DNA of 64,000 nucleotides from Polytrichum commune. Its lineage: Eukaryota > Streptophyta > Polytrichopsida > Polytrichales > Polytrichaceae. Location of the stretch: contig OX485806.1 of assembly GCA_950295325.1 (NCBI GenBank), forward strand, positions 28,398,001 through 28,462,000. The letters are read 5' to 3'. Both the position numbers and the translations under genes were made by a program. The notes under the pieces are model-generated. The model was not told the DNA's origin, did no database searches, and saw only the letters and a list, made by a program, of their open reading frames with translations. This document shows, in pieces, positions 1 through 64,000 of the stretch (its first letter is position 1; each line of letters begins with the position of its first letter).

Positions 1-400
1 CCAATTACCTCACATGGGAAAATCCCCAATTACTCATTAAAAAAAGCACTACTTATGTATTCGTCATCAACAAATCAATAAGAATCACCCACACTTTTAG
101 ATTGGAAGATGTCCAAGTGTGATGAGGTCTTACTTTCTCTCCTCCTAAGCATATGATTTGTAAGGCAAACGTACATGTTCCTGACACTTTGGTGTTTAAA
201 GTCCTTGGTGTGATCCAATTCAGGTGCCAATTATCTCATTAGATCATCATATGAAAGTGGATTTGGAAGCCATGGGAGTCAAAATATCTTACACTTCGAA
301 GGTTATTTTTAAGTCAAAATATTCCAAATCCATCCTGATCACAAAACCGCAACACCCAAGATTGTTGTTAATTTGTTGGGTCATTGCAGAGTGATTTTTC
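1..400 (+). repeat. Degenerate copy D of the TMC exon-1 module
   Basis: This segment aligns by eye with the stretch holding TMC exon 1 (14.3-14.5 kb) and with copies at 12.72 and 13.76 kb. Shared blocks include CACCCACACTTTTAGA, an ATG-TCC-AAG start at 109 (Met-Ser-Lys, as in the real exon), the ATCTCATTAGAT block, and the CAACACCCAAG block near 350. It has no long reading frame and is a relic. A 12-kb stretch holding the retrotransposon separates it from the next copy. Confidence 0.6.
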
Positions 401-842
401 GTCCCATCACCAACAAACCAGATAGATAGAAACTCCGGTCCCTTTTAGGGGCCGGCGTGAATGGAGTGTCCGTTCGTAATGCCAACAACCCGATGCCCAC
501 AGGACATGGGGAAGCTGGGACAAAACTACTCTCCTCTTTCGAGGATGGACACTATAGTAACCGAGAAACAAATAACGTGGGCCGATCATGGCCCACGGCG
601 GTGCATGCCTTTTAGGTATAATTAGTGTTTTTGTTATGAGAGTGAACGCCAAGTCATGATTCCTCGGTTGGTTGTGGGAGGATGTTTGAGTTAAGACGTT
701 CCGGGTTCGATTTCAGTCGAGTCCGTATGATCGTCTAAAATGTAACGCGTGACTTGGTGCTGCAAGTGAGTAAAAAGCAGGAATTTGTACCAACCAACCG
801 GCACCAATCCCTCATTCCGAGCTGTAAATAGATACTAAATAT
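401..842. other. Unassigned flank of the retrotransposon
   Basis: No gene was recognised. The short minus-strand frame at 407-652 has no recognisable content. A GGGTTCGATTT string near 704 resembles a Pol III B box, but I see no A box, tail or target duplication around it. A (TA)n tract at about 843-860 marks the probable 3' end of the minus-strand element. Confidence 0.4.
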
Positions 843-873
843 TATATATATATATATATTTTTTGGGTGGGTT

Positions 874-3588
874 TTATGGAGGGTCTAAGTTTTGGGGGAG
901 CGGTTGGTGGTTTTCAATTCTCCTCTTATGGAGGAGGATGGACATGGCATATTGTATTGCAATGGTATTAATGTTTTTAAAGGTATTTTTGATGGTAACC
1001 AGGGGTATTTTGAGATTTTCTTCTAGTATTTTCATAGATGGGATGTGGGCCGTAGCTCGGGCCCCAGCTGTGATGACAATAAGTGGTTCGATTTTCCATC
1101 CTCTGGAAGCAATACTATCAATCAAAGGTTTGTATTTGTTGTTTTTTGCTTCTATTGTTTCTGGGGAAAATCTGTCGTTACAATATGTGAATTCAATAAA
1201 TTGTATGGTGAGGTTAGGGTCAATGTCAATGGGAGGGTCATTTTGATATGGTAATCCTTTAACGCAGAGTATATCAGGTCGAAATCTTGCGTTGCAATGA
1301 CATCTTTGTGTGTTACATGTACAGGGGAGTAGCCAATTGGGGACTGTATTTTCTTGGGGGTTATTATTGAAGGTACCGGCATTCATGAGAGTAAAACATC
1401 GGGATTTTTCGGACGAGATTAGAAGCTTCCTAATTTCTCTGACTGCTTTGTTATGTCTTTTAATTCGTAGTGAGTGTATATGTTGTTGGTTGCATTTCAG
1501 TAGAACATGTAGCCAAGTGTCTGGATCGTTTGAATTGCATATAGGGCATGTGATAGAGGGGTACCTCTGGTGACCGAAGAACATTTGTTTTCTAGCATTA
1601 CCCATGTATGTTCCTGTACGGAATTTAATAAGGCATGATTTTTGTTTGTCTGTGATTAAGGGATTTGTCCAGAATTCGTTGGACAGTTCTTTGTCAATGT
1701 CTCTATTTTCTGTCCATTTACACGTGTTGGGGGTTTGTGTGGCCATGATTGCTATATTGGTTTCCCTATCATATTTTTTAATTTGTTTTTCTAAGAATCT
1801 TACTGGGCCTTTGTCTGGGACGTCTGCCATCGAGGCCCAGACGTCCTTTTGGTAATAATACGGGATGGCGTGGGCATGTTCGTATGGGTGGATGGCAATT
1901 CTGTGTTCTAATTCTAACCCGGCTTTTGCTAGTTTATCCGCTTTTTCATTACCGTCAATGTTGACGTGTGCTCTGACTTTGTATAGTGTGATTGGCTGTG
2001 TACGGTCTTGGAGGATTTTTACCATGGAGTTGAGTGTGGTTTGGTCGGGGTGACTATTATGGAGAGTGGGGTGTTTAATTTGTGTATTGAGTAGGTATAA
2101 TACGTTTAGACTGTTTGTGAATATGTATGCGGGTTCATTAGGGAATTTTGTATTGATGATTCTTAGTGTTTTGTGTATAGCCATCATTTCTGCACGTAGT
2201 ATGTTTTGATGCCCATGGAGTCTTTTGGCGATATTTAAGCCTTTGGGGCTATAGATACCGTATCCAGCTCTTTCTCTTCTCCATACCCCAGGGGCAATTT
2301 CTTTGGGTTTTATAAAGGATCCGTCCGTGTAGTAGCTAAATTGGGGGTGGAATTTTAGCGGTAAGTTAGTTTGGTAGTTTGGAAGTTGTGGGGTGGGGAT
2401 ATTCTTGTGTAGGGGTGTGTTTGGGTAGTTTGATTTAGCCCATTTTTTACTAGGGTTAACGGTGGTGTTTAGAGGGGTGGGTGGTGCAGTTTGTGTGTGA
2501 CTTTGTAGTATTTGGAGGTTATTTGCTGTGTCGCTTATTAATTTCATTTGTTCGTAGGTGCCTATGTTATTGTTTTGGTGATGGATACAAAATATTTGTA
2601 TGGTAGATGGTTCTTTTCTTGTGGTATTGAGCTCGGAGGGTATTGTGGGTTCCTCATACGTGATCGTATCAGCGGCGAAATGGGCAATGACGTGTGTGTC
2701 TGGGAATGGGCCTGTGTGTGGGTTGGAGTTTTGGTACCAATTAGTATCCGGAGATATAAGTATAGTGATTGTATATGGATCATTTTGGGCCGCTATGCGC
2801 GCCCAGTGAATAGCTTGTTGTAGGTCTGTTGTATTATGAGGGTGTGCGTAACCGATTCCTTGCCATTTATGGTCAAACGCTTTACCTAGGGATCCAAATA
2901 TTATGTCTCGCGAGAATGGTGAGTAGAATTGGATGAATTGTGTGGGGCATATAACTGGGGATGAAAAATATGAGTGGTTAATATTGAATGTTGTAATCAG
3001 GAGATCTAATATTTGGGTTGGTATTGTATATTGGGCTCGTTTGAGTGGGTCATTTTTTGGGATACGGTATTTGTACCTTTGGTATAACCAAACAATTTCA
3101 GTTTCGAACGATTGGGTAGATGGTTCTAGACCGTGTGTGTTGTTTTTTGCCAATTGGTATTGTTTCCATAGCCATGTTAGTCTAGCTTTCGGGATGGTAA
3201 TGAGGTGTCGGCCATTGTCTTCGTATATGTGAGCGACATCGAATTGTGTTTGGATGGTATCAGAGTTTGTTTGGATGTCGTTTTCTGGGTTGCATTCATT
3301 AATAGAGATATGTGCTAGTGGAATTATTGTGGTTGGTGTGACGTATCTTGTGTCTCTATGTTGTTCTGTGGAGAAGTAGACATTAATTATGTTTGAAAAA
3401 TGTTTGTGTTGTCTTTCTTTGTAGTAATGAATAAGTAGGTCTATGTTGTGATTACATGTGTTGGCTTCACAGTAGGGGTATAGGTCCCTTTGAGTTCGCC
3501 ATTTGTTATATGTGTTGTTATTTGTTGTAGTCCATTGATATAAGTACGACGTGACTGTTCTTTTTATTCCGTTATGGTCATTGGATTG
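874..3588 (-). CDS. Retrotransposon C-terminal region: RNase H, CCHC knuckle, RLE-like domain
   Basis: This frame is entered by a -1 shift at 3588 and stays open for about 904 codons. Numbered from the TTG at 3153, RNase H spans about 272-412: YTDGS (Asp277), RAEMMA (Glu322), TNSL (Asn347, where the family has Asp) and GNEKADKLAKAG (Asp406). Three of the four acidic catalytic positions are kept. A CPIC...H...C knuckle lies at 536-554. The tail (611-735) has a CTC...CHC cluster, RPD (625-627), EFTYCND (654-660), NNKYKPL (671-677) and a following ITAGARA strand. This spacing resembles a PD-(D/E)XK restriction-like endonuclease, although ExT replaces the usual E/D-x-K. Residues 65-140 (SRDIIFG, WQGIGYAHP, ILISPDTNW) vaguely recall a methyltransferase fold. 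RNase H is secure; the other two assignments are tentative. Confidence 0.85.
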   Translation of the reverse strand, partial: QSNDHNGIKRTVTSYLYQWTTTNNNTYNKWRTQRDLYPYCEANTCNHNIDLLIHYYKERQHKHFSNIINVYFSTEQHRDTRYVTPTTIIPLAHISINECNPENDIQTNSDTIQTQFDVAHIYEDNGRHLITIPKARLTWLWKQYQLAKNNTHGLEPSTQSFETEIVWLYQRYKYRIPKNDPLKRAQYTIPTQILDLLITTFNINHSYFSSPVICPTQFIQFYSPFSRDIIFGSLGKAFDHKWQGIGYAHPHNTTDLQQAIHWARIAAQNDPYTITILISPDTNWYQNSNPHTGPFPDTHVIAHFAADTITYEEPTIPSELNTTRKEPSTIQIFCIHHQNNNIGTYEQMKLISDTANNLQILQSHTQTAPPTPLNTTVNPSKKWAKSNYPNTPLHKNIPTPQLPNYQTNLPLKFHPQFSYYTDGSFIKPKEIAPGVWRRERAGYGIYSPKGLNIAKRLHGHQNILRAEMMAIHKTLRIINTKFPNEPAYIFTNSLNVLYLLNTQIKHPTLHNSHPDQTTLNSMVKILQDRTQPITLYKVRAHVNIDGNEKADKLAKAGLELEHRIAIHPYEHAHAIPYYYQKDVWASMADVPDKGPVRFLEKQIKKYDRETNIAIMATQTPNTCKWTENRDIDKELSNEFWTNPLITDKQKSCLIKFRTGTYMGNARKQMFFGHQRYPSITCPICNSNDPDTWLHVLLKCNQQHIHSLRIKRHNKAVREIRKLLISSEKSRCFTLMNAGTFNNNPQENTVPNWLLPCTCNTQRCHCNARFRPDILCVKGLPYQNDPPIDIDPNLTIQFIEFTYCNDRFSPETIEAKNNKYKPLIDSIASRGWKIEPLIVITAGARATAHIPSMKILEENLKIPLVTIKNTFKNINTIAIQYAMSILLHKRRIENHQPLPQNLDPP

Positions 3589-6500
3589 TTTTTTTGTTTA
3601 TGATCGATTATTTTGTGTATGGGGAATTGTCGGGGGTCTTTAAGCATGTTGTTGGGAGGAGGGGGTAGAGGGGGGATGGGGAGGTTAGGGGGGTGTACGG
3701 GGGCGGTTGGTGGGTGTGGTAGGATATTGTGGTGTTTTATTATATATTTATTTTTTAGGGATCTTAGTGGATGGTGTTGTTGGCATGGTAGGGGGCATTG
3801 ATTTCCAGGAGGGCGGCAAAATAATTGATTAGCTATGTTAAGTGCGTTTTTGATAAGTTTAGAAGGAGTGGAGTGATAGATTTTGAATTCGTCCGGGTTC
3901 ATTAGAGTGGTACCATTAGGCATGGTAATTTGGTCTAGTGTGATTATATTATGTACAAGTAGTTTGTGTAGTAATTTAAGTGAGGTGTTGGAATTTAGGC
4001 CATGAAGCATTTGTGCTTCCTGCATCCATGCAGTTTCAAGTGGGGATGGGGTTAGTAGGAAATTGTTTATTGTACTTTTTAGGTGGACTCCGGCTTTATG
4101 TTTGAGCAAGAATAATGTTCTAGTGATGGGTGATCTAACACAGTGGTGGTATTTAATGCGGGTGATTTCCTTAGAGCCCCCATATTTGGCGAGTATGAAT
4201 TGAAGTAGACCAACATATATTTTCCCAATTCTACCTTTATCATTGAGTGCGTTTTGTAGTTGTTCTCCAATGCATCTTAAATAGGCATTTTGTAGTGAGA
4301 ATGCTTCGATTCCGAATAGATTGTGTGGGAGTTGTGTAGCGATGTTAGATGTGCATTTGGGTATTCGGCATATCGTTTTGTGAAGTGCTATGATTTTTTT
4401 ATCGAGTTTTTTGATAGCTGGTATGGAGTATGGCACTGCGTAGAAGCTGTATGCTATTCCAGCACGTATGACTATATCTGCCATGTTTATTTTTTGTTTC
4501 ATAGTAGCTGGGCATGTTACAAGGGCTTGACACTGTTTTATTACTTTAGCTGTAGTGGTATTTATTTGTGTTTTCCATTTGAGTGATGGTGCAAGATTTA
4601 TTCCTAGATACGTGTATGGTTCATGTTGGTTTAAGACTGGTATAGGTTGGTTTCTGTAGTTGATATTGGTAGATTGGATTAGGGCTTTAAAGGTTGTGGG
4701 GTGAAGTTTGGATTTATTTGGGTATCCAGTTATTGCGCATTTGGATATTCCAAGATCCATTCCGGCCCATTCGCAGAATTTGTCTAGTTTGTTGAGTTGT
4801 GTTTGTAGTGTCTCTAGTTTATTGGCGATTGCTGCTAGGTCATCTGCATATGCTGCTGATGAGATTGTAATTTTAGATGTACCAAAAGTGTATCCATTAT
4901 TCCCTTGTTGTAGCCATCTGAGGAGGGGTTCTAGGAATATGATAAATAGATATGGGCTAAGGGTATCACCTTGTATTGTACCTCTTTGAATGGGGATTGG
5001 TAAGGTTTTACCGAAGTGTTCACCAGTGAATATTATTGAGGATTGTGAATATATGTTTCCTATGAGATTTATGGAGTCAGTGGGATATTCCAGATATTTC
5101 ATTATGGCTAAAAGTCTGGCGTGATCAATGGAGCCGAAGGCGTTTTTGAAGTCAATGTAAAGAATATATATATCTTGGTTCGTGAGTCTTGCGTCTTCAA
5201 GCGCTGCGATTAATAATTGGATTTGCCTAGAAATGTTTCTCTCTGCTCTAAACCCTTCTTGACTATCGTGTAATATTTGGTATTTTTCTCCATACGCTGA
5301 TAGGATAGAAGTTAATGTACTCGTGTAGAATTTATATATGGTGTTAGCTAGTGCAATAGGTCTATGGTTTGTTAGTTGTGATGGGTTACCTTTTTTGTAT
5401 AGTAAAACTGTTAGACTGGTTTTCCATGATGCAGGGATTTGTTTTTGTTTATAACAATGTTTAAAAAATAAGAAGAGTAATTTATGGAAGCGTGGAGACA
5501 TGTTTTTTAGAATTGAATTGGGTATTTTGTCTGGGCCTGGGGCTTTGTTATTACTTAGGTTTTTAAGACAAAAGTCGTATATTTCTTGGTCAAAATACGT
5601 GTGTAGAGGGGTTTGGGGTTCTCCTCGTTTGTCAATGATATATCCGTCTAAGTTATGCCATGGATATTGCCGGACTCCACATATGCAGTGTAGTGGGTGT
5701 GTATTTTGATATTGGCATGTGGGAACTGTAGGACGGTTACTGATAGATTGTTGCGTGTATATTTCTGCTTCGATGTCTTCTGGGTTAGTTAATATATTGT
5801 TTTGTCTATCAATGATGGAGTCCAAGGGTGAGGTTTCAGTGTTCTTGAAGACTTTTCGATTTATCTTTTTGGGGCTTTTTTCATACATTTGACGGTATTT
5901 TGATACGGCCTTTAGAATGCAGTCTTTGGTGTATTTTGTGGTGATTTTCCTGGCTTCTTTATTTGCATTTTTTGTGATGGTTGCTATGGCATCAATCCAT
6001 TCAGTAGGAGGTGCCGTTGTAACAGGTGGGTGTGGGATGTTTGTGTGTTGGTGGTTTCGTATATCGTTTAGGATGGGGTGTGCTTGCCAGAGTGGATCGT
6101 GTTGTGCAATGTATATGGTTTTCCTGATGAGGTGATATGTGTTGAGGTGTCTTTTCCATTTTGTCGCAAGTTTGCGTGGCAAAAACCCATCTTGTTGTGA
6201 TGTTCTGTTCGTAAGGTTGGGTAGTGGGTCTGCTTTACAGGTTTCTTTAATCGTTTCTAAAATTTTGTATACAATGTGGTCGAATGTTGTACAGGCTTCC
6301 GCCCATTGATCCGGGCTTAAGTGTTGGTGGTTTTCGAGTAGGGTGGTAAGGGTTTTTATTTGTGCAGAGTTTTCTTCGAAGAATGTTATGTTGAATTTTT
6401 CGATGTTTTCTGGTGGTATTGGATTTAGTATTCTAGTTGGTGACGTGTTTGTGGGGGGTGGGAATCTGGCTATAAGGGTGTTGTGGGGGATATGTAGTAC

Positions 6501-7679
6501 AACTGGATAATGGTCTGAGTTTAGATTCATGTTTGTGATTGTGGTAAAAATGAATTTGTTGTTGTCTGGTGAGTGAATGTAGAATCCATCTATTAGACTT
6601 GTTGATGTGTAATTATAGCCTCCTTGTCTGGAGATGCTAGTGTTAGTTGGGATATATTCTAGGTTGAGTGATGCGGTGAAAATTTTCCATTGGTAATCTT
6701 CTTCTTGTGGAAGGGTGTTAATGTTGTTATTTTGTCTGCCTCTAAGTGCGATATCTCGGTTAAAGTCCCCACATAATGAATACATGTGATTGGGGTGTAT
6801 AGTGATTTCGTTAGTGATTTCGTTCTTAAGGTGTGGAATGAGGCATGTGTCTTCTAAGTGTGTAGGCATGTACATGTGTATGATTAGCCAAGGTATTAGT
6901 AGATGGTTGTTTATTTTAATTATTTGTAGGTATGGGGATATATTTACTGGCGTGGGAATTTTGGTGATATTCCCAGGGAATGCATATTTCTTGTGGATAA
7001 GTGTGAGTAAGCCTCCTTTTCCGGGGGTATAGGGCATTCTTTGTTGTATGCATCTTGTGAGTGCATGTGTGTTGTTGAAAATGAGTTTAAATTCCGGAAA
7101 TAGGTTTTGTATGTATTTTGTAGATTTATTTGCGGTTAGTTTGGTTTCTTGGATATGTATGATTGCTGTGTTGTTTAGCGAGTTGTTTATTAGGCTTTGT
7201 AGGTTTGGTAATGATGTGTTGAGTGATGACGTATTCCATGTTATTATGTTTGTTTCGTGCTCGGTGTCGGTGTTAATTCTTGGGGTTGGTGTGGGAGTAG
7301 CTGGGGGTGGGGGTGGGTGTGAATATTCGTTGATGCTTTCTAGGCATCGGAGTGCTTCGGTGATCAATTGATTTGGGAGGAAGGGAAATTTATTTTGAAG
7401 GGTGATTGGTGTTGGTGTAGTATCTTGGTTGTGGATAAATTCATATATCTCTGTGTGTATTGAATTTTTTGGGTATATTATATGTTGATTGTTTTCTACA
7501 AAAGTTGTGTAGGGGTGAGGTGTTGATATATGCCTTTCGGGGGGGTTGGTGAGGTTGGCCAGTCTGATAATCAGTGTGTTCGTCCATATGTTATTAAAGT
7601 GGTAGTTTTGGGGTTGGGCTAGTATGTTATTGCATGTGTCTATTGAGGGGTGGATGGTGATGATTAGAGCGTATAGCAT
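3564..7679 (-). CDS. Retrotransposon ORF2: APE endonuclease and reverse transcriptase
   Basis: This 1371-codon frame encodes the endonuclease and polymerase that drive target-primed reverse transcription. The APE domain spans about residues 144-400. Its motifs are WNTSSL, IQETK (Glu178), GDFN (304-307), IDGFY (Asp364) and SDH (388-390), all intact. The RT spans about residues 700-1030, with NKAPGPD (711), NHRPIAL (771), FRAER (810), YIDFKNAFGS (841), RGTIQGDTLSP (899), the catalytic AYADD (943) and GISK (977). A Cys-rich CICG near 665 precedes the RT. Met at 7679 is only the first Met. The frame is open upstream to about 7797, so the true N-terminus probably comes from the 2A-bearing frame. 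The frame ends ten codons after an A-AAA-AAC heptamer, and the -1 frame then carries the RNase H. It looks intact apart from the frame offsets. Confidence 0.93.
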   Translation of the reverse strand: MLYALIITIHPSIDTCNNILAQPQNYHFNNIWTNTLIIRLANLTNPPERHISTPHPYTTFVENNQHIIYPKNSIHTEIYEFIHNQDTTPTPITLQNKFPFLPNQLITEALRCLESINEYSHPPPPPATPTPTPRINTDTEHETNIITWNTSSLNTSLPNLQSLINNSLNNTAIIHIQETKLTANKSTKYIQNLFPEFKLIFNNTHALTRCIQQRMPYTPGKGGLLTLIHKKYAFPGNITKIPTPVNISPYLQIIKINNHLLIPWLIIHMYMPTHLEDTCLIPHLKNEITNEITIHPNHMYSLCGDFNRDIALRGRQNNNINTLPQEEDYQWKIFTASLNLEYIPTNTSISRQGGYNYTSTSLIDGFYIHSPDNNKFIFTTITNMNLNSDHYPVVLHIPHNTLIARFPPPTNTSPTRILNPIPPENIEKFNITFFEENSAQIKTLTTLLENHQHLSPDQWAEACTTFDHIVYKILETIKETCKADPLPNLTNRTSQQDGFLPRKLATKWKRHLNTYHLIRKTIYIAQHDPLWQAHPILNDIRNHQHTNIPHPPVTTAPPTEWIDAIATITKNANKEARKITTKYTKDCILKAVSKYRQMYEKSPKKINRKVFKNTETSPLDSIIDRQNNILTNPEDIEAEIYTQQSISNRPTVPTCQYQNTHPLHCICGVRQYPWHNLDGYIIDKRGEPQTPLHTYFDQEIYDFCLKNLSNNKAPGPDKIPNSILKNMSPRFHKLLFLFFKHCYKQKQIPASWKTSLTVLLYKKGNPSQLTNHRPIALANTIYKFYTSTLTSILSAYGEKYQILHDSQEGFRAERNISRQIQLLIAALEDARLTNQDIYILYIDFKNAFGSIDHARLLAIMKYLEYPTDSINLIGNIYSQSSIIFTGEHFGKTLPIPIQRGTIQGDTLSPYLFIIFLEPLLRWLQQGNNGYTFGTSKITISSAAYADDLAAIANKLETLQTQLNKLDKFCEWAGMDLGISKCAITGYPNKSKLHPTTFKALIQSTNINYRNQPIPVLNQHEPYTYLGINLAPSLKWKTQINTTTAKVIKQCQALVTCPATMKQKINMADIVIRAGIAYSFYAVPYSIPAIKKLDKKIIALHKTICRIPKCTSNIATQLPHNLFGIEAFSLQNAYLRCIGEQLQNALNDKGRIGKIYVGLLQFILAKYGGSKEITRIKYHHCVRSPITRTLFLLKHKAGVHLKSTINNFLLTPSPLETAWMQEAQMLHGLNSNTSLKLLHKLLVHNIITLDQITMPNGTTLMNPDEFKIYHSTPSKLIKNALNIANQLFCRPPGNQCPLPCQQHHPLRSLKNKYIIKHHNILPHPPTAPVHPPNLPIPPLPPPPNNMLKDPRQFPIHKIIDHKQKNNPMTITE
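3588..3594 (-). promoter_or_regulatory. Candidate -1 ribosomal frameshift site A-AAA-AAC
   Basis: On the sense strand the zero-frame codons are CAA-AAA-AAC. This is an X-XXY-YYZ heptamer in exact register, 21 nt before the zero-frame TAA at 3564-3566. A -1 slip enters the frame that runs open through RNase H to 874. The -1 frame has its own stop a few codons upstream of the heptamer, so the two frames overlap only around this site. I see no strong pseudoknot downstream. A simple indel in the A7 run is the alternative. Confidence 0.45.
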
Positions 7680-7821
7680 ATGGGTTAGTGGTGATTGCCT
7701 TTGTGTTTGGATATATTGATGTAGATGCGGGTAGGTGGTTATTGCTTGAGGTGTAGTGGGTGTGTGTTTTTTAGTATGGGGGTAAATGTGTTTGCTATGT
7801 GTTGGTATTCAGGTTGTAGTT

Positions 7822-8604
7822 TTATATTGTTTGGAATGAAGTAGATGTTGGCTCTTTTTTGTGTGTAGCAGGGTGTGTATGTAGGATGTTAGGCATTGGT
7901 CCGGGGTTGGGTTCTATGTCCCCGCATTTTAGCAATTCTAGTTTGTTAATAAAGTAGTATCCGTGGGAATGGAGTGTTTTTGGATTTTTCATGTTTGTTT
8001 TTAGATATATTATGATTGTGAACTTGGTTGTAGTAAAGAGGTTAGGTATAGCGTGTATGATGTTTTCTATTTGTTTGGGTGAGAAGTGTGAGTTTGTATT
8101 TTTTATAGATTTTTGGCTTGTTATTGAGTTAGGTCTCCAGTTATTTATGAAGTGGTATGTGTTATTATTTGTATGGCGAGGCCGGTAGGCCGAGGCCATT
8201 GTATCTTTTGGGTGAGGTTGGTATTTTGAATGAGGGTTTAATAGGTGTTTGAAATAGGGTTTGTGATGGTGTTTGATGTTGAGGTGAGGTTTATTTAGGG
8301 CGAGTAGTTTATATTTACTTCTTGTAAATAGATTAGGTAAGGCAATTATTGTTTTTTGTGTAGTTTTTGGGAGGTAGTGTATAGGTTTAGTATGTTGGTG
8401 GGTAGGCTTTGTGATTGTGTTAATGATGGGGTTGAGGGAGTTGTAGTGTATATATCTTGTTAGTTTTATTTTATGGCGAGGCCGGTAGGCCGATGCCGTA
8501 TTGTGTACTTTGTTGTATTGGTTAGGATATTGTTGTATTACGAGTAAATATATTTGTTTTTGTGAGGTGTTGGGGGGGTTTTCTTTGTGAATTTTAGTAT
8601 TCAT
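7822..8604 (-). CDS. N-terminal ORF of the retrotransposon, ending in a 2A-like peptide
   Basis: This 260-residue reading frame has two imperfect ~100-codon repeats. Each opens with the octapeptide ASAYRPRH and contains a later A(L/I)PNLFT block. A canonical 2A-like motif, LLKCGDIEPNPGP, lies near the C-terminus. 2A sequences make the ribosome skip the Gly-Pro bond, which would release this ~235-residue product from whatever follows. Only 24 codons follow before a stop. Continuity with the endonuclease-RT frame needs two -1 shifts, at A-runs 7855-7860 and 7767-7772. I therefore read it as the front of ORF2 rather than a separate gene. The function of the repeated domain is unknown. The start is the first Met of the frame. 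Confidence 0.75.
   Translation of the reverse strand: MNTKIHKENPPNTSQKQIYLLVIQQYPNQYNKVHNTASAYRPRHKIKLTRYIHYNSLNPIINTITKPTHQHTKPIHYLPKTTQKTIIALPNLFTRSKYKLLALNKPHLNIKHHHKPYFKHLLNPHSKYQPHPKDTMASAYRPRHTNNNTYHFINNWRPNSITSQKSIKNTNSHFSPKQIENIIHAIPNLFTTTKFTIIIYLKTNMKNPKTLHSHGYYFINKLELLKCGDIEPNPGPMPNILHTHPATHKKEPTSTSFQTI
7897..7923 (-). other. 2A-like ribosome-skipping motif (GDIEPNPGP)
   Basis: The codons read Gly-Asp-Ile-Glu-Pro-Asn-Pro-Gly|Pro, preceded by Leu-Leu-Lys-Cys. This matches the D(V/I)ExNPG|P consensus at every defining position. Skipping is expected between the final Gly and Pro. Such motifs are known near the N-termini of some non-LTR retrotransposon proteins (trypanosomatid ingi/L1Tc and some animal elements). 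Confidence 0.88.
8173..8197 (-). repeat. GC-rich hairpin block, downstream copy
   Basis: This 25-nt block (plus strand begins ATGGCGAGGCCGGTAGGCCG) matches the block at 8473-8497 at 24 of 25 positions. It lies exactly 300 bp away. On the sense strand it can fold as a GGC/GCC outer and GGCC/GGCC inner stem around a 4-nt loop. It encodes ASAYRPRH. It is far more GC-rich than its surroundings. Confidence 0.7.
8473..8497 (-). repeat. GC-rich hairpin block, upstream copy
   Basis: Partner of the block at 8173-8197, with a single base difference. The surrounding protein repeat has diverged heavily. The DNA identity is therefore higher than the protein similarity of the repeat predicts, which hints at selection on the nucleic acid or recent local gene conversion. 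Confidence 0.7.
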
Positions 8605-8726
8605 GAATACTATAGGTAGGGTTTTATTTTTAGTATATATTAATAATTTAATTATGTTTTTGTTTTTAGTATATAAATATACTATAAGTAATTTATAATT
8701 GTACGCCGCCGGGATGTTTGTCGAAA
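8605..8726. other. AT-rich spacer between the 2A frame and the upstream ORF
   Basis: Very AT-rich DNA with several AGTATATA-like strings and a short GCCGCCGG patch at 8704. The strong A/C bias of the element's sense strand ends here. It may be an ORF1-ORF2 spacer or the element's 5' boundary. Confidence 0.4.
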
Positions 8727-10928
8727 TTAGTTTGTCAAGTCCATATTGTTTTCAATTTTCGATATGTCCGGATGAGCCGCTTCTATAGCATCCAAGGTAA
8801 TCTTCATTTGCCTTTGAAGGAGTTGTATTTGGAGCTTGAAATTCTTGTTTGACTCCGCTTGCACATGGTCTGCGTAAACCTTAGCCTCTTGCACAATCTC
8901 ATCTTTAAGGTTCACCATTTCCTTTCGTATTTCATCCGTCCCCTTGTTTACCGCTGCTTCTACCATTTTGTTGAGATCTTTGTTGGTGATGTTTTGGTGC
9001 GGTCCATTCTCCAGAGCTTGGATGGTGTTTGCAAGTGCGGTGTTCACGTCTGAAAATCCAAGTCTAACTAGCTCTTCTTTACTAGGTACATTTATCCCCT
9101 CTAGACTTTTTGGATGGGGGGTAAATTCAACATATTTACCAAATATTTTTTCATTTTTCTTAACAAATTTCTTGTAGACAAACGAGTTGAGGCATTGGAC
9201 ATTGCATGAGCCCGTATGCTTCCCGTTCTCAAGTCTAAAGTAAAAACCGAGAACATTTAATTATCCCATGCATTTTCGGATTCCTTCTTCAATTTGCATG
9301 GTTGTTTTTACCTTATTGAGGTTACGGGCGATTAGAATGAGTGCATTCTTTCGGGCTTTATCATCTTCTGAGAGTTTTTCATTACTTGCAAAGTTTACAT
9401 CTACTATTTCATTAAAAAACGAAAGTTTGAGTGCTTTAATTCTTTTGGCTTCCTCTGGAGAGGGTGCTTTAATCCAAGCAAACTCTGCATCCACCGATTT
9501 TTGCACATTCGTTATTTCAAAGTCAAGGCCCCGTCGAAATCCATCCCCAACTATTTCTACAAACAAATCATACCATTCTTTACCCTTGATTGACGGGGTT
9601 GTGATTTTGACGGAGAGCATGGATGCAATTGCAATGGTATCAAAGGATTTACACACTTTGCCTATAGTATGTGTAAATTGGCCAAGCTTGAGGATGAAAG
9701 GTCTCAATCCACAGAGAAGGCCATATCCATCCATTTCAGGGTTTTTAAGGTGGAGTTTAATAATTCCACTCCATCTTTTGGTCCCATGAAAACATAGGAC
9801 AGCTATGGGCTCTCCTAGGACTTCCCCGACCTCTATCCTCATTGTTTTTAGTCTATCCTTTGTTAAGTTGAGTATCACATCTCTCTCCAATTTTATTCTT
9901 TCAATTTCAAAATGAATAGATATGTGATAGTCCAAAGCAAATCCATGGTCACCCACTTCCACATCTGAAGGAATCTGGGTGAGATTGTAGTGCATTCCCT
10001 CCTTACAATCCGTTCGTATAGAAGGCCACTCTTCTTGGGCAACGAACGGAAAGGAGGGAGATGACTCCACCATTTCATGTGCTTCAGACTCACACATACC
10101 TGTTTTGACTAACTCAGTGGAAGAAGGTGTTTGAATGAGAGGCATGTTGGCAAATTTTGCAATTGTGTTCATAGCTTGAAAACCAAGCCAATAGGGAGGG
10201 CGTGTTCTCTCAGTGGGTGCTATTCCTTTAACCTTTTTTTGACTTGACAATACCACAGCAAGCACTGGACGTTTTCCACTTGTAGAATCTATATTTTCAT
10301 TTTCAAACAACTTACGGGATGATGAGGTTGGAGTGATGGTTGCCATTCTGATATAAGCAAAGCAAACAAACGTTTTGTACTTTAGTTTTGAATGAGGTAT
10401 ACTTCTTATTTTCTTTCCTCTAATTCCTTTCCACAAATTAAGTTGTGGGCCTCCTAGGAATTGAGAGTGAAAGAAGAAGTGATTTGCATGTTCTAACATC
10501 ATATGAGTACTAGTATGAGTACAACTTGCATTCATCCTATGATAACACCTTTTCCTATTCATATGAATCTTCATATTAGTATTTACAAATTGGTTGTAAG
10601 TGCTCTTATGTAGATTATGATTTGTCACAACTCTAACATTCCGTACATCTCCTAAGCATTTGAGGCAAGTATAACTAAAAGCGCAAGCATCTACCGTTAC
10701 TACCACGGATCCATTATTTCTAATGGGACATACATTTATGATATGAACATTAAGGTTGTTATACCATACCTTTGGATTTATGACGTTCTTATATGTGTTT
10801 TTAAAGCAAGAGTTTGTAAGGCATTCCCATGTGGTGTGAGAGTTGACACTATGAGAGTATATCCAGTATGGTGTGGCTAGTACTAGCCACATAATGATAA
10901 CAAGGTAGGTTGCATATGCAACCTTCAT
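8727..10928 (-). pseudogene. Possible ORF1 (gag-like) of the retrotransposon, split by an in-frame TAA
   Basis: One frame of 734 codons is interrupted by a single TAA at 9261-9263 (555 codons, stop, then 177 more). The first 194 codons contain a hydrophobic start and many Cys/His. The likelier start is the Met at 10346 (MATITPTSSSRKLF). The middle part has features of an RNA-binding fold (for example WSGIIKLHLKNPEMDGYGLL and LRPFILKLGQ). After the stop comes FYFRLENGKHTGSC with a short CxxxC, then a charged, coiled-coil-like C-terminus (about 8740-8960). It is collinear with and upstream of the element's ORF2, which fits a LINE ORF1. Its codon composition is ordinary, however, and lacks the A/C bias of ORF2, so it could belong to another element. 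I do not recognise the family. Confidence 0.5.
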
Positions 10929-12720
10929 TTTGCTTACTATCCTAACAAACCTATCAATGCTATGATGTGTCTAAGACTATGTGTGTGCCTATGTGCAAAT
11001 AATGAGAAAACAAATTAACGTGTAAACTTACCAAGCGGATGACGGGCAGCAAAACGACAGGCCGTGCCGTGTTTGCAGACCTCTGGGTTCCAGCAGCAAA
11101 TCTCCGAATCGGAACTCCTCCTGGGATAGGATTTCAATGGCCCTCCAAGTTGAACTACTCGTAGTGCCTAGCAGCTCCAAAATTCGGTTTAGTCTCTCCA
11201 ACTTCGACCAGGCAGCAACGTCTTAGCTGTACAATTTCTCAGCTCCGTAGTTCCACAACTTCAGGACTCCACCTTTCGCAGCAGCTTACTTCGTAGTCTC
11301 GGCTTCACACTTCGCAGCTACTCAATTTCGAAATTCTCACCTTCAGCAGCTTCACAACAGCAGTTTCACAGCAGCAGCTTCGCAGCAGCGGCTTCAGCAG
11401 CAACTTCACAGCGGCTCTTCTTACTAGTATCTACAGTATTTGTTTGCAGCTCCAGCAGCTACTACTCGATGCTGCAGCTGCGTTCAAACAAGAGCGGCAT
11501 CACTTTGGGACGGGATTCTGATTTGAAGGGTTTGTTTCGATTTGAAGGGACGAGACTCTGATTTTGGATTTGGGCGAGTGAGAGAGTACTGGGCAAGTAT
11601 GTTTAAGACGGTGACTAACTTCTATGGGTTGCACTTGGGTAAGAGTATGACGAAAGGTTTGCTACAGATCTTGATCAGACACTGGAAGAACTTTGCGAGT
11701 GGGAGGTTTTGATGAGCCAACAAGAATGGGGTTATGCAGTAAAGTAGCTATGGGTATATCTGGGCAAGATTGCTGTGTTTAGCCTGTGAATGAACAGTTT
11801 CTACGAATTTGGAGCAATCAGTATGGAGAGGACTTAGATCTATGGGAGTGGGGGAGAACGAACTAATGAGATGAGTTGCGGGGAGCAGCTGGAGATGTGT
11901 GTGGGGGAGATCACTATGACTAGTTCGTGAGGGAACAGGATAGAGATTGAATCGAATGTGCGGTGCTTGGATCTAGTGTTGATCTTCGTTGCGATACTGG
12001 CTCAGGTGAACTGGTGTTCGGTCTTCTCTGCGACAGTGGCTCCGGCGATCTGGTGCTGCAACAGACTCCGGCGATCTATGGCTAGGTGAGTTGGTGTTCG
12101 ATCTTTTCTGCAACAGTGGCTTCGACGTTTCTAGTGTTGATCTTCGCTGCAACAAACTCCGGCGATCTGGTGTTGTTTTTTGCTGCAACAGAGACTTCGG
12201 TGATCTGGTGTTGAACTTCGACGCAGTAGTGACTTCGGTGATTTGGTGTTCTTCGGTGGCTGCCTCAGAACGTTGGAGGGGGCGTTTTGGGAGTTTGACT
12301 CAGGGCTCTGGTAACTCCGTCGACTTCAAATCTGGTACTTTGTAGGCTGTTCGGCAGGGGCGTCGAGGGAGATGGCAGCAGCACTTCGTCTTCGGTGCTT
12401 CATAGGTTGTCTGGCGGGGGAGATGTCTCGGCACTTCAGCTTCGGTGACTTCGATGATTCGGCTTTTGTGCTCGGCTTCAGATCTGCTTGGTGTGGCGTC
12501 GTGGGGGATGAGATGAGTGGGAGGTGGGCATATGGGTTTATATGTTGGTGGGGGGAATCTCTGGTTGCCCTTTCGGTGGCTGAAGAGGTGGGTGGCTGGG
12601 AGAAGAGTCACGAGGAGCAACGGTAGCCGCTTCGACCCGTGTTTCCATCCCTGCCTTCGGCAGCCTCACAGCACACCCTCAGGGCTTCGCCAGTTTCCTC
12701 AACAACGCTCCGCCATCGCT
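10929..12720. other. CAG- and CGG-rich region without a recognised gene
   Basis: This stretch is richer in GC than its surroundings, with many CAGCAGC, TTCGCAGC and TCCGGCGATCTGGTG strings. The short frames here are low-complexity and encode nothing I recognise. It lies just upstream of the minus-strand ORFs, so it could contain the element's 5' untranslated region and promoter. I could not define a boundary. Confidence 0.4.
11990..12300. repeat. Degenerate minisatellite (TCCGGCGATCTGGTG-type units)
   Basis: Several imperfect units of about 35-55 bp recur. Each combines a TCTTCTCTGC(G/A)ACAGTGGC-like part with a CTCCGGCGATCTGGTG-like part. Unit length varies and copies diverge. Antisense frames therefore show repeated Pro-Asp-Arg-Arg-Ser peptides without implying a protein. 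Confidence 0.5.
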
Positions 12721-12723
12721 AGT

Positions 12724-13215
12724 CTTGCTCCTCCAGTCCACCAACAAACCATCTCAACAAAAGCCACCCACACTTTTAGAACCACAAGATATTGGAGGTG
12801 GAAAAGGAGAAACAATAAGAATTGTTGCAAACTAAAAAAAATCAAAACCATTCCAAGAAGGCCACCGAATTGCAACAATCACCAAGTGCAACAACCCCCC
12901 CCCCCCCTTCCAATTGCCTATTTTTCAATCAGTCTCTTCATTCTCCTCTTTCTCTTGTTCTCTCTCCTCCTCCTAAGACCCACAAGGTAGCCGTCCCATT
13001 TCCATAACACTTTTATGAGTTTGAGAACTTGGAGTGATCTGACTTATGTGTTGATTATCTCATTAGATTAATTTCCTTTCCAAGTAGATTGGGAGGCACG
13101 AATGCGACTCAAAAAAAAAATGAGTCAACTTATGAAAAAAAAATTTAAGTCAAAATACTCCAAAATCCACCGTGACCATTTAGTAGTTGCAACACCCAAG
13201 GTTGTTTTTAGATCT
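12724..13215 (+). repeat. Degenerate copy C of the TMC exon-1 module
   Basis: It shares long blocks with TMC exon 1 and copy B: ACCCACACTTTTAGAACC, TTCCAAGAAGGCC, TTGCAACAATCACCAAGTGC, and a CTCCTC-rich end. It then follows the downstream stretch of copy B. The start codon is lost (ATA for ATG near 12789) and a poly-C run lies at 12896-12907. It ends at CAACACCCAAGGTTGTT just before a MITE. Confidence 0.65.
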
Positions 13216-13218
13216 TTA

Positions 13219-13732
13219 TGTCCTCTCCCCACCTGACTTCAGCGAAGCCTAAAAGTTGGTTTTAAAAACACGGCCTCCACACCATCAACATTATCTAGTG
13301 CCGAGTCCAGTTGGCAAATGATGTGGCATGGCTTAAAAGTGGAGGTTTTAAGCCCCAAGCACCGACCCTCGCTCCCATTGGTACCTAGACATGAGGCAAG
13401 AATATAGGACTTTTGAAAGTGTCACCTCCCGCCCTTGTGATTGGTTACTTTTTAGTCTTAGCTATGAGGGCACGAGGAGCTCCATGAACAAAAACTGATG
13501 GTAAGATAAATGAGTAGTAAGGGATTTGGGGATGGGACAAAAACTATCCAACATTCATTGCTTGGTAGATAAAACCATGAACATGTGTGAAAGCTACGTA
13601 ACTAAAACCTACTCAAAAATCTCCGGAGCAAGTTCTTGTAGGTGCATTGGGATAGCCGGATGCCTCCCCTATAACTAAGGGAGCTTTACCCGGGTTTTAG
13701 GAAAGACGGTAAAGTCAGGTGGGGAGGGGGCA
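13219..13732 (+). mobile_element. MITE family A, copy 1 (TTA target duplication)
   Basis: A 514-bp non-coding element with inverted ends close to TGCCCCCTCCCCACCTGAC. It is flanked on both sides by TTA (13216-13218 and 13733-13735). Related copies lie at 30675, 32043, 37608 and 38047. End sequence and TWA duplication fit PIF/Harbinger-type MITEs. It separates exon-1 module copies C and B. Confidence 0.82.
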
Positions 13733-13756
13733 TTAGAAAACTACCAAAAACCATAA

Positions 13757-14300
13757 AATCAGATGAAATTCTTGCACTCGTCATCGGTAAGTGACTCTTC
13801 TACTCACCACTTAACAAACATCTCAACAAGAACCACCCACACTTTTGGACCGCAAGATGTCGAGGGTGAAAGACGAGAAACCAAAATTCTTGCTGCAAGC
13901 GGTGCAAATCAACATGCATTCCATGAAGGCTGCGTCATTGCAACAACAATCTTTGCTGCGAGCGGTGTAACTCAACATGCATTCCATGAAGGCTGCGTCT
14001 TTGCAACAACAATCACCAAGTGCAACAAGGTTCCCCTAATCGCCTCTCTTCCAGTAGGTCTTCATATTCCTCCTCCTCTTCCTCCTCATAAGACCCGATC
14101 CATTTCCCAAAAACTTTTTCGAGTTTAGGTACTCAGAGTGATCCGATGTGCGCCAATTATCTTGTTGGATTAATTATCTTTCAAAGTGGATTGGGAGGCG
14201 GGCATTGCGACTCCAAAAATTTGAGTCAAGCACGGAATTTTATTGGAATTCAAAATAGACTCAAAATTATACTCCAAAACCCATTATGGCCAGCAGCCGC
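13757..14300 (+). pseudogene. Degenerate copy B of TMC exon 1
   Basis: An ATG at 13857 opens a frame beginning Met-Ser-Arg-Val-Lys-Asp-Glu-Lys-Pro, closely matching the real exon (Met-Ser-Lys-Val-Gly-Asp-Glu-Lys-Pro). The similarity continues through LLQA and a Gln-rich part before a stop. Part of it (the GCAAGCGGTG...GCGTC block) is itself tandemly duplicated, at about 13889-13955 and 13957-14020. The copy runs directly into the functional exon's upstream sequence, so B and A form a tandem pair. Confidence 0.7.
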
Positions 14301-14398
14301 CATGGTTGTTGTTATGAATTTGGTGGGTCGGTGGTAAAGTGATTCATCTTCTCACCACTATCGACGACGAGAACCAGCCACGCTTTTGGGCCGCAAAT

Positions 14399-17300
14399 AT
14401 GTCGAAGGTGGGAGACGAGAAACCAAGACAATTGCTGCAAGCGGCAAAACTCAAAACGCGTTCCAAGAAGGTCGCCGCATTGCAACGATCGCCGAGTACA
14501 ACAAAGTCCCCACAATCGCCTCTCAATCAGTCGGTCACTTCGTTCTCCTCTTCCTCTTCTTCCTCCTCGGTGGGCGCATCCTCGAGCGACGCTGAAAACA
14601 ATGAAGAAGCTGTATCATCGGCGGCTGATAAAATTAGGGATGCGGGGAGGGGAAGCGTGAAGGGAGGGATATTGGACGCGACTAAAGCCCAGCTGGAGTT
14701 TCTTGACAAACGAAAAATCGCGGCCGCAATTCTCCGGCAATTCCAAGAGGTCGAGGTCGAGAAGGATCCAATGCAATTGTTGTGTGGGAGATACTTGCCA
14801 CCCGTGTTCCAAGAAGCGAGCACGGTGAACCGGTGTCGTTACCAAGTAACTTACTTATCTTACACTTCCGTTCCTGCACCAAGTTTTCTGTCGATTTTCA
14901 ATTCCATTTGTCGGACATATTATAATGCGATGAGGGGTCTAGGGGGTCCCAATGTGAGATGGAGGTTTTTTGAATGGGGATATATTCAGACTCAAAACAT
15001 TCATAAGTAGCCGATTTAGGTTCCGGCGCAAATGGAATCACTTTTAGGTTATCCGGATAGCCTACGAATGATTTCATTCGGGGCGCACCTCTTTAAGTGG
15101 AGTCAAAAAAAATTTGACAAAAAATTTAGTTTAGTTGTTGGTTCATTTAACCATGTGAGCCACAGGGACGAAGCGCCGCTTGAAACATGTGGATGATTGC
15201 TCATAACAAGGAGTAAGGAAATTGACTCCCACGTAAGAAGAACTTAGTCACCGCAACACTTTAACTTGAAAATGGAAGGTGGGTTCCAAGTGGATTTAGT
15301 CACCACAACACACAAACTTGTGAGAAATCGAAGGCGGTTGTGTGCACACGTATAAGAGAGAAATCTTCTTCAAGAGGACTTCTCCTTTGCACTTGTGCAA
15401 TCAAAAGTATGCATTTTGAGCCATGTGGCCGGGGAATACTTCACTTTTGATGTGACGTGGATCTTTCGCTTCTTTTTTCTTTTCTTTTTCCTTTTGCTAA
15501 ATTATGTTTTCCGGCATGGGAGGGGGATACTAGCGTCAATGAATCAAGTTTCGTTAGAGTGAACCAATAGTCCAAACATCTCATTCTGCAATTTGATTTA
15601 CAAAATTCTTATGTGTGGATTTTGTGTAGGGTTTCTGCATATTGACTCTTGATGATGTTCTGGGTAGGCAGCAAAAGTGTGGGCCAAAGCACAAGAGCGC
15701 ATTACAGAACTGAAAGCCAATGAAGTGCGAAAAAAAGAAGCTAGGAGAGGTTACCTGACTGCCATTCAGCGATGGCTGTTTTGCATACGAAGTGAGACGA
15801 AACCGAAGACAACTATGTGTTCCAAGATAGTTGAGGTAAGACATGAATCCCTAATTTTCATTTTGCATATATTCCTTTGCGCAGAAAATTTGATGAGTTT
15901 TTTAAGATTGACATGCAATGTGCTTGCACGATGTTCTTCACCTATCACAAACCTCTAGTGTAATTTATCAACACTGAATCACATTAATTCAATCACATCA
16001 AACGACAACATTGATCAATGCCTATCAAACATAGGGTTGCCATTCCAATCTTTGTTTGTACATTTTCTAGTGACTTGCAAGACCTAAAAGGTTGAAGTGT
16101 GAGCTGAATCAATGTCGCATGAATCATTAGCAAAATTTTGAAGATAGTAAACCCTGAAGTTAGCCCTTGAAAAGATAGTAAACCCTGAACACTTGGAAGA
16201 AAAATTTAATGGTTTGTTTTAGTATTTGACATGCAATGTGTTTGCATGATGTTTGTCACCCATCACAAACCTCCAAAATCATTTATCAGCACTGATTTCA
16301 CATCAATTCTATTGGATCAGATTACAACATAGATTCATTGCCTGCCAAGCATAGGGTAGCCATGTCAATCTTTTGTGTGCACATTTTGTAGTAACTTGCA
16401 AGACCTAAATAATTGAATTGTGAGTTGAATCAATGTCGCATGAATCACTAGCAAAATGCTGAGTTAACCCCTGAAAAGATAGTAATTTGCAAGGAAAATC
16501 TTGATTGGTTGTTCAAAAATTGACATGCAATGTGTCTGCATGATGTCACTCATCACAAACCTCTAAATTCATACATGAACACTGAAGTCACATCAATTCA
16601 ATCACATTAAACTACAACATTGAATCAATGCCTACCAAACACAGGGTTACCATTTCAATCTTTTGTGGTAGTTGCAAGACCTAATTGATTTGTGAGTTGA
16701 ATTGATGTTGAATGAACCGTTAGCTGAATGTTGAGTTATCAATGAGAAGATATTGAACCCTGAAGGGTATGTATTCAACATTGACCATTGGTCATTCCAA
16801 AGCATTTTGAGATGCCTGTATGCATTCCTCTTTCAGTAAGAAGGAACTGTAACGTAATTCTCGGCCCGCAGTCGATGAAATTGTGGAGCTCCGACTTATC
16901 CACAATGGAGTGCAACTTTGGATCGTCGATGATGCTCACTTTCTCGTTCCTGCGATGGGTTTTCTTCTTGAATTTTGTCCTCTCATGGTTCTGGATGGTG
17001 ATGGTGGTCCTCCCCTTCTTCCATCAACCACCTAAATACTTCGATTGGACAACATTCCGAAATGCATTTGCACGATCAAGACTCACGAATGCTTTGCAGG
17101 TTTGTGTGCATTTATCCTCCTTTTTTTCTATCCTCAAGTATTCATACTGCACCCAACTCAAATATAGCTAAAAACTATATTGATCATTGTAAACAGTGAC
17201 AATGGATAGTGTGACTTACCATGGGCAGCCGTATAGGTGATCCTTATTTGGTAACTTTTTGATGTTTTCCACCTTATACTACTTGGATTCGCAAGGTTGA

Positions 17301-20300
17301 AATTTATGTGTGTCCGCAAGTGTATATGAAGAAGCCAGGATTGGTCTCAAAAAGTTTTGGAGCTAATCTCGCATTGTAATGAATTATCAAAGTCCATTCA
17401 CAATGACACATGTATTTACCCATAGGTCCCTCAATTATGTTGATTATTGAGCCAAGAACAGCTACCAAATTTTGAGCACATTGTCTAATCCCTTTTGAAC
17501 ACGTCTTTCTAGTGTCCGTTTCTAGATCTGCACCTAGCCACCCACCACATAAATATCGGTTTCCAATTAAGATGAGTAATCGAATAAGGCCTGCAAACCT
17601 TACCCACCTGCTTCCCCCTGGGCTGGAAGTCTAATAGAACAGAAATTCTGTAGCCTACAACGTGGACAGTTGACGTAAAATATTGGGGGTTGGTATAAGG
17701 TAGACGTGCCTAATTTGGATACTTTTCTCTCTGCACCCAAGATTTGAAACATGCAATTTGTGCAAGATGGTTAGGAATTACAAATCATATCATTAGCCAT
17801 GTGCCTCATAATTTCAGAGCTCATATAAGTATCTTATACATCATCAAAGTGAAGATTCTCATGTGCATTAAATGGTCATATAGGTTCCCTCAATTATGTT
17901 GACTATTAACCTAGAATAGTTAGCATATTTTGAGCACGTAGTCCAATCTCTTTTAAACACATGTCTATTTGGTGTCCATTCTTAGATCCACACCCAACCA
18001 TATACCACTCAAATATAGGTGTCCAAATTTTTTCTATGTTGGATTAAGGCACCTCTACCTTTATAATGTACACTTACAGTATTATTCCAAATGCTTTTAG
18101 TGTGGAAATAAGCTCAATAGTGTGATCCATAGTATTTATTGTAATCAGTGTATCTAGTTCGTGCCGAATTTGTAAATAACAAAAAACAAGAACCCCACAA
18201 CTTAATGGGTGTCCTGCAAGGCGAAATCTTGTCATTGACTCAATAACAGCGATGTTGTAAATGAGGTTAATTTATGATGTATGACTTGCTTTCAACAAGT
18301 ATCTCGTGTGATTATTGAAGCTTTCTTTGCCTAACATCATGGCCTAGAATTATTGCAAATAGCTTACTCTATCCATTGGGTATTAAAAGTCTTGCAAAGT
18401 TATTAGTTAGGGTTAGAATGTCTGACATCAGTTTGGTGCTCGTGACAGGGGATTGGAATTGAGAAATCGTGGATTTATTATGGGGGTTATCTGTACGAGG
18501 ATGGAGAACAAACTGGATGGTATCACACAGATTACATGTACCCGGTGGCGATCATCGCTACTCTTCTCATCTCCTTGACAATGGTGATTCTTAGGTATGC
18601 ACACAAATTCACAATTTTTTTGTTGTGTGAAATGAATTCTTGATTGCTTCTACAAGGGATTTTTGATCTAAAAGGGAGAGTTGCCACTTGGAAAATGGTT
18701 GATGGGAAGGGTTGAAGGAAATGGTTGAGGAAGTCTAATTATGAAAAGATGATGGTTAAAAAATCTTGGATAAGGACTCTCTGGCTCTTTGATAGGAAAA
18801 AAATGTTCTAGTAATTTCTGTCATGGATATGTGTAGAGATGTTATACAGGATAACAACACGAATAATGGGCATTCATTCGACGTCGTTTGGACCTTCTGG
18901 GAACGTGCTTTACCCGTATTCAACTCTCGTGTTTGCTTCCTGGGACTTCCACGTTACGTCTTTTGAGGTAAATTATAACCACACCTCCAATGTACATACC
19001 TATCAGTTTGTGTGAGATTTTGCAATTTCACATGATAATAGAGTTCTCTCAAGAACAGGGTTTGATTTTGGCCAAAAGACGGGCACATAAAAATGAAATA
19101 CATGGCAAACTTTTGGAGCACCTAAAATGATACTCTCAAAAGTTCGATAAGGAGTTCATTTTATATAGCTGTCATTTGGCCAAGGTCAAACACATCCCTT
19201 TTATTGCATCCAAATTAGGGGTTCTGACACCACTTGGACACTCCTTAAACATTAATAAATGTCAAATTTGGGGCAAAACTCCCTACCAAACCATGAGTTT
19301 TTGAGACTTTTAAGGATAACTCTAATGAATGAATGATTTGACTGGATTGGGCGAACTTTTCTTCACAAATCGAGAGGTGTGGTAAGGTACCAGGCTGCAG
19401 ATATGATGCGCAGGGGTATACGCATGCAATTGCGAGAACTGTTAGCCGATTCCTCACAAACTCAAAGAAGGTTGAGCAAGAGTGCACAGGCACTGATTAT
19501 GGTAAATGTTCCGGTGCTTCCATGGATGTTTGGCTAATTGAAAATTTAAAAAAATTTAAAAAATTGAACACTTCTCTGGCGCAAATATGGTCAAGCACGC
19601 GAAGAAATTCAATTTACAAGTCTATGCAATATCTAGGATTTTGAGACACCCGTTCTACATGAATGTAATTTTATCACCTTTTAAACTATGCTGTACATAA
19701 GTTAGCTTTTGAGGCTTGGGACCCAATTTCATCAAATAACACCTTGTTATGTTATGAATTGATTGAGAGAGATATGTTTTGGTTGCCTTACTTTGGGGTC
19801 GAAAATTTGGCCGCATAATCCAACAGCTTTGATACAAATTCCATAGTTTAAGTAGGCAGGAGCTTCTTGGTGGAACCATCAACTGACACAATCCAGTCTT
19901 TTGGAAAGATTTGAAGTTGGTTACCTACCTGTGTTGTCCAATTGAACATTTTTTTTGAAATAAATAGGTCAAAAGTGCCAACAGAACACATGTTGGCCCC
20001 TTAAAAACACCTTGAAATATGGGCCTTGAATTGGAGGTGTACAAAATGGCCCAGTGTCCTTCAAAAGGTTATCGTCACAGAATCAATTTAGAAGCAATCT
20101 TTTTTCAAATATAATCACAACTGCATTTGTGTGAGTTACTTGAAATCTAGTTTGACAGCTAAAAACACAAGTTGCATGAGGTGGTGGCGAACTTATGAAC
20201 ATGAGGTCCCAATTTGGGGTGGTTTTCCTTTAAAGTTATACCTTGTTTTATGATGGTTAATGGAAAGGGTTTAAGGAAGGAAATGGTTGATGGTTGATGG

Positions 20301-23300
20301 TTGCTAGTAGAAAACAAAGGGGAAATAAACAAATAATCTGTTTTTGGTCGCTAGTTTATTTAACAACAGGGACTAATTTTAGTCCACCACTAATTAATTG
20401 TTGTTGCATTTAACTTGTTTATACAGAGGTACGTAGCACTGCTTGTGTTATGGCCCTTATTGTGGACAGGGTCTGTGGTATCAGTGCTCACGCTTGTAGC
20501 CTATGCGGATGCCCTCAATGCCAAATATGGTGAGTACATTGCCACTTATATGTACATTGCAATCTCTTTTTCTGCATGGATGAGTATTAAGTTGGCATGA
20601 AACATAAATTAAAGTTATGCATAAATTCCTTCAAAGAGGGACAAAATCATGAGTTTGACCCCCCTTCAAGAAAAAATTCTGTTGAGAGCTCATGAGCTCG
20701 TGAGCTCATCTTGCATTGGAGCATCTTTTGAAAGTTTGGTGAAGCTCCTTGGACCTCCTCTTGCCATCCCAAAAGCTTTGAGAAAAGTTTAGAATTTAAA
20801 ATAAGATTTTGCCCATGGGACACCCTAAATCTCAGATTGACCTATGCAAGGCTAGCTTTGCCCACCGATCCTAGTATGAAAAGCTAGAACTATGGTTTCT
20901 AATAGCCCAATGTCATTCTTTGAACAGGTTAATCTATGCCTTAAGAAAATGTGGGGGACTTCATAGTTGCGCTCTCAAACTCACATTTTAGCCAACTCAC
21001 TGGGGGTTTGATCCCAAGATTTTGCACATAACTCTATTGCAAGCTTTTTTTTTGCATGAATGAGGAATAAGTCGGAGTAACTTAGTATCATTTTCACAAA
21101 CCTTGAAGTATTTTTGGTGGTGAGCAGGAAGGTATTTGCAACCAGTGCTCTTTGCTTTGGTGAACAATATTAGCCCCCGGTTGACGAAGCTGCTGGTAAG
21201 AATTGAGGATTGGCGACCTGCCACTCATGAACGCGTGACTATCATGAAGCTATATTTCTTGAGAATCTCCAACCTTTGCACAATTGTGTACAGGTAAGCT
21301 CCTTTCTTTGGTTCTTTTCTAATAATCTCTTTGAAAACTAGAGAGTGCCTTTTTTCATTTGTTTTGGTTTTATTCGTATTTAATTCTCTCTTTTTTCGCC
21401 ACATTCAATTATCACTAGCAACTTCAGTGTATGAACTTTCTTACAGATCCAAGTTTAGAGAACTTCAAATCAAGTTTTGACCACTGTTAATCTAAGCCAG
21501 AGTTTTTGGGCAAAATCAGTCGAGATCCAAGTGTTTCCAAGTCCAACCAGTTACAAGTTGATATCTTTCGTTTTTCTTCTATTAATTTAAGGTTTATTTC
21601 TAAGATTCTTTTTAATTGATTGGCGATATGCCTAAAGTCTTGAACTTGAACCGGTTATTTCTCAAACTTGACTGGCCCATGTAATTAGCAGTCAGATCCT
21701 TTCGTAGTTACAAAGAACATGTCATTCAACTCATGCATTAAATGACATGGTTATGAACTGGTGGGAAGGCGGCAGATCATACTCAGTACTTTGGTCTTCA
21801 TGGAATGTATTGGAAGGAATCGCCAAGTCTCCCTCATGTTTGGGTGGAGCCGCGTGTCCTGACAGTTTTACTTGTTGCAGAACTGTGGATTTTGGAGAAT
21901 GGCATTTATGCACAGCAGATGAGGTTTGTTAATAAATGCCGTCCATTACCTTGCAACAAGACAGAATTCAATCCTCATAAACAACTCTTGCCATATACCA
22001 CTTGAATTAAGGTGTCCGATTAAGAAGAGTAAACACATATGGCCCACATACCTCAATGATGATATCGCACAATATTGGTACATTGATTAAGGTAAGCAGG
22101 TCTTAATTGGACACTTCTCGGAGGTTATGAAACATGCAATTACTGCAAGATGATTATCCAAACCAAAATCGTGCCTGTAGCCATTTTTCTAATGATTTAC
22201 AGAGCTCTACGAGTATCTCACTATGAAATTGAAGGTTCTTGCGCCCATAAAATGTGCATATAACTCCTCCCAATAATGTTGACTATTGAGCCTAGAATGG
22301 TAAACAAAACTTAGAGCACGTATTCCAATCTTTGTTCTCAGATCCACGCCTAACTACTCACCATTCAAATATAGGTGTCCACATTTTGTGGGTGTTGGAT
22401 TGACACCAGTGTACATTATGATGCTTGTCAAGATGATAGATTCACCTATTCGATATACTTTCAGTGTATAATATTATACTTGAGTTCTCTCCTTTACCTA
22501 CCTTGTTCAGAAGAGCTTGTCCAAACACTAAAAAAAACATTTATCTGGATAACATGTGCAGGATTACCAATGTGTTCCCGCTTGCACTGAAAATTGGGTT
22601 GCAAATGAGTTGTTGCGCATGATAGTGGTCACGACACTCCTCAACGTTGCTATGGAGAATTTCTTTGGTTTTTCTTCCTTCTTGATTATGAAGGTAAACT
22701 CTAATTCTCTCCATGGCAATACTGTGGGGCATTAGGTAAGGGAGACATGTGTTATTTGGATACTTTTCTCTCTGCAACCACTTCTCATAGGATATGAAGC
22801 ACACAATTAGTACAAGACAATTAGCAAAATCGAATCGTATTTGTGGTCATTTGCCTCATAATTTTTGGAGCTCATATGAATATCTTATTCATTATCAAAA
22901 TGAAGATGCTCGTGTTGATTAAGTGCTCATATATAGGTCCCCCAATCGTGTTGATTATGGAGCCTAGAATGGTTAGTATATTTTGAGCATGTAGTCCAAT
23001 ATCTTGTAAACACAAGTCTTTAAAGATGTCCATTCTTAGAGCCACACCTAACCATGCTGTGCTGGAATTAGGCATGTCTACCTTAATTCTCCCCCGAGTC
23101 ATTGCACATAAAACTTTATTTGACGTAGTGAAAGCTTAATGTGGCTTACCAAGTGTATGTAAACATGATGGCATTACAGAGGAAGCGGGCACTTGATGTA
23201 ACGGATTTTATTGTTGACATCGTATACATTCAAGCTTTGGTGTGGTTGGGCTCTTGTTTCAGCCCCATATCTTCATTAGTTGGGTTCTTCTGCAATGGGA

Positions 23301-24949
23301 TCACTTTTGTTGGCTACAAGGTCCTTACTTCTAAACTAGCTTTTATTCATGTTGTACGTCGATTTGCATCCAACACTACTCATTATATACAAATTTGCTT
23401 CTATAAACTAACGTGCATATTCATGGAATATTCTATATATTTGATAACTATTGTTGGAATATACCTAACATCTTCCCAAAATGAATTTTTAATACCTCAT
23501 ATTATGTTGACTGTTTTATGGATTTTATTTGTACCTTATATTTTTGTGCATGTGGTTCTTCAAACCTTACAAAGTGGAAAATGACCTCCCGGGGGTTTCA
23601 GTAGGATAGGGATTTATGTATTTCTGGTTGATGTAGGTGGCGTTATTCTATACATGTGTGCCAGTTGAGAAACCATATAGTGCATCACGCACTTCAAACC
23701 TTACTTATGGCATGCTATTCGTCACATTGTTGCTATGTTTCATCCCCATTGTAATTGATTTCACGAGGGCTAGTGCCGGCTTTTGTGGTCCTATTCGGAA
23801 GAACATATCAATGTATACTGTTTTGGGCGTGTACATTCAGGTGTGTCATGTTTGAAGTTGCTTGAGTTTCTGTGAGAATTGATTAGATCACCTCAAGACA
23901 CAATTTACTTTATTTACTTATGGAATCTTGCTACGTTGTGTTTTTACTGCAACTTCTAGAACTGGGTTGAGGTGAGTGCACCGTTCAACAAGAGGAGAGT
24001 AGAAGACGAGCCGCTGGAGCAGCGAGTCATCCACCTACTTGATATGGTTATCAGTCATGCATAGAATTTAAGATTTGTGGATGACACCATACATCTATGG
24101 TTGAGAAATCATGACAAGTTTTGATGATCCTTATGCTCTTCGATGAGTGATCGGATACGCAATAGAGTACCAACGAAAGGAAAGTGGATGACAAGGCACA
24201 AGATCAACAAGTCATGTATCAATTCGAGTAGGTTATCAGTCAGAGTTGATCAGCTCATGGACAAGATTCGAGGAGTATGGGTGATAACATGCCTCCATGG
24301 ATGAGAAACTATAATGAGTTCCAATTACTCTAATTCTCTTGGATTAGCGATTACTTCATTGGAATTCAGCATATTTCTGGGTTTTAGAAAAAAATTAATA
24401 TATTAAAATTAACTTGCACAATTTAGCACATCTAATCAACAAACATGCAAATTGAGCTTGTTGTTTTTTAAATGAAGATGAATATCATCTGAGTTTTTCA
24501 AATTCAAGTCATATTGATTCTCTTTCAGATTATTTACATGTCATGCATGAATACGTACCTGTAGTAAGAATCATTATAGGTCACAGTTCATGATACCTCG
24601 ATTCGAACGGAAATTGGGAATGTGTCCATTGACGCAGGAATCCCCACAATCGGCAAGACAAGTCATGGACGTAATGTCAAATACGTGGTTATTGGAAGGT
24701 ATCATTGTGTTTCTCATTCTGGTTTTGGTGGTTGTTCGAGCCAAATTGTCGCAATATTCCAAATACCTCAGCCTCACCAAGAGGGAGCTCCGCATGTCTC
24801 GCCGACTTGCCCGAGGGCTGGCCAACTATGAAAGATTATCTCTTGAGGGTGCACATTCTACACCATTTAACCTAATTTTATATTTTAATATATATACATA
24901 TATGGGTCTTGTTCCATTTGGAGTCATATGTTTGTGGAGTCCCATATAA
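14399..24949 (+). CDS. TMC-family transmembrane channel-like protein
   Basis: Hand splicing gives 14 exons: 14399-14845, 15668-15835, 16872-17099, 18449-18594, 18850-18967, 19394-19501, 20427-20529, 21128-21293, 21881-21923, 22562-22693, 23180-23320, 23637-23840, 23960-23971, 24587-24949. All introns are GT-AG and phases agree, giving 792 codons. Residues 1-205 are a Ser-rich, charged cytosolic N-terminus. Exon 3 has FSFLRWVFFLNFVLSWFW (first membrane segment). Exon 10 has C-T-E-N-x-V-x-x-E-L (517-526), matching the C-W-E-T-x-V-G-Q-E-L signature of TMC proteins. Exon 12 has VPVEKPYSASRTSNL and FCGPI, as in animal TMCs. Exon 14 holds the last membrane helix and a basic tail. TMC proteins form ion channels, in animals often mechanosensory; a plant role is unknown. 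The exact exon 1 donor and the C-terminal end are least certain. Confidence 0.85.
15910..16760. repeat. Three tandem ~300-bp units in TMC intron 2
   Basis: Units begin near 15910, 16229 and 16522, each with GACATGCAATGTG(C/T)(T/C)TGCA followed by a CACAAACCTC block. Later shared blocks are ATCAATGCCTA(T/C)CAAACA-like and ACTTGCAAGACCTAA-like. The units are diverged and non-coding. Confidence 0.7.
17695..18065 (+). mobile_element. MITE family E copy in TMC intron 3
   Basis: About 370 bp with ends resembling AAGGTAGACATGCCTAATT and its inverse. The interior includes GAAACATGCAATT, GCACGTAGTCCAATCTC, TTAAACACATGTC and CACTCAAATATAGGTGTCC blocks. This is the most frequent repeat of the window. 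Confidence 0.65.
22080..22420 (+). mobile_element. MITE family E copy in TMC intron 9
   Basis: It carries the family-E blocks in order: AAGGTAAGCAGG end, GAAACATGCAATTACTGC, GTTGACTATTGAGCCTAGAA, and CATTCAAATATAGGTGTCC. It is diverged from the copy in intron 3. Confidence 0.6.
22735..23095 (+). mobile_element. MITE family E copy in TMC intron 10
   Basis: It starts at GGTAAGGGAGACATG and ends at GGCATGTCTACCTTAA, so inverted ends are visible. It shares the AGTCCAATATCTTGTAAACAC and GAGCCTAGAATGG blocks with the other copies. Confidence 0.6.
23960..23971 (+). other. 12-nt microexon of the TMC-like gene
   Basis: TTCTAG precedes AAC-TGG-GTT-GAG, which is followed by a consensus GTGAGT donor. 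It joins exon 12 to the terminal-helix exon in phase 0. If the donor is not used, the frame continues about 30 codons to a TAG near 24061-24063, giving a protein without the last membrane helix. Confidence 0.6.
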
Positions 24950-25205
24950 ATGTAGTCATTGAGTAATAAGGTAGATGGGTCTTGAATAGCTGCTTGTTCC
25001 AACTAGCCAACTTCTCCTAGGATATGAAACATGCAATTAAGGCAGACATACCCATTTCTAATATAAGTAAGCAATTTCACCTAAGTGTAGGTAAGTGTGA
25101 TACTGGAGTGATTTTTAACAAGTTCGGAAATTAAGATCACAATGTTCAACATGAAAATCACAATTTGTTGTCAAGTTTTGAAATTACCATGTATTTCCAA
25201 AGGCG

Positions 25206-25479
25206 GGAACCTTTCTCAACCCAAATTCACGGGATAGGTCGATATGTTTCCAATAACTAAGATATGGAAACTTGAGTACAATCAGTGCCATTTTCAAGGA
25301 ACTCGAATCTGTGCCCTTTTGACTTACTATTTCCATCATGTAGGAACCTTTCTCAACCCAAATTCACGGATAGGTCGATATGTTTCCAAAAACTAAGATG
25401 CGGAAACTTGAGTACAATCAGTGCCATTTTCAAGGAACTCGAATCTGTGCCCTTTTGACTTACTATTTCCATCATATCA
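25206..25479. repeat. Nearly identical 137-bp tandem duplication
   Basis: Two copies begin at 25206 and 25343 with GGAACCTTTCTCAACCC and differ at only a few bases, so the duplication is recent. Confidence 0.85.
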
Positions 25480-25539
25480 AATGTGAAGGCTACATGTGTG
25501 GAACTTCACGGCTCCATGTATTAAGATTGGGGGTTTATC

Positions 25540-25870
25540 AAAAACAGGTGTGTCTACCATAGTACAAGATGGTTAGCAAATCCAAATCAAGGCCCTAGCC
25601 ACTTTCCTCAAAAAAAACAATTGGAGCTCATATGAATGTCTTATTCAAAATCCAATCGAAGATCCTTGTGCTCATTAAATGGTCATATAAGTCCCCTGCA
25701 ATTATGTTCAGTATTAAACCTAGAATGGTTATCATATTTTGAGCACGTAGTCCAATCTCTTTTAAACACATTTTTTTGGTATCCGTTCTTGAGCCACACC
25801 AAATCACATACCACTCATTTATAGGTGTATGATTAAGATAAGTTTTTGATTTAAGCATGTCTACCTTTTC
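25540..25870 (+). mobile_element. MITE family E copy
   Basis: It carries the TACAAGATGGTTAGCAAATCC, GCACGTAGTCCAATCTC and ACTCATTTATAGGTGT blocks and ends at AAGCATGTCTACCTTTT. Confidence 0.6.
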
Positions 25871-26199
25871 GGTCAATGAGAGCAAGGGGCAATGAGGTGT
25901 CTAGGGATAAGGTTGTGAGCATTGGGATAGGGACCTATTAGGTCATGTGCGCATTCTCTAGGCAATCATGACCATAGAAACTAAAATAAGGGTTGCTTTG
26001 AACAATGAAGGCCATGATTGTAGTATCTAGAGTGTTAATTAGCCGTTGCATGCCTTTTACATTCTTTGGTTATTTCATCTCTCTTTTTTCATGTCTCTAT
26101 CTATTTTTTGGGATTACATTTAGTCATAATCTCGGGACTTACTAAGATGCCCAAGGAATTCATAGGATGGGAAGTATGGGAGAGAGAAGTGAGAAAATT

Positions 26200-26570
26200 A
26201 TTAATGAAGACTACAAAAGCTAAGCGGGCCTTTCATGGGCACTTTTCTAATTGAACTATATTTGAGTGGTGTGTGGTTAAGGATGGATGTAAGAATGGAC
26301 ATCGTAAAGACATGTGTTTAAATGAGATTGGACTAAGTGTTCAAAATATGTTAAGCATTCTACGTTTAGTAGTCAACATAATTGGGGAAAACCTATGTGA
26401 CCATCAAATGTCCATGAGCATCGCCACTTTGATAATGAATAAGATATTCATAAGATCTCCATACTTTTGAGGAAAAGGGATACAAACACAATTCAGAATC
26501 GACAACCATCTCACACTAATTGCATGTTTCGCAACCTACTAGAAATAAACGCAACGCTTAGAATGGCCCT
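26200..26570 (-). mobile_element. MITE family E copy, inverted
   Basis: It shows the reverse-complement order of the family blocks: TATATTTGAGTGGTGTGTGG, GACATGTGTTTAAATGAGATT, then ACTAATTGCATGTTTCGCA. Confidence 0.6.
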
Positions 26571-27309
26571 TTAACACCCACTTACCATAAAAGAATGATG
26601 GGAGGGAATTAGGAAGGGAAGGTATATATTTTAGTTGTTTTTGTTGGACTATATGTAGATATCACACCAATGAATGAGTTTGAAATCGTATAAGCTATCT
26701 CAAAAAAATACTCAACCACACTTCATAATGTGCTATTTGGTGTGTGCAGATGACAAGTGACTTGATAAGGAGACTTCGACAAACTATGTTGATTTGCCAA
26801 TTTACGTATTTGACTATGGCACAAGTGGATGGAACAAAAGGCTTTCAATCCTCTTGACAACACGGGCTCTCTTTAGGGCTTCTTATGACAAGGACAAGAT
26901 TTGCACGTAGTTAGTTGGTCCACCTACCATTAAGCCAATCACACGCCCTCCATGACCCCACGGTCATGGATAGGGAATGGTGAGCAAACATCGCATGTCA
27001 ACTTCTTCCTTTTTCTTTCAACTCGCAAGCAGATGGTTTTTCATCCACGCTTCTACATTGTCTCTATTTTGATCTGGAGAGATGAAAGTAAGTGTAAAAT
27101 CAACAAGATCTCAAGTTCAAGACAACTCACATAATCATTGTCCAAATGGGTGTTGCTTAAAGATTATGGAAGATTTTTTCAGAAAAAAAAAAAGAAAGGA
27201 CTAGGTAGTACAGTCCACCGTTTCAAATCAAAATCCACAGACCAAAATGATGAGTGCATTTTTTAAACCTTTGCCCTTAATCCTCTCAGTTGAGCATCAA
27301 AATCAGCTT

Positions 27310-27560
27310 AGCATGTAATGTCAGTGGGCCTTAACTGGACATTATTAGCTCTACACCCGCTTCTTGCAACATACAAAACATGCAATTAACGCAAGATGAT
27401 TGACGAATCCATATCGTGGTTGTAGCTATTTTTTCTCATTATTTGTGGAGCTCAATAATACCTTATTGTTATCAAAATGAAAATCCTTGAGCTCATTCAA
27501 TGGTCATATAAGTCCCCCCCACAACTTATGTTGACTACTGAGCCAAGAAAGGTTCACAAC
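27310..27560 (+). mobile_element. Truncated MITE family E copy
   Basis: Only the left part is present: GGGCCTTAACTGGACATT, ACATGCAATTAACGCAAGATG and GTTGACTACTGAGCCAAGAA. It then passes into unrelated DNA. Confidence 0.5.
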
Positions 27561-28219
27561 TCGGAGTATTAAAGTGACACTAAAAACCATGAACTGTGTA
27601 GTTGCAGATGAGGCTGTTGAGTTTGAGAAATAACCGGTTGAAGGTCCAGACTTCAGGGAAATTACTATCACTTTAGAGGAATCTCTATGGAATATACCTT
27701 GAATCAATAAAGAAAAAAACTGAAAGATCGTAACATATAACCGACTGGACTAGGAAACGCCAGGATTATGACCGCTTATGCCCAAAAAGCTCCCAAAACA
27801 CTGGTCACGAGCATCCAAAGTCCATGACCAACCCTTGCAATGAACGGGGCGAACCGATTGGCACACTAAATATGATAGTTAGTGTCACCAATTCTAATTA
27901 TCTTGCTCAATACTAAGTAAGCTTGCGGTATAGTGTCACCCAACACTAAATGTTAACCCACCATTATTTGTTATTCCTTGTAAAATTTTGGGAGGATTAT
28001 ACATTTACAGTGCTGCAATTACTCTCACTTACCAAGTGATTTTTCATCCAAATTCCAATCATCCATGACAATATTTCATCACAAGTTGCTAAGAGTTCCT
28101 ACGGTAGGGTCTAGGCCACTTGATGAACTCATCCATCATCCATGGCAAATATTTTTGTCCACTTATTCATAACAAGTGTCATCCGAAAAGTTGCCCTAGT
28201 GAATTATATCCATTGGATT

Positions 28220-28462
28220 ATGTGGAAATATGAACGGCTCTATGCTAGATTATGCTAGATCTGTTGGATTATGCTAGATTATGCCAGATCTGTTGGATTA
28301 TGCTAGATTTATTGAATCGGCCTAGCTTCTTGATCCTAAAACCTTTATATATGGAAAATTTGACCCCCATTATAATCTTAGTATAATGTGTAGTTGAGGC
28401 CAACCTCCAACCCAAAAAGGGCTAAAATTCATGCAATCGGCCTCAAGGGGAATTGGCCCGTA
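28220..28462 (-). mobile_element. Fragment of MITE family C
   Basis: It matches the left half of the complete copy at 45845-46396 in reverse orientation: GAGGCCAACCTCCAACCC, GGGCTAAAATTCATGCAATC, GGGGAATTGGCCCG, and the ATGCTAGAT repeats. Confidence 0.65.
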
Positions 28463-29057
28463 TATACTAAACACAATATGACACTAAACCATCATAGTTA
28501 GTGTAGTAAAGCTTACAGATGAACCAGTCAAGTTTGAGAAATAATTGGTTGATGATCAAGACTTCAGAAAAATCACCCGATCAATTTAGGGGAATCTATA
28601 GAATATATCCTAATATAACAAAGAAAACCCGAAAAAAAATGTTAACATGCAACCGGTTGGAGTTGGAAACACTAGGAAAAATCTCGACCGATTATGGTCA
28701 AAGGCGAAGTCAAGGGGGGGCTCAAGTTCCCCTTGACATCACTAGTAGAAAACTATGCCAAAACAACTACAATTTTTTTCTTTTTTGTTCTGCAATTGCA
28801 ATGTAAATTCTTGGGGGCATGTAATGCACTATTGGAAAGGTGTTTCCGAGACCTTTCCCAACGGTATATTACAAGCCCCCAAATTCCTACAATTCTAGTT
28901 GGTAAAACCAAAACAATAAAAATAAAAATAAAAATAAATACAATCGTTTAGCAACTGCAGCGCGGCCCGGTCGAAAGAACCGCCATAAGATAACCGGCCG
29001 CGGTTCGTTTCCTGCAACGTTTTCTAAAAGCGCACGAAGGAAAGTCAAGCCTCTGCT

Positions 29058-29544
29058 CACTATTGGCGATGCTTATTGGCAATGACTGGATGGTCGATCC
29101 GATAATCATCCACATCAAAAAGACCATTGCCAAAGCTTTGGATATTAACATCATTATCAAATTCTAATCACGGGGATGTCAGCTTCATGAGTCCAAACCT
29201 CTCAACAAACAATCAAATCCGACCACCTATTGAAATTTGAAAACAAAAACGCACTTTGGATACTTCCATATTCTAAGGTAGACCACCCCCCCCCCCCCTC
29301 CCCTCCCCTAGGTCTATTGGCGATGCTATTGGCGACGATTGGATGGTCGATCCAACGATCATCCACATCAAAAAGACCATCGCCAAAGCTTTGAATATAA
29401 ATAGCACTATCAAATTCTAATCACGGGGATGTCAGCTTCATGAGTTCAAACCTCTCAACAAACAATGAAATCCAACCACCTATTGAAATTTGAAAACAAA
29501 AACGCACTTTGGATACTTCCATATTCTGAGATAGGCCACCCCCT
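29058..29544. repeat. Tandem duplication of ~257 bp
   Basis: Two units begin near 29061 and 29318 with ATTGGCGATGC. They share ACATCAAAAAGACCAT, ATCACGGGGATGTCAGCTTC and GCACTTTGGATACTTCC, and each ends in a C-rich run. Confidence 0.8.
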
Positions 29545-29744
29545 CCCCTCCCCTCCCCTCCCCTAGGTCAAAATCATGGCTCCACCCCCAAACCTCCACG
29601 GACATTGAATCCTTGTGACTCCAAATGGTGTCCGTGATGGACGATGGTCACTCTGCCCCAAACGGATCGCCCATATCCATGGCTCTGCCAGGGCAGGCAG
29701 TTATGTGCAGTGAGGCCACTATGCACGCAACCACCGGAAGGTAG

Positions 29745-30080
29745 CCTCGGATCCCCTCCCCTCCTCACGAGGCCCTCAGCTTAGACGGCGAAGCCTCAGA
29801 TCCCCTCCTCACGAGGCCGTCGACGGTGAAGCCTCGGATCCCCTCCCCTCCTCAGAAGGCCGTCGACGGTGAAGCCTTGGATCCTCTCCTCAGGAGGCCC
29901 TTGACGGTGAAGCCTCGGATGCCCTCCCCTCCTCAGAAGGCCGTCGACGGTGAAGCCTCGGATGCCCTCCCCTCCTCAGGAGGCCGTCGACGGTGAAGCC
30001 TCAGATGCCCTCCCCTCCTCACAAGGCCGTCGATGGTGAAGCCTTGGATCCCTCCTCAGGAGGCCCTAAGCTTAGACGGT
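29745..30080. repeat. GC-rich ~45-50 bp minisatellite
   Basis: About seven imperfect units combine GCCTCGGATCCCCTCC, CCTCCTCAGGAGGCC and GTCGACGGTGAA. Frames through it are low-complexity. Confidence 0.75.
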
Positions 30081-30115
30081 GCCCAAACCTCTTGTGCTTA
30101 CGGACGGCAGGCTTA

Positions 30116-30606
30116 GGGCCACTTCACACAGGGGACTAAGAGCCCGTGACCATTACACTCTTCAAGCGCTCTCATTGGTGGAAAGGGACGGAGCCGGTCC
30201 AAGTTCGCTACTTCACACTACGCTTGAGGGACTAACGGAGTATGTGAATGCAAGATGGATGTAAACGTCTACATGGATTCCTACATGGCACCGAATGGAT
30301 CATGTTTCACGGTCACTTGGACAAAACCACCTGTTGGAGGTAGACCTAACACAAAACCTGTGGGAGACCATGGCACTCCTAACGCTCACAACCATTGGTA
30401 TATTCTATTTTATCATGTGTGAGGACCCGCATGAATAGAAATAGCATTTGGTTGAGGGCCCGGTCATGTATGACTTCACACTACACTTGAGGGTCCGTGA
30501 CCACAGTACGTGATTTTGGAGGTGTGTTGAGACGGCCTTTGGACACTTTCTTTTGGGCTCTCACAATCTCATGGTCACGGCCCTTGGCTCGTGTGTGAAG
30601 TGGCCC
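30116..30606 (+). mobile_element. MITE family B, copy 1 (TTA target duplication)
   Basis: 491 bp with inverted ends close to GGGCCACTTCACACACGAG, flanked by TTA at 30113-30115 and 30607-30609. It is non-coding and shares its first bases with family D. Confidence 0.8.
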
Positions 30607-30674
30607 TTAAGCTAAGCTAAGTGACCAGGGCTGAGGAGCGGCAGGCTGGCTGTCATTAGGCTATGACTGGCTTA

Positions 30675-31207
30675 TGCCCCCTTCCCACTTGACTTTAGTT
30701 AAGACCCAAAGCATTTCCTAAAAACCGGGTAAAGCTCCCTCGGTTATAGCGGAGGCATCCGACTATCCCAATGCACCTACAAGAACTTGCTCCGGAGATT
30801 TTCAAGTAGGTTTTAGTTAAGTAGCTTTCACACATGTTCATAGTTTTATCTACCAAGCAATGAATGTTGGGTAGTTTTTGTCCCATCCCCAAATGCCTTT
30901 TACTACTCACCTATCTTACCATCGGTTTTTGTTAATGAAGCTCCTCGTGCCCTCATAGCTAAGACTAAAAAGCAACCAATCACAAGGGTGGGAGGCGACA
31001 CTTTTAAAGTTCCTATATTCTTGCCTTATGTTTAGGTACCAATGGGAGGGTCGGTGGTTGAGGCTTAAAACCTCCACTTTTAAGCCATGCCACGTCATTT
31101 GCCACCTAGGCTCGGCACTAAAAAGAGCCGTATGTGTGAACCCTAGATAACTAAAACCGCTTTTAGACTAAAACTACTTCTAACTAATGTCAGGTGGGAA
31201 TGCCCCA
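30675..31207 (-). mobile_element. MITE family A, copy 2
   Basis: Inverted relative to copy 1. The left end is TGCCCCCTTCCCACTTGAC. TTA lies at 30672-30674 and 31208-31210. Confidence 0.8.
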
Positions 31208-31277
31208 TTAGGATCCTCCTCACACCACTTGCCTTGCCGTCAGCTGCACTGGTGCGGTGCTTGGACGAGTTCTCTTA

Positions 31278-32042
31278 GGGCCACTTCACATTATGGTCGT
31301 CCAAGTCGATAGGCCGTGGGATTGAGTGGCCAAACTTTGCTGAGAGTCCAAAGAAATGGGCTGGAAAATAGATAGTCGATGGAATAGAGTAAGTGGAGCC
31401 TGCAGCCGGGCATAGTGTGAAGCCTCGAAAGGCCAAGCCCAAAGTCCAAAGAAATGGGCTGGAAAATAGATAGTCGATGGAATAGAGTAAGTGGAGCCTG
31501 CAGCCGGGCATAGTGTGAAGCCTCGAAAGGCCAAGCCCAAAGTCCAAAGAAATGGGCTGGAAAATAGATAGTCGATGGAATAGAGTAAGTGGAGCCTGCG
31601 GCCGGGCATAGTGTGAAGCCTCGAAAGGCCAAGCCCAAAGTCCAAACCTTTGGCCATGGACTCCCACAACCTCTCGACTTGAACGGCCATAGTGTGAAGC
31701 CTCCAAAGGCCAAGCCCAAAGTCCAAAGGAAGAAGGAGCATCCCACTTTATTCCTTGCTCAAAATAACGCCTCCAATCTAACGGCCAAGATCTTGTCGAT
31801 GATTGATTTTTTTCAATGGAAAAAACTCGACGGCCTCTCGACCATAGTTTGGGTTTCCATTCCCGTCCGACCCAAACGTCCTTCAAGAGTTTGTCACCTT
31901 CTTCAAAAAGTAATCATTTTATATTGCGGCGGCCTTTGCACTTTGGCCATAGTGTGAAGGGTGAAGAGGCCGAACTCTTGGTTTCTTGCCATTTGATTGG
32001 TGGGAATTGGCGGCCTCTCGACTTTCGGCCATAGTGTGAAGC
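31278..32042. mobile_element. MITE family D containing a 98-bp minisatellite
   Basis: The ends read GGGCCACTTCACATTATGG and, at the right, CGGCCATAGTGTGAAGCG, an imperfect inverted pair. TTA precedes the left end (31275-31277). The right end is fused to MITE A copy 3, so its target duplication cannot be checked. CATAGTGTGAAGC strings recur inside. Confidence 0.65.
31346..31639. repeat. 98-bp minisatellite, three units
   Basis: Units start at 31346, 31444 and 31542 with GTCCAAAGAAATGGG and are nearly identical. A fourth partial unit starts at 31640. Because 98 is not divisible by three, the antisense strand shows the same peptides in all three frames. Confidence 0.92.
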
Positions 32043-32568
32043 GCCCCTCCCCACCTGACTTTAGCGAAGCCTAGAAGTGGGTTCCACAAACACGGCCTTC
32101 ACACCACCATCGACGTTATCTAGTGCCGAGCCCAGTTGGCAGATGATGTGGCATGGTTTGAAAGTGGAGGTTCTAAGCCTCAAGCACTGACCGACCCTCC
32201 CATCGGTACCTAGACGTGAGGGAAGAATGTGGGAGCTTTAAAAGTGTCGCCTCCCACCCTTGTGATTGGTTGCTTTTTAGTCGTAGCTATGAGGGCACGT
32301 GGGGTTTCCTTAACGAAAACCGATGGTGAGATAGGTGAGTAGTAAGGGGTTTGGGGATGGGACAACAACTAGCCAACATTCATTGCTTCGTAGCTAAAAC
32401 CATGAACACGTGTGAAAGTTATTTAACTAAAACCTACTCAAAAATCTCCGGAGCAAGTTCTTGTAGGTGCATCGGGATAGCCGGATGCCTCCCTTATAAT
32501 TGAGGGAGCTTCACCCGGTTTTTAGGACAAACTTTGGTTATTTGGTGAAGTCGAGTGGGGAGGGGGCA
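32043..32568 (+). mobile_element. MITE family A, copy 3
   Basis: It begins GCCCCTCCCCACCTGACTTT, directly fused to the family-D right end, and ends GGGGAGGGGGCA followed by TTA. Confidence 0.75.
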
Positions 32569-33269
32569 TTATTACTACGTTAGGGTTATAAGATGGTGGG
32601 TTAGTGTCAGACTGTCAGTGGTCGGGGAGGATTTTGGGCATAATCAGTTGAGATCCTAGTGTTTGCAAGTCCAACCAGTTACATGTTGACATCCTCCGGC
32701 TTTTCTATATTAAATTGAGGTATATTCTATAAGATTCTTCTAAAGTGATAATTAATTCTCCTGCAGTCTTGAACTTCGACCGGTTATTTCTCATACTCAA
32801 CTAGTTCATCTGTAACTAACTGTCGGTTCTCCCCGATCATAGGTTAATATTCGGGTTCATTTCTCCCACGTTCTTCAACCATTCTCGACCAATTGGATTC
32901 ACACAACGAGCCTTGTGTCGCATTAGCAAGTGATACACAATGAAGCATCGGCCAAAATCGGATTGAAAATCGGACCTCCTCCCTTGATGTTGATATGGTT
33001 ATCGGAAGTGCGTGTTTATTGATTCCCTAGTTGGATGTGTAGGAAATCCCCGTTGTAATTCGTTGTTGAGTGTGGAGTGCTTAGTAAAAATGTTAAGATG
33101 TTTTTCTAATCTCTTTTTAATTGAACCTCACTATACTCCTCCATGGCCTCTCATGCCATTTGTGGAGTCAAATTATCTAAACCGTTCGTTCCCATGCCAT
33201 ATAATAGTTGATTACTACGTTTTCACCTTCCCATGGATAAGTTTATGTACACACCATGATCCCTGGCCC

Positions 33270-33640
33270 TTTTATAATAAGGTAGACATGCCTAATCCGG
33301 TTACTCATATTAATCAGACACCTATATTTGGGCGGCATGTGGTTAGGTTTGACTCCGAAGACGGATGTCAAAAAGATATGTGATTAAAAAAAGATTGGGA
33401 TCACGTGCATGCTAACCATCCTAGGCTCAATAGTCAACATACTTTGGGGAGGGATGTATGTGACCATTTAATGAGCACATGAATCTTCACTTTGATAATG
33501 AATAACACGTTCATATGAGTTCCGCAAATTATGAGGAAAGTGGCTATGACCTCTATTTGGATTCCCCAACCATCTCGTACTAATCACGTATTTCATATTC
33601 TAGGAGAAGTGGGCTAGTAAAAAAAAACAACCTTTTAAGA
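33270..33640 (-). mobile_element. MITE family E copy, inverted
   Basis: It begins AAGGTAGACATGCCTAATC, followed by TATATTTGGGCGGCATGTGG, and near 33590 CACGTATTTCATATTCTAGG. Block order is the reverse of the copy at 17695. Confidence 0.65.
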
Positions 33641-34042
33641 TCCATCTAACATACCTCCTACAACGCAAGGGCTCTCTTGAAGTCTTTTCGGGAGGACAAA
33701 AGATGGAATATACGTAAGTACTAAGTCCGCAAGTCACTTGAGGTCAATCCATGCAATCTCAACCATTGAGAGTATGAAAGTTGGGACTTACCACTTCATA
33801 CAAGGTCCCAATTCCTAAGTTTCCCGAAGTATGACATGAATGCCTATATGACAACACTTTTCGGAGGTGAGGCTCAGGATTTGTGTTTAGAATCGGATCG
33901 AGCAAGAAGCTAGACGCAACTCTCAACACAAGTGTTGAGAGTCTTTTTACATTAAAAATAAAAATAAAAATAACCAAGATGCGACTTTAATGAATACTAA
34001 CCATATTTTAATGGTTTCACGAGGCTCAAAAGTTGAGACTTA

Positions 34043-34542
34043 GGGCCACTTCTTACATGAGACTAAGCGCATGTAACCATTACACTTCAAACACTCTCGT
34101 TGGTGGAAAAGGCGGAGCCGATCCAAGTTCGCTTCACACTATGCTTGAGGGATCGACGGAGTAGGTGAATGCAAGATGGATGTAAAGTCTACATGGATTT
34201 CTACATGGCATCAAAATGGATCATGTTTCACAGCCACTTGGATTATTTTCAAATACCACCTTTTGGAGGTACGCCTAACACAAAACCAGGAGACCATGGC
34301 ACTCCGAATGCTCACAACCGTTGATCTATTCTATTTTATCATGCGTGAGGACCCGCATGAATAGAAATTCAGTGGAATAGCATTTGGTTGAGGGTCCGGT
34401 CACACACGACTTCACACTACACTTGAGGATCTGTGACCACACGACATGATTTTGGAAGCGTCTTGGGACGGCCTTTGGACACTTTCTTTTGGGTTCTCAC
34501 AATCTCATGGTCACGGCTCTTGGCTCGTGTGTGAAGTGGGCC
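34043..34542 (+). mobile_element. MITE family B, copy 2
   Basis: 500 bp with TTA on both sides (34040-34042, 34543-34545). The interior matches copy 1 closely, including ATGCAAGATGGATGTAAA. Confidence 0.8.
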
Positions 34543-34724
34543 TTAGCCTCCACGTTGGGGCTTGCTAACATGAGTGGGACTTGCGACCTCATGTGAAGCT
34601 TTACGGACAAGGTGCCCATCCATCACTTCCTCCAAGGACACAAGTTATTAGTACAGTAGTCACGATCATAGTCAGCAATGGCCACACTTGCCCGAAAACC
34701 CCCAAAACCTCAACACTCTGTAGA

Positions 34725-35430
34725 CTACACTAAGGTAAGCAGTTCTTGAATGGACACTTTTTGTAGGGTGCGGAACAAGCAAATACACTTTAATCTCCGT
34801 AATATCACGCTTGTGGATACCAAAGTGCGGGAGATGTTAATGAGTTTTTTAGTGTTATCATGGATGCGGTGGTAAAAGAGAGTTAGTGTAGCATATGACA
34901 TTATGGAATAACGCAAAAGTCGATGTGACAATAAATGCAATGATGACAACGTGATGTGTGCGAGTGTGTGGTTTGAATTCTTTGGTGAACGACTATTAAT
35001 GTCAAAAACATGTGATTTATGGGAGGGAATGTGATCACAAGGAGTGAGATTTGATCAAGAACGTCCATTCCCTAGGGTTTCGGGATAAAAGAGGAGTGAT
35101 ATTAAGGAGGTTGATATTACACAATTTAGAGTGGAGTGCATATTAGGGTTTAGGAAATCCAAATCGTGCACGGCACCATTTCCCTCATAATTTTTGGAGC
35201 TCGTATGAATATTCTACTCCTTGTCAAAGTGAGGATTTTATGAGTTAGTAAATGATAATATAAGTCTTCCCAACTTTGTTGACTATTAGGTCTAGAATGG
35301 TCAACAACTTTTGAGCATGTAGTCCAATATATTTTCAACACATGTCTTTTTGGTCTCTTTACTTAGATTCACATTTAAGAATGCACCACTTAAATATATG
35401 TGTATCAACTTAAGCACATTTACCCTAAGT
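34725..35430 (+). mobile_element. MITE family E copy with a ~350-bp internal insertion
   Basis: The left end CTAAGGTAAGCAGTTCTTGA lies at 34733, and the rest of the family consensus resumes at about 35155 with AATCGTGCACGGC. The DNA between them is unrelated to the family. Confidence 0.45.
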
Positions 35431-35691
35431 ATTTGATTCAATGAGGCACAAAAATTAATGTGTCATGTTCATTAGAATGGTCTCAATGACACGTCATGTC
35501 ATTGGTGTCAACAAGTATCACTTGTTACCTTCCCTAGTTGTCTCCCAGTGATTGCAAAATCATATATGTGCTCAATGATCAACAATGTGGTGTATCACTA
35601 TACAATGTATCATCGCTAGGACGGTGGAGAGAAAGTAGATTACTTAGAACCATAATCCCACCTACATTCAAATTCTATTTGAGTATATATA

Positions 35692-35727
<36 letters not shown>

Positions 35728-37600
35728 ATTGGAAATCATGTTATGGACACTTTCAATTCCATGGACAATTTCAATCGTTGGAGCTGATTGGAGATCACCT
35801 CAATATGGTTAGCAATTGCAAATCACGAAGGTCTCTCTTCAAATTTCATACTCCCAATTGAGAAGCAAAAGTTTTAACAAGGAAAGCAAACAATCTATTT
35901 CTTTGACAATGATATTTGCATATTGAGCACATAGTCCAATCTTGTGTTGAAAAAATTGCATAAATGAGAAACGCAAGTAAGGTAACATATATATAGGTAG
36001 CAAGAACCTAGGTAAACTAGAACTGACTTAAATGCGCATGAAACATGCCCACTACTCTTGCTATAACAACATACTATATATACATCTTGTCATAATGGCT
36101 TTTGATTATGTGTTTAACAATGGCCCTAGAAGAAGCTCGATAATGTTATGAAGAGCTTAGCTTTTAAGGGCGGATCTACATTAGGGTCCACAATCTAAGA
36201 AATTTGGAACCCAAACACCCCTTGATGAACATTATTTTTGGACTCAAAATTGAACCCAAGCATGTAGATCAGTTCCTCAAACTAGGAAGAATATTTTCTT
36301 GGGTGGGCAACTCTAACATTTAACAGGAAAGTGATGCCACATTAGTCCCACTTCATTTTTTAAAACCTTGGATCCAAACCCTAGCGTAAACTCCTCGGGT
36401 CTCGACCAATAGGATTGCTCCGAACTTGGATTCTCTTTGGTCTTGGACCCTAACGGAAACGCACCCAAAGGATTTCACTCTACCGCTTGAGCCTTGACCA
36501 TAACATCAACCAATTGTGGTTCTATGCACCCATTTCCATTCCGATCTCGCTACATGTTCAAAAACTTCATTAAAATCATGTGGGGATGGGGTTAAGTGGC
36601 AAATTCCATAGTTTGGAGGAGCCTTGGGACAAGCATGTAGAACCCACACATACACACAGATTCAAACTAGATTTTAGAGGCAAAAATATTCCCGGAGCAT
36701 CCTTTAAACATTCTTCCTTCCTAGCAAATACTCAGGGTTTGTTTACACTATGGACCATGAACTTATCCTGAAGCCCTATAAAATTTGTGATTGGTTGTTG
36801 AACCCGTCCCAGGACCACTTTGGTTTACACCAAGGGAAAAAATGTAAGAGTGACCATGGAGTTCGAGGTCCCCAAAAGACATATTTTAAGCCCCACATTA
36901 TTCACTAACATGGTCCAACGGGTTTTGTAGTGGGAGAGGCAAAAGAGGTGCTCTAGTATAAAAAGGTAGGGACCCATGATAGAGAGATATTGATATAATG
37001 AATTCTTAGTGATTTTTTTGAGAGAAAAGAAGATGAAGACAAAAAAGAGACAAGAGTATGATCAAACTTGAATTTTTTTTTTCTTCCACAACTTCTTAAA
37101 ACTAGGCAGATATTCAAAAAAAGCAAGAGATCCATTTTTTGGTGCATGGTCGCCTAATGAGAGGCCCAAATACATACATCGTCAACTGGTTTTTTTAAGA
37201 AATTGGACCACAGAAGTTGGACCGTGAAAAAAGACCATTCTTCCATGGTCCCGACTTCATGGTCCATGGTGTAAATGGGCTCTCACGCCCACGATACGTT
37301 GTCTCGTAGCTAATCAATGTTATGACTCGGGCAACAAACGATAAGAAATCAATGGTCACTCAACCCCTCTTGCCATGACGTTACTTAATAGGTCAGTGGC
37401 ATCCTAACTCACAACATGATGAGGACTCCCTGACTCATCCTGTCCGAAGGTAAGGCAAATCAAATAATGTCTGAGCAACGTAGTTATGATAGATTATCAT
37501 AATTTTGTAAATTAATTTTCACATTACTATGTGTTCCTGTAAATTAAGTGATCATCAACCTCTGTGAAATGGCCCCTGGGAGGCTTTCCGGTTCAGGTGT
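35431..37600. other. Intergenic DNA with a (TG)n microsatellite
   Basis: No gene recognised. A (TG)n tract occupies about 35696-35724. The rest is AT-rich with no internal repeat that I can define. Confidence 0.5.
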
Positions 37601-37607
37601 GAGGTTA

Positions 37608-38038
37608 GTGCCCCCTCCCCACCTGACTTTAGCTAAGCCTAGAAGTGGGTTCTAAAAACACGGCCTTCACACCATCATCGACGTTATCTAGTGCCAAGCC
37701 TAGTTGGCAAATGATGTGGCATGGGTTAAAAGTGGAGGTTCTAAGTCCCAAGCACTGACTGACCCTCCCATCGGTACCTGGATACGAGGCAAGAATGTAG
37801 GAGCTTTAAAAGTGTCGCCTCCTGCCCTTGTGATTGGTTGTTTTGTAGCCTGAGCTATGAGGGTACGAGGAGCTTCATTATCAGAAACCGATGGTAAGAT
37901 AGATAAGTAGTAAGGGGTTTGGGGGATGGGACGACAACTATCCAACATGTCATCGCTTCGTAGATAAAACCATGAACATGTGTGACAGCTACTCAACTAA
38001 AACCTACTAAAAAAATCTCCGGAGCAAGTTCTTGTAGG
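37608..38038 (+). mobile_element. MITE family A, copy 4, 3'-truncated
   Basis: It begins with the family-A end after TTA (37605-37607). It stops at TTCTTGTAGG, about 100 bp short of the expected right end, and abuts copy 5. Confidence 0.75.
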
Positions 38039-38046
38039 GTACTTTA

Positions 38047-38970
38047 TGCCCCCTCCCCACCCGACTTTACCAAATAACCAAAGTCTTTCCTAAAAACTGG
38101 GTAAAGCTCCCCTGCTTATAGCGGAGGCGTCCGGCTATCCCAATGCACCTACAAGAACTTGCTCCGGAGATTTTTGAGTAGGTTTTAGTTACGTAGTTGT
38201 CACACATGTTCATGGTTTTATCTACAAAGCAATGACATGTTGGATAGGGTTTTGTCCCATCCCCAAATCCAGTATTACTCATCTATCTTACCATCGGTTT
38301 TTTGTTAACGAAGCTCCTCATGCCCTCATAGCTAAGACTAAAAAATAACCAATCACAAAGGCAGGAGGCGACGCTTTTAAAGCTCCTCCGTTATTGCCTC
38401 ACATCCAGGTACCGATGGGAGGGAGGGTTGGTGCTTGAGGCTTATAGAACCTCCACTTTTAAACCATGCCACCTCATTTGCCAACTGGGTTGGGCACTAG
38501 ATAATGTCGATGATGGTGCGAAGGCCGTGTTTTTAGAACCAACTTTTAGGCTTAGGCTGATACCACATGAGTGGCAGCCTAGGAGGAGGTAAAGGCTAGG
38601 GTAAAGCCTAGGGTGGGGGGTGGCATGTCAGCCGCTGTCCCTGACCCCCACCACACTCTGCCGCAGAGGGCCCCGGCAGCTCGGAGCGGGGAGTGAGGGA
38701 GCTCGGAGCAGGAGCGGGGAGTGAGGGTGCTGGAGGAGACGCCATATGGTGGTCTCGCCATCTGATGTGGCACGGCAGGTGAGCGCTGCCAGTGTATTTT
38801 CCCTGGTAGAGTCTCCCTGCCGCTCGGGGATGCCACCGGGGATAGCCTCTCACCTGCCTGCCCTTGGTGTGGTAAGTGGCAGGTGGGCTCGGCCAATGGG
38901 GGCAAGCAGTACGGCCTGCCTACCCCCCATGTGGTACCCCCCTTAGCTAAAGTCAGGTGGGGAGGGGGCA
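38047..38970 (-). mobile_element. MITE family A, copy 5, carrying a nested MITE
   Basis: Inverted copy with left end TGCCCCCTCCCCACCCGAC and right end GTCAGGTGGGGAGGGGGCA. It is interrupted near its right end by another short element at 38555-38942. Confidence 0.78.
38555..38942. mobile_element. Nested GC-rich MITE (family N) inside MITE A copy 5
   Basis: 388 bp bounded by TTA on both sides (38552-38554, 38943-38945). Its ends contain an inverted TACCACATG/CATGTGGTA. Removing it restores the family-A end sequence. The antisense frame through it is GC-rich and not a recognisable protein. Confidence 0.72.
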
Positions 38971-39150
38971 TAAGGCACACACCCAGAGATAAATATGACG
39001 TTTTCTGTTACCAGGATCAAGGAAATAAGCAACTGAGATCACAATGAGTGTGTAAGTTAATTGACTTTGATCGAGTTGCAGGACTGCATGTGGAGGCAGT
39101 TGGATGATGTGGATCGAATTTGGCAGCACTCCTCTCGTCAGTTGCTCTAA

Positions 39151-39405
39151 AGGCCACTTTACACACGAGACTGAGAGCCCGTGACCAGTACACTTCACGC
39201 ACTCTCATTGGTGGAAAAGGTGGAGCCGGTCCAAGTTCGCTGCTTCACACTACGCTTGAGGGACCAATGGAGTACGTGAATGCAAGATGGATGTAAACGT
39301 CTACATGGATTCCTACATGGCATCGAATGGATCGTGTTGCATGATCACTTGGACTGTTTTCAAAAATCACCTCTTGGTGGTAGGCCTAACACAAAACCAC
39401 CAGGA
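39151..39405 (+). mobile_element. MITE family B, copy 3, truncated
   Basis: It starts AGGCCACTTTACACACGAG after TAA and matches copies 1 and 2 up to about ACACAAAACCACC. The right half is absent. Confidence 0.7.
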
Positions 39406-39589
39406 CCCTAAACTTTGCCACTTCAAAATTTATAGCATTTTCCACATTCATGGAAAAATATGATTTTCTTTTCATTCCCCTTAGAATTAGTTTATCTTCA
39501 CAAGAAAATTAATCCCAAGCTATTACTTCTCCTAAACATATGCCAAACTCTCTTATGTTATCTGTTACAAATGCCTCAACCTTAAACGT

Positions 39590-39930
39590 GCCTAATTCCA
39601 AGTTCCAACAATAATATGGATACCTATATTGGAGTGGTACATAGTTAGGTATAGGTCTAAGAACATACACCAAAAAGACATGTGTTTGAAAACGATTGGA
39701 ATACGTGCACATAATATGCTAACCATTCACGACTCAATAGGGAGCATGATTGAGGGGACCAATATGGCCACTTGTGTGAACATGAGAATTTTTCTCTTTG
39801 ACATTGTATAAGATAACTCATACGAGCTCCCCAAAATCATGAGATAAATGACTACATGCACGGTTTGGATTCGCTAATCATCTCAAACAAATTGCGTGTT
39901 CCATATCCCACTTGGAGTGGGTGCAATGAA
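39590..39930 (-). mobile_element. MITE family E copy, inverted
   Basis: It has TGCCTAATTCCAAG, ATTGGAGTGGTACATAGTTA, AAAGACATGTGTTTGAAAA and a TTGCGTGTTCCATATCC block in the inverted order. Confidence 0.6.
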
Positions 39931-42900
39931 AATATTAAATAACACCCTTCTTCCTTATTGGCTAGTGTTTATGTAGTCCTTGAAGGAGCAGTTTGGTTGA
40001 AGGGTTCACAAATATTAACACTTAAAGGCTTAAGTCCAAATATTGCCAAAATTGCCTTAAAATTGTCATCCCAATTCAACAGTTTAATAAAGAAAATTCA
40101 TGGCAACCTCTAATGGTGGATCTGTCCATATGGATGGCATGTTTGTAAAGTTAGATTTTCCTCTCACAAAAAAAATAGTTGTCTAGGCGTCTAAATCACA
40201 AGATTATATGTGAATGTGTACATTGGTATGGATGGGGCAAAGGTGGTTACCCGGACAAAAAAAAGTCTTTCTTGGCCTTTAGGGTTAATGGTGGTTGACA
40301 ATAGGATTTGTGACTAAGAAGGTATTAAAAAAAAGAGTGGCACTGATGTATTATCACTTTCTTATCAATCCTCGGCAGTCCCCACTCAAGAAAATACTCC
40401 TTCTAGTTTGAGAAATCAATATTCAAGGTTGGGTCCAATCTTGAGTACAAAAGCAAGGTTCATTGAATGGGTGTTTTGAATTCTTGAGTTTCTTGGACCC
40501 AAACTCTAATGTGAACCCACCTCAAGTCGCCATGTACAAGTGTTGAGGGATAAAATGTCGTCGAATTTTACTAATTCGTTGGAATATTTGTGTATCAAGA
40601 GCTCATCGTCCATTAGAGTTTCTCGTGTCGAAGCCTAATTTGGAAACATTGGTCAAACTCCTTTGACCTCCTCTTTCAACCCAAGCAACTTTGAGAGAAC
40701 GTAAGAATCCAAAATAGAGTCTACTCCATCATCCTAAATCCCAACTCAACCTATGCAAGCCCATATGGCCCCACCATTCCTAGTACGACAAGCTAAGAAG
40801 TTGAATTTTTTAATAGCTTAGACCCACTCTATTAACATGTTGTTGTTAGTCTTAATAAAGTTGGGTCACTTTATCTATAAGCTCCCAAACTAACCTCCCC
40901 TCACATTAGAAACCCATGAGGATGTAAATGCTATCGTGCTTCCCAACGCGTGAGCAATGCATGTTGGGCCATGAGCATAGGCAAGAGAAAATTCCCTCAC
41001 ATCACATTCATCACACCACATAGCTTGAAAGACTTGGAATTAGTCTAGGCCAAGCCATCCCATATGTATTGGCAATAAACCTATAGGGAGCCAAGTTTTT
41101 AATGTTTGATGAATGAGAGATATTCTTGTATGCGAAAATGTTCTCTTGCATGAGCTCATGGCCCAACATGCCTTGCCCATGTCCCATGAAGCACACATCC
41201 TAAGGGGCTTGTAATGTTAGGTTATGCCTCATTTGCCTTGCTAGATGTGAGATAATGCCTTCGGTTACCTAATCCCACGAAGATGTGGGAACATGCCAAG
41301 TAATGTAATGAGGGGTGACCCAACAATCTTTAGCTTCAATGTGATTGATTTTTGGTTTCATGTCGTTCATGTGGTCAACTTATTACTAGGGGGTGGACTC
41401 TTCATCCACGTATGAACTAATATGAGTGTAGGAAGGGGCATAATTTGAGGCATTAGCGTACACAACATACATAAGGGAGAAGGTATTAAATTTTCTATAG
41501 TGTATACATTTAAAGAATGTTGAAGTAAAGGTAAAGAGTGTACAAAAGGGGGCCCCAAGGTTTAGAGAAAAATTTGATATCAGATTTGCTAGTTCCATCT
41601 AATTCACATTTTCATCTAATGTTGTCATATGATAATAATCCGCAACCACTGCCTTGATTATTCTAGTTGGGGTTTACAATTGGGTCTAGGTTTTTTTCAA
41701 TTGAAGGTGCATGGAGCGCTCATGGGCTCCCTTGAGTTTTGGTCACTGGATCGTGTCTAAGTTATTGTGCTATTGTAGTCGTTTGCTTGATGAACTGATA
41801 TTCAAGGATATTTGGACAAACCACTTGTTTAAAAGTAGTAAGTGATGTGCAGTTGCAGGGACAAAACATTAGACGACAATATAAAAAACAACAACATAAA
41901 AACCACAACTTTGAATGTTTGTATTCCATGTTCGCCAAACACCATATTTGTGTAGTTTTGCAATCTAGTGTACTTCATATTGGCAATTGAAATTGTCCAA
42001 AGTTCATGCATAAATCCAAATTTACTTAGTCTTAGTTGATGTAATCTTTGAGTTGCATGTTAAGGTTGAAAAAAAACGTTCAATGACTTTCTTGATGGAA
42101 AGTGAAAGTGTATTTTATATGTAATATATTCATATTTTATTTGATATTAATATTTTGTGTATGTAGTAGAGACATGTATTATATTACATTAAAAATCTTA
42201 GTATAAATACATGAGTCCATTTTCTAGCATGCCGTTAGTACGTACACACTTGTTTTCCTCTATAAACTTCTTGTTGGTTTAAATTTCATAATGATCCACG
42301 CAAGCCATTTACGTTTCCAATGAAGAGACTACCCCTTGGGACTTATTAGAATTAAGTTGAAGTTGAACACATTTGCCTTGACACCCACTACTCAAATGAC
42401 TGGGTATTGTCGAATTGTCACAAACAAGTACGGTGACATGAACCATGAATTGTTATCAACTTCAACGTGATTGATTATTGGTTTCATGTTCATTCATGTG
42501 GACAACTCACTCCCAATTAAGTTGAAGTTGAATACATTTGCCTTCACACCCACCGTTTAAATTACTAGGTATTATCGAATTGTCACAAACAAGTACCTCG
42601 TACACAAAACGCAAATTGTGATAGTGTGATAGTGGGTGTACTTTGGAGGAATTTCCGCAACCATCATAATGTTGTGCTCGATCCTACAATTAAATGCCGG
42701 AGTCCTCCAAGTCTAGTACCTAAGTGAACATTCTCACATGTGAATGTACGTGCCTCTATCTTAATTTCTTGTAGAGTGGATGGGTCTCATATTGTTACTT
42801 TTCCACGTGGGCTGCTCGCCCACCAAATTCTAGTGGGATTAAATACAAGCCCATCCAAATGTAGATGGAATCTGGTGGGGTAGGGTTCGTATGTGCTACC

Positions 42901-43160
42901 TAGCTATTCTTATCTTCATAAATATGGGCCTGCTTATTAACCTCCTCCTCCAAGTTAAATCCTCCTCGTCTTCTTAACACCCGTCTTCCATCCTTCGGTG
43001 ACCAACACTTGGAGATTAAAAAGTGCTTCAGTGGGCACATGGAAATCTAGCAACCCGTGTCCATAGCCCTCCACGTTCTTGTAGGCGACCACGATGTGGT
43101 TGGTTGGCGGCTTGTTCTTATCTACATGAGAACACCTCCAACCCATCATTATTTAGAATC
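39931..43160. other. Intergenic DNA without a recognised gene
   Basis: Only short frames with no recognisable content. A ~168-bp tandem duplication is at about 42351-42600 (AATTAAGTTGAAGTTGAA(C/T)AC at both unit starts). The rest is AT-rich and unassigned. Confidence 0.5.
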
Positions 43161-43199
43161 TAGTGGCAAGTGGTCTACATGGAAACTCACCCTAAGTAT

Positions 43200-43520
43200 T
43201 CCATTTTCTCCTAAGATATGAAACACACGATTAGTGGTGAGGTCACTAAGCGCAAGATGGTTAGTAGTTCCAAATCGAGGCTATAGCCATTTTCCTCATA
43301 ATCTCTAGAAGCTCGTGTGTGTGTGTGTGTGTATATATTTATTGGAGATTCTTGTGTTCATTGAGCCTAGAACGGTTATCATAGTTTGAGAATCCAATCT
43401 CTTTGAACACACATATCTTTGCAGTATCTACTTTTGGAGCCACACTAGACCACATATCATTCAAATATACAGTAGATGTTTGATTAAAACAAGCAATGGA
43501 ATTAGGCATGTCTACCTTAC
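43200..43520 (+). mobile_element. MITE family E copy
   Basis: It carries the family blocks GCGCAAGATGGTTAG, ATTGAGCCTAGAACGG and ATTCAAATATACAG, and ends GGCATGTCTACCTTA. A (GT)n tract at about 43314-43332 sits inside it. Confidence 0.6.
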
Positions 43521-44940
43521 ACATAATTGTTGATTCTTGAATTTGGTATCATGTCATGTTTCATTTATACCACACGGGTATAAAAATTGAATAGAAAATC
43601 TTACATTCTTTTGATACCGCTAGGGTACATTTCAAGTTAATTATCTTTGTGATACCATTCCATTCTATATATCATGCAACAATCTTCATATCTAGGTGAG
43701 ATTATTTTGGTCCCAATATCAAATTAGGATGACATCGTCTCAAATGATGACTTGGATATATATATTTGTGTGTGTGTGTGTGTGTGTGGGATCTTCTTCC
43801 TATTTTTTTCCAACATTGTACATACCTACAACAAGTGATAATTGACTAAAATGATAAGCTAAGCCGCAATATTAGCTTAGGGTGGAATTCCATCAAAGTC
43901 CATGCCAAGAAACTTGGGGACCCAAACACCTCTACGCCCATACACACAACTTTATGAGACTTACAAAGTCAATGAATCATGTTGTGTAAATTATAGTTTT
44001 CTAGATTGCATTTATGTATTATTTTGTTTTATGGGGATAATAAAAGTATATCCACACATTGTGAAATTGATGATCATAATACTTCCGGGGGACATTGGAA
44101 ACCTAAATGATGTCTGTGGGTCACTTTGAAATTAAACCCCCTATACAAGAAGTTTATAGAGAAAATCAAGTGTATACGTACTAATGGCATGCTAGGAAAT
44201 GAACTCATTTATTTATACCAAGCTTTTCAGTTCAATGTTATAAATGCCTCAACTACATATACAATATATATATATATCATGAATTAAATAAGCCTTTATT
44301 ACACATGAAATCCACTTTCACTTTCCTATGGAAATGTCATTTTCATCTATAGCATAAAACTCAACAATTATATCAAACAAACAAAGCCAAAAACACAATA
44401 ACTTAGTCACAAACATAGAGCATAACTCAAGGAACCTCATGAGTGCTCCAAGAGCCTCTAGTTTGTAAAAATCTAGAACCCAAATGCAAACCCCAACCAA
44501 AACATTCATGATAGTCATTGAGGAATTTGACCATATGATAACAATGAATGAAAATGTGAATTGCATGAAACTAACACACATATTGCCAATCTTTTCTCTA
44601 TATGTAAGGGCCCCCTTTTGTGCACCTATCTTTACTTCATAAAATTTAATAGATATTTTTAGATGTACACACTAGAGAACAACAATACCTCTCCTTTATG
44701 TATACTATGTATGCTTATGCCTCAAATAATACAAGGCTTCTTACACTGACGTTAGTTCGTACGTGGTACAAAGAATCCACCCTTGGGAGAATACTAAATA
44801 TGTATTTGCATTCAAGGGCACCGTTGTTACGTATTGAAAATCCAAATATTCAATAATTGAGGCGTTCAACTAAATTGAAAATGCACCAAGATAGGCACCC
44901 TTTTGATATAATTGACCAAAATTGGAAGTATGTAGCTCCA
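43521..44940. other. Intergenic DNA without a recognised gene
   Basis: A (TG)n tract lies at about 43767-43788. The frames at 43902-44129 and 44318-44581 are short and unconvincing. Confidence 0.5.
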
Positions 44941-44959
44941 ACACACATCTTGAACCCTA

Positions 44960-45270
44960 GGGTAGCTAAGGTAGATGGACATGAATAGAACGATGGACTT
45001 GATTGGGAACCTGAAGTTGAGGGGTATGTGGTTAGGTGTGGATCTAAGAACATACCCAAAAAGACACTTGTTTGAAAGAGATTGGACTACGTGCTCAAAA
45101 TATGCTAGCCGTCATAGGCTTAATAATAGGCATAAATCGGGAGAGCCTATACGACCACTTTGAGCGAGCACAAGAATAGGATATGAACAATGAATTAACT
45201 ATTCATATGAACCCCAAAAATTATGAGGCTGATAACTACGGGCATAATGTGGATTTGCTTATCCTTTTGC
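44960..45270 (-). mobile_element. MITE family E copy, inverted
   Basis: It starts AGCTAAGGTAGATGGACATG and continues with GGGGTATGTGGTTAGGTGTG and GAGATTGGACTACGTGCTC. Confidence 0.6.
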
Positions 45271-45844
45271 ACTACATCATTTATCGTATTTAGTGTCACT
45301 CAATAATCAAAGCTACACAATGCTATTACTATTAATTGAGAATGTAATATTTCACCAAGCAAAGTCATTTATGTTCTAGAATATATGAACAACCTATACA
45401 ACCTTTGGAAGTAAAAATTGGAGTCTATAACAAGAAGTTATTGCATCGTGTAATTCCGTATAGTAAGTGACACTTGATACCAAAAATGGTGTAGTGTAGT
45501 TGTGTGTGTTCACATCGTACAAGACGTAAGTGCAAAGAGAAAAGTGTCCGAATAACACACGTCTACCTTATAACGTGGTCCTTCTAACTCTCTAAGTGGT
45601 CCCTGAAAAGTCCTATATAACTTACACACGTACCATTATGATGACATGCATGATGCACAAAGGAGGAGGAATATATATACGTAAATAAAATTTAGTGTAG
45701 ATTATCATACTATCTGTGTGAGTGCACTAACTTATTCCCTTTTGGCAAACCGGCAAGGACTCCGCCAGTCACCAACATCACCTCCTGACACGAAAGTGGA
45801 ATTCATGAGGGGCGAGCTTCAACCGACTCAAGGTACTAAATTAA

Positions 45845-46396
45845 GGGCCGCTTTACACCTAGAGGCTGGGCCAATTCCCCTTGAGGCCGATTGCATGAAT
45901 TTTAGCCCTTTTTGGGTTGGAGGTTGGCCTCAACTACACATTATACTACTAAGATTATAATGGGGGCCAATTTTCCCATATGTAAAGGTCTTAGGGTCGA
46001 GAAGCTAGGTCGATTCAATAAATCTAGCATAATCGAATGGATTTAGCATAATCTAGCATACTCCAACAGATCTAGCATAATCTAGCATAGAGTCGTTCAT
46101 AGTTCCACATAATCCAATGGATATAATTCGCTGAAAAAATCATATTTTATTTTTAAAAGTAAATAAAATAAAATTGAAATGTGACATTGGCCCTCCATTT
46201 TGGGTGCACCCAATTCAACGAGCTTGGGCTGTGTCAGACCATGCATTTTTTGATTTAAAAATTCATACCACCAAATCGCCCCGGCCTCTAGGTGTAAAGG
46301 GGTTGGGGCCGATTTCAACATTTTGGCCAATCACACGTGAGGATTTCAAGCCTCTTACACAACGAATTGGCCCGGCCTCTAGGTGTAAAGCGGCCC
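45845..46396 (+). mobile_element. MITE family C, complete copy (TAA target duplication)
   Basis: 552 bp with inverted ends close to GGGCCGCTTTACACCTAGAG, matching over about 35 bp. TAA flanks it at 45842-45844 and 46397-46399. The right TAA is also the left TAA of the next MITE. The interior has short ATCTAGCATA direct repeats. Confidence 0.85.
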
Positions 46397-46399
46397 TAA

Positions 46400-46730
46400 G
46401 GGCCACTTCACGCACGAGACTAAAGGCCCGTGACCATTGCGTTCTAAGATCTCTCGTTGGTCCAAAACGCCCATCCAAGTTCACTTCACACTAGAATGTG
46501 AAGGCCTAAGGGCCTAAAGAGTTATCATGGATAAAAAGTTTACATGGATTGTTACATGACAATCTATAAACAATGTTTACGGTTTGCTGGGTTTTGCGTC
46601 AAGTCCACCTCCAAGAGGTAGGCATGATGCAAATTTTGGCAAACTGTATTAGTGGTACAGCCTTTGCATGAGAATCAAGGACCCTCAAAATTACATGGCC
46701 ACGGTCCTTGGTTTGTGTGTGAAGTGGCCC
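46400..46730 (+). mobile_element. MITE family B, copy 4
   Basis: 331 bp with family-B ends and TAA at 46397-46399 and 46731-46733. It is shorter inside than copies 1 and 2. It directly abuts MITE C. Confidence 0.8.
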
Positions 46731-48300
46731 TAATGTAAGGTATATGGGTGTTATTCATGTTCTCCAACTTCTACCGATTATGTTTAAGGTGGCAACACCT
46801 TAAACCAAGAAGTTAAGGTATTTGGCAGACACATGGTAGTTGTATGAACCAGAAAAAATAAAATGATTCTCACTTAGAAGAAAAAAAACATTGGGTGTAT
46901 TGCACCCCCCCCCCTTGGCAACACATATTGAAATAAATACAAAGTATTGTATTGAAAAATTGTGTTGTAACCCAATACCATTAAGGAGGGGGAATTGATG
47001 TTTACATGGCGAACATTTATCATAATCAATACATAAATATTATGCAAGATTTTAGGGTGTTGGTTTTAGGGGTTGTCTTGGTTTAAGGTGATCCTACCTT
47101 ACATAACAAACCTTGCGTTGCATTAGCAAACCTACAATGAAGCATCAACAACAATTAGATAGAAACATACCTCCCCTTATGTAGTTATCGTTATCGAATG
47201 TGCATGTTTTAAATATTTTGCAAAGTATTGTATTGAATACACAGATTTTTTAACTGAATACATAGTTCTTCCAAGTTGTCTTCGCTATTGAGTTTGGAGT
47301 GGTTAATGAATTTTGAAGATGTGATCCAATTTATTTCAAACGTGTGTTTTTATTGTTTTCGTTCTTTCATTATCACCTAATCATACGCCAATCTAATGTA
47401 GGGGTTCAATTAGAAAAAGTAACCAAAGAACACCCAAAATGCAGTATGTGGGTGCTAAGTGGGTAGTTTTTCTTGTTCTTCATCTTCTATTGATCAACTT
47501 AACCTCTTGAAGTTTGTGTTCCATTAACAAAATGTATGGTGATATATCAACAAAAAATGGGGTCGAAATCCAAACCTTCCCATTGTTTAGTTGTGGTCAT
47601 CAGAATTGCATGTTTGTTGATTCCTCAAGTGAATACATAGGTCTTCCCAATTGTAATGACCATTGACTTTCGAGTACTTGATCAAATATAACCACGTAGT
47701 GCGATCTCTTTTAAACATGTGTCTTCATGGTGTGTGTTCTTAGATCCACAACTAACCGCACACCATTCAAATATAGGGGTTCCATTAAAAAAAAACGACC
47801 AAATAATACCCACATATCTTAAGGTAAAACGAGTCTTAAGCATACACCTTTTAGCTATGCACTCACTTCTTGTAAGATGTGAAACGCAATTAATGTGAAA
47901 TATACACACGTGCACTTTCCATAACCATAACTAAATCATGTTGATATTTTAGAGTCATTCATTAATTAATTACAACACTATTATCAAGATGTAAGTTGAT
48001 CAATAGAAGATGGAGAACATAACGACCAACCAAATAACACATGCATACATTAGGACTTTTGGCAAATTAGCAAAGGCTCATGGGAATTCACCAACATAAA
48101 TGAGTCTTGTGAGGGGCTCTTCAATAGACTCAAGGTACCCCCCCCCTCTTTCCCTTACGTGAGTATCATAACATACTTTTGCTGACATGTCACTTTTGCT
48201 TTTGTTTCTTAAGCTCGGTAAAGCATGAACAAAGTAAGGGAGAACGGTCTTCCTCACACGTCGGTGCAAAGAAACATCAACATTTATTTTGTTATATTTA
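46731..48300. other. Intergenic DNA, one family-E MITE remnant
   Basis: No gene recognised. A diverged family-E remnant covers about 47640-47900 (CGTAGTGCGATCTCTTTTAA; CATTCAAATATAGGGGTTCC). Poly-C runs occur at about 46906 and 48138. Confidence 0.5.
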
Positions 48301-48303
48301 TTA

Positions 48304-48428
48304 TTCCCTCCGTCCCAAAGTTATTGTCCTACTCCCCGGAGTTTTTATATCCCCAAATGTTTGTCAGACAAACATTTGGGCATATAAAAACTCCGGGGAG
48401 TAGGACAATAACTTTGGGACGGAGGGAG
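48304..48428. mobile_element. Stowaway-type MITE, near-perfect 125-bp palindrome
   Basis: The ends read CCCTCCGTCCC and the inverse, the hallmark of Stowaway elements, and TA dinucleotides flank both sides. The two 62-bp arms around the central A at 48366 differ at only two positions. A transcript would form a long hairpin that could feed small-RNA processing. Confidence 0.88.
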
Positions 48429-48540
48429 TACTACTTTTGTTTCCGGATGTGTCAAGTTTGCTCATGTCATCTTATCCATACTTATTCATGTATGTATCCC
48501 TATTAGGCACTTTCACTTCCACACACAAATTTTGGTCATT

Positions 48541-48640
48541 GGATCGGACTACAAATTGTCTCATCTGGCGGTTCGATTCCCGGCTTGATGAACTCTTCTC
48601 TCTACTTGACGGAAAAACCAAGAGCCCACCCACCGCAAGG
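48541..48640 (+). mobile_element. Partial SINE-like copy
   Basis: It contains GGTTCGATTCC (48570-48580) and TCTCTACTTGACGGAAAA, both shared with the intact SINE at 48901. No tail or target duplication was found. Confidence 0.5.
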
Positions 48641-48900
48641 TAGGCAGTAAACCCCACCCTGCACCAAAGGGATTCTCAAACAAGGCAAAGCCAACAGACT
48701 CAAATTCACGTCAAATTTCCCGTTGTTGTATATCATTACTATTATTATGAGAAAAGCGACCGCGATCACCTTCTTTTTCCTCACCTCGGCACAACTTCAC
48801 CGGGAAGTTGTAAAAAAAATCCATAAATTGCCAAAACGAAATGACCCTTCTCCCCGGCCAATGATCAGATTCCTTTGCACATGAATTCCAACATGGCATT

Positions 48901-49074
48901 AAACTACCGGATGATGGTGGAAAGATACCCAAATCTCAAGGAAGAGGTTGGCGGTTCGAATCCCGGCTGTGAAATCTCCTCTCTACTTGACGGAAAACTT
49001 GCCAAGTGGTCAACTGCCTCCTATGCTTTGGCGTTGGCCTGTCGGTCTTCTGTCTCAAAAATAAAAAATAAAAA
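48901..49074 (+). mobile_element. tRNA-derived SINE with 17-bp target duplication
   Basis: A 174-bp body flanked by perfect direct repeats AATTCCAACATGGCATT at 48884-48900 and 49075-49091. It has a Pol III B box GGTTCGAATCC at 48953-48963 and an AAAATAAAAAATAAAAA tail. The non-coding body, A-rich tail and long duplication mark insertion by target-primed reverse transcription. Confidence 0.88.
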
Positions 49075-49334
49075 AATTCCAACATGGCATTTACGGCCAG
49101 CTTATCACCTTGCCAACACATTACTTTTATCTAACTGACCTGGTTTCTAGTTCCCCACATCCGTGATGCCTAGACGAGTCAATGCTGACTCATCCGCCAG
49201 CTGGACAGACAGCTAGACACGGACATCTGATCGGATACAGCTGGCCACCTAACTTGTTTCTCACCGTACTTTAGGGTTAGGCTCTTTTTTTTCAAGAATG
49301 CCACCGTCCAGCCAACTTGGCCCAAGGAACGTGA

Positions 49335-49880
49335 GGCGTAAGGTCGATGTGCCTAATTCGGTTGTCTTAATCGGACATTTGTTTTTGAGCGGCTCCAAGA
49401 ACGGATACCAAAAAGACGTGTGTTTGAAAGAGATTGGGCTGCGTTTCTTTAAAAAAATGATAATCATTCTAGGCTCAATAATCAACGTAATTGGGTGGAT
49501 CTATATGACCACTTGATGAGCACAACATCCCTCATTTTGATGATAAATTAGATGTTCATATACTGTAAGTTCCAACAATTATGAGGAACATAACATTATT
49601 TAGTTGAGTGATGGCCGGGAATGTGTCATGTAAGGTGCTTAGATTCACACCTTATGGATCCTTGTCTGAGTAGATTCGGCCTAATAAATAGTCAGTTATT
49701 AGGGTGAAGCATTTACATCACTAGATATTATTAGAATGGAACGGTTGATAGTCCTTGAATAGTGTTATGAAAGTGGCTATGGCCTCACTTTGGATTTGCT
49801 ATCCACCTTGTACTAGTTGCATGCTTCATATCCTAGGAGGAGAGGGTTAGTTGGAAAGAGTAACCGTTTAAGACCCATCT
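49335..49880 (-). mobile_element. MITE family E copy, inverted, with an internal insertion
   Basis: It begins AAGGTCGATGTGCCTAATTC, followed by AAAGACGTGTGTTTGAAAG. The end blocks (GGATTTGCTATCC, TTGCATGCTTCATATCCTAG) lie about 200 bp later than in other copies. Confidence 0.5.
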
Positions 49881-50935
49881 ACTTTACACTAAATATTTGG
49901 GTTAGTGTGGCATTAGAAATCGGGATGCGAATCTTTAGAACTTGTCATGCAACATCAATGGTCATATGACACTCTCTAGTTGTCTCTTAATGATTGTAAG
50001 ACAATTAGTGTGGACTGACGATGAACTTTTGTGTGAGTCATACTAAATCATATGTTCAGTGTAGATGTCTTTCTTTTTGAGTTAGGTCCCCGTGAGGTGA
50101 AAACACATAAATAATGTTCTTTGTGAGACCCCGAATCAAATCAACATGACATGGTTGAGATAAACTAAACCACAAAAACATGGGGCTATGTTTATACTAG
50201 ACTTTGTTTGCTTTGGGAGCATGTCTTGTTCTTTGAGCCACGCCTAGTAATACATTGGAGTGAAAACATGGATAACCATATAATGGCAAATTATCTACCT
50301 TTGCTAATTCGACCCTACAATTGACACCAAAGACCTTGAATTAGCCTAGCAAAACTTTAATTAAGATGAGCTAACCAAAATCGTATGGAGGGCGGCATGT
50401 GTATACTAGAGCCCATGAACCGTAGTAAGATTAGTGTAAATGTCACCGTCCAAACCAAGTCCTCATGGTGACTAGGATCGGATGTCTTGGCCGTTGAGTT
50501 GGGCCCCAAACCCACCAATCTTGCCCAAGGTGATAAAATACAGTCAAGGACATTGTTATGTCTACTCATTGTTGAAACATATGGCTAGATTCAACATCAT
50601 TCTAAGTCCACAATAGAGTCCTAAAGTCAACCATTCATTGCAAGTGCCCACAAATTTTTCATGTAAGTACCCCGTCTCTATAAACTCTTAAACCTTCGAG
50701 ATGTTTAGGCCCGAAAAACCACCGAACCTCACCGTTTCTAAGAGAACGATATTCATTGGTTTGGCACCAAGATGCTAAACTTGGTCCGAAACTCAACATT
50801 CCAAACAAGAAATAGAGGAGAAATAATAAATAGGTCACATGTGGCTTAACTATCCTAGATGCACAACTATTTACTACGCTTAGGAATTCAAGATGCTGCC
50901 CAATAATAAATTATATATGCCGTGTATCCGACATA
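49881..50935. other. Intergenic DNA without a recognised feature
   Basis: Only short frames and no repeats that I can define. Confidence 0.5.
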
Positions 50936-51240
50936 TTAGATAAAGTTCATCCCCCGCTACTATGCGGACGAACGATTCGTTCCGTCCGTCTTCGGACGAA
51001 GCCGCCGCTTTCTGTTCACGACTTGGTCGACTGCTCCTACCCAGACGAACGATACCCTCCGTCGCATGACGAGTGCACCCTGGTCGTCCACGACGCGTTC
51101 GTCTCCGTCGGCTGCGGCCCACCTTCCGCAACGGTTGCTGCATTTCTCTCGCAACACCGGGGCTCCGCATTCTTTCCCGCGGAATGCTTGCTTGCTTGTT
51201 GGGTTCTGCTTCTTTTGGAAGAAATCAAAATTAGAGATTG
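50936..51240 (+). promoter_or_regulatory. CpG-rich segment upstream of the OSCA gene
   Basis: CpG density rises sharply (TTCGTTCCGTCCGTCTTCGG and similar) compared with the AT-rich flanks, about 1.7-2 kb before the OSCA start codon. It may mark the promoter or a 5' untranslated exon. No TATA box or transcript boundary can be fixed from sequence alone. Confidence 0.35.
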
Positions 51241-51284
51241 AAAAAAAGAAGGACGCAACTCGTTGTTGTTCCGTTTCTTCAGTC

Positions 51285-51640
51285 TTTGAGCTTGTGTACT
51301 CTTCATGTGGAGCTCTTGTGTGCTTAACAGGGCTTAGTTTTAGTTTACGGCGCATTTTCAAAAGAAGGAAGATTTCCTGCAATTTTTCTTTGGTCTCCTT
51401 GATTTGGAGTTTTTGGGAGTACTATCGATATTTCCCATCTTTCTTCTGTATTCCCAGTCTCCAAGCTCGTATGTTTCATGTAGTGCTCTTGTTTGCTTAG
51501 TAGGGGCTCAGTTTTGGTTTGAGGAGCATTTTGAGAGGAAGGAAGAATTCCTTCAATTTTCCTCCGGGCTCCCTGATTTGCAAGTTTTTGGGGTACTGTT
51601 AATCATTTTCCCAGTCTTGAGGGTCAAGAGTTCCGTGTTC
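51285..51640 (+). repeat. Degenerate ~178-bp tandem duplication
   Basis: Units begin near 51285 and 51461. They share GCTCTTGTGTGCTTA / GCTCTTGTTTGCTTA, AAGGAAGA(T/A)TTCCT, and a TTTTTGGG(A/G)GTACT block. Confidence 0.7.
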
Positions 51641-51696
51641 CTTTTTCGCAGGTAGAAGAGAGAAGTACTACAGAAATGTAGGTGGTTTCGTTAGAT

Positions 51697-52390
51697 TGTG
51701 AGGTTTTTTCTACATTTTTGTGTTTTCTTCTCAGTTGATCAGGTAACTCTCAAGCTTCGAGCTCCGGGGTTGACCCTCTTTGTTGCAGACTTCTTCAAAA
51801 ATTTCCCACTCCTCCAGAGATTGAATCTTCATTTATTGCTCCGCAGTCTGTTTGGAAGCTCCATTTTGTCTCCCATCGGCTGGTGCATCGCAAGCTGCGA
51901 GAAGTTTAATACGAAATGTTTAAGAGCCCATTGTTTCGGAAACGGGTACTCTCAATAATAGTACAGTATTGACTGTTCTCCTCTCCAGTAATGCTGTTAA
52001 CCTCCATAGACGCTTCGGAGAAGCCTCCGCGTGACCCATGACTGCAGTAGATATTTGAGGTTTTGAGTTCATTTCCATACAAGCATTCCGCCACAGTCCA
52101 GATTGATCAGCTTTGTAGGGTCCTACATTCTTGTGTTTCCTTCCTCGGTTGATCAGCTGATTTTCGAGCTCCTGTGGGGTTAACGCTCGAGGTTAAGTCC
52201 GCCTAATTTTTTTTCCCTCTCCTCCAGAGATTATCCTTCGGTCATTGCGCCATAGTCTGTTTGGAAGCTCCTTTTTCGCGGGAACTTTGTTTTTGGAGCA
52301 TCCATTATGTTTCTCGTAGGCTTAAATTCATAACCATTTTTCTGAACTGGGTACTCTCAATACAGTGTTGACTGACCCCACAGTCCACTC
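51697..52390 (+). repeat. Degenerate ~420-bp tandem duplication
   Basis: Two units (about 51697-51975 and 52115-52385) share TTGATCAG, CTCCTCCAGAGATT, CAGTCTGTTTGGAAGCTCC, and GGGTACTCTCAATA followed by a GTATTGACTG / GTGTTGACTG block. It lies in the presumed 5' region of the OSCA gene. Confidence 0.75.
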
Positions 52391-52944
52391 TCTATCAAAT
52401 AGTTGAGGTTTTTATTTGATTTTACTGAGAGGATTTAAAGATATGTATTAGGCTAAAGCATACAAATACCTTAGCAACTCCAGAGAGGCATTTTTTTTTT
52501 AATAGTTAAGCTATGATTTCCAGTGATTTCTGATAACCCAACTAGGAATCGCTTATCTGCAAATGGCCATGTTCAAGAAAACACCATGGTCGAACACAAG
52601 TCGTAGTCCTTCTCAGTTCAAGGTTTACGAATCAATTTCCCCATGTTCTTTCTTCCTGCTTACTTGTCCCAATTTCTACCTACCCATTACCACCTGCTCT
52701 TCTGCAACTCTACAATCTCAAAGCTAAACCCAAGGAAAAATGTCTTTGAGCAGTGACACTACTTTGAGCCACCCGTAAATTTTTGAGTGAATGCTAATGT
52801 ACTGGCATCACATCACAGCACGTAGGAAACACCATCTTAGTACTACTACATTGTGAAAGTTACAACAACTCTCCAATGTTGAGCCTATTTCAACTGAAAC
52901 TTGGAGATTGAAGGAAATTTTCTTAGAGCCGGCGACATAATACC

Positions 52945-55900
52945 ATGGCGACATTAAGAGACATTGGCGTGTCAGCTGTGGTGAACGTCGGCCTGACGAT
53001 TCTGTTTCTACTTGCATTTCTGTTACTTAGTCTACAACCGATCAATGATAAGGTTTACCACCCAAAACTGTATCTCAAGGGCATGCGAAAAGGGAGGCCG
53101 AGGGCGAATCCTCGCCAGCTGAAACCTATGGAGAAGTACTTCAACCTGGAGATTGGGCAGTACACGAGGGTATTCGAGTGGGCGAACTCTGCGTTACGCA
53201 AATCGGAAGAATACATCATTGATCATGCGGGTCTTGACTCGGCGGTCTTCCTGCGCATCTTTCTGGTTGGGTAAGTAATTAATGTGTCCCATCCGCCTTT
53301 CCTTACAAGCTATACCTGACTTTCCTTTGGTTATTTATATACTTGAGGTAAGGTGTATATGTGGCCCTATTGTGGGCACTTCCAACTCCACATATAATTT
53401 TGACCATTTGATCGAACAAAAATCTTTCTCATATGGTTAGCAATTGCAATAGAGTTATCATTTTCATCAATTGGAGTTGTGGTTGGAAGTTTGTTGTTTT
53501 GCATGTAACACTTTCCATGGTCGATAAGTTTTTGGTGTATGTTTGCAATCAGTGTGGAGGTTTGAATGAAGAACAATCTGTATCAGTTCATAAGGGCCAA
53601 ACTCATTTTAGCACCTCAGCATAACTCTCTTTTAGAACCACAAAGGTCATTGTTTTAAGTTTCAACACAATCAATGCAAAAGATATGAGTCCAAAGGAAG
53701 AGTTTCTTTCTCTTTAAATGATCATATAGGCCCTCCCCATTGCGTTTATTATTGATCTTAGAACGGTGAATATATTTGGAGGACATGGGTCAATCTCATC
53801 ATGACACATGTCTTTTTGGTGTCGATTCTTAACAACAAGGCTTGCCATATACCACTCAAATACAAGTTTTCAGATGCATTGAGTAGGAAAATGCACGCCG
53901 AAACCGAAATATAGAAGGAAGTGCGGGTTTTAAAGATGGAGCTCAGTGATGTGAAATTCAACACCTTAGAGAAGAGGAGAATGGAAGTAATAGTTAAAGG
54001 GCAATATACTTACATTTTGTTGCCAATGTGGGCTCTAGGTTTATCAATTGGCTCAAGCTTGATCCCAAGTCTAAGGAATCCTTGCATTGCTATGAATCTC
54101 ACATTGTTGACATGTATTCTTCCATTGGTACATGTTGCCCTATTGTGGGGTCTTCCAACTCCACAGACAATTTTGACCGTTGGATTCTATTGAGAAATGT
54201 CTCATCCGGTCAGCGTTTGTGAATCATGAAGATCCCATTTCAAGTTCCAACGTCCGAGTAATTGAGACAAATTTAGAAGCGCCCAAAGTGAAGATCTTCT
54301 TTCTCTCTAGACAATCACATAGGTCCTGTCAATTTCGTTATCAATCGAAACGAGAATGGTTAATATATTTTAAGCACATAGTCCAATCTCATTCTAACAC
54401 ATGTTTTTTCGGTGTCATTCTTAACTACAAACCTTGCCATAAATCACTCAAATATAGGTGTGTGATCAAGAGGAGTGACCCACATTAAGGCCCACCTGGA
54501 CATTAAAGTAAGGAGGGTAAAAGGAGAACTTATTGTTATGGCGATTCTCTAACAAGGCTTGAGTTGCACAGTTATTGTACAATTATTGTACTATTATTGT
54601 ATAGGTGCAATGGGTCAGGTCAGTGACAAAATTGCAAAGCATGTTTCATTTTATGGGGCCAATGCAATGGTACATATCCGGGCTAATTTCCTTCTGTTTG
54701 AAGATTTGGGAAACTAATGTACGAAGCTGTGCTGGTGGTTTGGTGGCAGGCTCAAGGTGTTTGTGCCAATGATGGTTCTGGGCATGGTCATTTTAATACC
54801 TGTGAATGTTGGAGCTGGATCTCTGTCTGACCAAGGAACAACATCACATGCTTCTGGGAATGCCACATCAACTAAGTTTCTGTTCAGCAGCATCGACAAG
54901 CTTTCTATGTCAAATGTGCCAAATGGCTCTCCAAGGTGCTTTTTCATCACTTTATCCCATTCAATATGAAAGAAAGAAAGATGACTCTGGTGTTGCCACT
55001 GGTGTGAATTATGGTGTTGCTTCCATCTTGGAGTTGGTCTAAGTCTATCTGCAACCATGAAACTTGGCATCACTAGAATTTGAGCCCTCCCACTCCCCCC
55101 AATTTTTACTGACTCCTTTCAAAGATGAAGACCTTGAATGGGCGTGGACAAGTTGGCCTACACATATCTCTCCCAAGGGCAAACCCCTAGTTTCTCAAGT
55201 GGTTGACTTGGATATCCCCACTATGATTGAGTGGAGGACCATAAGTGGTAGTGTGCACCAGAAACCAAGTGCTAGGAAGGTGCAGTCTTAGGCAACTTAC
55301 CCTTGGAGTTCCCATGGGATCCTCGGATTTAAGCCACCCTTCTATTCAATATGTTATAAAGCTGTGAGAGCTGATTTTGTTCCTCCCTTAGGTAAGTTGG
55401 CACATAGAGGTTGGTCGCTAAGGGCTACGTATTTGTTAAGATAAGACTTGCTACGGATTGGGAGTAGCAGGTTGAATCGCAATAAATATTGGACATAGCC
55501 GATGATTGACCTGCTGGAGCCACAAAATCATCCAAAATCATCCACGACGAAGCCCTGTATACATCCCTGCAAGATACACGAGGACAGTAAGAAAATGAAG
55601 GTCGATATTCAGGCGGATATTAGGCCTGCTCTAATCTAGTGGGAGTCTTCCATGTTGGCGAGAGCAGTTCAAAAATCAGATATCAGCTATGGATTAAATT
55701 GACATAAGTACTGAGGATTGGAACACTCATGGATCTCTTGTGCTATTATGTGCAGGCTTTGGTCGCATCTAGTCATGTCATATGTTTTTACGGCATGGGT
55801 TTGCTTCATCCTTTTTGTGGAGTACAGAAGCATAGCAGCAATGCGCCTCAAATTCCTCTCTGATGAGAAACGTCGACCTGACCAGTTCACAGTAAGCTTC

Positions 55901-58900
55901 CATGTGTTTGTAGAACTCGACACTATCTATACCCTGGCCCGAATATTGTACACTTAGAGTAATTTAGGATGTGACAATAATAACAAGGCTACTGTAATGG
56001 AGAGTTTATACACATAAAATGAAATTTTCCTACACAAGATATTACTTTCATCCGCAGAAAGAATGGAAGAGATTAATAAGATATATCTTCAAGCTTTACC
56101 ATTTTTTGTTTGTTTGAAAGGCTACTTTGAAGTCACCGAATGAACTGTTGGGTGGGTTTCCAAGTACTGTCTGAAACAAATTTCTACCCTTGTTTTTACC
56201 TTGTGTATTTGAGAAGTTCTAGTTTGACAGGTAGACTGAAAGCAACAACAGTAGCATTGAAACCAAGAGAAACTGTGAAATCGAATAAGGATATTGTAAC
56301 ATATAAGATTGCCGTGGTTAGATGGAGCTTACCGACTCGAAAATTTTCTGAGGAGGCAGTGGGAAGCAATCCTTAAATTCCAGATTTGTTCTTCCTTGCA
56401 TTCTGTTTGTCTGACAGTCTGGCTGCATTGAGCCTGGCATGGTAACCAATCAAGGAAGTTATTGGTGCCATTGGCTAACGTTTTGGGTGTAAAATGGTGA
56501 CAGGTTATGGTCCTGCAAGTACCTGACAAAGGCAGGGAGCCTCTTTCCACACAAGTTGAGAACTACTTCCGCATGAACCATCCAGATTATTACTTGACGC
56601 ATCAGGTACGTGCAATTATTTCCTATCTTGCTCATGCATGGAAATTTAATTTTTACCGCAACTATTGAGGACAAGATTGCACTGAACAGGTAAGCTCTTC
56701 TTCAAATTATTTCGAACCTGCTTATTTACAATATAGAGGGGATTACCTTCGGTTCAATATAAAGAACCAAGCCATGTAATTGGCACCCAGATTGTGAAGA
56801 ATAGGGAGTAAACATGCATCACTTCACAGAGGCTTTGATTTAGAAAATGCTATCTGATGTTGTTGTGGGGTAATGACTTGGATTGGCAAGAACAGATGGC
56901 GTACAATGCAAACAAGCTGTCCAGCATAGTAAGGAAAAGGGACACTGCTCAAAATTGGTTGGTTTATTTCCAACTCAAGCATTCGCGGAATCCAAAGATA
57001 AGACCTACAATCAAGGTGTTTCCTGGTGCTCCATACTCTTTGCACTTTATAAGTAACTTTGTGGTCTCTCTCAACAAGTGTTTGTTTCTTATGCTACTGT
57101 AGTAACTTAAGTGCACACTTTTCTGTGCAGACAGGCTTTTGTGGACTCTTTGGGGCACCAGTGGATGCATTGGACTATTACACAGATCAGATCGAACAAT
57201 TGACCAAAGAAGTAAGATATCTGAGCTGTTACTTTTAGATGAATTTGATGTTGTTTTGATTGGTCTCGTCTTGTGGTTCAAGCTGATAGTGTTCTGCTCA
57301 ATCTCCTGAGCAGCTTAGAATTTCATACGAGCTGATTGACCCTTATGTTCAAGAGGATCTTGAGCTTACGAAGGCTGCTGTTCCTCTTGTTAATGTCCTG
57401 CATTACAAAAAAACTAGAAGAGTTTGCTCTTTCTACCTATCTTGTTATTGCTTTCACTGTAGTACTCTTTCAACGTTCTGAATTCAAACCATTGCATCAG
57501 AGTTCTCTATTTTATTTTTCCTACTGTATAAGGAAAACCGTCATAGCATTCGTAAGGATGTGTAAGGATGTTCTCTTTCTATTCTAGCGTCAAGAATAAA
57601 TATTCAAGAATCCAGGTCCTGGAGTTCATGCATGAATGCCAACCTCTCAAGTGGCACTAAGCTCTCATTAGTTGACACCTCATTGTTGCCTCTATATATT
57701 TGGACACAAATCCTTCTTCTATCTACCAAAATTCAATTGAAGAGGCACGCCCCAAATGGAATCATTCTAGGTTATCCCGAATACCTCAGAACTATCAACT
57801 ACCATTTGCATTGGAACCTAAATATGCTCCTTTCAGAATGTTATGGCATCAAGCTCACATTAGTCGACACCTCATTGTTGCCTATCTTCGGACACAAAGT
57901 CTTCTTCCATCTACCAAGATTCAGTTGAAGAGGCGTGGCCAAATTGGAGTCATTCTTAGGCAATCAGATTTCTTAAGAATGATTCCATTTGCAATGAAAC
58001 TTGAATAGGCTACTTAAGAATGTTATGATGGTATTGAGAATGTTATGTGTACCTGACCATCTGGCAGGCGGAGGACGAGCGTGCTGTTGTCATAAAAGAT
58101 CCAAATGCCACCATGCCAGCGGCTTTTGTGTCCTTCAAGGCTCGCTGGGGCGCTGCAGTCTGTGCCCAGACCCAACAAAACCAAGACCCAACCCTGTGGC
58201 TGACAGACTGGGCACCTGAGCCACGAGATGTTTACTGGGCCAACCTTTCAATACCCTACCTGCAGCTCGGGTTTCGCAGGCTCGTAGCAATTGTTATGGT
58301 GTTCCTGCTGGTGTTCTTTTACATGATTCCTGTTGCTGCTGTTCAATCTTTGGCGAATCTGGAGGGTCTTCGAAGATCAATACCTGCCCTGGATGGATTG
58401 CTGAGGAGGTGAGTCCCTTCTCATCCAAATCTTTGCAATAGAGCTATCCTTTAACTTGATGGGACTTTCTGTGAGGAGTTGGTCTCCTATAATTTGCCAT
58501 TGGTTGTTTTGCATACAATATCAATAATTTCTATCCCTTGCGGTGCATGCTTGGAGGTAGTGTTTGAATTTGAACTAAGAACAACCTATTTCGGTTCTTT
58601 GGGAACTCATTTTAGCGCCTCTTGGCATGCCAAAATGAGTTTGACACTCAATGAACCAATTTAGACATCAATATGTTCAAACCTCCACACTACCTCCAAG
58701 CATGCACCGAATGTGTTGTATGCAAAATAACCAACTCCCGACCAAAATTCATGTTGGGTTAGAGGATGATTGAGTCCCTGCTTCATCTAAGGAGAAAAAG
58801 TACATTAGAGCTTTTCCAGCTTCATCTCTCTAATATATCATCCATACCAGTGGGAACCTAGTATAGATTGTGAAGGATCTGACTCAGCACCACAGCTGCT

Positions 58901-61900
58901 AATGACATAGTGGTAAATGCCAAATATTGTGAAGGAGGGGAATCCCTATTGGCCCATATCAATCGTTTGTTATTCTGTTTGATAATTTGTTGTGGAAGTG
59001 CTTACTCTGAGCTGTGTTGTGTTCTTGTGGCAAAATAGGGCGTTTTTTGCCTCTTTTGTTCAAGGTTTCTTACCAGGGCTCATCCTGAAGATTTGTTTTT
59101 GGATCCTCCCCAAAATCATAATGTTTGTGTCCAAGTTTGAAGGCCACCTTGCAGTTTCAAAGCTCGAAAGGCGCTCTGCTGCAAAGTATTATTACTTCAT
59201 GGTGGTCAATATCTTCTTTGGGAGTATTCTGGCAGGATCTGCTTTCCAGCAGCTGAAGACCTTTGTGACGTCCTCGTCCTTCCTTGGGTAGGTGTTTCCG
59301 GTGTCAAATGCAAGTTCTGTTCATACTAAAGCTATCTCCCAACTCTACATGACTTTTGGTATGGAGTTGGTTCTTGTGCATATGTTCAACTCCCGACCAA
59401 CTCCTGAACAACACCTTCCATGTTGGGTAAGTTTTGTGCATGCTTGGAGGTTTGAATGAAGAAAATTCTAGATCGGTTCATAGAGGGTCTAGCTCATTTT
59501 GGCATGCTAAGAGGTGCAAAAATGAGTTTGGCCCTCAACGGACCGAAATAGGTTGCTCTTCATCCAAATTCAATCACTGCCTCCAAGATGTACCACAAGT
59601 GGAAGAATTTATAGATATTGCATTAAAACCAATCAATGGAAAATCATATGGGATCAACTCCTGACGGAAAGTCTCATTGATTCAAAGGATAACACTACTG
59701 TCTTCTCCATACTGCGTGTGTGCCCATGAAAGTTGTGATCACGACTCAGTGATTTTTGGTTGTTGGTACCTTGAACAGGTTCTTGGACACACTTGCAGAT
59801 TCCATACCTCAGAAGGGAACCTTCTTCATCACCTATATCATGGTTGATGGCTGGTCTGGTCCTGCGGGTGAAATACTGCGACTTTGGCCCCTGGTCATGT
59901 ATCATATCAGGAACTTCTTGTTTTGCAAAACAGAGCGGGATCGACTGCAGGCCACATCTCCAGGCACTATGAGCCTGGATCAGACTCTGCCTCAGCTGCA
60001 GCTTTATTTTCTGATGGGGCTGGTGTACTCTGTCATAACGCCGGTCATTATCCCATTCATTGTTATTTTTATGGGCTTTGCATTTGTCGTCTACCGTTAT
60101 CAGGTAAGAACGGGTAGATCCACCTTACCTTCAATGCCCATTCGATTGATTGAGCTCTTAGGTTAGCAGTTTCATCATTTTGGAGGACACTTTGTTATTG
60201 TATCTTTTGATGCGATTTTCTCAGACATTAGAGTTATCTGCAAAGTCTCTCAATGCAGGACCAAGCAAGGAGTTTGGTGTCTCTTTGAAGGTCTTTCCCA
60301 TTAAGAGATTATTAGATGATCTTGTGTTAGAGCCAAATATTGAAACATGGGTGAAAACTCTTGGACCTCCTCTTTCTATCCAAAAAACTGACTTTAGGAC
60401 TTCAAATAGGGTATGACCTATGGAACCCGCCACCCGAATTCCTGAATTGACCTATGTTAGGCTAGCTTGATCCACCAATCCTAGTATCACAAGCTAGAAA
60501 GCCAGTTTTCTATAATCCAGCCCCTCTCCTCTTTAGCATGTTAATTTAAACCTTAATAAGACTTGGGTCAATTTATGCATAACCTCCCATACTCACCTTT
60601 TAGCCTACTCTCCTGGAGTTTCACTTGGAGACTTTAAGGATAATTCTACTCTTGTCTGATTCTTTGTCAGCTAATACCTCTATGTCTAGAAGGACTGCCT
60701 TTCAGAAGAAAACAGAGTTACCCATATGTTGATGTGGAAGAATACCTTGGGGTGATGTGGTGCAGGTGATCAATGTCTATGATCCTGTCTACGAGAGTGC
60801 AGGGGCATTTTGGCCACATGTTCATGGACGCATAATTGCTTCTCTTCTTCTTGAGCACTTGACTTTGATTGGTCTGTTCCTTGCCAAGGGCCCTATCTCC
60901 TTTGTACACACTAATTCTGGGGGAAGCATCAAGAGCAAAGTACTGCGTTACGTTGGAGAGTCTTGCAGTTCGACACCGTTCATGATTGCATTGCCCATCA
61001 TAACAATCTTCTTTCATAGTTACTGCAAAAAGCGGTTCGAGCCTGCATTCAAGAATTACCCATTGGAGGTACATATCTATATCGCCTCAAGTCCAATGTT
61101 TTTCTCCATACAACAACAGAAGGAAAATAATGCTCTATGTTGTATATTTGTGCCTTGCTTGATGAGGGCTAGCAGATTTCTTTTCAAAGACATTGTATTC
61201 AAACTGTCAAAAAGTTTGAACATGTCAGTTGCTCCGGAAAATCATTAAATAACAATGATAAGTGAAGATACACTTCGATGTGGAGCACATTGGGTTTCCA
61301 TGTCGTTGTGTACAATATGGTGTGCAGGCATGGACAGGTCAGAATTTAAAATATTCTTAGAAAGAGGTTCCTGCGTGTACAGAATTTCTGACCTGAAGCA
61401 CTTGTGTGAGGTTGAGTAGCTCCGAGTCGTCATGTGGATCTATGTTAAAGAACAAAAATTTGAAACTTCTGTGCATATCACAAACTTGTTTTGTGAAATC
61501 TGAAGGCATTCGTAGCATTTAGTTCATAATAGTGTATTTTGTTCCCTTTCAACAGAATGCTATGGAGAAGGACATGTTGGAGAAAGAGAGAGAACCAGAT
61601 TTCAACTTAGCAGTGTTTCTACGAAACGCATACAAGCATCCGGATTTCTCAGATGAAAAAGACAATGGTGCACCCGATCTGGAGAAAGGACCGCAAGGTG
61701 ATGAAGGTGAAGAAGATGAGAAGGCAGTTTTACAGGACTCCTTGCCATTGCGGGGAGAAGAAGAGGAGTTTATAGAACTAGATGACGACGACATCGAAGC
61801 AGAAGAGGAAGAACAACAAGGGCTTGTGTCATCACCTCCATTGACGTTCCGGTGGGGAGCATTCCACCAATCTGCTAGACCAGATGATGTTACAGTTGTT

Positions 61901-64000
61901 GATTCAATACCTGTGTCTAATGAATCTGTGAAGGTTAGCCTGTCTCGGGAGCCCTCAGATTTGGGACCACCATTGAGGTTTAGACGTGGCTGGTTCTACG
62001 ATGACCTCGGTGAGGAAAGTGCAGGATCATTCAATAGACGGTTCTCGGATCTCAGTAATCTGGAGTCTGTCAGTGAATCTCCACTTACATTCAGACGTGG
62101 AACACTCTACCAAGAAGATGACAGTGAAGATTCAGGTAGAGGATCATGGCGAAAGTTTCACTCAGCTCGCAGTTTCTTTGAAGTAGGGTCGTCTCGAAGC
62201 ACATTTGATCCGGGGAGTGAGGTTTCGGAGACAGAGTCACCTGACTCACCATTTCTTTTACCTGGAGGAGGGGAAGCAACCGAGGATCAGCTTAGTGGCA
62301 GTGAACTTGCAAGGCTGCAATCCCTCCAACGATACCTTCGAGGCCAGCTTTCACGTGAGAATTCCTTCTTCGAGTCCCCGAACAGGGAGGAAACTGCAAG
62401 ATTGGCAGCTTTCCAGAGCTACCTGAGGAATCAAATGTCTAGAGAAAGTTCCTTCGCAATTAGGGATGATGAAGCTGCTGCTGGAGTTGCATTGCTCAAA
62501 AGTGATTCAAATCCTCACCTGTCACGTGATAGCTCCGTGGCAGAGTCTTCTAGTGCAAAAACAGAAACATTGGATGATGAGGAGAGTGCAAGGGTGGCAG
62601 AGATGCGGAGATACTTGAAAGGGCAGCTTTCAAGGGAAAATTCAGAAATTGGGGAGGATGACATTGATGAAGAAGCTTTGAGATTGGTTTACTTACAAGG
62701 ATACTTAAGAGGGCAGCTTTCTCGAGAAAATTCATTTTGTGGATCCCCTGGTTCTCCGAGACAAGTGAAACCAATTGTAGAGTCATCTTCATCAACATCC
62801 AGGAAAGGAATAGGATATGACCAAGGTGATGATGATGTAGCGCAATTGCGTGAATACTTGAGGGGTCAGCTCTCACAAGAAAATTCTGGCTCAGAATCTC
62901 CAGGTTCTCCTCTCACCTTCCGCTGGGGATCATTCAATGGAGGTGGTAGTGAAGAAGACAGAAATGGAGGAGCTTCACCATCATCCTTCACTGATTCACC
63001 CATAGGCTCCCCACTGATTTTCACAACTGGAAGATTTTACCAAGCAAATGGCGATGCAAAAGATCAACGAGGTGGAAGAGTGCACTCGACTCCCTCGCAA
63101 ACTCTCCCCCGCAACCGAAATTTCAACCGAGCAAGCACCATGAGCACAATCAGGGAAACTTCTGAGATGAATTCGGACATGCAAAGAGGCCATTTCTCTC
63201 GAGCAAGAACATTTGGCATAGCTGCAGGAGGAAGCTTACAGATTAGGTCTCCTGGCTCACCGTTGTCAAGAGAAGGTAAAGCTTTGCAAGCAGAGACCTC
63301 AGAGCCAGAGATTGTCCCAGAGCCAGCAATTATCGAAGTACCGATCTCGGAGTCACCTGCATTGTCTCGTGCAAAATCCTTAGGAACTCTCCGGGAGGTA
63401 ATTTACCTTGAATCCCCAAGCTTTGTGAGACCTAATCTCTCAAGGGCCAGAACATTGGGAGCTCTCTTGCGGGAACCTCAGGATACAGCCAATGCGCGGC
63501 CACCTTCTCCACAAGGTGGCCATCAAATCTCTGAGAAGAGGAAATCGGTTCAAACTAGAACAACTCCACCCTTGGGGATGGGTGCATCTTCGTCAAGACC
63601 ATCACGGGTGTTCTCTCGCTCCAAGACAGTTGCAGACAATCAAATTATAAAAGAAGCTCCAGGCTCATCCGGAGCTTCGACTTCTCGTGCTGCCAACACC
63701 CTTGGCAGCTTGTTGAACGAAGAACCGCAAGTTGCAGCTCTTTCTTCAATACTTCAGCTCCGTAGACAAGACTGGTCTACTGAAAGGGTTGTTGATGACG
63801 AGGAGGATTATCATGATGATGTACACAAGAAAAAGAAATCCTCTTCCTCTTCCTCCTCGACCTCGTCTTCTTCATCTTCCTCCTCATCTTCGTCGTCTTC
63901 ACAGACCCCTCCACACCACTCTGCAGAAGAGAGTGAGAAAGGAGATCATGAGAATGATAGCGGTTCTTCATCTGCGAGCCCGGCCCGTGATCAGAGTACT
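52945..64000 (+). CDS. OSCA/CSC1-like (DUF221) channel with long C-terminal extension; 3' end outside the window
   Basis: Hyperosmolality- and stretch-gated cation channel family of plant membranes. Exons: 52945-53270, 54750-54935, 55756-55891, 56504-56605, 56896-57015, 57131-57211, 58068-58408, 59039-59287, 59779-60103, 60766-61068, 61556-64000 (open). All introns are GT-AG with consistent phases, giving 1538 codons so far. The start MATLRDIGVSA matches the family N-terminus. Further family motifs are DHAGLDSAVFLRI, EKRRPDQFT, NHPDYYLTHQ, AAFVSFKARWGAAVCAQT, FFITYIMVDGW, QLQLYFLMGLVY, INVYDPVYESAGAFWPHVHGR and KKRFEPAFKNYPLE. The channel core ends near residue 755. Usual length is about 700-800 residues, so the tail is exceptional. 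Introns carry MITEs, fold-backs and tandem duplications. Confidence 0.94.
53350..53895 (+). mobile_element. Family-E-like MITE in OSCA intron 1, first copy
   Basis: It has CCCTATTGTGGGCACTTCC, AATTTTGACCATTTGATCG, ATCATATAGGCCCTCCCC and CCACTCAAATACAAG. It parallels a second copy about 770 bp downstream. Confidence 0.5.
54120..54490 (+). mobile_element. Family-E-like MITE in OSCA intron 1, second copy
   Basis: It has CCCTATTGTGGGGTCTTCC, AATTTTGACCGTTGGAT, GCACATAGTCCAATCTC and CACTCAAATATAGGTGTG. Confidence 0.55.
57652..58035. repeat. ~192-bp tandem duplication in OSCA intron 6
   Basis: Units start near 57652 and 57844 with GGCA(C/T)(T/C)AAGCTC. They share GACACCTCATTGTTGCCT and TTGAAGAGGC, and each ends near GAATGTTATG. 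Confidence 0.8.
58535..58725. mobile_element. Fold-back element in OSCA intron 7
   Basis: The arms contain GCATGCTTGGAGGTAGTGTT and its imperfect inverse, meeting at TTGGCATGCCAA near 58628. The palindrome is about 190 bp. Half-copies occur in introns 1 and 8. Confidence 0.7.
59425..59610. mobile_element. Related fold-back element in OSCA intron 8
   Basis: It starts TGCATGCTTGGAGGTTTGAA, has AGCTCATTTTGGCATGC in the centre, and ends with CACTGCCTCCAAGATGTACC, a diverged inverse arm. Confidence 0.6.
61820..64000 (+). other. Repeat-bearing Ser-rich C-terminal tail of the OSCA-like protein
   Basis: This open frame is predicted to be cytoplasmic. Five copies of a Y-L-(R/K)-G-Q-L-S-R-E-N-S-like motif start near residues 983, 1012, 1076, 1106 and 1157. 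Five PL(T/R/I)F-(R/T)-x-G blocks lie near 819, 863, 900, 1176 and 1210. S-R-(A/S)-(R/K)-(T/S) blocks recur between 63190 and 63700, several followed by LG-x-L. An acidic block (about 61780-61815) precedes the tail. A Lys-Lys-Lys plus poly-Ser stretch lies at about 63825-63900. R-x-x-S contexts suggest kinase or 14-3-3 sites. I know no such tail in Arabidopsis OSCA proteins. There is no stop before the window end. Confidence 0.85.

Follow-up and report, generated by a model that had tools for sequence, protein, structure and literature searches.

A conserved 2A (StopGo)-type motif upstream of the polymerase region of non-LTR retrotransposons in Polytrichum commune

The minus strand of a 64,000-nucleotide stretch of Polytrichum commune DNA (the window, which sits on a 59 Mb contig) encodes GDIEPNPGP at 7897–7923, and we conclude with high confidence that this motif is a functional 2A (StopGo) of a non-LTR retrotransposon. 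Its sequence, its in-frame position, its copy number, and the selection acting on it were observed, while the skipping event and its reason are inferred. A sequence-only reading of the window had interpreted the motif as a 2A that separates an N-terminal leader from the polymerase of a plant LINE. This interpretation is supported and essentially right, although skipping itself remains an inference; the corrections to it concern the strand, which is minus, the broken frame of the window copy, leader lengths that vary between families, some families with multiple 2A motifs, and a lineage with Lys in place of the canonical Glu.

The motif proved to be real, and its core DIEPNPGP (7897–7920, minus), assigned from the motif match and codon constraint, had no second match in the 64-kb window. 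GDIEPNPGP occupies residues 228–236 of a 260-residue ORF (7822–8604, minus), so that the earlier estimate of a leader of about 235 residues was right for the window family, while the leader lengths of other families vary widely. Counted from the first ATG, the ORF2 leader (7921–8604, minus) has 228 codons before the core. Its last residues, LLKCG (7921–7935, minus), provide a Leu pair and a Gly immediately preceding Asp. The predicted skip point lies between Gly (7900–7902, minus) and the last Pro (7897–7899, minus), and the sequence after it begins with MPNILHTHPATHKK (7822–7896, minus), which contains a frame change and a stop in the window copy. This copy is broken: the motif frame ends at a stop (7822–7824) 24 codons past the motif, and APE-RT (3564–7808) and RNase H (874–3597) are found in two frames other than the motif frame. 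In three copies that match the window copy at 98.3–98.5% identity across 3.2 kb, the leader, the motif, and the next region share one frame, and the open motif frame is 2625 codons long in each. The motif thus shares a frame with the polymerase in less damaged copies but not in the window copy, whose frame is broken.

The exact core pattern matched 274 sites in the 407.8 Mb genome searched, and the reversed pattern matched none. Searching with the sequence that follows the motif gave 568 candidates, and 150 copies were scored; the scored copies without the window copy and without every fifth of the other 149 made up a sample of 120. These copies had been chosen by post-motif similarity, and D[VI]ExNPGP was kept in 94 of them, 22 were substituted, and 4 had no alignable region. 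It had been stated beforehand that loss of the motif in other copies, or a motif never in frame with the RT, would refute the interpretation. Neither applied, given the 94 copies and the long ORFs in which the motif and the polymerase share one frame. Canonical motifs were present in 48 of 55 young rows of the alignment (nearest neighbour ≥98% identical) and in 47 of 62 other rows; where 200 or more open codons lie upstream of the motif, 57 of 66 rows were canonical and 9 were not. The 22 substituted copies comprised nine with DIKPNPGP, three with DIEPHPGP, three with Lys at p16, and seven single cases, one of which was a stop. The three DIEPHPGP copies include an identical pair with one member on the small contig C50, so that this pair may be a single site assembled twice. 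When any codon was allowed at p14 and ATGCC was required after the motif, 263 matches were obtained versus 0 for the reversed pattern, and the 100 matches listed of these 263 had Glu (82), His (11), Lys (6), or Arg (1) at p14. DIHPNPGPMP alone was found at 39 sites versus 0 for its reverse; these sites show many synonymous differences, and one is on the small contig C24.

Selection on the motif was estimated in 117 rows (116 alignable copies and the window copy) by mapping changes parsimoniously onto a FastTree phylogeny. A dN/dS-like ratio of 0.14 was obtained for the fixed core codons, seven in all (D, I, E, N, P, G, and P): nonsynonymous changes numbered 18 where 90.7 were expected, and synonymous changes 43 where 29.4 were expected; on internal branches, the numbers were 3 and 23, respectively. 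On the other hand, the ratio was 1.08 for the x codon (13 nonsynonymous changes versus 12.6 expected). The x residue is the sole varying core position: its top residue accounts for 55% of the 117 rows versus 92–100% elsewhere in the core. The fixed core residues are thus under strong purifying selection with x free, which is the constraint predicted for a working 2A. The 16 codons before the core and the 18 after it each gave a ratio of 0.39, and the leader (192 codons) gave 1.00, indicating no detectable constraint over the whole leader. This leader value is rough, since the alignment has gaps in the leader and the majority of the copies are probably dead. The nonsynonymous observed/expected value of the core (0.20) was the lowest among 133 windows of the alignment; two leader windows had values of 0.22 and 0.23, close to that of the core, and parts of the leader may therefore be constrained or thinly covered.

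The main point against a functional 2A is the DIKPNPGP lineage. Copies L053–L055 come from three chromosomes, do not differ within the 931 bases examined, all encode GDIKPNPGP, and have open frames of 1249, 2924, and 2663 codons at their sites. As this lineage is young and mobile, it either tolerates E14K or manages without a 2A, which would then be open to loss, with translation perhaps starting at the Met right after the motif. Such a start could be extended to all copies: leaky scanning or reinitiation would let the polymerase start at the Met of NPGP-Met, leaving the 2A as a relic or an assistant. In its favour, about 98% of the 117 aligned rows have Met directly after the last Pro, and the lineage with Lys for Glu is still mobile. 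A Met start, however, gives no reason for conserving D, I, E, N, P, G, and P while x is free, and families with Pro-Leu-Ser after the motif have no Met at this place. We therefore consider this explanation improbable.

In the skipping mechanism that we prefer, no peptide bond would be made between Gly and the final Pro during the translation of ORF2, and the ribosome would release the leader. Translation would then go on to give a free polymerase protein starting with Pro-Met-Pro and comprising the APE, RT, PCIF1-like, and RNase H domains and a C-terminal endonuclease-like region. Because the leader is unconstrained overall and differs between families, we read the 2A as a leader-removal device, by which a constant, leader-free polymerase would be obtained whatever stands upstream. 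In some families, the leader itself would be split by further 2A-like motifs.

The upstream contexts LLKCG, LLQCG, LLLLCG, and ILLSG were found among the copies, and their fit to the L-rich class of contexts was judged by eye. LLKCG resembles this class as known from viral 2As, and an L-rich context with G at p11 was active in a tested example, according to the accessible part of PMC12846837. In the same portion of that source, variants with His at p14 or at p16 retained >95% activity, and E14Q retained 26–56%. The family with His at p14 and the copies with His at p16 thus carry variants that have been shown to be active, though in other contexts. In addition, a 2A sequence worked in a reporter in tobacco leaf cells, as stated in the available text of PMC4981915.

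It is also conceivable that the motif was kept as a peptide with another role, such as a signal or binding segment, without any skipping. Hydrophobic residues do precede the motif, and N-terminal 2As of sea urchin double as signal sequences (PMC4981915, partial text). Against this, the constraint agrees with the 2A consensus at each residue, and the family-level variants include some with published activity (PMC12846837, as far as its accessible text goes). We regard such a role without skipping as very unlikely, less so only than a chance match or contaminating non-plant DNA, which can be practically dismissed: a chance origin was rejected because none of 100 shuffles of the window yielded the core and the reversed pattern was absent from the whole 408 Mb genome against the 274 forward matches, and contamination is contradicted by copies on all seven large contigs (C1–C7) and by the presence of rbcL and chlL in the assembly. 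These two genes are located together on contig C8, and the plant host assumed in the sequence-only reading is thereby supported. By our reading alone, rbcL points to a moss. The ORF after rbcL resembles what we take to be accD, and plastid chlL presumably speaks against a flowering-plant host.

Twenty further copies were picked by motif from the genome-wide core matches. Judged by reading, their post-motif region is of the MPNIL..HP..HK type or the LSTILKNLP..YTQRQKQYF type. In an alignment of eight ORFs, the leaders hardly aligned between families, whereas the 2A and the following region did. In another family, L142 (1441 codons) contains the 2A, APE, and RT and continues without a stop into the adjoining L151 (1200 codons), which carries the PCIF1-like and RNase H domains. 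Less damaged copies thus encode leader-2A-APE-RT-PCIF1-like-RNase H as a single frame. The core with no more than one mismatch was present in 32 of 33 loci scanned, most of which had been chosen by motif and do not form a random sample; the reversed motif at the same tolerance was not found in 241,637 residues. At least two 2A-like motifs per ORF were observed in 9 of the 32 loci, corresponding to eight places since L143 and L181 overlap. The extra motifs in these leaders are partly degenerate (NLGP, NPGA, and GAIHTNPGP).

Several features of the leaders were observed besides. The overlapping loci L143/L181 (G000 C1, about 66.447 Mb) have four consecutive 2A-like motifs, DIQLNPGP, DIELNPGP, DIYTNPGP, and DIHPNPGP, in one ORF, and the leader of L007 extends over about 900 codons with repeated segments. 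In the window copy, a GC-rich GGCCGGTAGGCC segment occurs twice (8160–8200 and 8470–8500) in an otherwise AT-rich leader. Both segments encode ASAYRPRH, and L004 and L007 have a similar peptide in their leaders.

Downstream of the motif, an APE-type endonuclease region was placed at approximately 6500–7255 (minus) by alignment to L142, L146, and L147, in which PF03372 was at or over the cut-off; Pfam gave no PF03372 match in the window frame itself. This region is followed on the minus strand by a reverse transcriptase domain (PF00078; 4593–5390, E = 1.8e-29), a PCIF1-like domain (PF12237; 2854–3144, E = 6e-10), and RNase H (PF00075; 1915–2337, E = 6.8e-12). At 877–1665 (minus), alignment shows a Cys/His knuckle and PD...E residues, and with two weak PDB matches this C-terminal region is a candidate R2-type restriction-like endonuclease. 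The knuckle, RHNK, and the PD...E residues are invariant in four aligned elements. The only PDB matches of the region were 8gh6 and 8ibw (weak, E = 0.71, chain residues 940–978), both of which we take to be Bombyx R2, and the PD...E subregion alone had no match in PDB. The C-terminal region may thus be a second, R2-type endonuclease, as far as can be judged from sequence. AlphaFold models of single window sequences had a mean pLDDT of 37 both for this region and for the PCIF1-like region and were not used. Searches of viral and prokaryotic genome collections, which are not meant for plants, with RT and C-terminal profiles confirmed no relative.

In the copies inspected (the window copy, L151, and L153), the PCIF1-like domain separates RT from RNase H. 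PF12237 was over the cut-off in L151 (E = 1e-12) and matched at least 150 places in the genome (150 of 697 candidates were scored). PCIF1 belongs to the cap m6Am methyltransferase family and has the catalytic motif NPPF. At the likely place of this motif, the elements have HPPN, HPHN, YPTD, or HPKD, and no PCIF1 alignment spans the site. The sole PDB match of the region was PCIF1 itself (6irx), which was weak (E = 0.28).

Upstream of ORF2, the ORF1 region extends over 8729–10970 (minus), with a 569-codon open frame at 9261–10970 in the window copy; in L001, ORF1 reaches the equivalent of about 8729. The ORF1 and ORF2 open frames of L001 overlap by 25 bases (window about 8729–8751, minus), and no slippery site was recognised by eye at this overlap. 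High-identity alignment of the element covers 420–11060 (minus), with a 3′ (TCTA)n tail at 420 and a 5′ end beyond 11060. The (TCTA)n tail was present at all ten 3′ ends examined. Position 11060 was rejected as a sharp 5′ end since the flanks of ten copies show the element continuing. For ten end pairs, a longest-common-substring search for target-site duplications gave only 4–6 base matches, with the 5′ ends misplaced. The segment CTTGGTAAGT (window about 11026–11060, minus), which recurs mostly exactly in the 5′ regions of ten copies, resembles what we take to be a plant 5′ splice site, and an intron in the 5′ UTR of the element is possible. At least two unlike 5′ regions are found upstream of CTTGGTAAGT.

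Profile searches placed the RT nearer to R2 (7e-33) than to L1 (7e-18); for one L1 RT of the same genome used as a control, the order was reversed (L1, 2e-38; R2, 3e-16). In a tree of 11 RTs, which lacked Dualen and RTE references, the 2A elements and R2 were split from L1 with support of 100/99, subject to a long-branch warning. On this profile and tree evidence, the element is not L1, since its RT groups with R2 RTs. Ordinary plant-type L1s with long open frames (L154, L155, and L156) are present in the same genome. With an RT of the R2 group and a possible second endonuclease, the element looks Dualen-like; it was not filed as Dualen because the second endonuclease is unproved. Dualen/RandI elements have a cysteine protease, and Pfam scans of the window and the other families detected no peptidase domain. 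The combination of APE and a restriction-like endonuclease is the mark of Dualen in the available portions of PMC4640811 and PMC3636483. The Dualen/RandI elements of green algae likewise have APE and RNase H and an RT that falls with R2 at the L1-R2 split; their C-terminal R2-type endonuclease is only suggested in the present element, and the accessible parts of the sources do not mention a 2A or a PCIF1-like domain for them (PMC8226300, PMC4640811, PMC3636483). Plant L1 and RTE LINEs share APE-RT and often RNase H (PMC9033089, in part), while the RT of the present element falls outside L1. Its 3′ tail is (TCTA)n, whereas most plant L1s end in poly(A) (PMC3747384, partial text). These two types, L1 and RTE, were the only plant LINEs named in the accessible part of a 2022 review (PMC9033089).

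The position of the 2A has counterparts elsewhere. In L1Tc/ingi of trypanosomes and in APE-type animal elements, a 2A precedes APE and RT close to where the polymerase frame begins, and 2A-bearing non-LTR retrotransposons were reportedly described in 2006 (Heras) and 2013 (Odon). The element of P. commune shares this arrangement and differs in its plant host, R2-grouping RT, PCIF1-like domain, possible second endonuclease, and up to four 2A-like motifs per frame. The presence of 2A in trypanosome and animal LINEs is already known (references in PMC11512398 and PMC12846837, both available in part). Tandem motifs in one frame likewise occur in picornaviruses with several 2As (PMC11512398, from the portion available), there in a virus polyprotein and here in a retrotransposon leader. 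According to the accessible text of PMC12846837, RNA viruses commonly use 2A skipping, cellular genes rarely do, and plant viruses have not been seen to do so. The earlier remark that 2A is not well described in plant LINEs agrees with our search of the open-access literature, in which no natural plant 2A appeared among the matches listed.

The chances appear to us even that these elements represent a third, dual-endonuclease LINE lineage of land plants beside L1 and RTE, which would be the first reported natural user of 2A in a plant genome, with leader chains of up to four 2As including rare p14 variants and with a PCIF1-like domain taken up. In this one plant genome, naturally occurring 2A copies number in the hundreds; they belong to diverged families, and selection on them is measurable. 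These copies form a natural mutagenesis set for skipping activity, including E-to-H, E-to-K, and N-to-H variants, and the known LINE types of land plants may widen beyond L1 and RTE.
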